DNA of 64,000 nt from Frondihabitans australicus (lineage in GTDB: Bacteria; Actinomycetota; Actinomycetes; Actinomycetales; Microbacteriaceae), in assembly GCF_003634555.1 (NCBI RefSeq), contig NZ_RBKS01000001.1, forward strand, positions 3,038,001 through 3,102,000, read 5' to 3'. The notes beneath the pieces were generated by a model that was not told where the DNA came from, did not search any database, and worked only from the letters and a program-made list of their open reading frames with translations. The translations under genes were made by a program, and so were the position numbers. Shown one piece after another: positions 1 to 64,000 of the stretch (positions within the stretch are counted from its first letter, which is position 1; every line of letters begins with the position of its first letter).

Positions 1-116
1 TCGTCGACGGACGCCGCCTCGCCGACGACCGCGAGTGTCTCGTCGAGGTCGGCGCGGAGGCCGGAGCGGAAGATCGAGTGGTCGTCGACGATCACGACGG
101 TGATGGCCTCGGTCAT
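1..116 (-). CDS. LuxR/NarL-type response regulator (partial, N-terminus only)
   Basis: The first 38 residues of a receiver domain read leftward off the window edge. They contain the VIVDDH acidic pocket (Asp-Asp near residues 10-11) and the FRSGLR segment typical of NarL/LuxR-family regulators. The ATG overlaps the stop codon of the upstream sensor kinase (ATGA), so the pair is translationally coupled. The phospho-acceptor Asp and the HTH domain lie outside the window. The family assignment rests on the N-terminal motif and on pairing with a HisKA_3-type kinase. Confidence 0.85.
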   Translation of the reverse strand, partial: MTEAITVVIVDDHSIFRSGLRADLDETLAVVGEAASVD

Positions 117-1378
117 GCGGCACCTCCGGTCGGGTCGGGCGCGGACGACGGCGAGCCCGCGGAGCCACCGGGCCCGGCAGCCGGGATCACGGCCAGATCG
201 AGATGCAGGTGCACCTCCGTGCCGACACCGCCGGCCCCTCGCCGCACCGTCGCCGTGCCGCCCGCTCTCTTCATGCGTCCCAGTATCGACTCGCGCACGC
301 CGAGCCGGTCGTCGGGCACTTCGTTGACGTCGAATCCCGGCCCGCGGTCGCGGACGAAGACGTCGATCGCCGCCGAGGTCGCCTCCACGTAGACCGACAC
401 GTCGCCCCCGGCGTGGCGGGCGGCGTTGAGCATGGCCTCGCGGGCGGCGGCGACCAGCTCGGCAGCGCCCTGCCCCGGCTCCTGCGCCATGCCGACCACG
501 ACGACGTCGATGCGCACCGAGTGGTCGAGCTCGAGGGCGGCCGCGGTGTCGCGGATCTCGGACGCGACGTCACGCTCGGGTGCGGAGGAGCCGGCGTAGA
601 GCCAGTCGCGCAGCTCGCGCTCCTGGGCACGTGCGATGCGGGCCACCTCGCTCGACGCACCCGCCCGGTTCTGGATGAGGGCGAGGGTCTGCAGCACCGA
701 GTCGTGCAGGTGCGCGGCGATCTCGGCCCGCTGCTCGGTGCGCACCCGGTCGATGCGCTGCGTCGAGAGCTGACGGCGCAGGATCAGCACCTCCGGCCCG
801 ACGGCCACGGCGGCGACCCCCAGGGAGACCAGGATCACGAGGAGCCACAGCCATCCCGCGCCCGGACTCAGCGACGTCACCGCCAGCAGGAAGCCGAGCA
901 GCACCAGCCCCGCGCCGACAGAGATCCGAACGGCGAGCGCACCGCCGACGGCCGCGGCACCGTTCGGCGGCTCGACGAACCGGCTCCACCCGACGGCCCC
1001 GAGCGCGAGCGCGACGGTCAACGGCACGGTGACCGCGAGCGTGCCGACGGCGCCGAACGCCAGGACCGCGGCACCCGAGAACAGCGCGATCGCCGCGGCC
1101 GTCCAGGCCAGGAGCAGCGGCACGGCCACTCGACGACGGACCGGCCCGTCGGCCTCCGTCGTTCCGCGCAGCGGCGTCATCGCCCAGAGCCAGAGATAGA
1201 GCAGCACGCCGGCGCCCGACGCGAGGTTGAGCAGCACGAAGGTCCAGCGCACGACGCTCACCGGCCAGCGCAGGTGCTCGGCGACGCTCACGCTCACGCC
1301 GCTCACGGCGCAGTCGCGGGGGCGCGTCAGGCGTCGCGCCTCGGGGCGCCCGCCTGCGTCGCGTGTCGTCGTGCTCAC
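113..1378 (-). CDS. PspC-domain sensor histidine kinase
   Basis: This 421-residue membrane kinase starts with a PspC-like segment (about residues 20-75, a C-A-V-S-G-V-S-V type motif followed by a hydrophobic helix). Several further membrane helices follow to about residue 200. The HisKA_3 dimerisation helix contains HLHDSVLQTL, whose His is the predicted phosphorylation site. The C-terminus is an HATPase_c domain with an N-box (EAMLNAARHA) and a DRGPGFD G1 box. Family members sense envelope stress and phosphorylate the LuxR-type regulator encoded immediately downstream. A 25-bp element 45 bp upstream recurs at the PspC gene at 2571, which suggests a common regulon. Confidence 0.92.
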   Translation of the reverse strand: MSTTTRDAGGRPEARRLTRPRDCAVSGVSVSVAEHLRWPVSVVRWTFVLLNLASGAGVLLYLWLWAMTPLRGTTEADGPVRRRVAVPLLLAWTAAAIALFSGAAVLAFGAVGTLAVTVPLTVALALGAVGWSRFVEPPNGAAAVGGALAVRISVGAGLVLLGFLLAVTSLSPGAGWLWLLVILVSLGVAAVAVGPEVLILRRQLSTQRIDRVRTEQRAEIAAHLHDSVLQTLALIQNRAGASSEVARIARAQERELRDWLYAGSSAPERDVASEIRDTAAALELDHSVRIDVVVVGMAQEPGQGAAELVAAAREAMLNAARHAGGDVSVYVEATSAAIDVFVRDRGPGFDVNEVPDDRLGVRESILGRMKRAGGTATVRRGAGGVGTEVHLHLDLAVIPAAGPGGSAGSPSSAPDPTGGAA

Positions 1379-1422
1379 CAGAGCATCACACCACAGCGAG
1401 CCCGCCTCCCGGAGGCTCAGGG

Positions 1423-1447
1423 CCCGAGACCAGGGTGCGCTCAGGGT
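1423..1447 (+). promoter_or_regulatory. PspC-associated 25-bp element, copy 1
   Basis: A 25-bp sequence containing two CAGGGT hexamers separated by 5 bp recurs identically at 2502-2526. This copy starts 45 bp from the start codon of the PspC kinase and also lies upstream of the secreted-protein gene at 1573. It is a candidate binding site for the response regulator of this two-component system. The identity is seen directly; the function is inferred. Confidence 0.5.
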
Positions 1448-1465
1448 TTCCCTGGCTGACTGCTT

Positions 1466-1566
1466 TTGTCAATTGATATCTCACGTGAAATAGTACATGT
1501 CGAATGCGGACAGTCCGCAGACCCGGCTCATTACGTTCCGGGTCGATCACCCCACAGAAAGCACCA
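1466..1566 (+). promoter_or_regulatory. Promoter and conserved leader of the first secreted paralogue
   Basis: A possible -35 (TTGTCA, 1466-1471) is followed after 17 bp by AATAGT (1489-1494). The block 1522-1566 (CCGGCTC..., CGGGTCGATCACCCC, CAGAAAGCA) is closely similar to the regions immediately before the paralogues at 4303 and 5341. The conserved block reaches close to the start codon and probably includes the 5' UTR and ribosome-binding region. No classical purine-rich SD is obvious. Confidence 0.5.
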
Positions 1567-1572
1567 ACCTCT

Positions 1573-2433
1573 ATGCGAAAGCTCACTAGGGCCGCCGTGC
1601 TCGGCGCCACCGTCGCCGTCGCTGGCATCGCCCTGCTCCCCACCGCGGCCAACGCGGCCGAGAACGTCGTCCAGGTTCCCCTCGCGCAGGGCGCCACCGG
1701 CGACCTCGTGTGGTCGTTCACGAACACCGGCGCAGCTGTGAATAATCTGCGAGACGGCAGCACCATCGCGTTCTCCGCTCCGACGGGCACCACATTCCCC
1801 GGCCAAACGACCGTCCCCTCCTACTTCGGCACCGTGGGCACCGGCAACGCCATGCACTACACGGGCTGCACCGTCTCGAACGCCGGCAAGACCCTCACCT
1901 GCGACGTCAACATGAACGGACTCACGAACATCAGTTGGGGAACCAACGGCACGTTCATCGCCACCCCGAAGGTCACCGTCGCCGCGAACGCAGCCCCGGG
2001 CGCCTATACCTCCTCCTCCGCCACGCTCAACCTGACCGGAAGCAACGGCAGCATCACCGCCTCAGCGGGTCTCCGCGTCAAGGTCACGATGGCTGCGCCG
2101 CAGTTCAGCAGTGTGGACAACTCGGGCGATACGACCGTCCTGAAGGGCAGCGGCACCCCCGGCGCAACCATCGCCGTGAAGGACGCCAGTGGCAACACCA
2201 TCGGCGCTGCGACCGTTGGGTCCGACGGCAGCTGGTCGGTCGACCTCGGCGCCGACTTCTCCAACGGGAGCGGCGACCTCACCGTCACGCAGTCGCTCAA
2301 TGGCGAGACCTCGCCTGAGGCGACCTTCGCCGGCGCAGACCTCCCGGTCATCAACTCGGCGATCGCCGGCGGCGCCGGCCTGGCGACCCTCCTCGGCGCG
2401 GGTGCCTTCCTGCTCCGCCGTCGCATGGCCTGA
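1573..2433 (+). CDS. Secreted Ig-like surface protein, LPVIN paralogue 1
   Basis: This 286-residue protein has a Sec signal peptide (MRKLTRAAV, then a hydrophobic stretch ending ANA-A near residue 28). An extracellular beta-rich N-terminal domain contains paired Cys (residues around 97-110). A bacterial Ig-like module (about 180-250; GSGTPGATIAVKD, GSWSVDL) follows. The last 30 residues form LPVINSAIAGG, a hydrophobic helix and RRRMA. This has the layout of a cell-wall sorting signal but lacks LPXTG. The start at 1573 is preferred over 1504 because it matches the signal peptide and both paralogues. The protein is probably envelope-anchored; its function is unknown. Confidence 0.85.
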   Translation: MRKLTRAAVLGATVAVAGIALLPTAANAAENVVQVPLAQGATGDLVWSFTNTGAAVNNLRDGSTIAFSAPTGTTFPGQTTVPSYFGTVGTGNAMHYTGCTVSNAGKTLTCDVNMNGLTNISWGTNGTFIATPKVTVAANAAPGAYTSSSATLNLTGSNGSITASAGLRVKVTMAAPQFSSVDNSGDTTVLKGSGTPGATIAVKDASGNTIGAATVGSDGSWSVDLGADFSNGSGDLTVTQSLNGETSPEATFAGADLPVINSAIAGGAGLATLLGAGAFLLRRRMA

Positions 2434-2452
2434 CAACGACGCCACACGCACC

Positions 2453-2486
2453 GAACGCCCCGTCTGCACCTGCAGGCGGGGCGTTC
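2453..2486 (+). terminator. Intrinsic terminator after LPVIN paralogue 1
   Basis: A perfect 10-bp GC-rich stem (GAACGCCCCG / CGGGGCGTTC) is extended by an inner TCTGCA/TGCAGG stem. It lies 20 bp after the stop codon. Equivalent hairpins follow both other paralogues. No long T-run follows, as is usual in high-GC actinobacteria. Confidence 0.75.
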
Positions 2487-2501
2487 CGCGTCCTTGCGAG
2501 C

Positions 2502-2526
2502 CCCGAGACCAGGGTGCGCTCAGGGT
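2502..2526 (+). promoter_or_regulatory. PspC-associated 25-bp element, copy 2
   Basis: This is identical to 1423-1447 and ends 45 bp before the start codon of the PspC-domain gene at 2571. It contains CAGGGT-N5-CAGGGT. Its position before a second PspC-family gene supports a regulatory role. Confidence 0.5.
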
Positions 2527-2570
2527 GATCCCCGATGGCGGCGCAGGAGCGGTGAGACCACGATCGGAGC

Positions 2571-3743
2571 ATGTCAGATCACACCACGACCTCCGCCGCG
2601 GGAGACGACGCCACGTCGCGTCCCCGCCCCGCCCCCGGTCAAGGCTTCTTCGACTGGGTGCGCCGCCTCGGCCTCCAGCGCGGCGACGCCTGGATCGGCG
2701 GCGTCTGCGGCGGCATCGCCGCCCGCCTCGGCATCGACCCCATCATCGTGCGCGGCATCGCCGTCGTCGTCGCGCTCCTTGGAGGCCCGGCGTTCCTCCT
2801 CTACGCCCTCGCCTGGCTCCTGCTGCCCGACACCCAGGGCACCATCCACCTCGAACGCCTGATCGGCGGCGTGTTCGACGCCGCCGCCGCGGGTGTTGCG
2901 ATCTTCGTGCTGCTCGCCTTCCTGCCGATCGCGCAGGGCGTGTGGTGGGCGGCCGCGTGGCCGTTCGGCAGCGCCGCGAGCTGGGCCGTGTCGCTCGGCA
3001 AGGTGTTCTGGAGCGTCCTCGTCATCGCCGCGATCGTCGCCCTCGTCGTCTGGCTGTCCAGGCGCGCGGGCGGCAGGGGCGGCTGGGGGCCGTCGCCGTG
3101 GGCGGGTGCAGGGCCCGGAGGCTACGGTACGTCGGCGTCGGCCGCCCCGGAGGACGGCGCCGGTGGAGCGGGGGCTGCCACGAGTACGGCTGCGGATCCT
3201 GCGCCCAGCGGCTTCGTGCCCGGCGCCGCGCCCACCGGCCCGAACGGACCAGCCCCGGCCGACGTCGCCGACTGGCGCGCCCGGCAGGCCGAGTGGCGCA
3301 CCCGGTACGACTCGTGGAAGGTCGAGGAGGCCGCGCGCGCCGAGCAGCGCCGCGAACAGCGCCGGGCGCAGTCGGCCGAGGCGGCGAAGTGGCAGGCCGA
3401 CGCGCTCGAGAAGGCGCGCCTGCGACGCCTGGCCTCGCCGCGGACGAGCGGTGCCTACGTCGCCGCCTCGCTCGGAGTAGCCCTGATCGTCGGCGCCATC
3501 GCGGCAGCGGTCTCGTGGGGCGACGCGTCGCTGCACGAGTTCCAGGCCGTCTACGGGTTCGCGGCGGCCACCGTCGTGATCGGCGTCTCGATGATCGTCG
3601 CGGGCCTCTCGCGGCGCCGGAGCGGATTCCTCGCCTTCGTCGCGATCGTGCTCACCGTCATCACGGTCGGGCTGCTGGCCTCGCCGTCGATCCCGTCGCC
3701 GTACTCCCTGCTCACCTACCCGTTCTCCCTCGTCTTCCGATGA
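2571..3743 (+). CDS. PspC domain-containing membrane protein
   Basis: This 390-residue protein has an N-terminal PspC domain (about residues 40-90; WIGGVCGGIAARLGIDP then a membrane helix and WLLLPDT). Two further hydrophobic segments lie at about 105-165. A long Ala/Gly/Pro-rich and charged cytoplasmic-type region follows (about 170-285, with a coiled-coil-prone EARAEQRREQRRAQ stretch). The last roughly 100 residues hold three to four membrane helices. PspC proteins respond to envelope stress. It shares its upstream element with the PspC kinase at 113-1378 and is coupled to the small membrane protein that follows. Confidence 0.88.
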   Translation: MSDHTTTSAAGDDATSRPRPAPGQGFFDWVRRLGLQRGDAWIGGVCGGIAARLGIDPIIVRGIAVVVALLGGPAFLLYALAWLLLPDTQGTIHLERLIGGVFDAAAAGVAIFVLLAFLPIAQGVWWAAAWPFGSAASWAVSLGKVFWSVLVIAAIVALVVWLSRRAGGRGGWGPSPWAGAGPGGYGTSASAAPEDGAGGAGAATSTAADPAPSGFVPGAAPTGPNGPAPADVADWRARQAEWRTRYDSWKVEEAARAEQRREQRRAQSAEAAKWQADALEKARLRRLASPRTSGAYVAASLGVALIVGAIAAAVSWGDASLHEFQAVYGFAAATVVIGVSMIVAGLSRRRSGFLAFVAIVLTVITVGLLASPSIPSPYSLLTYPFSLVFR

Positions 3744-3754
3744 AAGGCCCGAAC

Positions 3755-4183
3755 ATGTCCGACGACGACCAGCCCACGCTCCCCCTCGGCTCGACCCCGA
3801 GCTCGCCGACCGAGCCGCTCGACCACCCCACGCTGCCCCTCGCGTCTCCGACCGAGCCGCTCTTCGCCGCGTCTCCGGCAGAGCCCACGCCCGAGACCAT
3901 CCGGGCGCAGGAGCAGGCCGACACTCCGCCGGCTCCTGCCCCTCTCGCCCCTCGACCCCGCACCCGCTGGGCCGCCGTCGTCTGGGGCGCCCTGTTCGCG
4001 GCCTTCGGCGTCGTCGTGATGAGCGTGCTGTCGAATGCGGCCAACCGCGCCGCCTACGCCGACTGGGTGACCGGCCTCGGGCCGTCGGGCTCGACGCTGC
4101 TGGGCATCGCGGCGCTCGGCGCCCTGCTGCTCGTACTGGGTGTCGTGGCCGCCGCGAACCGCGCGTCACGCCGATCTTTATGA
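3755..4183 (+). CDS. Small two-helix membrane protein
   Basis: This 142-residue protein has an N-terminal half rich in Pro, Ser, Thr and Glu with repeated PTLPL(G/A)S and SPTEPL motifs. Two hydrophobic helices follow (about residues 70-92 and 108-132) with a basic tail. An ATG at 3740 overlaps the upstream stop, but the ATG at 3755 is preferred because GAAAGG lies 7 bp before it. It forms an operon with the PspC gene. No family is recognised; a role in the same envelope response is inferred from the operon. Confidence 0.75.
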   Translation: MSDDDQPTLPLGSTPSSPTEPLDHPTLPLASPTEPLFAASPAEPTPETIRAQEQADTPPAPAPLAPRPRTRWAAVVWGALFAAFGVVVMSVLSNAANRAAYADWVTGLGPSGSTLLGIAALGALLLVLGVVAAANRASRRSL

Positions 4184-4189
4184 ATATTA

Positions 4190-4302
4190 TTGCAGGTTGA
4201 TATTTTGCGTGTCACACTGGATGCAGATCGTGGGCAACCCGCCCCAGCCCGGTCCGCTGCGTTTCGGGTCGATCACCCTCCACCAGAAAGCATCTTTCAG
4301 AC
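4190..4302 (+). promoter_or_regulatory. Promoter and conserved leader of LPVIN paralogue 2
   Basis: A TTGCAG (4190-4195)/TCACAC (4212-4217) promoter with a 16-bp spacer matches the promoter of the third paralogue in arrangement, sharing ATATTTTG in the spacer. It is followed by the conserved leader from about 4247 (CCCGGTCC, TTTCGGGTCGATC, CAGAAAGCATCTTTCA) that runs to the start codon. Confidence 0.55.
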
Positions 4303-5151
4303 ATGCGCAAGCTCACCAAGGCCGCCGTCCTCGGCGCCACCGTCGCCGCCGCCGGCATCGCCCTCTTCCCCGCTGCCGCCAACGCGGCCCCCTCGAACGT
4401 CACCGCGTCGATTGCTCCCGGCGAGACCGGCCTCGTGACCTGGACGACGACGGCTCCCGTCGCCGGAACGACGGATACGTCCTTTCAAGTCGATATCAAT
4501 CTGGCCAACGTCGTGACCATGCCGGCGCAGAGCTCCGTTCCGCTCTACATCAACGGCACCCGAGTCTCGGACATGACCAACTGCGCACCAAACAGGTACG
4601 CCTTCCTTCTTACCTGCACTGCTCCCGCACTCACCCTCGCGGCCGGTGATGTCATCACGGTCACTCCCACTGCGACCGTCAATCCCGGAACTGCCCCGGG
4701 TGTTTACCCGGGCAGCGCGGCATCCTTCGCCTACAGGGACACCTCGGGCGCCGTCGTGACCGCCGCGAAGGGCAACTCGTCGATCACCGTGGGCGAGGCA
4801 GCCGCACTGGCGGCTCCGGCGGTCGACAACGTGTCGAACGCGAGCGGGTCGACCGTGATCAGCGGCACCGGTGTCGCCGGCGCGACGATCCAGATCAAGA
4901 ACCCGGCCGGCGCGGTCATCGGCACCACCACGGTCGCCGCCGACGGGTCATGGTCGGTCGACATGGGCTCCGACATGTCGCAGAGCCCCGAAGACCTCGC
5001 CGTCACCCAGGCCATGAACGGCCAGACCTCGCCCGCCACCATGATCGACGGCGCCGCGCTGCCCGTCATCAACCCGGCCATCGCCGGCGGCGCCGGCCTC
5101 GCCGCCCTCCTCGGCGCCGGAGCCTTCCTCCTCCGCCGCCGCATGGCGTAA
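4303..5151 (+). CDS. Secreted Ig-like surface protein, LPVIN paralogue 2
   Basis: This 282-residue protein has the same signal peptide as its paralogues (MRKLTKAAVLGATVAAAG, cleavage near ANA). Its N-terminal domain is more divergent and has two Cys. The Ig-like repeat (SGTGVAGATIQIKNPAG, GSWSVDM) is conserved, and the last 30 residues are almost identical (LPVINPAIAGG, hydrophobic helix, RRRMA). Conservation is highest in the leader, signal peptide and tail and lowest in the mature N-terminal domain, as expected for surface proteins diversifying in the exposed part. The gene has its own promoter and terminator. Confidence 0.85.
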   Translation: MRKLTKAAVLGATVAAAGIALFPAAANAAPSNVTASIAPGETGLVTWTTTAPVAGTTDTSFQVDINLANVVTMPAQSSVPLYINGTRVSDMTNCAPNRYAFLLTCTAPALTLAAGDVITVTPTATVNPGTAPGVYPGSAASFAYRDTSGAVVTAAKGNSSITVGEAAALAAPAVDNVSNASGSTVISGTGVAGATIQIKNPAGAVIGTTTVAADGSWSVDMGSDMSQSPEDLAVTQAMNGQTSPATMIDGAALPVINPAIAGGAGLAALLGAGAFLLRRRMA

Positions 5152-5167
5152 CACCCCGCACCACCGC

Positions 5168-5200
5168 GACGCCCCGCAGACCACACGTCTGCGGGGCGTC
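5168..5200 (+). terminator. Intrinsic terminator after LPVIN paralogue 2
   Basis: A perfect 14-bp stem (5168-5181 with 5187-5200, GACGCCCCGCAGAC arm) encloses a 5-nt loop, 17 bp after the stop codon. The arms are identical to those of the hairpin at 6258-6290. Confidence 0.85.
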
Positions 5201-5227
5201 CGCCGTTCGCACTCGCTTCCCGCGTGC

Positions 5228-5340
5228 TTTACATCTCATATTTTGTCTGTAACACTAGATATTGATCCTGGGCGACCCCGCCCTAACCCGGTCCACTGTG
5301 TTTCGGGTCGATCTCCCCAACCAGAAAGCATCTTTCACAC
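5228..5340 (+). promoter_or_regulatory. Promoter and conserved leader of LPVIN paralogue 3
   Basis: TTTACA (5228-5233) and TAACAC (5250-5255) are separated by 16 bp and form the best promoter of the three cassettes. The leader from about 5287 to the ATG is nearly identical to that at 4247-4302, including the AGAAAGCATCTTTCA run directly before the start. Confidence 0.6.
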
Positions 5341-6204
5341 ATGCGAAAGCTCACCAAGGCCGCCGTCCTCGGCGCCACCGTCGCCGTCGCCGGCATCGCC
5401 CTCCTGCCCACCGCTGCCAACGCGGCCGAGAACGTCGTCCAGGTCCCGATCGCCCAGGGTCAGAGCGACGACCTCGTCTGGAGCTTCACCAACGCCGCCA
5501 CCGCCTTCTACAACATCGAGAACGGCGGCCAGATCACCTTCAACGCTCCGGCCAACACGACCTTCCCCGCCCAGCAGACCGTGACCACGCATTACGGCGA
5601 CCTGTCCACCGGCAACGCCCTGACTCTGACCTCGTGCTCGACCGGCGCGGCGGGCAAGACGCTGACCTGCTCCGTGTCCGTTCCCAACTCGAACGTCGCG
5701 TGGCCCGCCAACGGGCGCTTCCTCTTCGCGCCGAAGGTCACGGTTGCGGCAGACGCGACCCCCGGCGCCTACACCGGCGCCGCGTCGACGCTCAACCTCA
5801 CGAGCTCGACGACGACCGACACCTTCTCAGCCTCGGCCGCCCTCCGCGTTAAGGTCACGATGGCCGCCCCGACGTTCAACAAGGCCGACAACTCGTCCGG
5901 CTCGACCGTCCTCAGCGGCAACGGCACCCCCGGCGCCACCATCAACGTGAAGAACGCCGCCGGCGACATCATCGGCACCACCACCGTGGCCGCCGACGGC
6001 TCCTGGTCGGTCGACCTCGGCACCGACCTCTCCGACGGCGCCTCGGCCCTCACCATCAGCCAGTCGCTGAACGGCGAAACCTCGCCCGAGACCACTGTCG
6101 ACGCCGCCGACCTGCCGGTCATCAACGCGGCCATCGCCGGCGGCGCCGGCCTCGCCGCCCTCCTTGGCGCCGGCGCGTTCCTGCTCCGCCGCCGCATGGC
6201 CTGA
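5341..6204 (+). CDS. Secreted Ig-like surface protein, LPVIN paralogue 3
   Basis: This 287-residue protein is closest to paralogue 1. They share NAAENVVQVP after the signal peptide, DLVWSFTN, TPGAYT, and the Ig-like module with GNGTPGATINVKN and GSWSVDL. It ends in LPVINAAIAGG, a hydrophobic helix and RRRMA. Two Cys occur in the N-terminal domain. A class E sortase gene is present at 34393, but its family prefers LAXTG-like motifs, so linkage to it is only a hypothesis. The gene is monocistronic. Confidence 0.85.
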   Translation: MRKLTKAAVLGATVAVAGIALLPTAANAAENVVQVPIAQGQSDDLVWSFTNAATAFYNIENGGQITFNAPANTTFPAQQTVTTHYGDLSTGNALTLTSCSTGAAGKTLTCSVSVPNSNVAWPANGRFLFAPKVTVAADATPGAYTGAASTLNLTSSTTTDTFSASAALRVKVTMAAPTFNKADNSSGSTVLSGNGTPGATINVKNAAGDIIGTTTVAADGSWSVDLGTDLSDGASALTISQSLNGETSPETTVDAADLPVINAAIAGGAGLAALLGAGAFLLRRRMA

Positions 6205-6257
6205 TAGCCAGGCCGAGCAGTACCCATTGCGGCACCAAGCCGCAGCATGCACCACGC

Positions 6258-6290
6258 GACGCCCCGCAGACCACGAGTCTGCGGGGCGTC
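6258..6290 (+). terminator. Intrinsic terminator after LPVIN paralogue 3
   Basis: A 14-bp perfect stem (6258-6271 with 6277-6290) has the same arm sequence as the terminator at 5168. It sits between the paralogue and the convergent GntR gene. Confidence 0.85.
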
Positions 6291-6328
6291 GTGCGTTCAC
6301 CGAGTCGCCCGCCCTGGAGGAGACGCTC

Positions 6329-7009
6329 CTACGACTCGACGATCGCGAACCCGCGGCCGCGCAACCGCCGCCGCTCCTCGCCGAGGAAGTCCAGCAGTCG
6401 CGCCGACGTGCCACGGATGTGCGCGGCGACGCGCGAGGCGGCGAGCACCCCGTCGCGGGCGAGCAGTGCATCGACGATCGCCGCGTGCTCGTCGCGAGCA
6501 GCGGCGCGGGAGGCCGGGGTGCGCACCTCGAGGTATCGCGTGCGGGTGAGACGGGTCATCACGTCGGCGATCGCGGCCCCGAGGAAGGGGTTGCCCGACA
6601 GGCGGGCGAGCACCACGTGGAACTCCGATCCTGCGCGCACCCCGGTTTCCAGGGGGTCGAGAGCCGCATGGTCGCCGAGCACCTCGAGCTCCAAGGCCAC
6701 TGCCCTTAGCCCGAGCAGCTCGTCGTCGCTCGCCCGCGTCGCCGAGAGACGCACGGCCGCGGTCTCGACCGCCTCGCGGTATTCGGCGAGCGCCCGGATC
6801 TCGGTGAGATCGATCGGCGCCACGCGCCAGCCGCGCTCGACGCGCTGCACCAGCCCGTCGGCCTCGAGGCGCAGGAGCGCGGCGCGGATCGGGGTCCGCG
6901 ACGCCGAGACGACGCTCTCGAGGCCGCGCTCGCTCAGGCGTTCGCCGGGGACGAGGTCGAGGGAGAGGATCGCGCCGCGAAGGGTGTCGTACGGCGATGT
7001 GTCGGTCAT
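6329..7009 (-). CDS. GntR family transcriptional regulator, FCD subfamily
   Basis: This 226-residue regulator has an N-terminal winged helix (about residues 5-65; YDTLRGAIL, LSERGL, SRTPIRAALLRLEADGLV) and an all-helical FCD effector domain. The FCD metal/ligand-site residues are visible in EFHVVLARLSGNP, DEHAAI and AAHI. The ATG at 7009 is chosen over 7087 because the longer form adds 26 residues with no winged-helix similarity and would read across the promoter region. It is divergent from the MFS gene at 7100, which is its likely target. Confidence 0.85.
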   Translation of the reverse strand: MTDTSPYDTLRGAILSLDLVPGERLSERGLESVVSASRTPIRAALLRLEADGLVQRVERGWRVAPIDLTEIRALAEYREAVETAAVRLSATRASDDELLGLRAVALELEVLGDHAALDPLETGVRAGSEFHVVLARLSGNPFLGAAIADVMTRLTRTRYLEVRTPASRAAARDEHAAIVDALLARDGVLAASRVAAHIRGTSARLLDFLGEERRRLRGRGFAIVES

Positions 7010-7036
7010 CCTGCGCCCTCGGATCTCGTCAGCGGT

Positions 7037-7057
7037 TGGTATACGTTGATGGTATCC
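7037..7057. promoter_or_regulatory. Candidate GntR operator between the GntR and MFS genes
   Basis: Two direct TGGTAT-N-C units (7037-7044 and 7050-7057) lie between the divergent genes. FCD regulators commonly bind TGGTATACCA-type sequences, so this is a plausible operator; binding is inferred. Confidence 0.4.
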
Positions 7058-7099
7058 CACAACGGGACACCAGAGCCCACCGACCATGACAGGACCGCC

Positions 7100-8332
7100 G
7101 TGACGACCGCGACCGCTTCGCCGACCGAGACCCCGACGAGAGCCTGGGGCATGCTCGGCCTCGGCGTGCTCGCGCAGGCCTCGGGCACGGTGCTGGTGTC
7201 GACGCCGGCGTTCCTAATCCCGCTGCTGCACGTCGACCAGGGCGTGCCGCTGGCGCGGGCCGGCCTGCTCGCGTCGGCGCCGACGTTCGGCATGGTGCTG
7301 ATGCTCGTCGCCTGGGGCGCGATGGCCGACCGCTGGGGTGAGCGCTGGGTGATCGCGCTCGGCCTCGCCCTCACGACGGTCTTCGCCGGGCTGGCCATGA
7401 CGACGACGCACTTCGGTCTGCTGGCGGCGCTGTTCGTGCTCGGCGGGGCGTCGGCGGCGAGCACGAATGCGGCCAGCGGACGCGTCGTGGTGGGCTGGTT
7501 CCCGAAGAATCGCCGCGGGCTCGCCATGGGAATCCGGCAGATCTCGCAGCCGATCGGCGTCACGATCGCCGCGATCGCGATCCCTCCCTTGGCCTCGCGG
7601 TTCGGCATCGCCGGTGCTCTGGCGCTGCCCGTGGCGCTCAACCTCGTGCTCGCCGGGCTGTGCGCGCTGTTCATCGTGAACCCGCCGCGGCCGTCGGCCC
7701 CGCACGGCGAGCGGCAGGCCCCGGGCGCAGGAGCCGCGAGCACACCCGCCCACCCGAACCCCTACCGCCGCAGCTGGTTCCTCGCCCGAATCCACGCGGT
7801 GTCGGTGTTGCTCGTGATCCCGCAGTTCACCCTCTCGACGTTCGGCCTGGTCTGGCTGATCTCGGGCTACGGCTGGTCCGCCGGGGCGGCGGGCGCCGTG
7901 ATCGCCGGGTCGCAGTTCGTCGGAGCGATGGGCCGGATCGTGATCGGATCGACCAGCGACCGGTTCGACAGCCGTGTCGGGCTCCTGCGTCTCGTCGCCG
8001 TGGCCGGGGCGGTCTGCATGGGCGTTCTCGGTCTGCTCGCCGACACGCCCTGGTCGGGTGCGGCCGCCGCCGCGTTCATCGTGGCTACGACGATCAGCGT
8101 GGCCGACAACGGGCTGGCGTTCACGTCGGTCGCCGAGGCGGCGGGCACGCGCTGGTCGGGTCGCGCGCTCGGAATCCAGAACACGGGACAGTTCGTCGCC
8201 GCCTCGGCGGTCGGGCCCGGCGTCGGCGCCCTGATCGCCGCGGTCGGCTACCCGCTGTCGTTCGCGCTCGTGGCACTCACGCCCGTGCTCGCGATTCCGC
8301 TCGTGCCGCGGCGCGACGTCGTCGACGAGTGA
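7100..8332 (+). CDS. MFS transporter
   Basis: This 410-residue protein has about twelve hydrophobic segments. The MFS loop 2-3 signature (GAMADRWGERW) lies near residue 75, and a related SDRFDSRVG motif lies in the second half. The GTG start at 7100 is preferred because AGGA lies 5 bp upstream; an in-frame ATG at 7049 would place the leader inside the presumed operator. It is divergent from a GntR-family regulator. The substrate cannot be read from the sequence. A carboxylate or related small anion would be typical of FCD-controlled MFS genes, but this is inference. Confidence 0.82.
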   Translation: MTTATASPTETPTRAWGMLGLGVLAQASGTVLVSTPAFLIPLLHVDQGVPLARAGLLASAPTFGMVLMLVAWGAMADRWGERWVIALGLALTTVFAGLAMTTTHFGLLAALFVLGGASAASTNAASGRVVVGWFPKNRRGLAMGIRQISQPIGVTIAAIAIPPLASRFGIAGALALPVALNLVLAGLCALFIVNPPRPSAPHGERQAPGAGAASTPAHPNPYRRSWFLARIHAVSVLLVIPQFTLSTFGLVWLISGYGWSAGAAGAVIAGSQFVGAMGRIVIGSTSDRFDSRVGLLRLVAVAGAVCMGVLGLLADTPWSGAAAAAFIVATTISVADNGLAFTSVAEAAGTRWSGRALGIQNTGQFVAASAVGPGVGALIAAVGYPLSFALVALTPVLAIPLVPRRDVVDE

Positions 8333-8399
8333 CTCGTGTTGCCCGATTCCATCCGGCTCACCCGAAGGCGCGCACGAGATCGCATGGAACTCCGCGGCG

Positions 8400-9512
8400 T
8401 CAGACGCGAGCCCCGGTCGAAGCGTCTGGTTCGTCGCGCACCAGAAGCTCCAGGAATCGACCGTTCACGAACAGCCGGTCACGCCCTCGCCGCACGTCGG
8501 TCAAGACGCCCGCCTCCACCAGTGCGTTCAGCCACCCAGTGGCGGTCGGGCGAGAGACACCGCACCGTTCGACGACTGTGCCGATGCGGCAGTAGGGCTG
8601 CTCGAAGAGCAGGGCGAGGAGGTCGGCGTTGACGCCGCCACGGATGGTGGCACGGATCGTCTCGTGCAACTCGACCTGCAGATCGCGGATGCTGTCGATC
8701 TTTCGCAGGGTCGAGATCGCGGTCTGACGTGTTGCTTCCAACATGAACAGAACCCACTCGATCCATGCTCCGCCCGAAGTGACCCGCCCCAAGAGCGCGT
8801 AGTAGGTCGCCTTGTGGCGAATGATATACCGCGACAGATAGAGGATCGGCTGCGCGAGTAACCCTGCCTCTACGAGCATCAAGATGTTGAGGATCCTCCC
8901 CGTGCGCCCGTTGCCATCGTCGAACGGATGGATGGCCTCGAACTGATAGTGGGCAATCGCCATCCGCACCAGCGGGTCGAGATCATCGTCGGAGTGGATG
9001 AAGGACTCCCAGTTGGCGAGCTTCTCGAGCAGGAGGGCCTCCCCTGCCGGTGGCGTGTACACGGCCTCCTGCGTCGTCGGATTGCCGATGAACGTGCCCG
9101 GGTTCTTGCGGACATGCATGTCACGAGACTTGATGGTCGAGCAGACGCGGACAGCCGTCGACGCCGTGAGTGGCCGCTCCGCAACGGTGACGAACCCGTC
9201 GCGCAGGGCCGTCCGGTAGCGCAGCGCCTCGCGCGTTGCCGGATCTGACGCGCGGGCCTCGTCGGCGGCGAATCTGAACAGTTCGTCGGTGGTCGTGACG
9301 ATGTTCTCGATCTCCGAGCTGGCCTGCGCCTCGAGGAGAGGGATGGCGTTGATCAGGACGGTGGGGTTGGGCATCCCCGCTGCCGCCCGATCCAGAGCCG
9401 CCAGCGCCGCCCGCGCTTCGATGGTGGCTTTCAGGACGTCTCGTGTCTCCACGTCGAAGCGGGGCGGAAGGTCAGGCAGGTCGTTGAAGGGAACGCCCGG
9501 ATTCCAAGACAT
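8400..9512 (-). CDS. Fic family protein with N-terminal inhibitory helix and winged-helix tail
   Basis: This 370-residue protein carries the complete Fic motif HPFDDGNGRTGR at residues 195-206, with all residues needed for AMP transfer to target hydroxyls. An SSEIEN motif (65-70) fits the (S/T)xxxE(G/N) inhibitory helix of class II Fic proteins, in which Glu blocks productive ATP binding. The C-terminal about 70 residues look like a winged helix (CRIGTVVERCGVSRPTATGW). No small antitoxin gene is adjacent, consistent with in-cis inhibition. Target unknown. Confidence 0.9.
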   Translation of the reverse strand: MSWNPGVPFNDLPDLPPRFDVETRDVLKATIEARAALAALDRAAAGMPNPTVLINAIPLLEAQASSEIENIVTTTDELFRFAADEARASDPATREALRYRTALRDGFVTVAERPLTASTAVRVCSTIKSRDMHVRKNPGTFIGNPTTQEAVYTPPAGEALLLEKLANWESFIHSDDDLDPLVRMAIAHYQFEAIHPFDDGNGRTGRILNILMLVEAGLLAQPILYLSRYIIRHKATYYALLGRVTSGGAWIEWVLFMLEATRQTAISTLRKIDSIRDLQVELHETIRATIRGGVNADLLALLFEQPYCRIGTVVERCGVSRPTATGWLNALVEAGVLTDVRRGRDRLFVNGRFLELLVRDEPDASTGARV

Positions 9513-9591
9513 TCCGCGATTGTAGTAGATCTGTCAAAAAACACGCCATTTTTTTACATGTATCGCAAACCCGGCAAAATCGTTGACACGT

Positions 9592-10470
9592 TCAGCGACT
9601 CGCGGTGCGAACGGAATCGGCGAGGCGCGCAAGCGCCGCAGCGGAAGACGACCCCGGCTCCGCCGTGTACGCGAACACGTGCACACCCGCCTCGCCCGCG
9701 ACCTCGAGCTGCTCGTATCGCAGCGTCAGGTCGCCGACGATCGGGTGATGCAGCGACTTCTCGACGTCGCGATGGAAGCGCACGTCGTGCGACGCCCACA
9801 CCGCGGCGAACTCCGGCGAGCGCGTGGTGAGCTCGCCCACGAGCGACGCGATGCCGGGGTCGAACGGATCGCGGCCGGCGTGCCCGCGGAGGGCCGCCGC
9901 GCACTCGCGGGCCATGCGAGGCCAGTCGAGGTAGAACTCGCGTGCGGCCGAGTCGAGGTAGGTGAAGCGAGCGACGTTCGGGAAGGCAGGGCCTCCGGAT
10001 CCTGCGCCCTCGAACAACGGGGCGAACAGGGCTCGCCCCAGGGCGTTGGCGTGCAGGACGTCCTGGCGGCTGTTCACGGCGAGCGCGGCGGCGCCCGTCA
10101 TCGCGTCGAGCAGCCAGACGACACCCGGGCGGAGCAGCGACGGCGAGCGCGCCGGAGACCGCCGAGGCAGACCCTGAGTCGCCGCAGCAGCCCGGGCGAG
10201 GTCGTGCAGGTGCTCGCGCTCGGCGTCGTCGAGGCGGAGCGCGCCCGCCAGCGCGACGAGCACCCCCTCCGAGACTCCGGCGAGCGCGCCGCGCTCGATG
10301 CGGGCGTAGTACTCGACGCTCACGCCGGCGAGGGTCGCGACCTCCTCGCGGCGCAGGCCCTGGACCTGCCGAGGCCCGAACGAGCGCAGGCCGACGTCAC
10401 TCGGGCTGATCCGGCCCCGTCGCGACGTGAGGAAGTCGCGGATCTCGTCTCGCACGCTGTCGGCGTCCAC
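9592..10470 (-). CDS. Helix-turn-helix regulator with MmyB-like ligand domain
   Basis: This 292-residue protein has an XRE-type HTH (about residues 8-75; LRREEVATLAGVSVEYYARIERG) followed by an MmyB-type C-terminal domain (NALGRALFAP, ARFTYLD, FYLDW, SPEFAAVWASHDV). The GTG start at 10470 fits the family N-terminus; a longer frame to 11067 would run through the divergent cupin gene. Members of this family usually control an adjacent oxidoreductase or cupin gene, and here the divergent cupin gene at 10612 is the evident candidate. Confidence 0.85.
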   Translation of the reverse strand: MDADSVRDEIRDFLTSRRGRISPSDVGLRSFGPRQVQGLRREEVATLAGVSVEYYARIERGALAGVSEGVLVALAGALRLDDAEREHLHDLARAAAATQGLPRRSPARSPSLLRPGVVWLLDAMTGAAALAVNSRQDVLHANALGRALFAPLFEGAGSGGPAFPNVARFTYLDSAAREFYLDWPRMARECAAALRGHAGRDPFDPGIASLVGELTTRSPEFAAVWASHDVRFHRDVEKSLHHPIVGDLTLRYEQLEVAGEAGVHVFAYTAEPGSSSAAALARLADSVRTASR

Positions 10471-10611
10471 GGCTGCGACGCTACCGCGCGGCCGCAGCGA
10501 CGGGGGTGCCCTGCGAGTACGTGCCCCCGGCGGGCCTCGTCGCGCAGACACCGCGGTGCTGTGCTGACGTCTGCGACCGACCGGCCGTGCACACCGAGCG
10601 AGGAGACCACC

Positions 10612-11013
10612 ATGACCACCACCCCCATCGACCAGCCCACGATGCAGGCCGGCCCGAGCGACTGGTTCGACGGCGTCGTGCACATCGACGTCGTCGGCAC
10701 TCCCGGCCCGGCGAGCCGCGTGATGGCCGGCCTCGTGCACTTCGCCCCGGCAGCGCGCACCGCCTGGCACACGCACCCGAACGGCCAGACCCTCTATGTC
10801 ACCGAGGGCGTGAGCGTCGTCCAGGTCGAGGGCGAGAGGGCGCAGGAGCTCCGCGCAGGCGACCGCGTGGTGATCCCCGCCGGCGCGAACCACTGGCACG
10901 GGGCGGCTCCCGCACGTCTGACCACCCAGCTCGCGTATCAGGAGGCCGACGCCGCCGGGGAGCACACGACCTGGGGCCGGCCGGTGACGGACGAGGAGTA
11001 CGCCGCGCGCTGA
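10612..11013 (+). CDS. Cupin domain protein
   Basis: This 133-residue single-domain cupin has motif 1 (WHTHPNGQTLYVTEG) with two His and a downstream motif 2 (IPAGANHWHG) with His. Together they form the metal-binding site. The start is set by GAGGAGA just upstream of the ATG. It is divergent from an MmyB-type regulator. Enzymatic activity (dioxygenase, isomerase or quercetinase-like) cannot be fixed from sequence alone. Confidence 0.85.
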   Translation: MTTTPIDQPTMQAGPSDWFDGVVHIDVVGTPGPASRVMAGLVHFAPAARTAWHTHPNGQTLYVTEGVSVVQVEGERAQELRAGDRVVIPAGANHWHGAAPARLTTQLAYQEADAAGEHTTWGRPVTDEEYAAR

Positions 11014-11020
11014 CGCGCAG

Positions 11021-11062
11021 GCGGCCCGTGCGAGGATGAGCGGAGCGTGCGGCACGGGCCGC
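11021..11062 (+). terminator. Hairpin between the cupin and hypothetical genes
   Basis: An 11-bp perfect stem (GCGGCCCGTGC 11021-11031 with 11052-11062) encloses a 20-nt loop. It begins 7 bp after the cupin stop and ends before the SD of the next gene. It may be a terminator or an mRNA-processing hairpin; the large loop makes it an untypical terminator. Confidence 0.4.
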
Positions 11063-11079
11063 GCCACGAAGGGACGACG

Positions 11080-11520
11080 ATGACCGAGGCCGCCTACTCA
11101 CCAGAACTCCAGGCGATGATCGACCGCGCCGGCGCGCTCACCGCCGAGGAGGCCGAGACGCTGGGGCGCCTCTGGAAGAGCGACGAGGGCATCGTCCTGT
11201 CGTCGCCGTCGGTCGGCATGGGCATCCAGGGCGGCGTCGACCTTCCCGTCATCACCAATGAGGACCTCATCGGCGCCTGGGAGCGCGCCCTCGACGCCGC
11301 CGGCAAGGCGGGTCGCGTCGACGAGATCGAGGCGGCTCGCGAGGCCGGCCGTGTCGTCGTCCAGGATCTCCGGCACTCGCACGACGACGCCTACGCGAAG
11401 GACGGCGCCGAGGAGGCCGTGCGCTCGGCCGTGCTCGCGACGGGCGTGCGCGATCTCGTCACGGACGACGACTACCGGCTTCTCACCGCGGCCTGGGCGA
11501 AGGTCGTCGACCCCGCCTGA
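11080..11520 (+). CDS. Hypothetical protein, soluble, helical
   Basis: This 146-residue acidic protein has no signal peptide or membrane helix. Charged helices (ALTAEEAETLGRLWKSDE, GAEEAVRSAVLATGVRDL) suggest an all-alpha fold. The ATG at 11080 follows GAAGGGACGACG. Its family is not recognised. It lies after the cupin gene in the same direction, separated by a hairpin, so cotranscription is uncertain. Confidence 0.7.
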   Translation: MTEAAYSPELQAMIDRAGALTAEEAETLGRLWKSDEGIVLSSPSVGMGIQGGVDLPVITNEDLIGAWERALDAAGKAGRVDEIEAAREAGRVVVQDLRHSHDDAYAKDGAEEAVRSAVLATGVRDLVTDDDYRLLTAAWAKVVDPA

Positions 11521-11558
11521 CCAGCGCCCGCGCGCGCGACGCGCAGGCCCAGCGGTGG

Positions 11559-12431
11559 TTACGCGGTCAACGCCGCCGACCCCTGCAGGCGTTCGGCGGT
11601 CGCCCGGAGCCGCGCGACGTCCGGCGTGAGTCGGCCCTCGGGCCACGCGAACACCGTCGTGGCGAGCGGCGCGTCGAGCACCGGGACGGCCACGTGCTCC
11701 GGCCACTGCCAGGCGCGACTCGACCGCGGGATCACGAGCAGCGTCTTGCCGAGCGCCACCAGCTGAGCGAGTTGCGACTGCGAGCGCACCTCAGGGCCCG
11801 GCCCGTCGGGGTAGCCGCCGCCGACCAGGGGCCAGCGGGCGATCGGCAGGTCGGGCACGTGCTGCACCTCGGCGAGCGTGAGCGACGTGCGGGAGGCCAG
11901 CGGGTGCGAGGCCGGGACGATCGCGACCTGGGCCTCGGAGTCGAGGTCGACCCCGTCGCATCCTGCGAAGTCGTCGAAGGGCCGGTGCATGATCGCGGCG
12001 TCCGCGCTGCCGTCGAGGAGGAGGCCCTGCTGCTCGCCGATCTCGCAGAGCAACACCTCGATCGGGGTGGCGCCGGCATCGGCGGCGTTCGCATCGAGGA
12101 GGGCCTGCAGGAACTCGTGCGACGACCCCGCCTTCGTGGCGAGCACGAGCTGCCGCGTGGGTGCACCCGCACGCTGTGCCCTGCGCCCCGCGGCGCCGAC
12201 GGCCGCGAGCGCCGGTCGCGCATCGCGCAGGAGCACCTCGCCCGCCGCCGTCAGGCTCACGCTGCGCCGGTCGCGCTCGAGCAGCGCCACGCCCAGTCGC
12301 CGCTCGATCTGCTGGATCGCGCGCGACAGGGCCGGCTGCGCGATGCCGAGGTCGTCGGCCGCCCGCCCGAAGTGCAGGCGCTCGGCGACGGCGACGAAGT
12401 AGCGCAGCTCACGGGTCTCGAGGTCGTCCAC
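11559..12431 (-). CDS. LysR family transcriptional regulator
   Basis: This 290-residue protein has an N-terminal LysR HTH (LRYFVAVAERLHFGRAADDLGIAQPALSRAIQ) and a periplasmic-binding-like effector domain. It is divergent from the SDR gene at 12534, with a perfect inverted repeat between them. By family habit it probably activates or represses that SDR in response to a small ligand and represses itself. Confidence 0.9.
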   Translation of the reverse strand: MDDLETRELRYFVAVAERLHFGRAADDLGIAQPALSRAIQQIERRLGVALLERDRRSVSLTAAGEVLLRDARPALAAVGAAGRRAQRAGAPTRQLVLATKAGSSHEFLQALLDANAADAGATPIEVLLCEIGEQQGLLLDGSADAAIMHRPFDDFAGCDGVDLDSEAQVAIVPASHPLASRTSLTLAEVQHVPDLPIARWPLVGGGYPDGPGPEVRSQSQLAQLVALGKTLLVIPRSSRAWQWPEHVAVPVLDAPLATTVFAWPEGRLTPDVARLRATAERLQGSAALTA

Positions 12432-12458
12432 GGCGCGAGTCTACGTCCGCCCAGCCCG

Positions 12459-12479
12459 GTGATGCCTCGGCGGCATCAC
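12459..12479. promoter_or_regulatory. LysR-type operator between the regulator and SDR genes
   Basis: Perfect 8-bp arms GTGATGCC (12459-12466) and GGCATCAC (12472-12479) are separated by 5 bp. They lie 28 bp from the LysR start and 55 bp from the SDR start. The TGA-N-TCA arrangement fits a LysR box. Confidence 0.6.
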
Positions 12480-12533
12480 AGGGTGCCCGATCGGCCTTGG
12501 ACGGCACGGCACCGGCGGGCCGACGATGAGGCC

Positions 12534-13292
12534 ATGACAGATCAGCAGAGCACAGAGTCCGGCACCGCAGAGACGACCCCCACGACCGCCCTCGTGACCG
12601 GCGCGAACAAGGGGATCGGCTTCGCCATCGCCGAGGGCCTCGGTCGGCAGGGCCTTCGCGTGATCCTGGGCGCCCGCAATGACGCCTCGCGCGACGAGGC
12701 CGTGGCGACGCTGCGATCAGAGGGCATCGATGCGCACGGCGTCGCCCTCGACGTGACCGACGACGAGAGCGTCGCGGCTGCTGCCGCCGCGCTCGAGGCG
12801 GACTTCGGAACCCTCGACGTGCTGGTGAACAACGCCGGCATCTCCGGCCCGTTCGACCCGGTGACCTGGCAGCAGGATCCGACGGACCTCTCGCTCGACA
12901 CCCTCCGAGACGTCGTCGACGTCAACGTGTACGGCGTGATCCGCGTCACCAACGCGATGCTGCCGCTCCTGCGCAGGTCGAAGGCGCCCAGGATCGTGAA
13001 CGCCTCGAGCAGCATGGGCTCGCTCGGCCGGCAGCCGGGCCCGATCATGGCCGCTTACTCGCCCTCGAAGACCTTCCTCAACGGCGTGACCGTGCAGTAC
13101 GCGCGAGCGTTCGCGGACACCCCGATCATCGTCAACGCCGCCTGCCCGGGCCTCGTCGCGACCGACTTCAACGGCTTCGCCGGTGATCGGACGCCCGCGA
13201 TGGGCGCCGCCACGGCGATCCGGCTCGCGACGCTGCCGGACGACGGCCCTCGTGGCGGCTTCTTCGACGACGGCGGTGTCGTGCCGTGGTGA
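12534..13292 (+). CDS. SDR family oxidoreductase (carbonyl reductase-like)
   Basis: This 252-residue classical short-chain dehydrogenase has the nucleotide motif TGANKGIG (about residues 22-29), NNAG (about 99-102), the catalytic Ser in NASSSMGS, and YSPSK with the catalytic Tyr and Lys. The arrangement resembles plant-type carbonyl reductases, including NVYGVIRVTNAMLPLL. The start ATG at 12534 is preceded by GATGAGG. It is divergent from the LysR regulator; the substrate is unknown. Confidence 0.88.
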   Translation: MTDQQSTESGTAETTPTTALVTGANKGIGFAIAEGLGRQGLRVILGARNDASRDEAVATLRSEGIDAHGVALDVTDDESVAAAAAALEADFGTLDVLVNNAGISGPFDPVTWQQDPTDLSLDTLRDVVDVNVYGVIRVTNAMLPLLRRSKAPRIVNASSSMGSLGRQPGPIMAAYSPSKTFLNGVTVQYARAFADTPIIVNAACPGLVATDFNGFAGDRTPAMGAATAIRLATLPDDGPRGGFFDDGGVVPW

Positions 13293-13420
13293 CTCCGGCT
13301 CGGACCGTCGGCACGTGCTCGTTTTGCGCAGTGTGTAACGAACAGGTCACGAAGGGAGCAAGCTGAGCAAGCGTCAGCAGGGGGACGCGAGTCCGTAACG
13401 GTTTCACTGAGGAGATCAAC

Positions 13421-13891
13421 ATGTCCGCACCGTCCAGCACCGGTATCCCGCGCTACGTGAACATCGCGTACTGGCTGTTCCTGCTCGTCGCCCTGGTTCA
13501 CCTGGTCACGTTGATCGTGTCGGTCGTCACGCTGAACTCGTCGAGCGTGAAGTCGCAGCTGAGCGGCTCCGGGGTCTCGTCGTCCACCGCTAATGCGGCG
13601 GTCGGAGCCGGCATCGCCCTCGCCGTGGTGAGCGGCATCATCTTCCTCGTCGCGTTCATCCTGTTCGACGTTTTCATGCGCCGCGGCGCGAACTGGGCGC
13701 GCATCGTGCTGCTCATCCTCACTGTCCTGTCGCTGACCGGCATTGCCGGTGCGTACGGGCTCGGGGCGCTGAGCGTCGCCGCCGCCGTGGTCGCGACGAT
13801 CCTCATGTTCCTGCGCCCGTCGAGCGAGTACTTCCGCGCGGTCAAGGCCTCGAAGATGGGCGGCCAGGCGCCGCTGCCTCCCCAGGTCTGA
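13421..13891 (+). CDS. Four-helix membrane protein
   Basis: This 156-residue protein has hydrophobic segments at about residues 14-37, 60-85, 92-112 and 115-130. A Ser-rich extracytoplasmic loop (SSSVKSQLSGSGVSSS) separates the first two. It starts at an ATG preceded by GAGGAG. It is a single gene between two oxidoreductase genes. No function is assigned. Confidence 0.8.
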   Translation: MSAPSSTGIPRYVNIAYWLFLLVALVHLVTLIVSVVTLNSSSVKSQLSGSGVSSSTANAAVGAGIALAVVSGIIFLVAFILFDVFMRRGANWARIVLLILTVLSLTGIAGAYGLGALSVAAAVVATILMFLRPSSEYFRAVKASKMGGQAPLPPQV

Positions 13892-13925
13892 CCTCCGCAA
13901 CCTGTACGACCGCCGCGCCGCTCGA

Positions 13926-14693
13926 CTACCAGTCGAGCGGCGCGGCGACGAACGGGGCGTCCTCGGGAGCCAGCTTCCGTGCGCGCAGCTGCGCGGTGGC
14001 GGCCTCTCCGACGGGCACGCGGAACGGCACGTGGTCGGCTTCGAGGGCGTCCGCTACGACCGTCGCGAACTCCTCGACCGTCACCGGGGTGGTCCGGAAG
14101 CCGCCGACCTGCCCGAGCAGCGGGAAGTACGGATCGTCCTCGTCGAGGAACACGCTCGCACGCTCGCTGCCGCCCGACGACACCGCACCCGGCTGGAACA
14201 CCTGCACGTCGACCCCGAAGTGGCGCGTCTCGATGGCGAGGCCTTCCGCGATGGCCTCCAGGGCCCACTTCGACGCCGAGTAGGGGCCGATCAGGGGCAT
14301 GGCGATGCGACCCTGCACGCTCGAGACGAACACGAGCCGACCTGAGCCGCGCTCCCGCATCTGAGGGAGGACCGCCTGCGCGACGCGGAGCGCGCCGAAG
14401 GTGTTCAGCTCGAACAGGCGAGCGACCTCGGTCAGCGGAACCGTCTCGAGCGGCGCCCGGACAGTCGCGCCGGCGTTGCTGATGAGCACGTCGACCGGCC
14501 CGGCCTCGGCGAACGCCCGGTTCACGCTCGCAGGATCGGTGACGTCGAGCTGCACCCGTAGCTCGGCCGGCACCCCCTCGAGCGCCGAGACGTCGCGCGC
14601 CGTCGCGACGACATCGTGGCCGCGCCGGCTCAGCTCCTCGGCGAGCCCGCGCCCGATTCCGCGCGATGCTCCGGTGATCAGAATTCGAGACAT
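13926..14693 (-). CDS. SDR family oxidoreductase
   Basis: This 255-residue classical SDR has TGASRGIG (about residues 7-14), SNAG, FVSSVQG and YSASK with intact Ser, Tyr and Lys. The ATG at 14693 is chosen because GAGGAGGG lies just upstream; the longer frame to 14732 would read through the operator-like repeat at 14713. It lies downstream of a TetR gene on the same strand. Substrate unknown. Confidence 0.88.
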   Translation of the reverse strand: MSRILITGASRGIGRGLAEELSRRGHDVVATARDVSALEGVPAELRVQLDVTDPASVNRAFAEAGPVDVLISNAGATVRAPLETVPLTEVARLFELNTFGALRVAQAVLPQMRERGSGRLVFVSSVQGRIAMPLIGPYSASKWALEAIAEGLAIETRHFGVDVQVFQPGAVSSGGSERASVFLDEDDPYFPLLGQVGGFRTTPVTVEEFATVVADALEADHVPFRVPVGEAATAQLRARKLAPEDAPFVAAPLDW

Positions 14694-14712
14694 GACGCCC
14701 TCCTCAGTTTTA

Positions 14713-14734
14713 CTATGTCTGTCACTATACATAG
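14713..14734. promoter_or_regulatory. Candidate TetR operator before the SDR gene
   Basis: Inverted repeat CTATGT (14713-14718)/ACATAG (14729-14734) lies between the TetR stop and the SDR start. A related TGTATGTC-N-GACAGA sequence occurs just upstream of the TetR gene (about 15356-15373). This suggests both promoters bind the same regulator. Confidence 0.4.
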
Positions 14735-14751
14735 CAAAGGGCGCTCTCGAA

Positions 14752-15336
14752 TCAGCGGACGCCGGAGAGGCCTCGCGCGTAGGCGACCAGGGAATCGCGG
14801 CTCGTCGTCCATGACGCGTCCGAGCGCAGTGCGCGCGACATGATCAGGGCACCCTCCGCCGCGGCCAGGACGGCATCGGCCAGCGACCGCGCCGACTGGC
14901 GCCCGAGGCCGTAGCTGACTAAGTGATGGCTGAGTCGGTCCGCCATCTCGGTGAAGCCTCGACGAGCCGTGTCCGTGACCTGTTCGTCGCCGTGCTCCCC
15001 TTCGGTGACCAGCGGCGCGATGCCGCATCCGCGCCCGAATCCGCTCTCGATCATGCCCGCCCGGCCCGCCTCCAGGTAGGCGGAGACGAGCTCGGCCGGC
15101 GTCGTGGCGGCTGCGGCGAGGCTGTCGATGATCTCGACCTGGGCGTGCGCGTGCGACTCCGCCGCTTCGATCACGAGCTGGTTCTTGCCGCCGGGGAAGT
15201 GGAAGTAGACGGATCCCCGCGGAGCGCCGCTGCGCTCCAGAACGTCGGAGACAGCGGTGGCCGTGACGCCCCGCTCGCGGATCAGCGCCTGCGCGGCATC
15301 GACCATCTTCTGCTTGGCGTCGCTGCGTCTGGGCAT
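14752..15336 (-). CDS. TetR/AcrR family transcriptional regulator
   Basis: This 194-residue protein has an N-terminal HTH (residues about 10-55; RERGVTATAVSDVLERSGAPRGSVYFHFPGGKNQLV). It ends in a C-terminal ligand-binding helical domain of the YxaF/LmrA type (ESGFGRGCGIAPLV). The ATG at 15336 follows GAGGAG with a 5-bp gap. It sits upstream of the SDR gene at 13926 on the same strand with operator-like repeats between them. Confidence 0.87.
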   Translation of the reverse strand: MPRRSDAKQKMVDAAQALIRERGVTATAVSDVLERSGAPRGSVYFHFPGGKNQLVIEAAESHAHAQVEIIDSLAAAATTPAELVSAYLEAGRAGMIESGFGRGCGIAPLVTEGEHGDEQVTDTARRGFTEMADRLSHHLVSYGLGRQSARSLADAVLAAAEGALIMSRALRSDASWTTSRDSLVAYARGLSGVR

Positions 15337-15405
15337 GTGGCTCCTCATTGCGATCTGTATGTCGCTAGACAGAGTAGCTCTCCGCGAGAGACGCAAACGA
15401 GGGTC

Positions 15406-15440
15406 TTGACAGAAAGTGAAGCTGGATTCACTCTTAACAT
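15406..15440 (+). promoter_or_regulatory. Promoter/operator before the SDR-TetR operon
   Basis: TTGACA (15406-15411) is a good -35. A GTGAA-N6-TTCAC palindrome (15416-15431) lies in the spacer region, where a bound repressor would block RNA polymerase. The -10 is not clear (TAACAT at 15435 is too far). The autorepressor would be the TetR protein encoded second in the operon. Confidence 0.45.
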
Positions 15441-15468
15441 GAATTTCGATTCAGCTTAGGAGAGAGAC

Positions 15469-16290
15469 ATGACAGAGAGAGTGGCACTGGTCACCGGTGC
15501 GTCGTCCGGAATCGGCGCGTCCACCGCGATCGAACTCGCAGAGCGGGGCTACACGGTCTACGCGGCAGCCCGCCGGGTGGAACGCATGGAAACGCTCAAG
15601 ACCGCCGGGATCCGGGTGATCCCCCTGGACGTCACGGACGACGACTCCGTGATGGCGGCGGTGTCCGGCATCCTCGACACGACGGGGCGCATCGACCTCC
15701 TCGTGAACAACGCCGGCTACGGCTCGTTCGGCGCCATCGAAGAGGTCAGCCCGGAAGAGGGCCGGAAGCAGTTCGACGTGAACGTCTTCGGCGCGATCCG
15801 ACTGGCGCAGCTCGTCATCCCGGGCATGCGGGAGCGGCGGACCGGCCGCATCGTCAACGTCACCTCGGTGGGAGGCAAGATCCACTCCCCCTTCGGAGCC
15901 TGGTACCACGGCACGAAGTTCGCCCTCGAGGGGATGAGCGACGCGCTGCGAGTCGAGCTGGAGCCCTTCGGCGTCGACGTCGTCGTCGTCGAACCGGGGG
16001 CCATCAAGACGGAGTGGTCGGGCATCGCGGCGGACACCCTGCTCGCCGCATCCGGCGACGGGCCGTACGCCGAAGCCGCTGCGAAGCTGGCCGAGTCGTT
16101 CCACTCGTCCACCTACACCGACTCCGCGTCCGATCCCGCCGTCATCGCCGCCGTCATCGTCCGCGCGGCGACGGTGGATCGCCCACGACCCCGCTACGCG
16201 GCCGGCAGCGGCGCGAAGCTCCTCCTCACCGCACGCCGCATGCTCTCCGACCGTGCCTTCGATAAGCTCGTCACCCGATCGGTCCGGTGA
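15469..16290 (+). CDS. SDR family oxidoreductase
   Basis: This 273-residue classical SDR has TGASSGIG (about residues 9-16), NNAG, VTSVGGK and YHGTK, so all three catalytic residues are present. It has a long C-terminal region and DVVVVEPGAIKTEW after the active site. The ATG follows AGGAGAGAG. It is the first gene of a two-gene unit with the TetR regulator at 16328. Confidence 0.88.
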   Translation: MTERVALVTGASSGIGASTAIELAERGYTVYAAARRVERMETLKTAGIRVIPLDVTDDDSVMAAVSGILDTTGRIDLLVNNAGYGSFGAIEEVSPEEGRKQFDVNVFGAIRLAQLVIPGMRERRTGRIVNVTSVGGKIHSPFGAWYHGTKFALEGMSDALRVELEPFGVDVVVVEPGAIKTEWSGIAADTLLAASGDGPYAEAAAKLAESFHSSTYTDSASDPAVIAAVIVRAATVDRPRPRYAAGSGAKLLLTARRMLSDRAFDKLVTRSVR

Positions 16291-16327
16291 CGCGCGAGCT
16301 CTCCCGCGACCTCGAGAGGGTGGCCAG

Positions 16328-16891
16328 ATGAGAGCCGACAGGCAACGGAACCAGAGCAGGATCCTGGACGCCGCCCGCGAGCAGATCAGCGCGGCCGGCC
16401 CCGACGTCTCCATGGAGCAGATCGCGAAGGCAGCCGGCGTGGCCGTCGGCACGCTCTACCGCCACTACCCCACGAAGCACGACCTCGTGCGAGCCGTCTA
16501 CCTCCAGCTCAGCGCGACTCTGATCGAGGAGGCACAGGTGGCGGCCGCCGGGATCGAATCGCCCGGGGATGCCATGCGCGGGATCCTGCGACTCATGACC
16601 GACTTCGTCGACCGGGCGGCGGTCAACCGCGGAGTCAAGGCCGCGGCCGAGGCTCTCGGCACCCAGGCCGTGGACGACGACCTGCAGATCACCGGCAGGA
16701 GCGCACTCGACACGCTCGTCGCGACCGCCGTCGCCGACGGAGACCTGCGGCCGACGGTCACCGTGAGCGACTTCTACCTGCTGATGTCGAGCGTCCCGGG
16801 CGACCTCGCGAAGCCGGCGCGTGACCGCTGGCTGCAGATCGTGGTCGACGGCCTGAGCGCCGGCCCGTCGCGGGGCCCCGCGCCCCGCTGA
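16328..16891 (+). CDS. TetR/AcrR family transcriptional regulator
   Basis: This 187-residue protein has an HTH at about residues 10-55 (ILDAAREQI, VSMEQIAKAAGVAVGTLYRHYPTKHDL) and a helical ligand domain. The ATG at 16328 follows GAGAGGG, and the longer frame overlaps the SDR C-terminus. It lies 37 bp after the SDR gene and probably represses the shared promoter. Confidence 0.87.
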   Translation: MRADRQRNQSRILDAAREQISAAGPDVSMEQIAKAAGVAVGTLYRHYPTKHDLVRAVYLQLSATLIEEAQVAAAGIESPGDAMRGILRLMTDFVDRAAVNRGVKAAAEALGTQAVDDDLQITGRSALDTLVATAVADGDLRPTVTVSDFYLLMSSVPGDLAKPARDRWLQIVVDGLSAGPSRGPAPR

Positions 16892-16912
16892 CGCCTCGGG
16901 TTCTCCCCGGCG

Positions 16913-16934
16913 CCGACCCTGTGGCAGGGTCCGG
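16913..16934 (+). terminator. Intrinsic terminator after the SDR-TetR operon
   Basis: A 7-bp stem GACCCTG (16915-16921)/CAGGGTC (16925-16931) with a TGG loop and flanking C/G bases lies 22 bp after the TetR stop. Confidence 0.6.
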
Positions 16935-16975
16935 TCGCTGGGACACCGGCGAGCCCTGCGCCCGCATATGCTACG

Positions 16976-16988
16976 TTCACTGATGTGA
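16976..16988. promoter_or_regulatory. Candidate HxlR operator at the MFS start
   Basis: TTCAC-TGAT-GTGA overlaps the proposed GTG start of the MFS gene and lies just after a TATGCT -10-like hexamer (16967-16972). The same TTCAC-N4-GTGA layout occurs at 19554-19571 before the HxlR gene. GTGAATGAAG follows both copies. Confidence 0.5.
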
Positions 16989-18256
16989 TTAATAGTTCTG
17001 TGAATGAAGCAAGTGTTCGTGCTGACGCTTCACCCGGCGACCACGGCGCTCCCGTGCGCACGTCGCGCTGGCCGTTCGTGCCCCGCATGGTCGGGTTCGT
17101 CGGCATCTCGACGGCCATGATCATGATCCTGGTCGCCGCAGGATCGCCCACTCCCCTGCTGCCGATCTACGAGCACGAGTGGGGCTTCCCGTCGTGGATG
17201 CTCACCCTCGCGTTCGGCGTCTACGCGATCGCCCTGCTCGTCGCGATCCTCGTGATCGGCTCGCTCTCCGACCATGTCGGGCGCCGCCCGCTGATGATCG
17301 GCGCGCTCGCCCTCGAGCTCATCGCGATGGGCATGTTCGTCGAGGCACACTCGATCGGCGGTCTCATCGCCGCCCGCATCGTGCAGGGAATCGCGACCGG
17401 CGCCGCGTCCAGCACCCTCAGCGCCTCCGTCGTCGAGCTGGCCCCCGAGAGGCACAAGAAGACAGGAGCCCTGATGGCCGGGTTGGCCCCGCTGGCGGGC
17501 CTCGGCATCGGCTCCCTGTTCGCCGGGATCATCGCGCAGACCGTGGCGAACGCCGCCCCCGTCATCTGGACCGTGCTGATCGTCGTGATGGCCCTGGCGA
17601 CCGTGTTCGCGATCTTCACGCCGGAGACCTCGACACGAAAGAAGGGAGCGCTGCGGTCGCTGATCCCGAGCGTCTCGCTGCCGAAGCAGGTGAGGCGCCT
17701 GTTCTTCTCGACTCTGCCGGGCACGATCGGCGCGTTCATGACCATGGCGCTGTTCCTCGGGCTCCTGCCCGCGCTCCTCGCAGGCCTCTTCGCCGTGACC
17801 AGCCCGATCGTCGGCGCCTTGGCGGCGTTCGTGATGTTCGGCGTCGGCACGCTCGTGTCGGCCGCGACGCTGGGCGCGAAGCCGCACCGGCTCCGGATCC
17901 TGGGCGCTGCGTCGATGACCGTCGGAGCGATCCTCTTCATCGCGGCCATCGGCGCGCACGCCCTCCCACTCGTCTGGACGGCCGCGGTGTTCGGCGGCGC
18001 AGGTCTGGGTGCGAACTTCTCCGGCACCACGCGCGGCCTCGTTCCCGAGGTGAAGCCGCACGAGCGCGCTGCCCTCTTCTCGACGATCTACCTCGTCGCC
18101 TACCTGTCGATGGGAGTGTCCGCGATCATCGCCGGCGCGTTCGTCGCGGCAATCGGCGCGACGACCATGGCGCTGCTCTTCGGCGCTGTCCTCGGCATCT
18201 TCGCCCTGATCGGCATCATCACGACGGCCGGCCACCTGCGCGCATCCCGCGCCTGA
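16985..18256 (+). CDS. MFS transporter
   Basis: This 423-residue protein has about twelve membrane helices. The MFS A-motif appears as GSLSDHVGRRPLMI (about residues 92-105). The GTG at 16985 is nearly leaderless relative to the -10-like TATGCT; another GTG at 17000 is possible. It forms an operon with the SDR gene at 18277. The protein resembles drug/metabolite efflux permeases, but the substrate is not evident. Confidence 0.85.
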   Translation: MINSSVNEASVRADASPGDHGAPVRTSRWPFVPRMVGFVGISTAMIMILVAAGSPTPLLPIYEHEWGFPSWMLTLAFGVYAIALLVAILVIGSLSDHVGRRPLMIGALALELIAMGMFVEAHSIGGLIAARIVQGIATGAASSTLSASVVELAPERHKKTGALMAGLAPLAGLGIGSLFAGIIAQTVANAAPVIWTVLIVVMALATVFAIFTPETSTRKKGALRSLIPSVSLPKQVRRLFFSTLPGTIGAFMTMALFLGLLPALLAGLFAVTSPIVGALAAFVMFGVGTLVSAATLGAKPHRLRILGAASMTVGAILFIAAIGAHALPLVWTAAVFGGAGLGANFSGTTRGLVPEVKPHERAALFSTIYLVAYLSMGVSAIIAGAFVAAIGATTMALLFGAVLGIFALIGIITTAGHLRASRA

Positions 18257-18276
18257 ACAGAAAGAAGAAAACGATC

Positions 18277-18981
18277 ATGACCAGCCTCACCCACGCCACC
18301 GTCCTCGTCACCGGAGCCTCGGGAGGCCTCGGCAAGGCGCTCGTCCGGGCCGCCCTCGACCGCGGCGCCGACCGCGTCTACGCCGCATCACGAACGAATA
18401 CCGAGTGGCACGACGATCGCGTCGTTTCGCTCCATGTAGACCTCGCGGACGCCGAGTCCGTCGAACTCCTCGCCGCTCAGACCCGCGACGCCACCGTGCT
18501 CGTCAACAACGCCGCCGTGTTCCCCCGCGGCGACCTGCTCACGGCCGACTGGGACGTCGTCGAGAACACCCTCGAGACGAACCTCACGGGCCCGCTCCGC
18601 CTGACGAGAGCTCTCGCCCCGTCGCTGCGCGCGGCGCACGGCGCCCTGGTGAACATCAACTCGGTGCTCAGCTGGCTCGCCGTCGGCAAGGCGCACAGCG
18701 TCTCGAAGGCAGGAGCGTGGATGGCGACCAACGCGCTCCGGCTCGAGTTCGCGCCCGACGGCGTCCAGGTCCTCGGCGTCTACCCGGGCCCGATCGACAC
18801 ACCGATGCAGCCGGGCGACGACCGCTCCGGCATGGCCGACCCCGCCGACGTCGCGGCCGCGATCTACGACGCGGTCGAGGCGGGCGACGACGAGCTCGTC
18901 TACGGCCCGACGGCGGAGAAGGTGCACGGCGCTCTGGCTGCTCCTGTGACCGCCCTCTACCCGGCGCTCGCGTCCCGGTAG
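18277..18981 (+). CDS. SDR family protein with catalytic Tyr replaced by His
   Basis: This 234-residue SDR has TGASGGLG (residues 12-19) and NNAA (77-80). The Ser position (NINSVLSW) is present, but His140-Ser-Val-Ser-Lys144 stands where the family has Tyr-x-x-x-Lys. The CAC codon is one base from TAC. The Lys is kept and the fold motifs are intact, so either the chemistry is altered or the protein binds NAD(P) without classical catalysis. It lies 20 bp after the MFS gene. Confidence 0.87.
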   Translation: MTSLTHATVLVTGASGGLGKALVRAALDRGADRVYAASRTNTEWHDDRVVSLHVDLADAESVELLAAQTRDATVLVNNAAVFPRGDLLTADWDVVENTLETNLTGPLRLTRALAPSLRAAHGALVNINSVLSWLAVGKAHSVSKAGAWMATNALRLEFAPDGVQVLGVYPGPIDTPMQPGDDRSGMADPADVAAAIYDAVEAGDDELVYGPTAEKVHGALAAPVTALYPALASR

Positions 18982-19027
18982 TCGCGTCGCCGTCGCGACC
19001 GGCGCTGCCGGACGTGCGGCCTTGGCT

Positions 19028-19540
19028 CTAGGCGGTTCGCGCCGCCTGGAGCAGGGGCCGCGGCTCGGCTTCCGGTCGGGCGTCGGCCGCGGGGGCGCAG
19101 TCGACGGCACGGGGCTGTCGATCGATCTGCCGGGCGGCGGGCACGATCCTGCAGGTGGGGCAGTAGCCCGCGGCATCGAGGTCGGTGCCGCAGGCGCGGT
19201 GCGTGAACTCGTGTCGCTGCTCGGGCTCGAGGAAGGTGCCGTTGCCCCACTGGACGAGACCCGACACGATCGGCCAGAGCGTCTCGCCCTTGGCGGTCAG
19301 CTCGTACTCGTCGTGCGCGCCGGGGCCGGGGACCCGTGCGACCAGGTCGTTCTCGATCAGCCCGTTGAGACGCTGAGTCAGCACCGCGGGTGACATCTTG
19401 AGGCGCTTGATGATGTCGCTGTACCGGCGCAGGCCGAAGAAGAGGTAGCTGACGATGAGGAGCGTCCAGCGCTCGCCCACCACGTCGAGGGTGAGTGCGA
19501 CGGCGCAGTCGTCCATCTTGTAGTTCGTGCCGAGGGCCAT
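19028..19540 (-). CDS. HxlR family transcriptional regulator
   Basis: This 170-residue protein has the HxlR winged helix (CAVALTLDVVGERWTLLIV, RRYSDIIKRLKMSPAVLTQRL, ENDLVARV). Its extended C-terminal region has Cys residues (ACGTDLDAAGYCPTC), a possible metal or redox site. HxlR proteins with Cys often sense electrophiles or oxidants. It is convergent with the MFS-SDR operon but shares an upstream palindrome with it, so both are probably controlled by this protein. Confidence 0.87.
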   Translation of the reverse strand: MALGTNYKMDDCAVALTLDVVGERWTLLIVSYLFFGLRRYSDIIKRLKMSPAVLTQRLNGLIENDLVARVPGPGAHDEYELTAKGETLWPIVSGLVQWGNGTFLEPEQRHEFTHRACGTDLDAAGYCPTCRIVPAARQIDRQPRAVDCAPAADARPEAEPRPLLQAARTA

Positions 19541-19553
19541 CGGAGCAGTTTAG

Positions 19554-19571
19554 CATTCACATCGGTGAATG
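19554..19571. promoter_or_regulatory. Palindrome upstream of the HxlR gene
   Basis: Perfect 7-bp arms CATTCAC and GTGAATG are separated by ATCG, 14 bp from the HxlR start codon. It matches the TTCAC-N4-GTGA element at the MFS promoter and is the likely autoregulatory site. Confidence 0.6.
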
Positions 19572-19604
19572 AAGTGTTCTCGTGCATTCAGGGGGCGTGC
19601 CGGG

Positions 19605-20042
19605 TCAGGACGATCGCCGCATGCGCAGGAAGGCACGCGACGGCCGCAGCCACAGCAGGACGAGCGCCGCGAGGAGAAGCCACCCGGCCGCAGATCCCGC
19701 CGCATCGCTTTTCACGTGATCACCCAGGTGGGTCACTGAGCCGAGGATCACGAGGGCGACGAGCGCCAGCACGACCCATCGCGCCCACCGACGACCGAGC
19801 GCGACGAATACGGCGAGGACGACCGGCAAAAACACCCAGAAGACGATCCCGAAGGGCACGTCTTTGCCCGAGTGATCACCGATCCACCGCACATGAAAGG
19901 TCTCGGCCACGGCGCTGCCGAGCAGGCACAGCGAGGCGGCCCAGATCGTCCATGGCGCCCGGACTCTCTTCTGCGCCGACGTAGCCCCGGGGACACCTGG
20001 CGAGGCGACCGGCTCCTGCGAACCCTCGTCGCTAGCGGGCAT
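19605..20042 (-). CDS. Hypothetical four-helix membrane protein
   Basis: This 145-residue protein has hydrophobic segments at about residues 30-48, 64-84, 88-104 and 118-135. Its start overlaps the 3' end of the upstream membrane-protein gene by 11 bp. The ATG at 20042 is chosen over the GTG at 20048; no clear SD distinguishes them. Function unknown, probably cotranscribed with the upstream gene. Confidence 0.65.
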   Translation of the reverse strand: MPASDEGSQEPVASPGVPGATSAQKRVRAPWTIWAASLCLLGSAVAETFHVRWIGDHSGKDVPFGIVFWVFLPVVLAVFVALGRRWARWVVLALVALVILGSVTHLGDHVKSDAAGSAAGWLLLAALVLLWLRPSRAFLRMRRSS

Positions 20043-20682
20043 CGGCACCGGCGAGGCCGAGCGCGCGCCGCGCAGCCTCCGCGACCTGCCCGAGCGAACG
20101 CGGGCCCTGGAACATCGCCAGCGGGCGGCCGAAGTCCACCAGCAGCAGCGGAATCGAGCCCGACATCGTCGTCACGACGAGGCCCGCTCTCGACCGCTGC
20201 CAGAGCTGCTCGCGCGCCGAGTGCACCCACACCACATCCGAGGCGGGCACCGCGACCGTCGACTCCGACCGGCCCGATCCGCTGTGGAACTCGAGCCCCC
20301 GCGGCGTCACCACGAGCGTGTAGGTGGCCATCTGCCCGACCGCCGGCGACCCTGGCAGCGCGGCCACGGTCTCCTGCGCCCACTGCCCCGTCGTGAGGAC
20401 CGCGCCCGGGTTCGCGACGCGAAGCCTCGCCGCCCGCCGCCACGGCACCACGCGAATGCCGACCAGCACACCGACGATCACGACGATCGCGATCGGCACC
20501 GCGAGGGCGATCCACAGGTCGAACGAGTCGTGCCGGCCCGACTTCGCGAACTCGGTCAAGGGCCCGATCATGCGCAGGAGCCCGGCGCACACCACGCACA
20601 CCACAGCGATCACGCCGATGCGCCTGCTCGCCGCAGACTCCGGCGCCAGGTCGACCGACCTGCTCGTCGTCGCTTCGTCCAT
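20032..20682 (-). CDS. Hypothetical membrane protein with cytoplasmic beta-rich domain
   Basis: This 216-residue protein has two membrane helices near residues 23-45 and 57-80. A domain of about 120 residues follows with alternating hydrophobic pattern (TYTLVVTPRGLEFHSG, VPASDVVWVHSA, PLLLVDFG) suggesting a PH-like or similar barrel. The ATG at 20682 is preferred to 20727 because GGAT/AGGGGAG lies upstream. Family not recognised. Confidence 0.7.
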   Translation of the reverse strand: MDEATTSRSVDLAPESAASRRIGVIAVVCVVCAGLLRMIGPLTEFAKSGRHDSFDLWIALAVPIAIVVIVGVLVGIRVVPWRRAARLRVANPGAVLTTGQWAQETVAALPGSPAVGQMATYTLVVTPRGLEFHSGSGRSESTVAVPASDVVWVHSAREQLWQRSRAGLVVTTMSGSIPLLLVDFGRPLAMFQGPRSLGQVAEAARRALGLAGADAR

Positions 20683-20753
20683 GTGATCCGGCTCCCCTCC
20701 GGGCCGTCGGATCGACCCACGATTCACCCTAGAAAAGCGTGGAACGCGCGAGA

Positions 20754-20771
20754 ACTAGCGAAATCGCTAGT
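20754..20771. repeat. 18-bp palindrome upstream of the orphan HTH gene
   Basis: Perfect 8-bp arms ACTAGCGA and TCGCTAGT are separated by AA, between two divergent genes. The central 13 bp recur exactly at 22853-22865. It may be an operator. Confidence 0.4.
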
Positions 20772-20909
20772 CGACAGACACCCCTGCATCGGCGTGTGCC
20801 ACGAACGGGGGCCACGAATGCGCGATGTCTTTCTGTCACAATCGCCGCAGACCGGCAGGGCGCGCGCCACTGCGCCCGGCAGACCGTCTGAGGGCGAGGG
20901 ACGACAGGC

Positions 20910-21182
20910 GTGAGCGAGACCTCTGGCACGGGCCGCTGGCGAGTGTCGCCGCGCCAGGTCGACATTCTCGTGCTGCTGTCGCAGGGCGACGCGTACAAGG
21001 CGATCGCGCGGAAACTGAACCTGAGCCCGGCGACGGTCGCCTACCACGTCGGCAGGATGCAGCAGGCCGTGCAGGCGAGGAGCGTCCCGGCCCTCATCGC
21101 GCGCGCCTTCCTGCTCGGGGTGCTCACCGCGGAGCTCCTGCCGATGCTCGGCGTCGACGACCTGCCCCTCGACGGCACCTAG
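20910..21182 (+). CDS. Orphan LuxR-type HTH protein
   Basis: This 90-residue protein consists almost entirely of a GerE/LuxR HTH (SPRQVDILVLLSQGDAYKAIARKLNLSPATVAYHVGRM, residues about 13-50) with a hydrophobic C-terminal helix. It has no receiver or sensor domain. The start is a GTG. The helix may serve in dimerisation or ligand binding. The 18-bp palindrome 140 bp upstream could be its site; this is inference. Confidence 0.8.
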   Translation: MSETSGTGRWRVSPRQVDILVLLSQGDAYKAIARKLNLSPATVAYHVGRMQQAVQARSVPALIARAFLLGVLTAELLPMLGVDDLPLDGT

Positions 21183-21212
21183 CCGTCGGCGGGCGCGACC
21201 GCCCAGCGAGGT

Positions 21213-21761
21213 TCAGCGCCGCTCGACGATGTGGACCACGCCGATGACAACGGCCATGGTCACGGCGATGATCCCCGCCACGAGAAAATCGGTGGCGAAC
21301 ACGTGGCTGGTGGGATCGTGCTGGAACGTCGCGAGTCGCGCGACCGTCAGGAACACGGCGCCGACTGCCGCGAGGAGTCCCGCTCCCCAGGGCGTGATCT
21401 GCAGGACTTCACTCGGCGGGACTGGCGGAACCAACACCTCGGTGGCTCCCGCACTCGTGAGTGCGCGGCACACCGCGTCGAGAGCTCGCGTGCGGAACAG
21501 GATCCACTCCCCATCGCCGCGGGAACGGAGCCCCACGTACGAACGGCGCTTCACCGGCTGGCGTGTGAACTCCAGGTCGGCGCTCGCCCAGACGAACGGG
21601 CCGTCGAAGATCGGGACGAGCCAGGTACCGGTGCGGAGGTGGACGAACTCGCCGTCGATCTCGAGGAAAGACAACGTGTTGGGCACGTTTCGAGTGAACT
21701 TCGACCCGCGACGGTTGATTCCACCAACGAACCTCACGCGTGCCCGTCCTTCCTCGATCAT
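21213..21761 (-). CDS. Hypothetical protein with C-terminal membrane helices
   Basis: This 182-residue protein has a beta-rich N-terminal domain (VRFVGGINRRGSKF, FLEIDGEFVHLRTG, RRSYVGLRSRGDGEWILF) and two membrane helices near the C-terminus. The mirror-image layout relative to the protein at 20032 (helices last instead of first) suggests a similar membrane-tethered PH-like fold. The ATG at 21761 has GGCGGA upstream; a longer start at 21827 is possible. Function unknown. Confidence 0.6.
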   Translation of the reverse strand: MIEEGRARVRFVGGINRRGSKFTRNVPNTLSFLEIDGEFVHLRTGTWLVPIFDGPFVWASADLEFTRQPVKRRSYVGLRSRGDGEWILFRTRALDAVCRALTSAGATEVLVPPVPPSEVLQITPWGAGLLAAVGAVFLTVARLATFQHDPTSHVFATDFLVAGIIAVTMAVVIGVVHIVERR

Positions 21762-21846
21762 TATTCCGCCGTCGGCGAGACCGCGCGCTTCTCTCGGGAT
21801 CCGGCGTCGTGGCGCTGGACCGGCCATTCCAAGCGAATCTGCCGCT

Positions 21847-22290
21847 TCAGCCCGCGAGGAGCACGCGCATCGCCGCCGTGATCGCGGCGTTGCCGCGACG
21901 GAGTGACTCGATCTCGGCCTCGAGGCTCGCTATCTCCGCGTTCGGCGACTCCGCGACGTTCTCCTGACGTGCGACGGGGACGACAGGCGTCACGGCCGCG
22001 ACAGCGGGTGCCGATTCGATAGCCGGAATCGAGGTGTCCGGCACGTCCGCCGGCTCGATCCGGGTCGTCACCACGGGTGAGAACCGCGGCCGCGACCGCC
22101 TGGTCTTACGCACGCCCTGCTCACCGTCGGCCTCGGCGACCCACGCCCGCAGCGACTGCTGGCCGACGTTGAACTCGTCGGCGACGACACGAAGCACCGA
22201 CCTATCGTCGGGGTTCGTCGCCCGCCGCTCCAGCACTCGTGCCGTCGCGGCTTCACGGGTCGCGTCGTCGTACTTCTGCGTGAACGGCAT
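21847..22290 (-). CDS. Transposase OrfA-like HTH protein
   Basis: This 147-residue protein has an N-terminal HTH like that of IS3-family OrfA proteins (KYDDATREAATARVLERR, VVADEFNVGQQSLRAWV). A Pro/Val-rich linker follows, then a C-terminal heptad segment (AEIASLEAEIESLRRGNAAI) matching the OrfA leucine zipper. No OrfB, DDE domain or terminal inverted repeat is adjacent, so it is either a remnant or a repurposed DNA-binding protein. ATG at 22290 is taken; GTG 6 bp upstream is possible. Confidence 0.7.
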   Translation of the reverse strand: MPFTQKYDDATREAATARVLERRATNPDDRSVLRVVADEFNVGQQSLRAWVAEADGEQGVRKTRRSRPRFSPVVTTRIEPADVPDTSIPAIESAPAVAAVTPVVPVARQENVAESPNAEIASLEAEIESLRRGNAAITAAMRVLLAG

Positions 22291-22346
22291 GCCCACAATC
22301 TATCGGCCGCGCCGTGCCACACTTCTCGTGTTCCGGAGGGTGACAC

Positions 22347-22826
22347 ATGCCTAGTGATGACTTACGAATTGCCCAGTCGGGCTCACTGGACGACAAACGG
22401 GTGCTCGCGAGGAGGGGTCCGCTGCCACAGAAGGTCGCTCGGCTGCTTGTCGACACGGGCGACCGGCAGATCCACCTCGCCCTCCTGTTCGAAAACAGGT
22501 CGCTCCCCCGCGACGTCGTCGAGTCGATAGAGCGGGCCGCCCGCACCAATGCAGCCGACGATGAGGGCATGCGACTGGGACGGCTTCTGGGCGATCAGGT
22601 CCGTGCTTCGGCCGAGTGGAAGCTCGACGCTGACCTCCGCGATCTCGAACCACTGTCGATCCGACTGGCCTGCACCGAACTCGGCGTGGACGACGACACG
22701 CGACTGGAGCTCCTCCGTCGCCGGAGGTGGCAACTGTCGTGGGCCGAAGGCCGGCGCCAAACGCTTCGTGACGTCCTGGGCGAACGATATGCCCATGGCA
22801 CGGTCAACTCGGTCGATCACCGGTAG
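22347..22826 (+). CDS. Hypothetical soluble helical protein
   Basis: This 159-residue highly charged protein is predicted all-alpha (RRGPLPQKVARLLVDTGDRQIHLALLFENRSLPRDVVESI). The repeated helix-turn-helix pattern recalls HEAT-like repeats. It starts at an ATG preceded by GGAGGG at good spacing. It is divergent from the OrfA-like gene. No family is recognised. Confidence 0.65.
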   Translation: MPSDDLRIAQSGSLDDKRVLARRGPLPQKVARLLVDTGDRQIHLALLFENRSLPRDVVESIERAARTNAADDEGMRLGRLLGDQVRASAEWKLDADLRDLEPLSIRLACTELGVDDDTRLELLRRRRWQLSWAEGRRQTLRDVLGERYAHGTVNSVDHR

Positions 22827-22852
22827 CGGTGCCCAGGAACGAGCGACTCGCG

Positions 22853-22865
22853 AAGCGAAATCGCT
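22853..22865. repeat. Second copy of the 13-bp palindromic core
   Basis: AGCGAAATCGCTA is identical to 20757-20769. Here it lies between two convergent genes, so it could act as a weak terminator; the AT-rich centre argues against a strong one. Confidence 0.3.
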
Positions 22866-23067
22866 AACTGTCCAGTTCCAACCAATGAGGATCTGCGGCA
22901 TAGAAAGCGTCGCCGATGTCTTGCTGATGGAATCCCAACACAATTAGTTCGTGCACTAAAGCGCCGCGCGACATGCCTTCACGTGTTCCCCACTTGACGC
23001 CCCTGTCAGGCGAAAGCGCCGAGGCAATGTACAGGTTGCCGATTTTGGTTATCTCGATCGCATTCAA
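22864..23067 (-). CDS. Small hypothetical protein
   Basis: This 67-residue protein has a good SD (AAAGGAGAT) 9 bp before the ATG. The sequence is not arginine-rich as shadow frames are, and has a likely beta-alpha pattern (IEITKIGNLYIASAL, GALVHELIVLGFHQQDIGDAF). Base composition is lower in G+C than the neighbours, which suggests transfer. No family recognised. Confidence 0.65.
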   Translation of the reverse strand: MNAIEITKIGNLYIASALSPDRGVKWGTREGMSRGALVHELIVLGFHQQDIGDAFYAADPHWLELDS

Positions 23068-23317
23068 GGCACATCTCCTTTGATGGTTGGGTAACCACGT
23101 TTTGCCGACCCCTGAAGTCCCATTTCCTATGAGGGGCTCCTTGGATGTGGATAGTTGGCTCCGCCGGACGCGGCCCTGGAGTCATAGACGGTGCATCTCT
23201 CACGCGGTGGCGAGGTCCGACTCGCTTCTGGCGACTAGGTTCACATCACGGCGACTCAGGTCACAACACCGGCGGTACCAGAATCGTTCGCGGTCACGGA
23301 CGTCTATGGACTCGTTG
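23068..23317. other. Intergenic stretch without recognised gene
   Basis: No frame here has a convincing SD, composition or motif. A rightward frame (23087-23506) is arginine-rich and looks non-coding. Together with the decayed gene beyond, this appears to be degraded accessory DNA. Confidence 0.4.
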
Positions 23318-23515
23318 CTACTGCGCAGCCCACGCCACGTCGACGTCGGACTCCTCATAGCCCCAGCGATCACTCGCCTCGCCGGCCTGAAGGAGCCGCT
23401 TGACGGCGGCGCGATCCGCGTCCGGCCCGATGTCGAGCTCGATGCCCGCCTCTCGACTCCCGTGTGGCGAGGTGGAGGCGGGCGTCGGCTCCCCCTCCGA
23501 CAGTGACGAGGTCAC
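23318..23515 (-). CDS. Small acidic hypothetical protein (tentative)
   Basis: This 65-residue frame starts at GTG with GAAGA upstream. Its composition is acidic and coding-like (IELDIGPDADRAAVKRLLQAGEASDRWGYEESDVDVAW), with a C-terminal half resembling small helical proteins. It could be a 5'-truncated remnant. No family recognised. Confidence 0.4.
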   Translation of the reverse strand: MTSSLSEGEPTPASTSPHGSREAGIELDIGPDADRAAVKRLLQAGEASDRWGYEESDVDVAWAAQ

Positions 23516-23558
23516 TCTTCGACACTCCGGATGCGAAGGAAGGCACGCTCTCGAGACG

Positions 23559-23985
23559 TTATAGCCCAGTACCCGCCCGGCTCACCCACACGGATCCGGT
23601 GGTGAACGGTGGCCAGTCCTCGTCGTCCTGCTCGAGTGTCACGACGATTTTGACTATCTCGGGATTGGGGACGCCGATCACGATCTCGTCTCCGATATTT
23701 TCGGGGCTGGGCCGAGGAGCGGTTGCCTCGACGGATTCCCGAAGTCGCCGCCCTCCCAGGGCAAGCGGGCGAGGGAGTCGCGCCACACGACCTGCAGGGC
23801 GTCCACGGACCCGTACAGGCCTTCGAGGGCAGTCAGCCCGGACGTATCGCAAGCATCGATCAGCGTGAGAGGAGCGTTCTCGCGCGTCGGGTCGACGATC
23901 CCATCGCCCGCGCCGAAGCGGCGGGCCGGATCGCCAACCCGAACTCGGCGATGGTCGTGTCGAGATCGTTGTGGACATTCCCCAC
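23559..23985 (-). pseudogene. Frameshifted remnant of an unknown small protein gene
   Basis: Reading leftward, coding-like peptide switches frame twice. A first part (VHNDLDTTIAEFGLAIR) is followed in another frame by RENAPLTLIDACDTSGLTALEGLYGSVDALQVVWRDSLARLPW. A third frame then ends with IGDEIVIGVPNPEIVKIVVTLEQ and a stop at 23559. Each part has sensible composition while its continuation turns arginine-rich. The middle part resembles DUF6968-like small proteins only vaguely. Sequencing error could mimic one shift but is less likely for two. Confidence 0.45.
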
Positions 23986-24005
23986 CCCCTCGCTCTAGGA
24001 CGCAC

Positions 24006-24178
24006 GCAGAGCAGGATCGGGTGGCCATACGCGACATCCCGTGGCCAAAGACGTGGCCGTGCATGAAAAGGACTCGCGGAAGAGAGGAGCGGCGAGCGCA
24101 GCGAGCTCGCGAAGCCGCCGGCAGGCCCCAGCGGAGCGACGCGATGCGGAGCATCGCAGACGGCACCCAGGAATTGAC
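24006..24178. other. Intergenic stretch without recognised gene
   Basis: Nothing gene-like was recognised between the decayed gene and the tRNA-Leu terminator. Frames here lack start signals and motifs. Confidence 0.4.
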
Positions 24179-24208
24179 GATGCCCGCATCCGAATGGATG
24201 CGGGCATC
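24179..24208 (-). terminator. Terminator of tRNA-Leu
   Basis: A perfect 13-bp stem (GATGCCCGCATCC 24179-24191 with 24196-24208) with a 4-nt loop lies 14 bp beyond the CCA end of the leftward tRNA gene. Confidence 0.8.
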
Positions 24209-24222
24209 AGTCAAGCAATTGC

Positions 24223-24309
24223 TGGTGCGCGAGGGGGGAGTTGAACCCCCACGCCCTCACGGGCACACGGACCTGAACCGTGCGCGTCTGCCTATTCCGC
24301 CACTCGCGC
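24223..24309 (-). tRNA. tRNA-Leu (anticodon CAG)
   Basis: This 87-nt class II tRNA has acceptor arms GCGCGAG/CTCGCGC and discriminator A, with CCA encoded. The anticodon stem is CACGG/CCGTG with loop TTCAGGT (CAG). It has a long variable arm and a GGTTCAA T-loop. Its 3' end faces the variable region, a common integration point, but no duplicated 3' end was found in the window. Confidence 0.97.
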
Positions 24310-24506
24310 CAGCGCCAGCCGCGTGAACCGAGCGAACTCGGCCGAAGCGACTGAACAGAGGTGTCATCCCCCAGGGGGAAGACGTGTCGGCCCCGAGGGA
24401 CCAACCTGAAAACGATAGCATGCAGAAAGACCCCGATATGCACCGGGTAGTCTCGGGGGACCTCTGCTGGCGGCCAGAATCCGCCCTGCACCGACCTGGA
24501 GAACCC

Positions 24507-25232
24507 ATGGGGCTACTCGACAACTTCGAACAGCGTCTGGAGCGCGTCGTCAACGGCGCGTTCTCGAAGACGTTCCGTTCGGGTGTCCAGCCCCTGGAGA
24601 TCACGGCGGCGTTGCGCCGAGAGCTGGACGTGAAGGCGGCGGTGGTGTCGCGCGAGCGCATCCTGGTGCCGAACGAGTTCCGCGTGCTCCTGAGCCCCAA
24701 AGACTTCGCGAACATGAACGCGATGGGCAGCGCTCTGATCGAAGAGCTGCGGCAGCTGGTCACGACGCACGCGAAGGCCCAGAACTACGCGTTCGCGGGG
24801 CCGGTGCGGGTCGCCCTTGAAGAGAGCGCCGACCTCAGCGTCGGCATCATCAGGATCGAGTCGGCTCACGTCCGCGAGGAAGACGTCACGTGGACCCCGG
24901 TGGTCGAGATCGACGGCCGGCAGCACGCCCTTAAGAGAGGTCGCACGATCATCGGCCGCGGGAGCGACGCCGACATCACCGTGCAAGACACCGGCACGAG
25001 CCGGAAGCACGTCGAGATCCTGTGGGACGGCAAGCACGCGCAGGCCACCGACCTGGGCTCGACGAACGGCTCGAAGCTCGACGGGGCGTCGCTCACGAAG
25101 GCCGTCGTCCAGCCCGATTCCGTCATCCAGATCGGCCGTACGCGTATCGTGTTCCGAGTGCTTCCCGTGTCGACGACCCCCGGGCGTCCTGGCGAACCCC
25201 GCCGTGACGACCGAGACGGAGGTCTCCGGTGA
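24507..25232 (+). CDS. fhaA: FhaA: DUF3662 and FHA domain protein
   Basis: This 241-residue protein has an N-terminal DUF3662 domain (about residues 1-120; MGLLDNFEQRLERVVNGAF). A C-terminal FHA domain (about 145-225) has the phosphothreonine-binding motifs GRGSDADI, SRKHVEI and STNGSKLDG. FhaA binds phosphorylated partners and helps control peptidoglycan synthesis. The start follows GGAG. It is the first gene of the fhaA-fhaB-pstP-rodA-pbpA-pknA operon and overlaps fhaB by 4 bp. Confidence 0.95.
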   Translation: MGLLDNFEQRLERVVNGAFSKTFRSGVQPLEITAALRRELDVKAAVVSRERILVPNEFRVLLSPKDFANMNAMGSALIEELRQLVTTHAKAQNYAFAGPVRVALEESADLSVGIIRIESAHVREEDVTWTPVVEIDGRQHALKRGRTIIGRGSDADITVQDTGTSRKHVEILWDGKHAQATDLGSTNGSKLDGASLTKAVVQPDSVIQIGRTRIVFRVLPVSTTPGRPGEPRRDDRDGGLR

Positions 25233-25777
25233 CCAGTGAGCTGACCCTCCTCGTGCTCCGGATCGCGTTCATCGTGGTCCTCTGGCTCTTCATCTTCTTC
25301 ATCGTCTACGCGCTGCGCAGCGACCTGTTCGGGCAGCGGGCGAAACGCCTGCCGAACGAGCAGCAGACGGCGACGCCCCCCGGCGGGCAGCCCGCCCAGG
25401 CCGCGGCAGCGCCGGCTCCTGCGGCCCCGCGCCCCACGTCGACCCGACCGAGCTCGGCCCCGTCGCCGATCACCGAGCAGGGCTCGCCCGCGTCGCGCCT
25501 GCTGATCACGAAGGGCGCGAAGTCGGGCCTGGAGATGCCGCTCGGCGACGGCCCGCTCACGATCGGCCGGTCGAACGAGAGCAATCTCGTGATCCGCGAC
25601 GACTACACCTCGACCCACCACGCACGACTCATGCTGTGGAACGGCCGCTGGGTGATCCAAGATCTGGACTCGACGAACGGCACGTTCGTGAACGGCGAGC
25701 GAGTCACCGTTCCCACGCCCGTCCCGCTGAACACGACGGTCACCATCGGCACCACGAGCTTCGAGTTGCGGCGGTAG
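25229..25777 (+). CDS. fhaB: FhaB/FipA: membrane-anchored FHA protein
   Basis: This 182-residue protein has an N-terminal membrane helix (residues about 5-27), a Pro/Ala-rich linker, and a C-terminal FHA domain (GRSNESNLVIRDDYTSTHHARL, STNGTFVNG). It starts at a GTG overlapping the fhaA stop. In actinobacteria FhaB is a substrate of PknA/PknB and links them to the division machinery. Confidence 0.94.
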   Translation: MTSELTLLVLRIAFIVVLWLFIFFIVYALRSDLFGQRAKRLPNEQQTATPPGGQPAQAAAAPAPAAPRPTSTRPSSAPSPITEQGSPASRLLITKGAKSGLEMPLGDGPLTIGRSNESNLVIRDDYTSTHHARLMLWNGRWVIQDLDSTNGTFVNGERVTVPTPVPLNTTVTIGTTSFELRR

Positions 25778-25780
25778 CGG

Positions 25781-27019
25781 GTGGCGATCAAGAGCGCAGC
25801 GCTGTCGAACGTCGGCAAGATCCGGGCCAACAACCAGGACTCCGGGTATGCCGGCAACAACCTCTTCGTCGTCGCCGACGGAATGGGCGGGCACGCGGGC
25901 GGCGACGTCGCGTCGGCCATCGCGATCCGCAGGATCCGCGAGACCGACAAGCCCTACACCTCCCCCGCCGACGCCGAGTTCGCCCTGCAGTCGTCGCTGA
26001 TCGCCGCGAACCAGCTGCTCGCCGAGACCGTGTTCGAGCACCAGGAGCTCACGGGCATGGGCACCACGGTCAGCGCCATGATGCGGGTGGGCGACTCCGT
26101 CGCGATCGCGCACATCGGCGACTCGCGAATCTACCTGTTCCGCGACGGCGAGCTCAGCCAGATCACCGCCGACCACACGTTCGTGCAGCGCCTCGTCGAC
26201 TCGGGCCGCATCACGCCCGAAGAGGCCGCCGTCCACCCCCGCCGCTCGGTGCTGATGCGCGTGCTCGGCGACGTCGATGCGGCCCCCGAGGTCGACACGG
26301 CGATCCTCGGCACACAGCCGGGCGACCGCTGGCTCATCTGCTCCGACGGTCTCTCCAGCTATCTGGCCGAAGACAGGATCCGAAAGGCCCTCGCCTCCGA
26401 GCTCGATCCCGACGCGGTCGCCCGCCGCCTCGTGAAAGAGACCCTCGACCACGGTGCGCCCGACAACGTCACGGTCGTCGTGGTCGACGTCGACGACAGC
26501 GAGTCGAGCGCGGCCGAGGTGCCCACGACGGTCGGCTCGGCGGCGGCCCCGCTCACGTTCGAGGGGGAGGCCGGGCGTCGGCCGCTGCGGCTCCCCACGA
26601 TCCTGCTGCACCCGCTCAAGGTCGCGACCACGCCGGAAGACGCGCACTTCGAGCCCGAGAGCGACGAATACCTCGCCGAGCTGATCGCCGAAGACCGCCG
26701 TCGTGCGCGCCGCCGCCGCATCAGCTGGCTGACCGCGCTGGGCATCGGCATCGTGATCGTGGTGATCGCCGCGATCGCGTCGTACCGCTGGACTCAAGAC
26801 CACTATTACGTCGGCGAGCAGAACGGCACGGTCGTCATCTACAAGGGTGTGCAGTCGAGCCTCGGGCCGATCCGCCTGTCGAGCGTCTACGAGACCACGA
26901 CGGTGAAGGTGTCGACTCTGTCGACCTACAACCAGCAGAGCGTCGACGACACCATCAACGCCTCGAGCCTGAAGAACGCGCGCTCGATCGTCGAGAGGCT
27001 GGCCGATGCCGCCCAGTAA
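25781..27019 (+). CDS. pstP: PstP: PP2C-type Ser/Thr phosphatase
   Basis: This 412-residue protein has a cytoplasmic PP2C domain (about residues 1-235) with RANNQD (15-20), DGMGGHAGGD (33-42), GTT, HIGDSR, SDGLSS and DN-V metal-site motifs. A membrane helix (about 316-338) and an extracellular tail of about 75 residues follow. It reverses phosphorylation by the Ser/Thr kinases encoded at the end of the operon. It starts with GTG 3 bp after fhaB. Confidence 0.95.
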   Translation: MAIKSAALSNVGKIRANNQDSGYAGNNLFVVADGMGGHAGGDVASAIAIRRIRETDKPYTSPADAEFALQSSLIAANQLLAETVFEHQELTGMGTTVSAMMRVGDSVAIAHIGDSRIYLFRDGELSQITADHTFVQRLVDSGRITPEEAAVHPRRSVLMRVLGDVDAAPEVDTAILGTQPGDRWLICSDGLSSYLAEDRIRKALASELDPDAVARRLVKETLDHGAPDNVTVVVVDVDDSESSAAEVPTTVGSAAAPLTFEGEAGRRPLRLPTILLHPLKVATTPEDAHFEPESDEYLAELIAEDRRRARRRRISWLTALGIGIVIVVIAAIASYRWTQDHYYVGEQNGTVVIYKGVQSSLGPIRLSSVYETTTVKVSTLSTYNQQSVDDTINASSLKNARSIVERLADAAQ

Positions 27020-28430
27020 CGACGCGACGCAGGCCATCGGCCGCCCCTCGAACCCGGGCGGCGCGCAGGCGATGACGGAGAAGATCACGATCAGGCTCCG
27101 CACGCCGTCGCGCCTGCGCAACATCGAGCTCGGGCTGCTGTTCGTGGCCTGCGGCATCTGCGCGGGCGCGATGATCCTGGTCCAGCTCGGCGCCATCGGC
27201 CACATCGAGACCGGGATCCTGTGGTCGGGCGTGCTGATCCTGGTGCTCGCCCTGGTCATGCACATCGTGCTGCGGGTCGTCGCAAGCCAGGCCGACCCGT
27301 TCGTACTGCCCATCGGGCTCACGCTGAACGGCCTCGGGATCGCCGAGATCTACCGCATCGACATCCCGACCTGGACCACCTCGACGCCGACCCACGCCGG
27401 CGAGCGACAGATCTACTGGACCATCGGCGCCATGGTCATCGCGATCATCGTGCTGCTGGGCATCCGCAACTACCGGGTGCTGGCGAGATATCGCTACATC
27501 GCGATGTTCACGTCGATCGTGCTGCTGCTCCTGCCGCTCGTGCCGGGCCTCGGCCGCGAGGGCCTCAACGCCCGCGTGTGGATCGACCTCGGGCCGTTCT
27601 CGTTCCAGCCGGGTGAGATCGCGAAGATCACTCTCGCGATCTTCTTCGCCGGCTACCTCGTGCAGGCGCGTGACTCGCTGTCGCTCATGGGGCCGAAGAT
27701 CCTCGGGCTGCAGTTCCCTCGGCCGCGAGACCTCGGCCCGATCCTGGTCATCTGGGCGGTCGCGATGCTCGTGCTGATCTTCGAGCGCGACCTGGGCACG
27801 TCGCTGCTGTACTTCGGGCTCTTCCTCGTGATGATCTACGTCGCGACCGGCAAGGCCTCCTGGGTGCTGATCGGCCTGGTCCTCTTCGTCGGCGGCGCCA
27901 TCGTCGCGAGCCTGTCGCTCTCCTACGTCCACGGCCGCTTCGCCGCCTGGCTCACCCCGTTCGACTCGAGCGTCTACAACGCGTACGGCGGCAGCTACCA
28001 GCTGGTCACCGGCCTGTTCGGCTTCGCCAACGGCGGCCTCATCGGCACCGGTCTCGGGCAGGGCAGCCCGCAGACGACACCGCTGGCCCAGAGCGACTAC
28101 ATCATCGCCTCGCTCGGCGAAGAGCTCGGCCTCGCGGGGCTCGTCGCGATCCTCGGGCTCTACCTGCTTCTCGTGTCGCGAGGCTTCAGGATCGCGTTCG
28201 TGGGCCAGGACGACTTCGGCAAGCTGCTCGGCGTCGGGCTCTCGTTCGCGATCGCGCTCCAGGTCTTCGTGGTCATGGGCGGAGTCACCCGCGTGATCCC
28301 GCTGACGGGCCTGACCATGCCGTTCCTCGCGGCGGGCGGATCGTCGCTCCTGTCGAACTGGATCATCGTCGCCCTGATCCTCCGACTCTCCGACGGCATC
28401 AGGTCGGGGCCCAGGATGGTGATCGGCTGA
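27006..28430 (+). CDS. rodA: RodA/FtsW-type SEDS glycosyltransferase
   Basis: This 474-residue polytopic SEDS protein contains the conserved RDLGTSLLYFGLF region with the key Asp, plus PFDSS, GSYQL, GLGQGSPQTTPLAQSDYI and GLTMPFLAAGGSSLL. SEDS proteins polymerise glycan strands from lipid II and work with a class B PBP, here the adjacent pbpA. It overlaps pstP by 14 bp. Confidence 0.95.
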   Translation: MPPSNDATQAIGRPSNPGGAQAMTEKITIRLRTPSRLRNIELGLLFVACGICAGAMILVQLGAIGHIETGILWSGVLILVLALVMHIVLRVVASQADPFVLPIGLTLNGLGIAEIYRIDIPTWTTSTPTHAGERQIYWTIGAMVIAIIVLLGIRNYRVLARYRYIAMFTSIVLLLLPLVPGLGREGLNARVWIDLGPFSFQPGEIAKITLAIFFAGYLVQARDSLSLMGPKILGLQFPRPRDLGPILVIWAVAMLVLIFERDLGTSLLYFGLFLVMIYVATGKASWVLIGLVLFVGGAIVASLSLSYVHGRFAAWLTPFDSSVYNAYGGSYQLVTGLFGFANGGLIGTGLGQGSPQTTPLAQSDYIIASLGEELGLAGLVAILGLYLLLVSRGFRIAFVGQDDFGKLLGVGLSFAIALQVFVVMGGVTRVIPLTGLTMPFLAAGGSSLLSNWIIVALILRLSDGIRSGPRMVIG

Positions 28431-29887
28431 TGAACAAGCAGCTCAAGCGCGTCTCCGTGGTGGTCCTCGCCATGTTCGTGGCGCTGCTCGTGTCGAGCAC
28501 CTACATCACCGGCATCCAGGCCGACTCCCTGCGCGCCGACCCTCGCAACTCGCGCGCGATCCTCGAGAGCTACTCCGCGCAGCGCGGTGCGATCCTCGTC
28601 GACGGAAAGCCCGTCGCCGAGTCGGTGGCATCCAACGACCAGTACAAGTTCCTGCGCAAGTACACCGACGGCGCCCTCTACGCGCCCGTCACCGGGTACT
28701 ACACACTCGGCGAGGGCGCCACGGGCATCGAGAACTCGCTCAACAAGCAGCTCACCGGCAAGTCGAACGAGCAGTTCTTCGACCAGCTCAACTCGCTCAT
28801 CACCGGCAAGGACCCCGAGGGCGCCACGGTCGCGACCACGATCGACGCCAAGGTGCAGCAGGTCGCGTACGACGCGCTCGGCGACAACACCGGCGCCGTG
28901 GTCGCGATCCAGCCCTCGACCGGCAAGATCCTGGCCATGGTGTCGAAGGGCTCGTACGACCCGAACCTCCTGGCGAGCCACGACCGGGCATCCGTGCTGA
29001 AGAACTACGACACGCTCCTGCACGACTCCTCCCAGCCCCTCATCAACCGGGCCATCGCCGGCGACCTCTACTTCCCGGGCTCGACGTTCAAGCTCGTCGT
29101 CGCGGCCGCCGCCTTCGAGTCGGGCAAGTACACGAAGGACTCGAAGCTGCCGAACCCCGCGCAGTTCACGCTGACGGGAACCACGACGAAGATCAACAAC
29201 GCCGAGGGCGGCGCCTGCGGCGGCGGCTCGACGGTGACCATCGAGACCGCTCTGGTCGACTCGTGCAACATCCCGTTCGCCGAGCTGGGCGAGAAGCTCG
29301 GCTACGACACGATCAACGCCATGGCGAAGAAGTTCGGCTTCGACTCGGCCGTCGAGATCCCCCAGAAGTCGACCCCGAGCGTGTTCCCCGCGACGAACGG
29401 CGACGACGCCACGCTCGAGCTGCAGTCGTTCGGCCAGGGCAGCGTGCGCGAGACGCCGCTGCAGGTCGCGATGACCACCGCGACGATCGCCAACGGCGGC
29501 CAGGAGATGTCGCCCACGCTCATCGACAACATCCAGAACCCCGACCTCTCGTACCTCGAGAAGTTCAAGGCCACCTCCCTCGGCAACCCGATCAGCGAGT
29601 CGACCGCGTCGACCCTCACGCAGCTGATGACCGAGGTGGTCAACGAGGGCACCGGCACCAATGCCAGAATTAGCGGGGTCGATGTCGCAGGCAAGACCGG
29701 AACAGCCGAGAACGGCACCGGTCAGCCGTACACCCTCTGGTTCACCGGCTTCGCTCCGGCGAAGAATCCGGAGGTCGCGGTGGCGGTGGTCGTCGGGAAC
29801 GGCGCAGGTCAGGGGCAGTCGCTCGTCGGCAACACGGCGGCGGCACCGATAGCAAGGCAAGTCATGGAGGCGGTGCTGAACAAATGA
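28430..29887 (+). CDS. pbpA: PbpA: class B penicillin-binding protein
   Basis: This 485-residue transpeptidase has one N-terminal membrane anchor (about residues 8-28). The active-site motifs are S218TFK221, S278CN280 and K422TG424. It crosslinks peptidoglycan synthesised by the adjacent RodA. The ATG overlaps the rodA stop by 1 bp and its own stop overlaps pknA. Confidence 0.95.
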
Positions 29888-31695
29888 GGCCATATTCAGG
29901 ACTCACTTTCGGAGGGCGTTACGAGCTCTCGTCGCGTGTCGCGATCGGCGGCATGGGCGAGGTCTGGCAGGCCACCGACCTCGTGATCGGCCGCACCGTC
30001 GCCATCAAGATCTTGAAGGACGAGTACCTCGGCGACCCCGGGTTCCTCGAGCGGTTCCGCGCCGAGGCGCGCCACGCCGCCCTCGTCAACCACGAGGGCA
30101 TCGCCAACGTCTTCGACTACGGCGAGGAGGAGGGCAGCGCCTACCTCGTGATGGAGCTCGTGCCCGGCGAGGCGCTCTCCACCATCCTCGAGCGCGATCG
30201 CGTGCTCCCCACCGACAAGGTGCTCGACATCGTCGCGCAGACGGCGTCCGCCCTCCAGGCCGCCCACGCGGCCGGCCTCGTCCACCGCGACATCAAGCCC
30301 GGCAACCTGCTGATCACGCCCGACGGCCGCGTGAAGATCACCGACTTCGGCATCGCCCGGATCGCCGACCAGGTTCCGCTGACCGCCACCGGGCAGGTCA
30401 TGGGCACCGTGCAGTACCTCTCGCCCGAGCAGGCGTCGGGGCATCCTGCGTCCCCCTCGACCGACATCTACTCGCTCGGCATCGTCGCCTACGAGGCCCT
30501 CGCCGGCCGCCGCCCCTTCACGGGCGAGTCGCAGGTCGCGATCGCCATGGCGCAGATCAACGAGACGCCGCCCGACCTGCCGACGACGATCCCCGAGCCC
30601 GTGCGCAGGCTCGTGCTCTCGTGCATCGCCAAGAAGCCCGCCGAGCGCCCCGCATCCGCCGCCGCCCTGGCGCAGGCCGCTCGCGCGCTCCGCCGCGGCG
30701 ACGTGGTCGCGGCCACCGCCGCCGTGCCGTTCATCGGCGCCGCTGCGGCCGCCGACACCGCGACCCAGGCGTTCAGCGCGCAGGATGCAACGACCCGCCT
30801 CATGAACGCCGGCGACGTCGGCCCCGCCACGGCCGCAGTCCTCGGCCTGGGTGCTGCCACATCGCAGGTCCCCGCGGCCGGCGGTGCCGGAGCAGGCGCC
30901 CCGGGCGAGGTCGACGAGGGCGACGGCGAGCGGAAGAAGCGCAGCGCGTGGTTCTGGCCCGTCATCGTGCTGGCGATCATCGTCGTGGTCGGCGGCATCG
31001 CCCTGGCCGTGACGCTCGCCTCGCGCAACGGTGCCTCGGCTCCTGCGACCAGCACGTCCAGCAGCGTGAAGCACACGAAGAGCTCGTCGCCCAAGCCGAG
31101 CCCCACCCCGACCGACACGTCGTCGTCGCACACTATCAACGCCAGCGACTACATCGGCAAGACCGAGGCTCAGGCGCGGCTCGCCCTGCAGAACATGGGC
31201 TACCAGGTGACGACGGCTGCGAACCCGAAGACGGCGCCGACGTCGGCGCAGGTCGGAACGGTCTACAACGTCGACCCGACCGGCGTCGTGCCCGCGGGCG
31301 AGACCGTGACCCTGTACGTGTACGCGGCCGCCCCGAGCGCCGGTCAGCCCGGCGCCCCGACGACGACCGACACGACGATCCCGGCCGACAACTCGACGAC
31401 GGCGACGATCACCATCCCGAGCTACAACGGCTGCCCGGTGGGTTATTCGCCGACGCTGATCAACTACAGCATCTCGGGCGGCACCGACAGTTCCGGCAAG
31501 ACCACCGCCTCGGTCGGCACCAACGTCACCAGCGTCCAGGTGGAGTCGTCGAAGGCCGGCACCCTCACGTTCGTCTACTCGGTGAACTGCGGCAGCACGG
31601 TCAAGTCGCCCACGTCGGCGGGTGTGTCGATCACTGTGACCGCCGCGGCGACGTCCGACCCGACCGACGGCTCGACCCCGCCGGCCGGCAACTGA
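29884..31695 (+). CDS. pknA: PknA-type Ser/Thr protein kinase with PASTA and extra extracellular domain
   Basis: This 603-residue kinase has an intact catalytic domain (GGMGEV glycine loop, Lys42, HRDIKPGN 134-141, DFG 154-156). A linker and a membrane helix near 352-380 follow. The outside part has one PASTA domain (about 419-482) and a further beta-rich module with two Cys (about 502-592). PknA of mycobacteria lacks PASTA domains, so the extracellular part is notable. The ATG overlaps the pbpA stop. Confidence 0.93.
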
Positions 31696-31799
31696 CCCCC
31701 TCCCGCACGTCATCACAGGAGGTTCCCTGGCTCACAGCCGGAGACCCCTCGTCCCGTCCCGGTACACTGGGGCGGGACTTGTGCATGGGAGATCATTCA

Positions 31800-33512
31800 G
31801 TGGCTGAAGGCGTGACCGAGGGGATCAGCCTCCTCGCCAACCGATACCAGATCGGTCGGCTGATCGGTCATGGCGGTATGGCCAACGTCTACCTCGGCAC
31901 CGACTCCCGTCTCGGCCGGCAGGTCGCCATCAAGCTGATGAAGTCGCAGCTCGCGACCGACCCGTCGTTCCGCAGCCGATTCCGCCAGGAGGCGCAGGCG
32001 GCAGCGCGCATGGCCCACCCCACCATCGTCCGCGTCTTCGACGCCGGAGAAGAGACCACGCGCGACGCCCTCGGCAACACCGTCCTCGTGCCGTACATCG
32101 TCATGGAGTACGTCGAGGGCCGCATGCTCAAAGACCTCATCGCCGAGGGCCCGCTCCCTCCGAAGGAGGCCGTGCGCATCACCGAGGGCATCCTCACCGC
32201 CCTCGAGTACAGCCACCGCGCCGGCGTCGTGCACCGCGACATCAAGCCCGGCAACGTCATGCTGACCCACACCGGCCAGGTGAAGGTGATGGACTTCGGC
32301 ATCGCCCGCGCCGTCTCCGACTCGGCCGCGACCGTCGCGCAGACCACGGCGATCCTCGGCACCGCTCAATACTTCTCTCCCGAGCAGGCGCGCGGCGAGA
32401 CCGTCGACGCACGCAGCGACCTCTACTCGACCGGGGTCGTGCTCTTCGAGATGCTGACCGGGCGGCCCCCGTTCCGCGGCGATTCGCCGGTGGCCGTGGC
32501 GTACCAGCACGTCAGCGAGCCGCCGGCGGCGCCGAGCACCCTGAATCCTGCGATCTCGCCCGCTCTCGACGCCGTGACCCTGCACGCGCTCGCCAAGAAC
32601 CGCCTCGACCGGTTCCAGTCGGCCCACGAGTTCCGCGCCGATGTCGTCGATGCCGGAGCAGGGCAACTCCCCGCCCGCAAGATCCACACGGCGCCCCCGA
32701 CCCCCACCACGGTGATGTTCGGCGTCGATCCTCGCACCGCCGCAGGTTCCGACGCCGCCCTGAAAGAGCTCTCGAGCACCGACACGAACCGCCCTGCGCG
32801 CACGCAGACGCGGCCGCCGGTGGCCTGGCTCTGGGCGGGCATCGTCCTCATCGCGGTGGTCGTGATCGCCGTGGTCGTGTGGGTGCTGCACCTGTCGCCG
32901 ATCAAGCTCGAGAACAACGACGCCAGCACGGTGCCGAACCTGTCGTCCGAGACGTACGCGCAGGGCTCGGCCAAGCTGACCAAGCTCGGGCTCGACCCGT
33001 CGCGCACCGACCAGTCGAGTTCGTCGGTCGCCTCCGGCCACATCATCAAGACCGTGCCGGGCGCCGGCCAGAACGTCACCAAGGGCGAGCCCATCGACGT
33101 CTACGTCTCGACCGGCCCCGCGACCGTGTCGATGCCCGACGTGACCGGTCAGAGCAGCGACTCGGCCTGGGCGGCGATCACGTCCGCGGGGCTGGTGAAG
33201 GGCTCGCAGACGCAGCAGGACTCGCCGTCCGCCCCCTCGGGCACCGTGATCTCGACAACGCCGACGTCAGGCACCGCGGTGGCTCCCGGCAGCAGCGTCA
33301 ACATCATCGTGTCCAGCGGCACCGTCGCGGTGCCCGACGTGACGCAGCAGCCTCTGACCGAGGCCACGAACACCCTCACGGCGCTGGGGCTCGACGTGAC
33401 GCCGCAGGCCGACTACACGTGCACGGGCGAGACCGTGTCCGCGCAGTCGCTGCCGCCGGGCGAGCAGCCACAGGCCTCGCCGATCACCCTCACGTACTGC
33501 GCCGGCAGCTGA
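31800..33512 (+). CDS. pknB: PknB-type Ser/Thr protein kinase with three PASTA domains
   Basis: This 570-residue kinase has a GHGGMANV glycine loop, HRDIKPGN near residue 143 and DFG. A membrane helix lies near 340-365, followed by three PASTA repeats (about 377-437, 440-505 and 508-570). The last repeat carries two Cys. PASTA repeats bind muropeptides and lipid II, coupling wall state to kinase activity. The GTG at 31800 is chosen because GGGAGA lies 7 bp upstream; the ATG at 31785 is an alternative. A TACACT -10-like hexamer (31762-31767) suggests its own promoter. Confidence 0.94.
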   Translation: MAEGVTEGISLLANRYQIGRLIGHGGMANVYLGTDSRLGRQVAIKLMKSQLATDPSFRSRFRQEAQAAARMAHPTIVRVFDAGEETTRDALGNTVLVPYIVMEYVEGRMLKDLIAEGPLPPKEAVRITEGILTALEYSHRAGVVHRDIKPGNVMLTHTGQVKVMDFGIARAVSDSAATVAQTTAILGTAQYFSPEQARGETVDARSDLYSTGVVLFEMLTGRPPFRGDSPVAVAYQHVSEPPAAPSTLNPAISPALDAVTLHALAKNRLDRFQSAHEFRADVVDAGAGQLPARKIHTAPPTPTTVMFGVDPRTAAGSDAALKELSSTDTNRPARTQTRPPVAWLWAGIVLIAVVVIAVVVWVLHLSPIKLENNDASTVPNLSSETYAQGSAKLTKLGLDPSRTDQSSSSVASGHIIKTVPGAGQNVTKGEPIDVYVSTGPATVSMPDVTGQSSDSAWAAITSAGLVKGSQTQQDSPSAPSGTVISTTPTSGTAVAPGSSVNIIVSSGTVAVPDVTQQPLTEATNTLTALGLDVTPQADYTCTGETVSAQSLPPGEQPQASPITLTYCAGS

Positions 33513-33548
33513 CGCCGTCCTGGCCGTGGGGCGGCCGACAGACTCGAG

Positions 33549-34187
33549 TCAGCCGAGGTTGACCAGCGGGCTCAGGCCCTTCGCCTTCTCGGGGGCGTCC
33601 TCGACGCCCGCCACCGCGAGCCAGTTGCCGATCATGCTGTAGCCGCCCTCGGTGAGCACGGACTCTGGGTGGAACTGGACCCCGTACACCTCGGCGCCGC
33701 GGTGACGCAGCCCCATGATGACGCCGCCGGCCGTACGAGCCGTGATCTCGAGCTCGTCGGGCACGGTGTCGTTCACGACGGCCAGCGAGTGGTATCGAGT
33801 CGCGGTGAACGGCTGCGGCACGTTCCCGTAGAACGCGCTGCCGTCGTGGGTGACCTTCGAGGTCTTGCCGTGCATGAGCTCTTCGGCGTGCGTGACCGTC
33901 GCGCCGAGCGCCTCGGCGATGGCCTGGTGGCCGAGGCAGACGCCCAGGAGCGGCGTGCCCGTCTCGAGGGCGGCGTGCACGACGTCGACCGAGACGCCGG
34001 CCGCCGCGGGCGTGCCGGGGCCGGGCGAGAGCAGCACGCCGTCGTAGTCGGAGATGCGCTTGGCCGCCTGCGCGCCCGGGAACGAGTCGTTGCGCACCAC
34101 GTCGGTCTGGGCGCCGAGCTGCTGGAGGTAGCCGTTGAGGGTGTAGACGAAGCTGTCGTAGTTGTCGATGACGAGGATTCGAGTCAT
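33549..34187 (-). CDS. Anthranilate/aminodeoxychorismate synthase glutamine amidotransferase subunit
   Basis: This 212-residue class I glutamine amidotransferase has the nucleophile Cys84 in GVCLGHQ and the His173-x-Glu175 pair in QFHPE. It hydrolyses glutamine to supply ammonia for anthranilate (TrpG) or 4-amino-4-deoxychorismate (PabA) synthesis. No synthase partner is nearby, so the two cannot be separated. It is convergent with pknB. Confidence 0.9.
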   Translation of the reverse strand: MTRILVIDNYDSFVYTLNGYLQQLGAQTDVVRNDSFPGAQAAKRISDYDGVLLSPGPGTPAAAGVSVDVVHAALETGTPLLGVCLGHQAIAEALGATVTHAEELMHGKTSKVTHDGSAFYGNVPQPFTATRYHSLAVVNDTVPDELEITARTAGGVIMGLRHRGAEVYGVQFHPESVLTEGGYSMIGNWLAVAGVEDAPEKAKGLSPLVNLG

Positions 34188-34230
34188 GAAAGGCTCACTG
34201 TCTGGAGAAGCTGATGGGAAGAAGAAGGGG

Positions 34231-34389
34231 TCAGTTCGAGCCGACGGTGACGTTCGGCTCGACGAACGAGTCGGCGAAGGGGAAGACCCAGGTGACCAGG
34301 GCCCAGGTCACCACTGCCGCCAGGGCGATCAGAATGAGGACTCGAAGCCACCATCGGCCGGGGAGAATCCGCCAGAGCGCTGCGTACAT
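34231..34389 (-). CDS. Small 52-residue single-pass membrane protein
   Basis: A short gene begins 3 bp after the sortase stop, with GAAGGGAG as SD inside the sortase end. The product has a basic, aromatic N-terminus (RILPGRWWLR), one membrane helix (about residues 16-36) and a short acidic outer tail. Its tight coupling to the class E sortase suggests a cooperating role. Small proteins at this position recur in related actinobacteria as far as I recall; no function is assigned. Confidence 0.8.
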   Translation of the reverse strand: MYAALWRILPGRWWLRVLILIALAAVVTWALVTWVFPFADSFVEPNVTVGSN

Positions 34390-34392
34390 GGG

Positions 34393-35160
34393 TCAGGCTC
34401 CCTTCACTTCGGAGGCGATCTCGGCCGGCGGTCCTGCCGACAGCGGCTGCCACGACGTGAAGACGCCGTAGGCGATGATCCGCTCGGCGGCCGAGTACTT
34501 CGGGTTGCAGCTGGTCATCGTGATCAGTCTGTCTTTCGAGTCGGCCGCGGTCAGCTTCGGTGCATCGGGCACCTGCTGCAGCACCTGCACCTGAGTCGGC
34601 TTGACGTACTCGAGGTTGCGGAACGTGTAGGTGTACCAGCCCTGAGCCGTCTGCACGTAGATGTGATCGCCCACGCGCAGGTCGGCGATCGACCCGAAGG
34701 GGGCGCCGTGCGTGGTGCGGTGGCCGGCGACGGCGAAGTTGCCGATCTGACCGGGCATCTGGGTGTCGTCGTAGTGACCGGCGTAGCCCTTGTCGAGCGT
34801 GCCCGAGGTCGTCGTGCCGCCCGCGATCGGCACCTTGTAGGTCGACCCGAATCGCGGCACGTAGAGGACGCCGAAAGTGCCCGTGCCCTTCACCGGCGGA
34901 GTGATCGCCGGGTTCGTGCTGCTGCCTGGCGTCGCGGTGGGGGCCGGAGTCGCGGTGGCCTTCTGCTGCAGCGACCGGCTGATCGACGACGCCTGGTTGC
35001 TGGTCTGGTTCGAGACGACGACGTCGTTGAACCACTGCTGCCAGGCGATGAACATCAGGACCAGAACGCCCATCGTGATGAGCACCTCACCCAGCACGCC
35101 CACCACCGACGTGCCGCGCCCCGCACGCCGGCGCCCCGCGTGCTGGAGCTGGTCTGTCAT
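34393..35160 (-). CDS. Class E sortase
   Basis: This 255-residue membrane transpeptidase has an N-terminal helix (about 22-42) and a Pro/Thr-rich linker. The sortase core contains catalytic His147 (VAGHRTTHG), Cys218 (MTSCNP) and Arg227 (AERII). Class E sortases of actinobacteria anchor proteins with LAXTG-like signals. No canonical substrate lies next to it in the window. The LPVIN-tailed proteins at 1573-6204 are remote candidates only. Confidence 0.92.
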   Translation of the reverse strand: MTDQLQHAGRRRAGRGTSVVGVLGEVLITMGVLVLMFIAWQQWFNDVVVSNQTSNQASSISRSLQQKATATPAPTATPGSSTNPAITPPVKGTGTFGVLYVPRFGSTYKVPIAGGTTTSGTLDKGYAGHYDDTQMPGQIGNFAVAGHRTTHGAPFGSIADLRVGDHIYVQTAQGWYTYTFRNLEYVKPTQVQVLQQVPDAPKLTAADSKDRLITMTSCNPKYSAAERIIAYGVFTSWQPLSAGPPAEIASEVKGA

Positions 35161-35197
35161 GCGTCGATTCTACGGGCGGCCACTGGGCGTCCGTCGA

Positions 35198-35225
35198 TTG
35201 TCCACAGGTGACATACCGGTACACT
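35198..35225 (+). promoter_or_regulatory. crgA promoter overlapping a perfect DnaA box
   Basis: TTGTCC (35198-35203) and TACACT (35220-35225) with a 16-bp spacer form a convincing promoter 8 bp before the crgA start. The -35 is part of TTGTCCACA (35198-35206), the actinobacterial DnaA-box consensus. DnaA binding would compete with RNA polymerase. The leader would be very short. Confidence 0.6.
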
Positions 35226-35232
35226 TCTGGCC

Positions 35233-35484
35233 ATGGCCAAAGACAAGAAGAGCGCGCGCGCTGCGGGCAACGCCGTCAGTGAGTCCGGCTCGACCGGCAC
35301 CCAGCCGAACCCGGTGTGGTTCAAGCCGGTGATGTTCGGCTTCATGCTTCTCGGGCTGGCCTGGATCATCGTGTACTACCTGAGCTCGAGCACCTTCCCG
35401 GTGCCGGCTCTCGGCGCGTGGAACATCCTCGTCGGCTTCGGCATCATGTTCGTCGGCTTCCTCATGACGACGCGCTGGCGCTGA
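35233..35484 (+). CDS. crgA: Cell division protein CrgA
   Basis: This 83-residue protein has a basic N-terminus (MAKDKKSARAAGN), two membrane helices (about residues 37-52 and 60-77) and the conserved NPVWFKPVM motif. CrgA binds FtsZ and FtsI-type partners and restrains septum formation. Its place near pbpA/rodA/pknAB is the usual actinobacterial arrangement. Confidence 0.95.
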   Translation: MAKDKKSARAAGNAVSESGSTGTQPNPVWFKPVMFGFMLLGLAWIIVYYLSSSTFPVPALGAWNILVGFGIMFVGFLMTTRWR

Positions 35485-35533
35485 TTCACTGGAGCGAAGG
35501 TCCACCATGAGGCACTGAGTTACACGGGTGTAA

Positions 35534-35593
35534 TTATCCCCACTGTTAATAGACCTGTGGATAACTCTCGAAGTTATCCCCACACTGTCCACA
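35534..35593. promoter_or_regulatory. Cluster of four DnaA-box-like sites after crgA
   Basis: Within 60 bp lie TTATCCCCA (35534-35542), a perfect TTATCCACA on the minus strand (35556-35564), TTATCCCCA (35574-35582) and CTGTCCACA (35585-35593). The surrounding DNA is AT-rich for this genome. It is not next to dnaA (about 12 kb away), so it may be a titration or regulatory cluster. Confidence 0.6.
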
Positions 35594-35634
35594 GTTCTTA
35601 ATAACTCGGGTCTCTGTAGCTCGGGCCTCCACGT

Positions 35635-35673
35635 ACGACGAAGCCCCCGTTCTCGGAACGGGGGCTTCGTCGT
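35635..35673. terminator. Bidirectional terminator between crgA and the rhomboid gene
   Basis: A perfect 18-bp stem (35635-35652 with 35656-35673, AAGCCCCCGTTC core) encloses a TCG loop between convergent genes. Confidence 0.9.
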
Positions 35674-35728
35674 GAGGTGAGCGCGGGCTCCTGCGCCGTC
35701 GGATTCGTGGAGCTTGGGGATTCGCGGG

Positions 35729-36589
35729 CTACAGGAGGCCGGCGAGCTGCGCCGATCGCAGCAGGATGATCGCGAGAAGCACCACGGCGACCGCGACCGT
35801 CGCGCCGATCTGCTGCGGCCTCTGCGAGCGGTTCTGCAGGCGCATGAAGATCCAGCCCACGAGCCCCCCGATGAGGACGGCGCCGACATAGGCGGTCCAC
35901 GGCGTGCCGACGACGAGGCCGATCACGACGTTGAGCGCCACGATCACCAGGATCTGCACGGCCTGATTACCCAGATGCCGCTGGATCATGTAGAACGCGC
36001 CGAAGAGCCCGAAGACCGCGGCCGTGCCGCCGAGGAGGACGCTGCTGCCCGGCTGCACCAGCGTGACGGCCGCCTCGGCGCCGAGTCCGCCGACGAGGTA
36101 GAGCGCCGCGTAGCGGATCGAGCCGATCTGCCGCTCGATCATGCCGCCGAAGAAGTACAGCATGTACCCGTTGAAGGCCAGCTGCAGGATCGAAGTGAGG
36201 CCGTTGTAGACGAACAGCCCGGTGATGATCCGCCAGGGCTCGATCGTCGCGTACGGCCCGATGTAGGCCAGCCGCGACGGAGCGCCGGGGACGAGGCCCA
36301 CCAGGAACCCGAGGGCGAGCAGCCCCATCAGCACGTAGGTGGCGATGGGGCCGCCCGAGCGCGCCAGGCTGTTCATCCGCGTGACGACCTGCGGCTTCAC
36401 CCGGGGGGCGTTGGCCCGCTGCTCGCGCATGCACTCGGGGCAGAGCACGCCGACGGCCCCCGGTGTCTGGCACTGGGGGCAGATCGTGCGACCGCACCGC
36501 TGGCAGAGCACGAAGCTCTGGCGGTCGGGGTGCCGGTAGCAGTAGTTGTCGGCGTTGCGTGGTGCGTAGGTCACGGAGGGGTCAGGCAC
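35729..36589 (-). CDS. Rhomboid-family membrane protein, probably inactive
   Basis: This 286-residue protein has an N-terminal zinc-ribbon-like part with Cys/His pairs (CYRH, CQRC, CPQC, CPEC) and six or more membrane helices. Signature positions of active rhomboids are changed. Gln136 stands for His in H-L-x-F-N, Thr189 for the catalytic Ser in GxSGxxxG, and Tyr234 for the catalytic His in W-x-A-H-L-G. Each is one base from the active codon. Fold residues around them are kept. It may bind rather than cleave membrane proteins. It overlaps the cyclophilin gene by 8 bp. Confidence 0.88.
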
Positions 36590-37127
36590 CGACCTCGTCG
36601 ATGGTGATGCTCTCGATCACGACGTCGTCGAGGGGCTTGTCGCGACCGTCGGTCGGGACGGCCTGGATCGCGTCGACGACCTTCTTCGACTCGTCGTCCG
36701 CGACGACACCGAAGATGGTGTGCTTGCCCTGCAGCCACGGGGTCGGAACCGTCGTGATGAAGAACTGCGAGCCGTTGGTGCCGCGGCCGCCGCGCGTGCC
36801 GGCGTTGGCCATGGCGAGGATGTAGGGCTCGGCGAACGTGAGCTCGGGGTGGATCTCGTCGTCGAAGTTGTACCCCGGGCCGCCGACGCCCTGGCCGAGC
36901 GGGTCGCCGCCCTGGATCATGAAGTCGGGGATGATGCGGTGGAAGATGACGCCGTCGTAGAGCTTGTCGGTCGACTTCGCCCCCGTGGCCGGGTGGGTCC
37001 ACTCGATGGTGCCGGTGGCGAGTCCGGTGAAGTTGGCGACGGTCTTCGGTGCGTGGTTGCCGAACAGGTTCACCGTGATGGTGCCCTTGTTCGTGGCGAT
37101 CGTGGCGACAGCGGTGTGCGTTGACAT
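36582..37127 (-). CDS. ppiA: Peptidyl-prolyl cis-trans isomerase, cyclophilin type
   Basis: This 181-residue cytosolic cyclophilin has the catalytic Arg in [15 protein letters not shown], plus [10 protein letters not shown] and the Trp-containing [10 protein letters not shown]. It accelerates prolyl isomerisation during folding. It has no signal peptide. It is the first gene of a unit with the rhomboid gene. Confidence 0.94.
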
Positions 37128-37249
37128 GTCAGCAATTCTTTCACAGCGCAGGGCGTATTCAGTCTCCCCTCAGACACCATCCTGTGACCTGCCAGGAGGG
37201 CGCGTGCCAGGATGGGTGAACGCCGCGACCACCACTGTGAGGAGACCCG

Positions 37250-37894
37250 ATGGCTACGATCAGCAAGCAACGCGCTCGCGAGTTCGACAAGCTCAAGAAC
37301 CAAGCGTCAGACGTCTGGGGCGAGCAGAAGGAGGCTCTGGGCAGCGCGGGTCACTTCTGGCACGACGTCGGCGTGGAGGCGGCCTCGGTCGCCGTCAACG
37401 ACGTGGCGCCGCGAGTGAAGGCGGCGTTCGAGAACCAGGTCAAGCCAGCGGTCGCCACCGGTGTGTCGACAGCCAACGCGGCGGCCTCGTATGGAAAGGA
37501 CCGCCTCGTGAACGATGTCGCACCCGTGGTCGCCGACAGGGTCAAGTCGACCGGTCTCGGTGACGCCGTCTCGGAGGCTCTCTCCGATGCCAATGTGCAG
37601 TCGGTGATCTCCGACGCGAAGAAGACCGGCAAGAAGCTCTCCAAGAAGGCGAAGCGCAAGGCGCTGAAGAAGGCCGCCAAGGCTGCCGCGAAGCACCCGC
37701 GCGGTGCGATCAAGGTCGCCAAGGTCGTGCGCGACGTGAAGAAGAGCCAGAAGAAGGGCATCTCCGGCGGCGGTGTGTTCCTCATCATCCTGGGCGCCAT
37801 CGCACTCGGCGCCGTCGTCTTCGCGGCGGTTCAGACGCTGCGTGCCGACGACGAGCTCTGGGTCGCCGACGACAACGACTCCCCCACGAACTGA
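37250..37894 (+). CDS. Conserved hypothetical protein with Lys/Ala-rich region and C-terminal membrane helix
   Basis: This 214-residue protein has amphipathic Ala-rich helices. A strongly basic stretch (about residues 124-170; KKLSKKAKRKALKKAAKAAAKH) could bind nucleic acid or acidic lipid. A membrane helix lies at about 176-198, with an acidic tail (DDELWVADDND). The start follows GAGGAGACCCG. Seen near gyrA in related bacteria, as far as I recall; function unknown. Confidence 0.8.
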   Translation: MATISKQRAREFDKLKNQASDVWGEQKEALGSAGHFWHDVGVEAASVAVNDVAPRVKAAFENQVKPAVATGVSTANAAASYGKDRLVNDVAPVVADRVKSTGLGDAVSEALSDANVQSVISDAKKTGKKLSKKAKRKALKKAAKAAAKHPRGAIKVAKVVRDVKKSQKKGISGGGVFLIILGAIALGAVVFAAVQTLRADDELWVADDNDSPTN

Positions 37895-37915
37895 CCCCAG
37901 GTCGCAGGAGCCCCC

Positions 37916-37949
37916 GAAAGCCCGTCGAGCCCTCGCTCGGCGGGCTTTC
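37916..37949 (+). terminator. Intrinsic terminator
   Basis: GAAAGCCCG (37916-37924) pairs with CGGGCTTTC (37941-37949), with an inner CGAGC/GCTCG extension, 22 bp after the upstream stop. Confidence 0.85.
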
Positions 37950-37965
37950 CCCGTCCCCCCGGGCG

Positions 37966-38059
37966 CGGCGAAGCCGTCGCCATGCCGCCGGCAGGCGGCC
38001 AGAAAAGCAGAGCGCCCCAGCGCCGGCGAAGCCGGTCGCGCGCCGCCGGCAGGCGGCCA
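37966..38059. repeat. Two imperfect 36-bp direct repeats
   Basis: Units 37966-38001 and 38024-38059 share CGGCGAAGCCG at one end and GCCGCCGGCAGGCGGCCA at the other (30 of 36 positions). Each contains GCCGCCGGCAGGCGGC, able to form a hairpin. They lie between the terminator and tRNA-Ala. A short interspersed element is likely; two copies are not enough for a CRISPR array. Confidence 0.6.
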
Positions 38060-38108
38060 AACAGGCACAAGAGCCGGTGGGAGGGCGACCGAAGGCCGCC
38101 CGAACATG

Positions 38109-38181
38109 TGGAGCCTAGGAGAATCGAACTCCTGACATCCTGCTTGCAAAGCAGGCGCTCTACCAACTGAGCTAAGGCCCC
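38109..38181 (-). tRNA. tRNA-Ala (anticodon TGC)
   Basis: This 73-nt tRNA has acceptor arms GGGGCCT/AGGCTCC and anticodon arm CCTGC-TTTGCAA-GCAGG (TGC). D and T arms are standard. The discriminator is A and CCA is not encoded. Confidence 0.97.
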
Positions 38182-38219
38182 GTTGCAGCGAGTGCTGCGG
38201 GTGTGGGATGGAATTGTGG

Positions 38220-38293
38220 TGGGGCTACTAGGACTTGAACCTAGGACCTCTTCGTTATCAGCGAAGCGCTCTAACCGCCTGAGCTATAGCCCC
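38220..38293 (-). tRNA. tRNA-Ile (anticodon GAT)
   Basis: This 74-nt tRNA has acceptor arms GGGGCTA/TAGCCCC and anticodon arm CTTCG-CTGATAA-CGAAG (GAT). It lies 38 bp upstream of tRNA-Ala on the same strand; the pair downstream of gyrA is typical of actinobacteria. Confidence 0.97.
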
Positions 38294-38367
38294 CTGGGCC
38301 GGATAAGACAGTACCCTATGGCACCCCGATTCTCCGAATCGGAGCCGGGCACCTCTGCTCCTGTGAC

Positions 38368-38771
38368 CTAGTTGTTGGTGAAGCCGACGAGGAGACCGCC
38401 GGTGATCCGCACGCTGAGGTTGTAGAGCACCGCGGCGATGGCGCCGAGGACGATGCCGATGATCACGTTGAGGACGGCCACGACCACGGCGAACAGCATG
38501 ACCTGGCCGATGGACAGGGTGTCTTGAAGCGTGAACTTCGAGTCGCCGAGGATCTCCTGGAGGAGGGAGTCGACGGTCGAGAAGATGCCGAGGCGTTCGA
38601 GGATCACGTAGACCAGGAACGTGGCGACCACGGTGATGATGCCGAGCGCGACGGAGATGAGGAACGAGAGCTTCACGGCCGACCAGAAGTCGACGTAGAC
38701 GAGCTTGAGTCGGACCTGCTTCGTGCCGACGGGCCTCTTGGCTTTCGACTGCAGTTTCTCGGCGACGCTGG

Positions 38772-38775
<4 letters not shown>
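38368..38775 (-). CDS. DUF3566 family membrane protein
   Basis: This 135-residue protein has a basic N-terminus, a membrane helix (about residues 32-58), a middle amphipathic segment and a second hydrophobic stretch (about 88-125). DUF3566 proteins commonly follow gyrA in actinobacteria (the Rv0007 position). Its ATG overlaps the gyrA stop. Function unresolved; a role near the divisome is suggested for relatives. Confidence 0.88.
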
Positions 38776-41447
<2,672 letters not shown>

Positions 41448-41527
41448 GGTGGGATTTCTTTCGGTAGCCGGCCCCGTGCATCCTGCGCGAAGCCATCACG
41501 ATCAGCCCAGTGAGGGCCGCCCGCGGA

Positions 41528-43687
<2,160 letters not shown>

Positions 43688-43728
43688 TCAGAGGCGTTTT
43701 CAGCGGCCGGGTGACCTGTTGACCCCTC

Positions 43729-44229
43729 TCAGCCGTAGGTATCGCGAGGACCACGCCCTGGAACCGATCTGGGGCCGCTTTTCCAGCTCGGGGCGTTGGG
43801 TGCCAGAAAACGGATCGACTCGATGCCGGCCTCCGGGTACCTCTCGATGATCGATGTGGTGATCTGCGAGCGCATGATCCGGAGCTGCGTGGCCCACGCC
43901 GTCGAGTCGCACTGCACGGTCAGCGTGCCGTCCTCCACACCCACCGGAGTCGAGTGCCCGGCGAGCTCGTCGCCCACCATTCCCGGCCACGCCTCCATCA
44001 GATCCGACTGCGCGAGAGTCGAGTTCCACCCGAGCTCGGTCGTCACGCCGAGGATCACGTCCGCCAGCCCCTTCGGGTCGCGCCCCGAGCCGAAGGGCTT
44101 GCTCTCCGAAGTCGACCGGACGAGGCGACGTCGCCCGTCGCGAGATCGGGTCGCAGGATCGCCGAACACCCTGCGCAGCCTGAGGTACACCCGCTGCGAC
44201 TCGGTCTCCGGCTCGCGTTCCTCGCTCAC
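43729..44229 (-). CDS. dciA: DciA family replicative helicase loader (DUF721)
   Basis: This 166-residue protein has a charged N-terminus and the DUF721 core (LGWNSTLAQSDLMEAWPGMVGDELAGHS, LTVQCDSTAWATQLR, IIERYPEAGIESIRF). DciA loads the DnaB helicase in bacteria lacking DnaC. It starts at a GTG that overlaps the recF stop. Confidence 0.92.
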   Translation of the reverse strand: MSEEREPETESQRVYLRLRRVFGDPATRSRDGRRRLVRSTSESKPFGSGRDPKGLADVILGVTTELGWNSTLAQSDLMEAWPGMVGDELAGHSTPVGVEDGTLTVQCDSTAWATQLRIMRSQITTSIIERYPEAGIESIRFLAPNAPSWKSGPRSVPGRGPRDTYG

Positions 44230-45395
44230 TCCGACTCCCCCTCGACGATCGTGCCCTGCGAGATCCGCACGGTGTGGGCGGCGAGCCGTTCGGGGACGTC
44301 CTCCTCGACTGCCGCGGTGATGAGGACCTGCTCGTAGTCGGCGACCGCGTCGGCGAGGCGCTCTCGCCGGGTCCGGTCGAGCTCGGCGAACACGTCGTCG
44401 AGCACGATCACCGGGTCGCCCGTCGAGGAATCGGTGCGGAGGACCGCGGCCGATCCGAGCTTGAGGGCGAGGGCGAACGACCACGACTCGCCGTGGCTGG
44501 CGTATCCGCGGGCGGGCAGGCCGTTCAGGGAGAGGAAGAGGTCGTCGCGGTGGGGGCCCACGAGGGTGATGCCTCTCTCCAGCTCTTTCGGGCGGACCCG
44601 GGCCAGCGCCTCGCGGAAGAGAGGGGCGATGTCGGCTGAAGCCGTCGGCTCCTGCGCGCCCTGCTCGTCGGAGGCGTCGTCGATGTCAGCGCCGGAGCCC
44701 CGGATGCTCAGCACGGTAGCCAGCTCAGCCGCGTGATCGTCGCCCGCCACCGCCGCGTACGAATCGCGGACCCGGGGTCGCAGAGCCTCCACGAGGATGT
44801 CGCGAGACGAGATGATCTCGGAGCCGAGGGCGACGAGGCGGTCGTCCCAGATGTCGAGGGTGCTCAGCTTGTCGGCCGGCACGCGGGAGGCTCGAGCCGA
44901 CTTCAGCAGCGTGTTGCGCTGGCGGAGCACGCGGTCGTAGTCGCTGAGGACGCCGGCCAGCCGGGGATTGCGCGCGACGAGGAGCTCGTCGAGGAACCGT
45001 CGGCGGCCGCCGGGCTCGCCGCGGACGAGTGAGAGGTCTTCGGGGGCGAAGAGCACGCTCGAGAAGTAGCGCGGCAGCTCGCGCGGCTTGATCGCGCCGC
45101 GGTTGATCTGGGCTCGGTTCGGGCTCGACCTGTTGATCTGGACCTCGGCCAGGAGCTCGCGATCGTTGCTCTCCAGTCGTGCGCGCACGATCGCCGAGTC
45201 TTGACCCTGCCGGATCAGAGCCGCGTCGGAGCTGACCCGGTGCGACCCGAGGGTAGCCAGGTACCCGAGAGACTCGACGAGATTCGTCTTGCCCTGGCCG
45301 TTGCGACCGACGAACAGGTTGGGCCCGCGAGCGAGAGACACCTCGGCCGACCGGTAGTTGCGGAAGTCGGTCAGGCTCAGATGGAGTACGCGCAC
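44226..45395 (-). CDS. recF: DNA replication and repair protein RecF
   Basis: This 389-residue SMC-like ATPase has Walker A GRNGQGKTN (about residues 30-38), a LVRGEPGGRRRFLDELL signature region and Walker B VIVLDDVFAELD. It supports recombinational repair at gapped DNA with RecO/RecR. It overlaps dciA. Confidence 0.96.
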   Translation of the reverse strand: MRVLHLSLTDFRNYRSAEVSLARGPNLFVGRNGQGKTNLVESLGYLATLGSHRVSSDAALIRQGQDSAIVRARLESNDRELLAEVQINRSSPNRAQINRGAIKPRELPRYFSSVLFAPEDLSLVRGEPGGRRRFLDELLVARNPRLAGVLSDYDRVLRQRNTLLKSARASRVPADKLSTLDIWDDRLVALGSEIISSRDILVEALRPRVRDSYAAVAGDDHAAELATVLSIRGSGADIDDASDEQGAQEPTASADIAPLFREALARVRPKELERGITLVGPHRDDLFLSLNGLPARGYASHGESWSFALALKLGSAAVLRTDSSTGDPVIVLDDVFAELDRTRRERLADAVADYEQVLITAAVEEDVPERLAAHTVRISQGTIVEGESE

Positions 45396-45439
45396 GCGGG
45401 CCCTTACGGGTTCTCGGCCTTGTGGCCTGTCGTCGAAGG

Positions 45440-46330
45440 CTAGTCGGCCTTCTTGACGGCGTGGCCGCCGAACTGGTTGCGGAGCGCCGCGACGGCCTTC
45501 ATGGTCGGCGAGCCGTCGCCCTGACGCGACACGAAGCGGGCGAAGATCGACGCCGAGATGGCGGGCATCGGAACGGCGTTGTCGATGGCCTCCTCGAGGG
45601 TCCAGCGACCCTCACCGGAATCTTCGACGTAGCCCGAGATCTCCTCGAACGACGGGTCCTGTTCGAGGCCGAGGACGAGGAGCTCGAGGAGCCACGAGCG
45701 CACGACGGTGCCGCGCTGCCACGCCTTGAACGTGCCGGTGACGTCCTTGATGAGGTCCTTCTTGGTCTCGAGGAGCTCGAAGCCCTCGCCGTAGGCCTGC
45801 ATGATGGCGTACTCGATGCCGTTGTGGACCATCTTGGCGTAGTGGCCGGCGCCGGTCGGGCCGACGTGCACGAAGCCCTCCTCGCGCGGGCCCTCGGGGC
45901 GGAGCGCGTCGAAGATCGGCATGGCGTACTCGATGTCCTCGTCGGAGCCGCCGACCATGAGGCCGTAGCCGTTCTGGAGGCCCCAGACGCCGCCCGAGAC
46001 GCCGGCGTCGACGTACTTGATGCCCTTGGGCTCGAGCAGCTTCTCGTTGTCGAAGTCGCTGGTGAACTTCGAGTTGCCGCCGTCGATGATCATGTCGCCC
46101 TCGTCGAGGGCCTCCGACAGCTCCTTCACGACGCCGGCCGTGATCGGGCCGGAGGGGACCATGACCCAGACGATGCGCGGCGCCGGCAGAGCGGCCGCGA
46201 GGTCTTTCAGCGAGGCGACGTCGGAGACGGCGGGGTTGTTGTCGTACCCGGTCACCTCGATGTCGTGCTCGCGCAGACGCGCGCGCATGTTGTTGCCCAT
46301 TTTGCCGAGACCGACGAGGCCGATGTGCAT
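45440..46330 (-). CDS. gnd: 6-phosphogluconate dehydrogenase, short decarboxylating type
   Basis: This 296-residue protein has an N-terminal Rossmann motif GLGKMGNNM, DGGNSKF and KMVHNGIEY with the catalytic Lys. It is the short, GndA-like form that oxidises 6-phosphogluconate to ribulose 5-phosphate and CO2. The position between dnaN and recF is a common actinobacterial insertion. Confidence 0.94.
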   Translation of the reverse strand: MHIGLVGLGKMGNNMRARLREHDIEVTGYDNNPAVSDVASLKDLAAALPAPRIVWVMVPSGPITAGVVKELSEALDEGDMIIDGGNSKFTSDFDNEKLLEPKGIKYVDAGVSGGVWGLQNGYGLMVGGSDEDIEYAMPIFDALRPEGPREEGFVHVGPTGAGHYAKMVHNGIEYAIMQAYGEGFELLETKKDLIKDVTGTFKAWQRGTVVRSWLLELLVLGLEQDPSFEEISGYVEDSGEGRWTLEEAIDNAVPMPAISASIFARFVSRQGDGSPTMKAVAALRNQFGGHAVKKAD

Positions 46331-46393
46331 GAGATTCCTTTGTTCAGTGAGCGCGCGTCAGAGGTCGGGGCGCACGTTCGTCGGGGTGCGCGA

Positions 46394-47542
46394 TCAGCGC
46401 AGCAGGAGGTTGGGCTGGAGCAGGTACTTGTAGCTGTCCGCCCCGGGCTGGTCCTTCGAGCTCTGGCTCGTGATCAGCACCGGCCCCGGCTTGTTGGGGT
46501 TCTCGGTCTTGGTGAACGAGATGCGGACGAACTCCGAGTGCACTGCGCCCAGTCCGTCCAGGAGGAACTGCGGCTTCAGCGAAACCACGGTGTCGTCTCC
46601 GGTCAGAAGCGCGTCGATCGACTCTGACGCCTGCGCCTGCTCACTGCCGATGGCCTCGAGGGTGAGGCCGTCGATCGTGAACGTGAATCTCAAAGCTGCC
46701 TCGCGCTCGAGGACGAGCGACACGCGGCGCGTCGCCTCCACGAGCTCGGCGGTGTTCATCACCGCGTAGTTGTCGACCGTCTCGGGGAAGAGGCGCTTCA
46801 CCGGCGGGAAGTTGCCCTTGATCAGCAGCGACGTGACGGTCTTGTTCTCGGCCTGGAACGCGATCAGCTCGCGCTCGTCGGAACCGGTGATCGACACGCT
46901 CAGGGTCGACGCGTTGCCGAAGGTCTTGCCGACCTCCTGCAGGGTGCGGGCCGGGACGAGCGCGGTCAACGTCTCGGTCGACGCGGCCGTGCCGGGATCC
47001 CAGTCGATGCCGCGGACTGCGACGCGGTAGCGGTCGGTGGCCACGAGCGAGAGGGCGTTCTCGGTGACCTCGAGCTGCACGCCGGTGATGACCGGGGTGA
47101 CGTCGTCGCGGCTCGCGGCGACGGCGACCTGGGACACGGCGAGCGAGAACGCGTCGCCGGGGACGACGCCGGACTGCTCGCCGGCGGTGGGGAGCGTCGG
47201 GTACTCCTCGACCGGCATGCTGAGCAGCGAGAAGCTGGCCGACCCGCAGCGGACGGAGATGCGGGTGTCTTCCGTGGTGAAGGTGACGGGAGCGTTCGGG
47301 AGTCGGTTCGCGATGTCGGCCAGGAGGCGGCCGGAGACGAGGATCGTGCCCGGCTCGTCGATCTCCGCGGCGATGCTGGTCTGGCTCGAGACCTCGTAGT
47401 CGAACGACGACAGCGTGAGTCCGCCCTCGTGTGCCTCGATCAGCACGCCGCTCAGGATCGGAAGGGTCGTCCGCTGGGGCAGCAGCTTCACGGCGAACGA
47501 GACGGCGTCGCTGAAGACATCGCGGTTGACCTGGAACTTCAC
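46394..47542 (-). CDS. dnaN: DNA polymerase III beta subunit (sliding clamp)
   Basis: This 382-residue protein has three clamp domains. The family start (M-KFQVNRDVFSDAVSFAVKLLPQR) is reached from a GTG at 47542. The ring tethers the replicative polymerase and binds clamp-binding motifs. A frame extension to 47671 crosses non-coding origin DNA. Confidence 0.97.
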   Translation of the reverse strand: MKFQVNRDVFSDAVSFAVKLLPQRTTLPILSGVLIEAHEGGLTLSSFDYEVSSQTSIAAEIDEPGTILVSGRLLADIANRLPNAPVTFTTEDTRISVRCGSASFSLLSMPVEEYPTLPTAGEQSGVVPGDAFSLAVSQVAVAASRDDVTPVITGVQLEVTENALSLVATDRYRVAVRGIDWDPGTAASTETLTALVPARTLQEVGKTFGNASTLSVSITGSDERELIAFQAENKTVTSLLIKGNFPPVKRLFPETVDNYAVMNTAELVEATRRVSLVLEREAALRFTFTIDGLTLEAIGSEQAQASESIDALLTGDDTVVSLKPQFLLDGLGAVHSEFVRISFTKTENPNKPGPVLITSQSSKDQPGADSYKYLLQPNLLLR

Positions 47543-47687
47543 GCTGTGACCCCTATCGGATACGGCTCGCGCCGGCCCGTGAGATCGGGGCTGGCCGGTT
47601 AATACTGGCACAGCGAATCCCACGTCGGGCCCGGGGAGTTCCAGCCCGGGTCGCCGGGCCGATCGATCCACAAGGTTGGCCTCTTCG

Positions 47688-47922
47688 GAATCATTTCTTA
47701 AGCAGGAATAACAGTCTTAACCGTTGTGCACAGTGTGGATAACTTGTTAATAAGCCCGCAGGCTCGGGGAACTACACGTCTGTGACTTGTTGAGAGAGTG
47801 TGGACGTTTCCGGGGGTCCCTGTGAGCGAAGGGCCTTCGAGAATTCGTGTCACTCACAGGCACCCGTCGGGTTTGAACATTTCGTCCCCGACTTATCCAC
47901 GATTTTCCACAAGTTATCCACA
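47688..47922. other. Origin region part 1: AT-rich stretch and DnaA boxes between dnaN and dnaA
   Basis: An AT-rich stretch (about 47688-47755; TTTCTTAAG, AACAGTCTTAA, TTGTTAATAA) is the best unwinding-element candidate. DnaA boxes are TTGTGCACA (47724-47732, one mismatch), perfect TTATCCACA on minus (47734-47742), TTATCCACG (47893-47901), TTTTCCACA (47903-47911) and perfect TTATCCACA (47914-47922). The remainder to 48086 is GC-rich without recognised features. Confidence 0.8.
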
Positions 47923-48086
47923 CTGGGGGAAAACGGTCGGCATTAAGCCCCACTCGGGCGTCCCCAGGGGGACGGTGGAGGGGACAGGAGGCGGCAGACG
48001 GGCAGGGGTGTGCGGGTCGAGCGCGTGCGGGGAGGACGGCTCCTGCGGGCTCGACCTGCTCGTTGGCGGGCGATCGACCAGCGCGG

Positions 48087-49502
48087 CTACTTGTAGCGGT
48101 GGTCCTGCTTGATGCGGCTGGTGAGCTCGGTGACCTGGTTGTAGATCGACCGGCGCTCCTTCATCAGCTCGGAGATCTTCTTGTTCGCGTACATGACCGT
48201 GGTGTGGTCGCGGTTGCCGAACAGCTGGCCGATCTTGGGAAGGGAGAGGTTGGTGAGCTCGCGGCAGAGGTACATCGCGATCTGGCGTGCGGTGGCGATC
48301 GCCTGCGATCGGCTCGACCCGTAGAGGTCGTCGACCGACAGCTTGAAGTAGTCGGCGGTGTGATTGATGATGTCGACCGGTGCGATCACGTTGTCCTCGT
48401 CGAGGGTGATCAGGTCTTTCAGCACGGTCTGCACCAACTGCATGTCGACAGCGGTGCGGTTGAGGCTCGCGAATGCGGTGACGCGGATCAGCGTGCCCTC
48501 GAGCTCGCGGATGTTGCTCGACACCTTCGTCGCCATGTACTCGAGGATCTCGTCGCGGACCTGCAGCTTCTCGCTCTGGGCCTTCTTGCGCAGGATCGCG
48601 ATACGGGTCTCGAGGTCGGGCGCCTGCACGTCGGTGATCAGGCCCCACTCGAAGCGCGACCGCATCCTGTCCTCGAAGCCGGTGAGGTGCTTCGGCGGAA
48701 GATCGCTCGTGATCACGAGCTGCTTGTCGTGGTCGTGCAGCGTGTTGAAGGTGTGGAAGAAGGCCTCCTGCGTGGAGTCCTTGCCCTGCAGGAACTGGAT
48801 GTCGTCGATCAGCAGGATGTCGATGTCGCGGTAGCGCTGCTGGAACTGGCTCGACCGGTTGTTCGCGATCGAGTTGATGAAGTCGTTGGTGAACTCCTCG
48901 CTCGACACGTACCGGACACGGATGCCCGGGTACATGCTCTCGGCGTAGTGGCCGATGGCGTGGAGGAGGTGCGTCTTGCCGAGGCCGGACTCTCCGTAGA
49001 CGAAGAGCGGGTTGTAGGCCTTCGCAGGAGCCTCCGACACCGCCACGGCGGCAGCGTGGGCGAAGCGGTTCGAGGCCCCGATCACGAAGTTGTCGAAGCT
49101 GTACTTCGGGTTGAGGCGCGAGTCGTTCCGCTTGCCGCCGGCGGAGGGCTCGGGTTCGGCGGGGACGAACGGAGCCTCGACGTACTGCGGCGCCTCGGCC
49201 TGCTCCTGCGGCTGGCTCAGGGTGTCGGGCGTGATGTCGGGGTTGACCGTGATCGCAAAGCTCGACACCGTCGAATCGCCGAGCGCCGTGATGGCCTCGA
49301 GGAGCGGATCGCGGACGCGCTGCTCGAGCATGCCGCGGGTGAGCTCGTTCGGCACCTCGAGGTAGAGGGTGTCGCCGAGGACGCCCTTCGGCTCGACGAG
49401 GCTGACGAACCCCTGGAGCTGCGGGGTGATGCGGTCGTCGGTCGTGAGCCGGGCGAGAACGGAGCGCCAGAGGCCCTGAACAGGGTCGGTGGTGGTCGTC
49501 AC
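48087..49502 (-). CDS. dnaA: Chromosomal replication initiator DnaA
   Basis: This 471-residue AAA+ protein has an N-terminal DnaB/DiaA-interacting domain, a variable linker, Walker [10 protein letters not shown], Walker [10 protein letters not shown], and the C-terminal DnaA-box HTH with [16 protein letters not shown]. The GTG at 49502 is chosen to fit the family start ([18 protein letters not shown]). It is flanked on both sides by DnaA boxes. Confidence 0.98.
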
Positions 49503-49544
49503 GGGGCTCTCGCTTCTTCTTGTGGGTGTTCTGTTACGGGTGAT

Positions 49545-49640
49545 CTGTCCACACTGTTGTCCACAGGCGCGACCGCGAAACCCCACCTTAGTTCGACACG
49601 GCCCCGGAAACGCAACCGGAGTTGTCCCCACTGTGGATAA
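49545..49640. other. Origin region part 2: DnaA boxes between dnaA and rpmH
   Basis: Boxes are CTGTCCACA (49545-49553), perfect TTGTCCACA (49557-49565), TTGTCCCCA (49622-49630) and perfect TTATCCACA on minus (49632-49640). They lie in the dnaA promoter region, so they are candidates for dnaA autoregulation as well as origin function. Confidence 0.8.
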
Positions 49641-49660
49641 TGGGGAACTTCGCTCGTCGT

Positions 49661-49689
49661 TTGACCATCGGGCCTCACTCGCGTAGTTT
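49661..49689 (+). promoter_or_regulatory. rpmH promoter
   Basis: TTGACC (49661-49666) and TAGTTT (49684-49689) have a 17-bp spacer. A leader of about 100 nt to rpmH follows. The adjacent DnaA box ends 20 bp upstream of the -35. Confidence 0.65.
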
Positions 49690-49794
49690 TAACCAGTTGA
49701 TTTCAGCCCTCCCATGGGCTGACAAGACTTCTCGGATCGACGTACGGTCGCTGACCTTGCAGATCGGTCCCTGTTCCCCCATGGAGACGAAACG

Positions 49795-49932
49795 ATGAGC
49801 AAGCGCACCTTCCAGCCGAACAACCGTCGCAAGGCCAAGAAGCACGGCTTCCGCGCCCGCATGCGCACCCGTGCCGGCCGTGCGATCCTGGCTGCGCGCC
49901 GCAGCAAGGGCCGCACCGAGCTGTCCGCGTAA
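49795..49932 (+). CDS. rpmH: 50S ribosomal protein L34
   Basis: This 45-residue basic protein has the L34 signature [19 protein letters not shown] and [31 protein letters not shown] precedes the start. It is the first gene of the rpmH-rnpA-yidD-yidC-jag-rsmG series. Confidence 0.98.
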
Positions 49933-49959
49933 CCAGCCCGCCGCAGGGTCGAGGCTCGC

Positions 49960-50388
49960 GTGTTGGCTCGGGCCAACCGGATCGTCCGCGCTGACGACTA
50001 TCGCAACACGGTGCGCCGTGGCCGCAAGTCGGCCACGGCGCACTGCGTCGTCTACGTGCGGTCCGGTCGCCCGGCACCGCAGGGGCCGGCGGTCTCCGCT
50101 CCTGGCGACATCGCGCAGGAGCCGCGGTTCGGCTTCATCGTGTCGAAGGCGGTGGGCAACGCGGTCACCCGCAACACCGTCCGCCGCCGGCTCAAGGCTG
50201 TGTCGCACGAGCTCCTCCGGACCGGCGTGGCGGCGGAATTCCTCCCTGAGAGAACCGACGTCGTGATCCGGGCACTGCCAGGGAGTATCGGAGTTCCGTG
50301 GTCTACCCTGCTCGAAGAGATCGACGGCGTCGTCCGCTCGATCATGCCCGCGAACTCCCGCGGCGTCGTCGACAAGGGTGTGAAGTGA
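49960..50388 (+). CDS. rnpA: Ribonuclease P protein component
   Basis: This 142-residue protein has the RNase P protein motif [23 protein letters not shown] (central RNR-type helix). It assists the catalytic RNA in tRNA 5' processing. It starts at a GTG and overlaps yidD by 4 bp. Confidence 0.96.
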
Positions 50389-50735
50389 GAAGGGTTCTGC
50401 TGACCATCGCACTGGTCCCGCGCAATGCGTGCGTCGGGATCCTGCGCGCGTACCGGGCGGTCATCTCGCCGCTCTACGGTGACGTCTGCCGCTACTACCC
50501 GAGCTGCTCCCGCTACACGCTCGAGGCGATCCAGCAGCACGGCGCCGTGAAGGGCATCGCGCTCGGCGCCTGGCGGATCGTGCGCTGCAACCCCTGGGCG
50601 AAGGGCGGCATCGACGACGTCCCCGCCCCGCATCACCACCGCTACGAACTCACTCCGCACGGATTCGTCGTCCCCGCGCACATCGACCACACACCACTGC
50701 TCCACGACACAGCACTGAAGGGCTCACTCACATGA
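50385..50735 (+). CDS. yidD: Membrane protein insertion efficiency factor YidD
   Basis: This 116-residue protein has the YidD core: an amphipathic helix ([28 protein letters not shown]) with three conserved Cys and CNPW. The C-terminal tail is His-rich and slightly longer than usual. It starts at a GTG overlapping rnpA and overlaps yidC by 4 bp. Confidence 0.94.
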
Positions 50736-51745
50736 CCGACTTGATCAACCTGATCGGGACGATCCTGTACCCGATCCGATGGATCGTCGAGGCGATCCTG
50801 GTCTTCTGGCACTGGGTGCTGACCTCCATCGGCTTCTCGACGGGCGGCGGAGACACGTGGGTGCTCTCGATCGTGCTGCTCACCATCGTCGTGCGTGTCG
50901 CGCTGATCCCGATCTTCGTCCGCCAGATCAAGAACCAGCGGCGGATGATGGAGGTCGCCCCGCAGCTGAAGAAGATCCAGGACAAGTACAAGGGCAAGAA
51001 GGACCAGTTCTCACGCGAGGCGATGTCTCGCGAGACCATGGCGCTCTACAAGGAGACCGGCACCAATCCGCTCTCCTCCTGCCTGCCGCTGCTGATCCAG
51101 ATGCCCGTGTTCTTCTCGCTGTACACGGTTCTCCACAACGCCCAGACCGGCAAGGTCGGCATCGGCCTGCTCAACCAGCACCTCTCCGACCTCTTCGCGA
51201 AGGCGACTCTGTTCGGAGCACCTCTTCACGAGACCTTCCTTGGCTCGGACGTCATCAACGTCAAGATCATCGCCGGCGCCATGATCGTGCTGATGACGGC
51301 CTCGCAGTTCTACACGCAGCTCCAGCTGACGACGAAGAACATGAGCCCCGAGACCAAGGCGAGCCCGATGTACCGCCAGCAGCGCATGCTGCTGTACTTC
51401 CTCCCCCTGGTCTTCCTCTACTCGGGTCTGAGCTTCCCCCTCGGCGTCATGTTCTACTGGCTGACCTCGAACATCTGGACCATGGGTCAGCAGTACATGG
51501 TGATCCGCAACAGCCCGACCCCCGGCAGCGACGCGGCCCTCGCTCGCGAGGCGCGTCTCGCCAAGCGGCAGAAGGAGCGCGACGCCCGCAAGGGCGCCTC
51601 GGCCACCGGCACGCCGGGTGCGACACTCACCCCCGCGACCGAGGGCGCCAGTGCGTCCGTCGCCGAGGTCGAGGCGCCGAAGAGAACGAACACCCAGCGC
51701 ACGCAGCCGGTCGGCAAGAACCGCTCCAAGAAGCAGAACAGGTAG
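50732..51745 (+). CDS. yidC: Membrane protein insertase YidC/Oxa1
   Basis: This 337-residue protein is of the short actinobacterial type, lacking the large periplasmic domain. It has five hydrophobic segments, the groove Arg in [16 protein letters not shown], a cytoplasmic coiled hairpin ([19 protein letters not shown]) and a basic C-terminal tail. It inserts and folds membrane proteins with or without SecYEG. Confidence 0.96.
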
Positions 51746-51751
51746 GGCAGC

Positions 51752-52360
51752 ATGAGCTCGTCTGACATCACGACGGACCACGACCAGGCCGACTCGGCTC
51801 CTGTGGTCATTGCCGACGACGCGGTCGTCGCCGGCGGCGTGACCGTCGACTCCGACTCCGACTCCGACGCGGTCGCCACCGCAGACGCCTCCTCGGACGA
51901 CGACGGCGCCGACCTCGACGAGGGCGACATCGCGGCCGACTACATCGAGGAGCTCCTCGACATCCTCGACCTCGACGGCGACATCGATATCGACGTGCGC
52001 GGCGGCCGCTCGTACATCTCGGTCGACTCGTCCGGCCAGAACGACCTCCGGGTGCTGTCGAAGCCCGATACGGTCAACGCGCTGCAGGAGCTCACGCGCA
52101 TCGCAGTGCAGACCCGCACCGGCGAGTTCTCGCGCCTGATCCTCGACGTGGGCGGCTCGCGCGCCACTCGTGAGCAAGAACTCACCGCCCTGGTCGACCG
52201 GGCCGTGGCCAAGCTCGAAGAGGGTGCGGCGGCAGCCTCCCTCCCCCCGATGTCGTCGTACGAGCGCAAGCTGGTGCACGACATCGTGGCCGAGCGTGGC
52301 TACTCGTCGGAGTCCGAGGGCGAGGGCCGCGACCGTCACACCGTCGTGACCCGCGCCTGA
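51752..52360 (+). CDS. KhpB/Jag-type RNA-binding protein
   Basis: This 202-residue protein has an acidic N-terminus (about residues 1-60), a KH-like region (about 65-125) and a C-terminal R3H domain (LPPMSSYERKLVHDIVAERGYSSESEG). It binds RNA and influences division and wall genes in relatives. It lies 6 bp after yidC. Confidence 0.93.
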   Translation: MSSSDITTDHDQADSAPVVIADDAVVAGGVTVDSDSDSDAVATADASSDDDGADLDEGDIAADYIEELLDILDLDGDIDIDVRGGRSYISVDSSGQNDLRVLSKPDTVNALQELTRIAVQTRTGEFSRLILDVGGSRATREQELTALVDRAVAKLEEGAAAASLPPMSSYERKLVHDIVAERGYSSESEGEGRDRHTVVTRA

Positions 52361-52376
52361 TCAGGACTTTCTCTGA

Positions 52377-53015
52377 ATGAGCTCGCCTGTTGACGGGCTG
52401 GAGCCCGAACCTGCCGCCGCGGCGACCCTCTTCGGCGACCGTCTCGACGTCGTTCGCCAGTACACCCACGACCTGGCCGAGTTCGGCGAAGAGCTGGGCC
52501 TGATCGGCCCGCTCGAGATCCCTCGGTTGTGGACGCGGCACGTCATCAACAGTGGTCTCCTCGCTCCCCTTCTTGTCGAGGGCCGCGTGGGTGACATCGG
52601 TTCAGGAGCCGGCCTTCCCGGTCTCGTGCTGGCCGCCGCTCGCCCCGATGCCCACCTCGTCCTCATCGAGCCGATGGAGCGCCGGGTAGAGTGGTTGCAG
52701 GCAGAGACATCGCGCCTGGGCCTGACGAACGTCGAGATCGTGCGCGCTCGCGCCGAGGAGGCGAAGATCACGCCTTACCTCGACCAGATCACGGCCCGCG
52801 CCGTCAGCGCTCTGTCGAAGCTGATCCCGATCGCTGCTCCGCTTGTCAAGACCGGCGGTGAGGTGATCTTTTTGAAGGGTGCGCGGGTGGCCGAAGAGGT
52901 GAGTGCCGCTCGTAAAGTCATCGCGAAAAATCACCTCGTGGACGTCGAGATTCTGGAGCTCGGAACCGGCCTCGTCGAAGAAACGACACGGGTCTTTCGG
53001 GCTACAGTTGACTGA
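52377..53015 (+). CDS. rsmG: 16S rRNA G527 N7-methyltransferase
   Basis: This 212-residue SAM-dependent methyltransferase has motif I DIGSGAGLPGLVLA, the PRL-equivalent TRHVINSGLL and RAVSALSKLIP. It methylates the 530-loop of 16S rRNA. It lies 16 bp after the jag gene; the parS at 53064 separates it from parA. Confidence 0.96.
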   Translation: MSSPVDGLEPEPAAAATLFGDRLDVVRQYTHDLAEFGEELGLIGPLEIPRLWTRHVINSGLLAPLLVEGRVGDIGSGAGLPGLVLAAARPDAHLVLIEPMERRVEWLQAETSRLGLTNVEIVRARAEEAKITPYLDQITARAVSALSKLIPIAAPLVKTGGEVIFLKGARVAEEVSAARKVIAKNHLVDVEILELGTGLVEETTRVFRATVD

Positions 53016-53063
53016 CTTGCGGTACCCGAGCGACTGCGTTTCCCACCTGTCTGCACGAGCGGC

Positions 53064-53079
53064 CGTTTCACGTGAAACA
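53064..53079. promoter_or_regulatory. parS site 1
   Basis: CGTTTCACGTGAAACA matches the ParB consensus TGTTTCACGTGAAACA at 15 of 16 positions. It lies 22 bp before the parA start, where it would also influence parAB expression. Confidence 0.92.
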
Positions 53080-53101
53080 TTGCGATGCGGAGATTCATCG
53101 G

Positions 53102-54007
53102 GTGACTACAGCTTCAGAGGGCTTCGACGCGACGACGCCCCTTGCCAGAGAACTTCTTGATCTGACCAAGCGGCGTGAAGCGCTTGCCGTCGATGAACTC
53201 CCCCGCCCTGAGAAGACGCGTGTCCTCACGGTGTCGAACCAGAAGGGCGGCGTGGGCAAGACCACGACGACAGTGAACCTCGCAGGCGCGCTGGCGAAGA
53301 ACGGCGCTCGAGTCCTGGTCATCGACCTCGACCCGCAGGGGAACGCGTCGACCGCACTCGGCGTGGAGCACCGCGCTGAGACGGCGAGTGTGTACGACGT
53401 CGTGGTGGGCGAGTCGGCGATCGTCGACGTGATCCAGAAGAGCCCCGAGTTCGCCGAGCTGTACTGCGTGCCGTCCACGATCCACCTTGCCGGCGCCGAG
53501 ATCGAGCTGGTCTCCCTTGTGGCACGCGAGCAGCGGCTCCGGACGGCCCTCGACGCGTTCCTCAAATCGACAGAGGAGCACGGGACGCGCTTCGACTACG
53601 TCTTCATCGACTGTCCGCCCTCGCTGGGACTCCTCACGATCAACGCGTTCGTGGCGGCGCAGGAGGTCCTTATCCCGATCCAGTGCGAGTACTACGCGCT
53701 CGAGGGCCTGAGCCAGCTGCTGCGGAACATCCAGCTGATCGAGAAGCACCTCAACCCCGTGCTGACCGTCTCGAGCATCCTGCTCACCATGTACGACGGC
53801 CGGACGAACCTGTCTCAGCAGGTCGCGGCCGATGTGCGGCAGAACTTCCCGGATCAGGTGCTCGACACCATGATCCCGCGCTCCGTGCGCATCAGCGAGG
53901 CCCCCGGCTTCGGCCAGACCGTGATCAGTTACGACACCAACTCCCCCGGCTCGCTCTCGTACCTCGAGGCGGCGGCCGAGCTTGCACACCGAGGAGCACC
54001 CCAGTAG
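53102..54007 (+). CDS. parA: Chromosome partition ATPase ParA
   Basis: This 301-residue protein has deviant Walker A KGGVGKTTTT (residues 48-57) and DCPPSLG. An N-terminal extension of about 35 residues precedes the core. The GTG at 53102 is chosen because GGAG lies upstream and the longer GTG at 53072 sits inside parS. It moves ParB-parS complexes. Confidence 0.95.
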   Translation: MTTASEGFDATTPLARELLDLTKRREALAVDELPRPEKTRVLTVSNQKGGVGKTTTTVNLAGALAKNGARVLVIDLDPQGNASTALGVEHRAETASVYDVVVGESAIVDVIQKSPEFAELYCVPSTIHLAGAEIELVSLVAREQRLRTALDAFLKSTEEHGTRFDYVFIDCPPSLGLLTINAFVAAQEVLIPIQCEYYALEGLSQLLRNIQLIEKHLNPVLTVSSILLTMYDGRTNLSQQVAADVRQNFPDQVLDTMIPRSVRISEAPGFGQTVISYDTNSPGSLSYLEAAAELAHRGAPQ

Positions 54008-54966
54008 TGGCTACCAAGAGAACCGGCCTCGGCCGCGGCATCGGCGCACTCATCCCGACGGCTGCAGAGTCACAGGATCGTCCGGTCGACGTCTTCTTCC
54101 CGATGCGAGAGCAGACTGCCGACGAACTGATCGCCGTGCCCGGAGCACGCCTGGCGTCGTTGAACCCGCTCGACATCGTGCCGAACGCGCACCAGCCGCG
54201 ACTGGAGTTCCGCGAGGAGGAGCTCGCGGAGCTCGTCACCTCGGTGCGCGAGTTCGGCGTGCTGCAGCCGATCGTCGTGCGCCCGCTGAAGGACGCAGCG
54301 CCGACAGGTCCGCAGTACGAGCTGGTCATGGGTGAGCGGCGTCTGCGTGCGTCCAAGGCTGCGGGCCTCACGACGATCCCCGCGGTCGTCAAAGACACCG
54401 CCGACGACGCCATGCTCCGCGATGCCCTGCTCGAGAACCTGCACCGCGCCCAGCTGAACCCGCTGGAAGAGGCGTCGGCCTACCAGCAGCTGCTCGCCGA
54501 CTTCAGCATCACCCAGGAGGAGCTGGCCAGCAGGATCGGCCGAAGCCGCCCGCAGGTGACGAACACGCTCCGCCTCCTCCGCCTCCCCTCCCCCGTGCAG
54601 CGTCGCGTGGCCTCGGGTGTTCTCTCTGCCGGACACGCTCGCGCGATCCTGTCGGTGGCCGACGCGGCCGGGATGGAGCGTCTCGCGGACAAGATCGTGA
54701 ACGAGGACCTTTCCGTTCGTGCTGCTGAGGCTGCCGCCGCCGCGCTCGTCGCCGGTGCGCCCGCGAAGCCCTCTACCAAGAAGCCGACCGCCGGGGCCAT
54801 GCAGGGCCACCTCAACGAGGTGGCGGAGCGCCTGGGCGATCGCTTCGACACTCGAGTCAAGGTCTCTCTGGGTGCTCGCAAGGGCTCGATCACCATCGAC
54901 TTCGCGTCGATCGGCGACCTCAACCGGATCCTGGGCGAGATGGGGCAGGAGCCGTACGGACAGTAG
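54007..54966 (+). CDS. parB: Chromosome partition protein ParB
   Basis: This 319-residue protein has the N-terminal KRTGLGRGIGALIP ParA-stimulating segment. The ParB/Srx CTPase core follows (NPHQPR-like NAHQPRLEF, GERRLRASKAAG), then the HTH (TQEELASRIGRSRPQVTNTLRLL) and a C-terminal dimerisation region. The GTG overlaps the parA stop by 1 bp. It loads on the parS sites nearby. Confidence 0.96.
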   Translation: MATKRTGLGRGIGALIPTAAESQDRPVDVFFPMREQTADELIAVPGARLASLNPLDIVPNAHQPRLEFREEELAELVTSVREFGVLQPIVVRPLKDAAPTGPQYELVMGERRLRASKAAGLTTIPAVVKDTADDAMLRDALLENLHRAQLNPLEEASAYQQLLADFSITQEELASRIGRSRPQVTNTLRLLRLPSPVQRRVASGVLSAGHARAILSVADAAGMERLADKIVNEDLSVRAAEAAAAALVAGAPAKPSTKKPTAGAMQGHLNEVAERLGDRFDTRVKVSLGARKGSITIDFASIGDLNRILGEMGQEPYGQ

Positions 54967-54990
54967 TCCGCTTCCCTGTTCACACCGATT

Positions 54991-55012
54991 GCCGGTCCCG
55001 CACGGGGCCGGC
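54991..55012 (+). terminator. Terminator after parB
   Basis: GCCGGTCCC pairs with GGGGCCGGC with one G-T pair, 24 bp after the stop codon. Confidence 0.55.
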
Positions 55013-55043
55013 CTTCGTCGTTCGAGGCGCCGGGCGGTCACAG

Positions 55044-55059
55044 TGTTTCACGTGAAACA
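55044..55059. promoter_or_regulatory. parS site 2
   Basis: This is a perfect TGTTTCACGTGAAACA consensus site downstream of parB. Confidence 0.96.
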
Positions 55060-55088
55060 GTGATCGGCGCTCCCGCGGTCCGCCTCGA

Positions 55089-55104
55089 TGTTTCACGTGA
55101 AACG
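55089..55104. promoter_or_regulatory. parS site 3
   Basis: TGTTTCACGTGAAACG has one mismatch at the last base and lies 29 bp after site 2. Confidence 0.93.
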
Positions 55105-55130
55105 GTGCCGGGACTGCGACGGACCGTCGA

Positions 55131-55146
55131 TGTTTCACGTGATACG
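55131..55146. promoter_or_regulatory. parS site 4 (degenerate)
   Basis: TGTTTCACGTGATACG has two mismatches, one in the conserved AAAC arm. The spacing to site 3 is 26 bp. Confidence 0.7.
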
Positions 55147-55171
55147 GAGCAGCTGCGAGCAAGATGGAACC

Positions 55172-55770
55172 GTGCTGCACTCCCCCGCCTCTGCGCGCAC
55201 GGCGCGACTCGTGCTGGATCCACTGACGTCGGCGGACGTGGACGACGTGTTCCGCATCTACAGCGACCCGGAGACCTGGCGGCATGCGCCGGCGCGCGGT
55301 ACACCTCCCTCACCGAAGCGGAGGCGATGATCGAACGATCGCGTCGTAGTCACGCGACCGTGGGACTCGGGACTTGGGCTGTGCGCCTGTCTGCCAGCAT
55401 CGATTCCGTCCCGGCGGGAACGTTCGTCGGGACAGGCGGGATGCTGCACTACGACGAGCTGGGGGTTTTCAACCTGGGCTATCGGTTGGCACCCGAGGCC
55501 TGGGGCCTGGGCATCGCAACGGAGTTGGTCGTCGCAGCGCGAGAGCACGCGGCCCGTCTCGCTCCGGAGATCCGGGTGTCGGCCCGCGTCCTCCTCAGCA
55601 ATCCAGCGTCCGTGCGTGTGCTCGAGAAGGCGGGGCTCGAGATGCTCTGGGAGGGGCCCAGTCGGGAGGCCAGGGGGCGTGCCCTGGATCCTGCACCTGT
55701 TCTCCGGAGGATCTACGGTGACCGAGTTCTTCCTCCGAGAGCCATGGACTGGTTCATCGAGCACAGCTGA
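55172..55770 (+). pseudogene. GNAT acetyltransferase gene with a frameshift
   Basis: The N-terminal part (SARTARLVLDPLTSADVDDVFRIYSDPETWRHAPAR) is in one frame and the remainder (YTSLTEAEAMIERSR... to the stop at 55770) in another. The joint is at about 55297-55305 in GCCGGCGCGCGGTAC. The acetyl-CoA loop region (LGYRLAPEAWGLGIATELV, NPASVRVLEKAGLE) is intact. A one-base indel fits; an assembly error in a GC run is equally possible. Confidence 0.75.
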
Positions 55771-55785
55771 CGGAATGTGCGGCCA

Positions 55786-55801
55786 TGTTTCACGTGAAAC
55801 G
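55786..55801. promoter_or_regulatory. parS site 5
   Basis: TGTTTCACGTGAAACG lies between the GNAT and ddl genes, 2.7 kb from site 1. Confidence 0.93.
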
Positions 55802-55815
55802 GTGCGGCTGGCTGG

Positions 55816-56808
55816 CTACGCCCGGTGGTCGGCGACGGCCTTCGACGCCAGTTCGGCGTACACCCACCCGAGGTCGTAGCCGGCGGCCTCGAGTGCCTGG
55901 GGCACGAGCGACGTCTCGGTGAGGCCGGGCAGCACGTTCACCTCGAGGAACCAGGCGGTGCCTGCCGCGTCAACGATGATGTCCACGCGCGACAGGTGAC
56001 GGAGTCCGAGTGCCTCGTGGGCCGCGACCGCAGCAGCGGCAGCCTCATCGGCCAGGGAGCCGGAGAGACGGGCGGGCGTGAAGAAGCGGGTCTCCCCCGC
56101 GTTGTAGCGGGCCTCGAAGCCGTAGAAGCCGGAGCGTGGGACGATCTCGACGGCGGGGAGCGCCACGGGACCGTCGCCGGTGTCGATCACGCCCACGGCG
56201 ATCTCCGTGCCGACGATCTTCTGCTCGACAATGACGTCTTCGCAGTATGTGTACGCATCGACCATCGCGCGCGGCAGGCCGGCCGCAGTGTCGACGACGG
56301 TCACTCCCTGCGCCGAGCCGCCGCGGGCCGGCTTCACGACGACGGGCACCGGGTGCTCGTCGGCGATCGCCTCCAGCACGCTGGCCGCGCCGAGCTCACG
56401 GAACGCGTCGTGCGAGAGCGTGATCGACCGCGGCGTCTTGATGCCGGCGCGTGCGACGAGAGCCTTGGCAGTCGGCTTGTCCCATGCCAGTCGGGCCGCC
56501 GTCGAGCGCGACCCGACGAACGGGATGTCGATCGCCTCGAGCAGCCCGCGCAACGCGCCGTCCTCACCACTCGCTCCGTGTAGTGCGGGCCACACGACGT
56601 CGGGTCGAGTCGACCGCAGGTGACCGAGGAGCGAGGCATCAGGATCCCGAAGCTCCACGGCGAGACCGTGGGCGGCCAGGCTGTCCGCCACCCGCCGACC
56701 GGAGCGCAGTGACACATCGCGCTCATGGCTGATGCCTCCGGCGAGGACGGTCACCGACCGGATGCCCTCGGAGGCGAGGGAAGCGAGGGAAGCGGTGGAA
56801 TCGGACAT
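55816..56808 (-). CDS. ddl: D-alanine--D-alanine ligase
   Basis: This 330-residue ATP-grasp enzyme has an N-terminal GGISHERDVSLRSG substrate motif, HGASGEDGALRGLLE, ATP-binding VVVKPARGGSAQGV, and C-terminal EVNVLPGLTETSLVPQA. It makes the D-Ala-D-Ala end of peptidoglycan precursors. Its place beside parAB is found in related actinobacteria. Confidence 0.94.
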   Translation of the reverse strand: MSDSTASLASLASEGIRSVTVLAGGISHERDVSLRSGRRVADSLAAHGLAVELRDPDASLLGHLRSTRPDVVWPALHGASGEDGALRGLLEAIDIPFVGSRSTAARLAWDKPTAKALVARAGIKTPRSITLSHDAFRELGAASVLEAIADEHPVPVVVKPARGGSAQGVTVVDTAAGLPRAMVDAYTYCEDVIVEQKIVGTEIAVGVIDTGDGPVALPAVEIVPRSGFYGFEARYNAGETRFFTPARLSGSLADEAAAAAVAAHEALGLRHLSRVDIIVDAAGTAWFLEVNVLPGLTETSLVPQALEAAGYDLGWVYAELASKAVADHRA

Positions 56809-56911
56809 CGGTGAAGGCTCTTTCGCGCGGTGGAGGGTGATGAAAGGGGGTCAGCCGGAAAGGAAGGGCTCTCAGATCGCCGCACAGCGACGGATTCCGA
56901 GAAATCCCTGG

Positions 56912-58228
56912 TCAGAGGGTGTTCGGCGGAGGGTTCCCGACGCTCGAAGCAGCCGATGAGACGGTCGGGACGGGCGAGGTGAGCGTCGCACCCGAGAACG
57001 TGCGCAGGAGGTCGAGCTCGCCGTTGATGACGGTGGCGAGTCGGGCGATTCCCGTCCGGATCGACTCAGGGGTCGGGTAGCAGAACGACAGACGGATGTT
57101 GTGAGCGCCTTGACCGTCGGCGTAGAACGCCGTGCCGGGTGTGTAGGCCACGAGTTCTTTCACGGCGCGAGGCAGCATGGCCTTCGAGTCGAGCTCGTCG
57201 GGCAGGGTGAGCCAGACGAAGAACCCGCCGTCGGGCTTGGTCCACGACATCGTCGGGAGGTACTCCCCCAGGGCAGCGAGCATGGCATCGCGACGCTCGC
57301 GGTAGATGCCGCGGAAGGTGTCGATCTGACCGCGCCAGTCGGTCTGGTCGAGGTACTCGGTGATGACGAACTGACCGAACGAGTTCGGCGCGAGCGTCGC
57401 GGACTCGTTGGCGAGAATGAGCTTCTCTCGAATGGCATGCGGGGCGAGCGCCCAGCCGACTCGGAATCCGGGAGCGAGCGTCTTCGAGAACGAGCCGAGG
57501 TAGATGACGCCCTCGTCGTCGACCGAACGCATCGCCTGCGGCGCCGGCTTGTCGAAGGCGAGGAGCCCGTACGGGTTGTCCTCGAGCACCAGGATGCCGT
57601 TCGAGCGGCAGATGTCGAGGATCTCGAGGCGGCGGGCCCAGGAGAGGGTGACGCCGGCCGGGTTGTGGAAGTTCGGGATCGTGTAGAGGAACTTGATGGT
57701 GCGGCCCTCGGACCTCAGGCGCGAGATGGTGTCGCGGAGCTCCTGCGGCACGAGCCCTTCGTCGTCCATCGCGACGTGCGCCACATCGGCCTGGTACGCG
57801 CGGAACACCCCGAGAGCGCCGACGTAGCTGGGCGATTCGGCGAGGATCACGTCGCCCGGGTTGATGAACAGGCGCGTGACGAGGTCGAGCGCCTGCTGCG
57901 ACCCGGTCGTCACCACGACGTTGTCGGCGCTGCCGCGGATGCCCTCCATCGCCATGATCTGCATGATGTGCTCGCGGAGCGCGGGCGTGCCCTGGCCGGA
58001 GCCGTACTGTAGGGCCATCGGACCGTTGTCGCGCATGACTTTCTCGATCGAGCCCATGACCATCTCGCGAGGCAGCGCCGAGACGAACGGCATGCCGCCA
58101 GCGAGCGACACGACCTCGGGGCGCGAGGCGACGGCGAACAGGGCTCGCACCTCGGAGGCGCTGAGGCCTGCCGTGCGGTCTGCGTAGCTGTCGTACCACG
58201 GATCGAGGTTGGTGCCCTGGTCGGTCAT
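56912..58228 (-). CDS. PLP-dependent aminotransferase, class I/II
   Basis: This 438-residue fold type I aminotransferase has the Schiff-base Lys in YLGSFSKTLAPGFRVGW, SLAGGMPF near the N-terminus and TTGSQQALDLV. The sequence resembles LysN/2-aminoadipate and related transaminases rather than AspC. The start at 58228 gives MTDQGTNLDPWY; the longer frame is unsupported. The substrate is uncertain. Confidence 0.88.
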   Translation of the reverse strand: MTDQGTNLDPWYDSYADRTAGLSASEVRALFAVASRPEVVSLAGGMPFVSALPREMVMGSIEKVMRDNGPMALQYGSGQGTPALREHIMQIMAMEGIRGSADNVVVTTGSQQALDLVTRLFINPGDVILAESPSYVGALGVFRAYQADVAHVAMDDEGLVPQELRDTISRLRSEGRTIKFLYTIPNFHNPAGVTLSWARRLEILDICRSNGILVLEDNPYGLLAFDKPAPQAMRSVDDEGVIYLGSFSKTLAPGFRVGWALAPHAIREKLILANESATLAPNSFGQFVITEYLDQTDWRGQIDTFRGIYRERRDAMLAALGEYLPTMSWTKPDGGFFVWLTLPDELDSKAMLPRAVKELVAYTPGTAFYADGQGAHNIRLSFCYPTPESIRTGIARLATVINGELDLLRTFSGATLTSPVPTVSSAASSVGNPPPNTL

Positions 58229-58316
58229 GGGAATCCCTGTCTGTCTGGGGGTTTCGATTAACAATACGGGGGCCGTCGTCGACGGCGAGTCGTTCTGAAG
58301 ATGGCTGTTAACGGCA

Positions 58317-58352
58317 GAAAGCCCGCCCAGCGGGGATGCTGGGCGGGCTTTC
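58317..58352 (-). terminator. Terminator after trxA
   Basis: A perfect 15-bp stem (GAAAGCCCGCCCAGC 58317-58331 with 58338-58352) encloses a 6-nt loop, 28 bp after the trxA stop on the minus strand. Confidence 0.9.
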
Positions 58353-58380
58353 GGGGCGATTCAGTGTCTTTTCGAGGGCA

Positions 58381-58707
58381 CTACGCCAGGAAGTCCGCCA
58401 GGTCGGCCTCGAGGGCCGGCTTGGGCTTGGCGCCGATGATGGTCTTCGCGACCTCGCCGCCCTTGAACACCTTCATCGCGGGGATCGAGGTGATCTGGTA
58501 CTTCATGGCCATCTGCGGGTTGTCGTCGACGTTGAGCTTGACGATCTTGATCTTGCCGGCGTGCTCTTCGGCGATCTGGTCGAGGATCGGCGAGACGGCG
58601 CGACACGGGCCGCACCACTCGGCCCAGAAGTCGACGAGGATCGTCTCGTCGGAGTTCAGGACGTCGGACTCGAAGGTGGCGTCGGTGACGGCGGTGGCGT
58701 TGCTCAT
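58381..58707 (-). CDS. trxA: Thioredoxin
   Basis: This 108-residue thioredoxin has the active site W31-C32-G-P-C35. A cis-Pro (SIPAMKVFKGGE) faces it. It reduces protein disulfides with electrons from TrxB encoded 46 bp upstream. The start follows AAAGGGG. Confidence 0.97.
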   Translation of the reverse strand: MSNATAVTDATFESDVLNSDETILVDFWAEWCGPCRAVSPILDQIAEEHAGKIKIVKLNVDDNPQMAMKYQITSIPAMKVFKGGEVAKTIIGAKPKPALEADLADFLA

Positions 58708-58753
58708 GATGTCCCCTTTCTGGAGAACGTGGAGAAGGTGAAGCGGTGGAGGT

Positions 58754-59737
58754 CTAGGCGGACGCGGTCACGGGCTCGGCCGGAGCCGCACCCGTGGCCT
58801 GGTCAAGCAGGTCTTTTGGGAGGCCCGCCAGGTAGTGCTCCGCGTCGAGGGCGGCGACGGTGCCTGATCCGGCGGCCGTGATGGCCTGACGGTACGTGTC
58901 GTCGATGACGTCGCCCGCGGCGAAGACGCCGGTGAGGTTGGTTTTCGACGAGCGCCCGTCGACGGCGATGGTGCCCGCCGACGTGAGGTCGAGCTGGCCG
59001 TGCACGAGGTGCACGCGCGGGTCGTTGCCGATCGCGATGAAGAGGCCGTCGAGGTCGAGCGTCGAGGTGGAACCGTCGACGGTGTCGGTGAGAACCACGC
59101 CGGTGGCCTTCTCGTCGCCCACGACCTCGGTGACCGTCTTGTTGTACAGGAACTCGATCTTGTCGTTGTCGAAGGCGCGCTGCTGCATGATCTTCGAGGC
59201 GCGGAGGCTCTCGGAACGGTGGATCACGTAGACCTTGGTGGCGAAGCGGGTGAGGAAGGTGGCCTCCTCCATCGCGGAGTCGCCGCCGCCGACCACGGCG
59301 ATGTTCTTCTCCTTGAAGAAGAAGCCGTCGCATGTGGCGCACCACGAGACTCCGCGGCCCGAGAGGCGCTCCTCGCCCTCGATGCCGAGCTTGCGGTAGG
59401 CCGACCCGGTCGCGAAGATCACGGTCAGCGCCTCCTCGACGTCGCCGGAGCCCAGCGTGACGCGCTTGACGTCGCCCTCGAGGTCGACCGACACCACGTC
59501 GTCGAGCAGCACCTCGGCGCCGAAGCGCTCAGCCTGCTCCTGCATCTTGAACATGAGGTCGGGCCCCTGAAGGCCCTCGGGGAAGCCCGGGAAGTTCTCG
59601 ATCTCGGTGGTCTTCATGAGCTCGCCGCCCGCCTCGACGGACGAGGCGACGACCAGCGGCTTGAGGCCGGCACGACCCGCATAGATCGCAGCGGTGTAGC
59701 CGGCGGGGCCGGAGCCGATGATGATGACCTGACGCAT
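58754..59737 (-). CDS. trxB: Thioredoxin reductase
   Basis: This 327-residue flavoprotein has an FAD-binding GSGPAGYTAA at the N-terminus. The redox pair C133-A-T-C136, NADPH motif GGGDSAMEEA and C-terminal FAD motif GVFAAGDVIDDTYRQA are present. It transfers electrons from NADPH to TrxA. It forms a unit with trxA. Confidence 0.97.
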   Translation of the reverse strand: MRQVIIIGSGPAGYTAAIYAGRAGLKPLVVASSVEAGGELMKTTEIENFPGFPEGLQGPDLMFKMQEQAERFGAEVLLDDVVSVDLEGDVKRVTLGSGDVEEALTVIFATGSAYRKLGIEGEERLSGRGVSWCATCDGFFFKEKNIAVVGGGDSAMEEATFLTRFATKVYVIHRSESLRASKIMQQRAFDNDKIEFLYNKTVTEVVGDEKATGVVLTDTVDGSTSTLDLDGLFIAIGNDPRVHLVHGQLDLTSAGTIAVDGRSSKTNLTGVFAAGDVIDDTYRQAITAAGSGTVAALDAEHYLAGLPKDLLDQATGAAPAEPVTASA

Positions 59738-59864
59738 CTGCAGCCTTTCGTGGGGGCGAAGCCCGGTGCGCCGGGCCTCTGAGCGGTGAAACGCATTCTA
59801 CCGGCGGACTATTCCGCGGCTCCTGGGCGCTCCCAGGTGGTCGTAAGAAGGCGAGGTCGCAGGA

Positions 59865-61532
59865 TCAGCGGCGCCTCAGACGGCGGAAGACCGGCCGCGT
59901 CATGGCGCTCAGCTCGGGGATGCGCGCGAGGGTGAGCAGCACGAAGTAGACGAGGGCCATGACGGCTCCGCCGACGATCACGGTGAGAATCGCCGGGATT
60001 CGGCCCGAAAGCCCGAATCCGTCGGGGTCGTAACCTCCCATTGCGGATACAACGAGCAGGCCCACGACCGCCGCCACCGCCGAGAAGACGATGTATTGGA
60101 CGTGCCGGCGCGTGACCCAGCGGCCGTCGAGCCCGCCGAGCTTCGTGTGCACGAGGCGCAGGGCGACGATCGTCTGTGTGGTGCCTGCCACCGATGTCAC
60201 GATCGCGATGGCGACCGCGATGTGGTCGGGGTCGACGAACAGGGTGCAGAGCAGCACCGCGATGACGAAGATGCCCGACTGAATGAGCTGCAGGAAGAAC
60301 ACGGTGCGCTGGTCGTGGAAGGCGAAGAACACGCGCTGCAGCAGGAACAGCATGCTGAAGAACACCAGCCCCGGCAGGTAGGCGAGGATCACCTGCGCCA
60401 TGTCGGTCACGTCGAAGTACCGCGTCTCGTAGAAGCGGGAGAACGGGTACGCGAGCACCGCCAGCGCGAAGGTGGCGAAGACGATGAACATGCCGATGGT
60501 CCGCATCGATTCGGAGAGGTTGTTGCGCACGGCCCTGATGTCGCCCTGCTCGGCGTGGTGGGTCATGCTCGTGAAGTACGCCGTGGCGATCGAGACGGTG
60601 ACGATCCCGTGGGGCAGGAAGAAGAGCAGCCAGGCGTTCGAGATCGTGGCGTTCGACGCTCCCACCCCCGAGCCGATCGATGCCGTCCGGCTCTGCACCA
60701 CGCCGGCGAGCTGGGTCACCAGGATCAGGGCGAACATCCACCCGGCGGCCCGCCCGGTGGCCCCGAGGCCCACGCCGCGCCACCGGAAGTCGGGTCGGTA
60801 CGTCAGGCCTGCTCCCTTCCAGAAGAGGAGCAGGAACCCCGCCTGGACTGCCACGCCCAGAGTCGTCGTCCCGGCGAGGATCACCACCGCGGTCGTCGAG
60901 AGGAGCTGCGGGTTCACGTTGTGCGTGCCGAAGGCGACGAGGAAGACGACGAGTCCCAGCACGCCGACGACGTTGTTGAGCACAGGAGCCCAGGTGAAGG
61001 GGCCGAAGACCCCGCGCGCGTTGAGGATCTCGCTGAGCAGCGAGTAGACCGCGTAGAAGAAGATCTGCGGCAGGCACCAGTAGGCGAACACGATCGCCAG
61101 CTGGTGCGTGGGCTCGTTGAAGCCGTACACGCCGGTCACCCCGTTGACCGTGCTCCCGCTCGCCGATCGGGCGTAGACGTCGACGAGCGCGGGTGCGGCG
61201 ATCGTGGCGATGAGAGTGACCGCACCGAAGACGACCAGGCCCAGCGTCACGATCTTGTTGATGTACTCCTGCCCGCCGTCGGGCGTCCGCGAGGCCCGCA
61301 CGATCTGGGGGATCAGCACGGCGCTCAGGAGCCCGCCCGCGATCAGCGCGTACACGTTGTTGGGCAGCTGATTCGACAGCGCGAACGCGTCGGCGACACT
61401 CGACGCGGTCTGGCCGATCGCGGCCGCCAGCACCGCCGTCCGGGCGAAGCCGAGCACGCGCGAGACGATGGTCCCGCTGGCCAGGAGCGCGCTCGCCCGG
61501 CCGAGACTCCGCGACGGGACGGCGGCGCTCAT
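59865..61532 (-). CDS. murJ: MurJ: lipid II flippase (MviN family)
   Basis: This 555-residue polytopic protein has about fourteen hydrophobic segments. The N-terminal MviN region SALLASGTIVSRVLGFARTAVLAAAIG is followed by NNVYALIAGGLLSAVLIP. It moves lipid II across the membrane for wall synthesis. It lacks the kinase-like C-terminal domain of the mycobacterial form. Its ATG overlaps the DUF6049 stop. Confidence 0.94.
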   Translation of the reverse strand: MSAAVPSRSLGRASALLASGTIVSRVLGFARTAVLAAAIGQTASSVADAFALSNQLPNNVYALIAGGLLSAVLIPQIVRASRTPDGGQEYINKIVTLGLVVFGAVTLIATIAAPALVDVYARSASGSTVNGVTGVYGFNEPTHQLAIVFAYWCLPQIFFYAVYSLLSEILNARGVFGPFTWAPVLNNVVGVLGLVVFLVAFGTHNVNPQLLSTTAVVILAGTTTLGVAVQAGFLLLFWKGAGLTYRPDFRWRGVGLGATGRAAGWMFALILVTQLAGVVQSRTASIGSGVGASNATISNAWLLFFLPHGIVTVSIATAYFTSMTHHAEQGDIRAVRNNLSESMRTIGMFIVFATFALAVLAYPFSRFYETRYFDVTDMAQVILAYLPGLVFFSMLFLLQRVFFAFHDQRTVFFLQLIQSGIFVIAVLLCTLFVDPDHIAVAIAIVTSVAGTTQTIVALRLVHTKLGGLDGRWVTRRHVQYIVFSAVAAVVGLLVVSAMGGYDPDGFGLSGRIPAILTVIVGGAVMALVYFVLLTLARIPELSAMTRPVFRRLRRR

Positions 61533-63916
61533 GGGCGCCGGGCCGTCTCGTCGGCGGATGCGGCGGGGGTCGTCGGGGTGTCCGCTGCTCCTGCGCCCTG
61601 GGTCGCCTCGGCGGCGGCGCGTCGACGGCGACGGATGCTGCGGTAGATGCCGCCGCCGAAGAGCAGGACGACGGCGATGCCGAAGATGAGGGTGATCGCG
61701 GTCTCCCACCCGGCCTGCACGTTGATCGACACCTGCGACGGGGTCGAGATCGCGACGCCCTGGTTGCTCGTGAGGCTGAGCGTGAGCGTCACCTTGCCGT
61801 TCGCGACCGACTGCACGGGCACCGTGACGCGCTGCTGCGAGTTCGGCTGGATGGTGACCGAGAGGTCGTTCTTCTCGACGCTCAGGTAGTAGTTCGAGGG
61901 CACCACGCGCAGCAGGACCGTGGCGGCCGAGTCGGTGTCGTTCTGCACCACGATCGGCAGGCTGGTGCGGTCGCCCAGGATGTTGATGGTCGAGCCCTCG
62001 ACGACCTTCACCTGCGTGATCGTGGTGGCGACCTGGGAGCCGACCTGCCCGATCTCGGAGGCGAGGCCGCTCGGGTTGTCGGCCCACGCCGTCGACGAGA
62101 GCGCCAACGCCCGCAGCCTCGTCTTCGCGGTCACGGTCGCGGGGGTCGCGAGGGCGGTGGCGAACTGGTCGAGCTGCTGCTCGGCCTTGACGAGCGGCGT
62201 CAGGGCGTCGACGCGGCTGTCGGAGGCCGAGCGGCTGACGAGCGAGGCGCTCGACGACTCGGCGGAGGCCGCGGCCTGCAGCGAGACGGTCTTCACCCAG
62301 GTCAGCTTCGACAGGGCCGTGAGGGCGTCGCCGAAGCGCGTGCCGGTGGTCGCCCAGTTGCGGCCGAGTGTGGCGAAGAGCGTGCGGGAGTCGCTGGGCC
62401 GCTCGTGCGTGAGGGTCGCCAGCTCGGAGCTCAGCTGGGCCATGTCGCTCGAGAACTCGGTGTCGTCGCCGGCGGTGGATGCGTCGCGGAGGAGGCCGGA
62501 GAGCGTGTCGTCGGAGACCAGAACGTGCTCGCCGCTGACGGTCGCGGCGGCGTTCTCGGTGGTCGACCCCGACATCTTCACGTTCGACGACGAGAGGATC
62601 GTCGTCGCGTTGCCGCTCTTGGTGATGACGCCGAGATCGCCGCTGGCCACCGTGTCGTCGACCGGCCATGCCACGCCCTTCATCGTGTAGCCGAAGGCGA
62701 GGAGCGACCGGGTGGTGGGGGTCGTCGTGGTCGGGGGGATCGTCGTCTGAGTCGGGCTCGGGGTGCTCGTGTCGGTCGGCGAGGACGTCGCGCTCGACCT
62801 CGCGTTCTTGTCGCCCGCGCCGGTGCCGGAGCCGTTGCCCGAGCTGTTGCCGCCCGTGGTGTCGGTGTTGCCGCTCGTACCGCCGGACGTCGCGCCCTGT
62901 CCGGTGCCGGTCGTCTTGTAGGCGTCGGGGTCCTTCTTCTGCTGCGCCGCGATCTCGGAGGCGAAGTCGATCGGGCCCGTCACCTGATCGGCCCCGGCCT
63001 GGCTGAGCGCCGAGAGGTCGGCGTCGGCGTAGGCGAGGCCGAAGGTCTGGTTGGGCGCGGTCTCGAGGCGCTTCAGCCACACGACGGCGCTGGGCGGGGC
63101 GTCGTTGCCGAGGATCCGGATCGACGCGAGGATCATCGGGTCGATACCGATGGCGACGGGCTTGCCGCGCACCGCGTCGAGCTCCTGCGTCAGGATGCCG
63201 TTGGAGGACGTGTACGACGCCAGTGCGTCGCTCGAGATGAGCCCCGACGTCGACTCGGGCACCGTGATCGGCACGGCGATCGCCAGGTTGGTCGCCTCGA
63301 AGCTGTCGTTGGGATAGTAGACGACGCTCGAGTGGACCTCGCTGAGCGGGGTGTCGCCGATGCTGTAGCGGGCGCCGAAGGCCTTCGCGCCCCAGTCGCT
63401 GCCGTTGAGCGCGACGGTGTCGGCGGGAAGCGTGACCTTGATCGCGGCACTGGTCGCGCCGGCTTTGATCGCCGGGACGTTCACGCTGGTCATGAAGACG
63501 CCGAGGGTGTCGGTCATGACGTCGTCGGAGCGGTCGAACCACGCCTCCAGCGCCGACCTCGACGCGAAGGTCGCCCGGTCGAGGAACACGTTGACGTAGC
63601 CGACGCCCAGGTCTTTCGACGTGCCGTTGTGCACGGTCACCGTCGCGGTGACGCCCTGGTCGGTCTTGACGACGCCGTCGTTCGCCGGCGACAGGTCGAC
63701 CGTGATCGGGTTCGCGCTCGAGGCGGCGGCAGTCGTGACGCCGGCGGTCGGAGTCGCCGTGGCGCTCGGACTAGTCGTGCCAGCGCTGGTCGTCGTGCCC
63801 GAGCCGGCCGCCGCGCTCGGACCACCCGTGTCGGCGCTCGCCAGAGACCCCGGCAGGCCGAGCGTGAGCGCGAGGGCCGCCAGGGCTGCGACGGCGAGGG
63901 CAGGCACAGTTCTCAT
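61529..63916 (-). CDS. DUF6049 family secreted, membrane-anchored protein
   Basis: This 795-residue protein has a signal peptide (residues 1-28) and a Thr/Ser/Ala-rich low-complexity region (30-70). A large extracellular part follows with another low-complexity Gly/Ser/Thr stretch (about 340-395). A C-terminal membrane helix (about 730-750) precedes a basic cytoplasmic tail with RRRRR. DUF6049 proteins sit directly upstream of murJ in many actinobacteria; a role in wall assembly is inferred from that. Confidence 0.9.
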   Translation of the reverse strand: MRTVPALAVAALAALALTLGLPGSLASADTGGPSAAAGSGTTTSAGTTSPSATATPTAGVTTAAASSANPITVDLSPANDGVVKTDQGVTATVTVHNGTSKDLGVGYVNVFLDRATFASRSALEAWFDRSDDVMTDTLGVFMTSVNVPAIKAGATSAAIKVTLPADTVALNGSDWGAKAFGARYSIGDTPLSEVHSSVVYYPNDSFEATNLAIAVPITVPESTSGLISSDALASYTSSNGILTQELDAVRGKPVAIGIDPMILASIRILGNDAPPSAVVWLKRLETAPNQTFGLAYADADLSALSQAGADQVTGPIDFASEIAAQQKKDPDAYKTTGTGQGATSGGTSGNTDTTGGNSSGNGSGTGAGDKNARSSATSSPTDTSTPSPTQTTIPPTTTTPTTRSLLAFGYTMKGVAWPVDDTVASGDLGVITKSGNATTILSSSNVKMSGSTTENAAATVSGEHVLVSDDTLSGLLRDASTAGDDTEFSSDMAQLSSELATLTHERPSDSRTLFATLGRNWATTGTRFGDALTALSKLTWVKTVSLQAAASAESSSASLVSRSASDSRVDALTPLVKAEQQLDQFATALATPATVTAKTRLRALALSSTAWADNPSGLASEIGQVGSQVATTITQVKVVEGSTINILGDRTSLPIVVQNDTDSAATVLLRVVPSNYYLSVEKNDLSVTIQPNSQQRVTVPVQSVANGKVTLTLSLTSNQGVAISTPSQVSINVQAGWETAITLIFGIAVVLLFGGGIYRSIRRRRRAAAEATQGAGAADTPTTPAASADETARRP

Positions 63917-63973
63917 AAGGGCATAGCGAGTCTAGGGAATGACGCTTGCGAACCCTGGGTGCCCCGGCGGACC

Positions 63974-63982
63974 TGTGGACAA
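63974..63982. promoter_or_regulatory. Single DnaA box upstream of the DUF6049-murJ operon
   Basis: TGTGGACAA is the reverse complement of TTGTCCACA. It lies 58 bp upstream of the DUF6049 start. An isolated site may occur by chance. Confidence 0.35.
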
Positions 63983-64000
63983 CTCGCCTGTGGCAGGCTG

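Follow-up and report, generated by a model that had tools for sequence, protein, structure and literature searches.

LPVIN tails of three secreted Frondihabitans australicus proteins as probable signals for sorting by an actinobacterial exosortase

Overview

Three secreted proteins of Frondihabitans australicus end in near-identical tails that begin with LPVIN. These tails probably (at roughly three chances in four) serve as C-terminal sorting signals for a PVV-CTERM-type exosortase system in this actinobacterium; its exosortase, XrtR, would recognise and cut the tails and transfer the proteins. The anatomy and conservation of the tails, the gene neighbourhood of their relatives, their co-occurrence with exosortases and the joint presence or absence of the two are established. 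Coordinates below refer to the window, which is the whole 64,000-nucleotide stretch of DNA that was analysed.

1512..1552, + strand: shared leader element, repeat family D7, before A (also 4238-4278 before B and 5277-5317 before C)
1573..2433, + strand: tail protein A, 286 aa; signal peptide, N-domain, Big_6, LPVINS tail
2113..2340, + strand: Big_6 Ig-like domain of A, residues 181-256, Pfam match
2341..2430, + strand: C-terminal tag of A; LPVIN at 2341-2355, hydrophobic helix, RRRMA
4303..5151, + strand: tail protein B, 282 aa; signal peptide, divergent N-domain, Big_6, LPVINP tail
4822..5046, + strand: Big_6 Ig-like domain of B, residues 174-248, Pfam match
5059..5148, + strand: C-terminal tag of B; LPVIN at 5059-5073, helix, RRRMA
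5165..5208, + strand: GC-rich palindromic repeat, family D8, terminator-like, after B (also 6255-6298 after C); palindrome seen in the sequence
5341..6204, + strand: tail protein C, 287 aa; signal peptide, N-domain, Big_6, LPVINA tail
5893..6111, + strand: Big_6 Ig-like domain of C, residues 185-257, Pfam match
6112..6201, + strand: C-terminal tag of C; LPVIN at 6112-6126, helix, RRRMA
34393..35160, - strand: class E sortase, not predicted to act on the LPVIN tail (NF033747, 239.9 bits, cut-off 160)

Anatomy of the tail proteins

The initial annotation described a secreted three-copy family with near-identical signal peptides and last 30 residues, and both the open reading frames and the alignment agree with it. 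Proteins A, B and C begin at a common ATG (MRKLT[KR]AAVLGATVA; positions 1573, 4303 and 5341) and are near-identical over the first 29 residues and again over the last 30. Position 1466, previously given as the start of the feature, is merely the upstream start of an overlapping frame. The signal peptides, called by eye and with a crude filter, have a charged start, a hydrophobic core and an ANAA end that are kept in all three copies. Upstream, the other copies of leader element D7 are 66 and 88% identical to the one before B.

The N-terminal domains diverge, as had been noted, with a measured identity of 23-56%. Assignment of the Ig-like module to a known family type also holds, since Pfam Big_6 (PF17936, cut-off 27.6) matches A, B and C at 44.8, 42.8 and 46.3 bits. 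The best 50 rows of a Foldseek comparison with the PDB are largely Ig-like or beta-rich modules, with query TM-scores of just 0.20-0.35, and we therefore make no firm statement on the N-domain. A related-locus search of genome contigs gave three distant matches only, all in the Ig-domain region.

Conservation of the tail

The tail consensus in A, B and C is LPVINxAIAGGAG, followed by a helix (in A residues 262-285, at low confidence) and RRRMA, so the motif-helix-basic sorting layout seen earlier is present in all three. Over the last 32 codons, pairs of genes differ at 6-11 codons synonymously versus 2-3 that change the amino acid, whereas in the N-terminal domain 62-103 of 133-142 codons change the amino acid. 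Because synonymous sites differ while the amino acids are kept, the LPVIN tail is maintained by selection and is neither a product of chance nor merely a fresh duplication.

A search of the same genome with the 32-residue tail (E up to 10) recovered near-identical tails in these three proteins only. Two further proteins carry more diverged tails, VPVVHP at 1.198 Mb and TPVIAP at 0.098 Mb, and the five genes are dispersed, none adjoining the gene for XrtR. It had been proposed that homologues in which LPVIN varies freely while the helix stays would speak against a signal. The asparagine does vary, the fifth residue being N, S, H, A, D, E or G in 20 collected tails, but the proline and two hydrophobic residues are constant, a conservation that is partly imposed, since members were accepted by eye on the motif (the G774 tail by a motif filter).

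XrtR and its cassette

The one exosortase detected in the genome, XrtR, lies at 1.95 Mb, about 1.09 Mb from the window. It matches NF012138 at 165.8 bits (cut-off 150), and its C102, R147 and H167 are invariant in an alignment of 11 exosortases. The 2.5-kb cassette also contains an overlapping GT2 glycosyltransferase and a membrane protein of LAxTG type, 57 residues long. It is missing from the exact site in all six congeners, and tail gene A is missing between HK and PspC in all four congeners examined at the window locus. In congeners that lack an exosortase, four relatives of Big_6 type have LAMTGS, LAFTGS or LAFTGT near the C-terminus, and others there have no tail of this sort. Across the phylum, XrtR was found in 2 of 396 genomes, namely this one and one with a weak match.

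A profile of the small LAxTG protein has matches (E up to 0.01), frequently within longer frames, in 283 of 398 genomes. Although the ten best matches are its own training members, short frames are also matched in genomes without an exosortase match (G174, 1.1e-12, with one internal stop; G382, 2.8e-11), so exclusivity of this protein to exosortase genomes is unsupported.

Association of tails with exosortases

Elsewhere, proteins with tails of this type (proline, two hydrophobic residues, often N/H-P, helix, RRR) have exosortases as gene neighbours, along with a glycosyltransferase and a very small membrane protein. Co-occurrence with a particular processing enzyme, suggested earlier as a check, is borne out: exosortases are rare, the profile matching 14 of 398 family genomes, but these include all eight with verified tails (p 2e-13, a value inflated because 6 of these enzymes had come to light next to tails and were included in the profile). 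For tail genomes whose exosortase was outside the profile (G000, G384), p is 4e-4.

In the reverse direction, nine loci came from an exosortase search, and in seven of them the fetched 7.7-20 kb also encode a tail protein of this type. Of 20 arbitrary 19.5-kb stretches from genomes lacking an exosortase, one does, and that control hit has three further hydrophobic stretches. The motif applied in this test was fixed after most of the tails at the exosortase loci had been read, and G077 and G139 already had weak tail matches beforehand. One of the seven, G774, is from another family and has an LPIVGG tail unseen before the filter was written.

Profile searches and controls

NF051874 (PVV_CTERM, cut-off 27) scores the A, B and C tails at 15.0-16.7 bits, and up to 21.6 in a genome scan. 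Membership in this model is therefore rejected, and the tails are only of the PVV_CTERM kind. The idea of an unrecognised anchoring signal survives insofar as the tail probably has its own processing enzyme, but the PVV_CTERM tail of choice-of-anchor G proteins, which it matches below cut-off, is already modelled in NCBIfam. GVDTG_CTERM matches several tails weakly, at 13.9-18.3 bits against a cut-off of 29. In a scan with NF051874, 148 of 299 genomes match at E up to 0.01, eight of them above cut-off; 30 loci were read, and four have real PVV tails, the remainder being LAxTG-type or other.

Under a profile trained solely on tails from other genomes, the tails of A, B and C and the one at 1.198 Mb score 25.0-28.1 bits, compared with a maximum of 20.4 for 16 control tails in the same test. 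The controls are three LAFTG tails from F. australicus and the top matches of 13 exosortase-less genomes, taken from 16 such loci among L155-L171 after omitting G033, G039 and G007, whose frames have no such tail end. Leave-one-out scores are 16.0 (G268), 2.2 (G228), 7.4 (G103), 20.1 (G077) and 16.0 bits (G139), below the best controls of their rounds (21.6-22.9), and the assignment of these five tails consequently depends on adjacency, on homology and on the short motif.

Profile searches score only some candidates per genome, between 8 and 19. Tail profile A2 alone does not separate the two classes of genome, matching 59 of 398 at E up to 0.01. Among the 20 of 25 loci outside the seed genomes that were read, the motif, judged only at matches with a fetched locus, is present in three (G326, G353, G384). 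A2 matches in G342 (4.5e-6) and G210 (3.1e-5) belong to genomes without an exosortase match and lack the motif on reading, G210 having LPVTG. With profile A6, applied to 46 genomes, 13 of the 14 that have an exosortase reach 3e-7 or lower, and the top value among the other 32 is 5.9e-4; we do not count this as evidence because A6 was trained on those very tails.

Proposed mechanism and alternatives

Proteins A, B and C combine the features of a PVV-CTERM-type exosortase substrate, namely a signal peptide, a motif-helix-basic end, an exosortase in the genome and kindred tails elsewhere. Judging from sequence, the signal peptide would export each protein, and the C-terminal helix would hold it with RRR inside. 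XrtR would then recognise the P-hydrophobic-hydrophobic motif just outside the membrane, cut near it through its Cys, Arg and His residues, and transfer the protein to an outer acceptor, which might be a lipid, glycolipid or polymer at the cell surface. Plausible candidates are a glycolipid or a polymer whose synthesis involves the partner GT2 glycosyltransferase. More broadly, and with the odds about even, this single-membrane actinobacterium may have a full exosortase pathway. In it, XrtR would work with a dedicated glycosyltransferase and a tiny accessory protein of LAxTG type, all encoded in the 2.5-kb cassette that is absent from this site in congeners. Together they would sort at least five Ig-like and other surface proteins, encoded at scattered sites, by a P-hydrophobic-hydrophobic tag, parallel to the class E sortase and onto a non-peptidoglycan acceptor.

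The tails might instead be simple C-terminal membrane anchors, with helix and RRR keeping the proteins uncut and LPVIN being a conserved linker carried by duplication. A helix and basic end suffice to anchor a protein, the window copies are duplicates that also have leader and terminator-like repeats in common, and the motif is short with a variable fifth residue. We consider this unlikely, however, because dissimilar proteins (choice-of-anchor G, Big_6, one of 228 aa and one of 253 aa) carry tails with this layout, because such tails track exosortases, and because the tail retains its amino acids through synonymous change. Cleavage by an intramembrane protease of the rhomboid or CPBP type, acting on AGG in the helix, is a very improbable reading. 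AIAGGAG does sit at the helix start, and rhombosortase (PMC3237569) and myxosortase (PMC11980579) are reported to act on similar three-part tails, but AGG occurs in LAxTG tails as well and is thus unspecific.

The initial annotation leaned on sortases while observing, correctly, that LPVIN is neither LPXTG nor LAXTG. Class E sortases read LAXTG. The genome has four sortase matches, including the class E enzyme in the window, and the tails of A, B and C have the helix and basic end of sortase substrates, so a divergent signal read by one of these four, such as the class E enzyme, is conceivable. We nevertheless regard it as improbable. LPVIN has no Thr-Gly at motif positions 4-5, and the sortase-type tails read in the same genome are LAFTGS (three proteins); the LPVIN tail is therefore no LPXTG or LAXTG sortase signal. 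The LAMTGS, LAFTGS and LAFTGT ends of the four relatives in exosortase-less congeners also argue against it, and the enzyme family associated with LPVIN-like tails by gene neighbourhood and co-occurrence is the exosortases.

Comparison with known systems

Exosortases are best known from Gram-negative bacteria. PVV-CTERM tails of choice-of-anchor G proteins (NF051874 with NF033766) resemble the LPVIN tails in having P-hydrophobic-hydrophobic-[N/S]-P (three of four read), a helix and RRR, and in these data they adjoin exosortase S and a GT2 enzyme; the window proteins differ in having Big_6 and a different N-domain, in scoring below the cut-off, and in a genome whose exosortase is XrtR, encoded far away. 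Whereas XrtR scores above the cut-off of Exosortase R (NF012138) and keeps Cys, Arg and His, the related enzymes of G326, G353, G228, G384 and G774 fall below it. The sources searched gave no stated substrate signal for Exosortase R.

The PEP-CTERM/EpsH system has a three-part tail, a conserved residue triad likened to that of sortase and an exopolysaccharide context, and actinobacteria had no example of it (Haft et al. 2006, PMC1569441). The LPVIN system is similar in these three respects but has P-hydrophobic-hydrophobic instead of PEP, an actinobacterial host and few substrates found. Archaeosortase A, for which cleavage is coupled to C-terminal lipid attachment (PMC7157517), shares an exosortase-like enzyme and the tail layout, and differs in its archaeal S-layer context and PGF motif. 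The terms class E sortase and LAXTG both occur in the abstract of PMC5148588; that system likewise uses signal-helix-basic tails in actinobacteria and coexists with XrtR in this genome, but the LPVIN tail lacks Thr-Gly and XrtR is an unrelated enzyme. Searches of a collection of open-access papers returned nothing on PVV-CTERM and nothing joining exosortases with Microbacteriaceae; among the matches listed, no title or abstract start concerned an actinobacterial exosortase, and those for XrtR, XrtS and XrtP were unrelated.

Implications

These results suggest that LPVIN-like ends of surface proteins should not be annotated as sortase substrates. An odd tail becomes a testable enzyme-substrate pair in a Gram-positive bacterium, with one enzyme and five predicted substrates in one genome. 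Close relatives naturally lack the cassette, and the sortase in the same genome provides an internal control. If the proposal is true, the system would reveal the acceptor to which an exosortase joins its substrates when the cell has no outer membrane.

Anatomy and conservation of the LPVIN-tailed proteins

The initial annotation described a three-copy family with near-identical ends and diverged N-terminal domains, and its members, tail proteins A, B and C, are indeed almost identical over residues 1-29 and over the final 30.

1512-1552, 4238-4278 and 5277-5317: leader element common to the A, B and C genes, before each gene
1573-2433, + strand: tail protein A, 286 aa, secreted
4303-5151, + strand: tail protein B, 282 aa, secreted
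5341-6204, + strand: tail protein C, 287 aa, secreted

Each contains one Big_6 Ig-like domain over the Pfam cut-off. Selection maintains the tail, because between any two copies its final 32 codons show 6-11 synonymous differences and just 2-3 amino-acid-changing ones, whereas the N-terminal domain has 62-103 changing codons out of 133-142. An AlphaFold model shows beta-rich domains and, at the C-terminal end, a low-confidence helix (residues 262-285); the PDB structures matched are for the most part Ig-like or beta-rich modules, at low TM-scores. All three genes have the leader in common, and B and C also have the same palindromic terminator-like repeat, so the genes look free-standing. Besides the leader, an AT-rich stretch of similar wording precedes B and C, and these elements are possibly sites of common regulation.

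LPVIN was considered as a sortase tail and rejected: it has no Thr-Gly, which bears out its earlier distinction from LPXTG and LAXTG, and the three proteins of this genome whose sortase-type tails were read have LAFTGS. Four sortase matches were obtained in the genome, a single contig of 4.04 Mb, and the one inside the window is a class E enzyme.

34393-35160, - strand: class E sortase, 239.9 bits (cut-off 160)

In congeners, four Big_6-type relatives have LAMTGS, LAFTGS or LAFTGT tails, and other relatives there have no tail of this kind.

Association of the tail with exosortases

All-against-all comparison of fetched loci revealed a shared neighbour adjoining tail genes of unlike architecture. 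This GT2 glycosyltransferase corresponds to the NCBIfam 'XrtP-associated glycosyltransferase' (cut-off 520), scoring 615 and 637.5 bits at two loci for choice-of-anchor G proteins and 291 in genome G326. An exosortase adjoins it: in G326 it is R-like (133 bits, cut-off 150), and at the choice-of-anchor G loci it is exosortase S, with scores of 143-210 bits, three of the four exceeding the cut-off of 145. A trimmed exosortase profile, built with six sequences found beside tails, matches 14 of 398 Microbacteriaceae genomes, those six and the window's own among them. The initial annotation proposed looking for co-occurrence with a processing enzyme, and all eight tail genomes are among these 14 (chance probability 2e-13 for all eight, and 4e-4 for the window's genome, G000, plus G384, which are absent from the profile).

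The exosortase of the window's genome, XrtR, is encoded in a cassette far from the tail genes.

G000:C1:1952428-1953051 (locus L135, 9429-10052): XrtR, 207 aa, 165.8 bits (cut-off 150)
L135 9214-9387 (G000, about 1.952 Mb), + strand: 57-residue membrane protein (MYEIGTPIAGG...LAYTGF-helix-basic), just upstream

XrtR residues Cys102, Arg147 and His167, which we take to be catalytic, are invariant across 11 exosortases compared. This role is in line with the sortase-like triad attributed to the superfamily in passages of PMC1569441 and PMC11980579. The glycosyltransferase gene overlaps that of XrtR by four bases, and its product scores 270 bits, under the 520 cut-off, with 74% identity to that of G268, 69.4% to G326 and 68.5% to G353. 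Similar small membrane proteins (54-74 residues, most starting MY) are present in 13 of 15 exosortase loci (L135, L113, L114, L115, L116, L118, L137-L142 and L177), 11 of the 13 with LAxTG. NCBIfam LAXTG_small matches five of six scanned, all under cut-off, and similar short frames also match in G174 and G382, both lacking an exosortase match. The protein is a possible accessory subunit.

Variation of the tail

A profile was built from eight tails, of which the window's genome supplied four (A, B, C and a VPVVHP protein); it matched 59 of 398 family genomes (E up to 0.01). Matches that were read are mostly LAxTG-type or unrelated, and the motif is present in G326 (TPMLHP), G353 (TPLMHP) and two proteins of G384 (LPIMNP).

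1.198 Mb, own genome: VPVVHP tail protein
L172 4855-5616 (G000:C1:97354-98116), + strand: fifth own tail protein, TPVIAP...RRKRA

The fifth protein was found by both N-terminal domain and tail; its N-terminal domain resembles those of the window proteins, and the whole-protein match is confined to it. Excluded from training, the four original own tails score 25.0-28.1 bits versus 20.4 for the best of 16 control tails. Tails of G283, G065, G105, G058, G384, G068, G326 and G353 passed leave-out scoring; those of G268, G228, G103, G077 and G139 failed and are assigned by adjacency or homology. Free variation of LPVIN beside a constant helix would have spoken against a signal. In 20 tails, P and two following hydrophobic residues occur in 20/20, partly a consequence of how tails were selected, but N in just 8/20, so the core holds and the full pentapeptide does not. 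The window tails reach 15.0-16.7 bits with NCBIfam PVV_CTERM, under its cut-off of 27; four true members in other family genomes have VPVANP, VPLMSP, VPVVNQ and VPLINP ahead of the helix.

The reverse search covered eight regions, each surrounding an exosortase that was not in the profile, and one of G774, from another family of the phylum (exosortase 72.6 bits, under the XrtR cut-off). Proteins with a signal peptide, C-terminal helix, basic end and P-hydrophobic-hydrophobic motif occur in 7/9 loci versus 1/20 arbitrary stretches from exosortase-less genomes, with a motif fixed after most tails were read, earlier weak tail matches in G077 and G139, and G774 the sole locus then unseen. The control positive has three more hydrophobic stretches, and one of two positives in G068 is perhaps spurious. 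The two loci without a positive are the own one and that of G384, where the tail gene lies ~9 kb from the exosortase and so just beyond the stretch.

L177 7003-7890, - strand: G774 choice-of-anchor P protein, LPIVGG tail, ~1.5 kb from the exosortase

This protein hints that the pairing extends beyond Microbacteriaceae.

Joint presence and absence among congeners

Genes flanking the XrtR cassette are adjacent in all six congeners, with 56-156 bp between aligned ends versus 2.56 kb in the own genome, and no part of the cassette was found in that stretch in any of them. The exosortase profile likewise has no match in the six. In the window, tail gene A sits between two genes:

113-1378, - strand: PspC-domain histidine kinase
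2571-3743, + strand: PspC protein

These are divergent neighbours in four of six congeners, the other two being without a clear PspC match. The gap is 96-205 bp in all four (the G003 PspC match is partial), and no tail gene was found in the ~15 kb fetched from each. GntR and MFS genes, 3' of tail gene C in the window, were not found in the congener stretches, so the site comparison is confined to tail gene A. The motif is absent from the congener tail-profile matches read (G001, G002 and G006; a weak G003 match was left out). Within the genus, enzyme and predicted substrates thus either occur together or are both missing, as seen in a few genomes.

Proposed function

The anatomy of the tail proteins implies Sec export and holding by the helix and RRR. 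Co-occurrence, neighbourhood and synteny suggest that XrtR would recognise P-hydrophobic-hydrophobic. By analogy within its superfamily, XrtR may then cut and transfer the protein, because archaeosortase A links the cutting of its substrate to attachment of a lipid at the C-terminus (PMC7157517). The acceptor could be a glycolipid or polymer, given the glycosyltransferase linked to the exosortase.

Exosortases R, S and P, PVV_CTERM and the glycosyltransferase are already named in NCBIfam, so this kind of system is known and the signal is not as unrecognised as initially proposed. Within the literature reached by keyword, we found no paper on such an exosortase system in actinobacteria, and Haft et al. 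2006 (PMC1569441) report Actinomycetes to be without a PEP-CTERM example. As far as this analysis shows, the proposed link of LPVIN proteins with Big_6 and N-terminal domains to XrtR is new, as are the scattering of the predicted substrates, the small putative accessory protein and the shared pattern of presence and absence.
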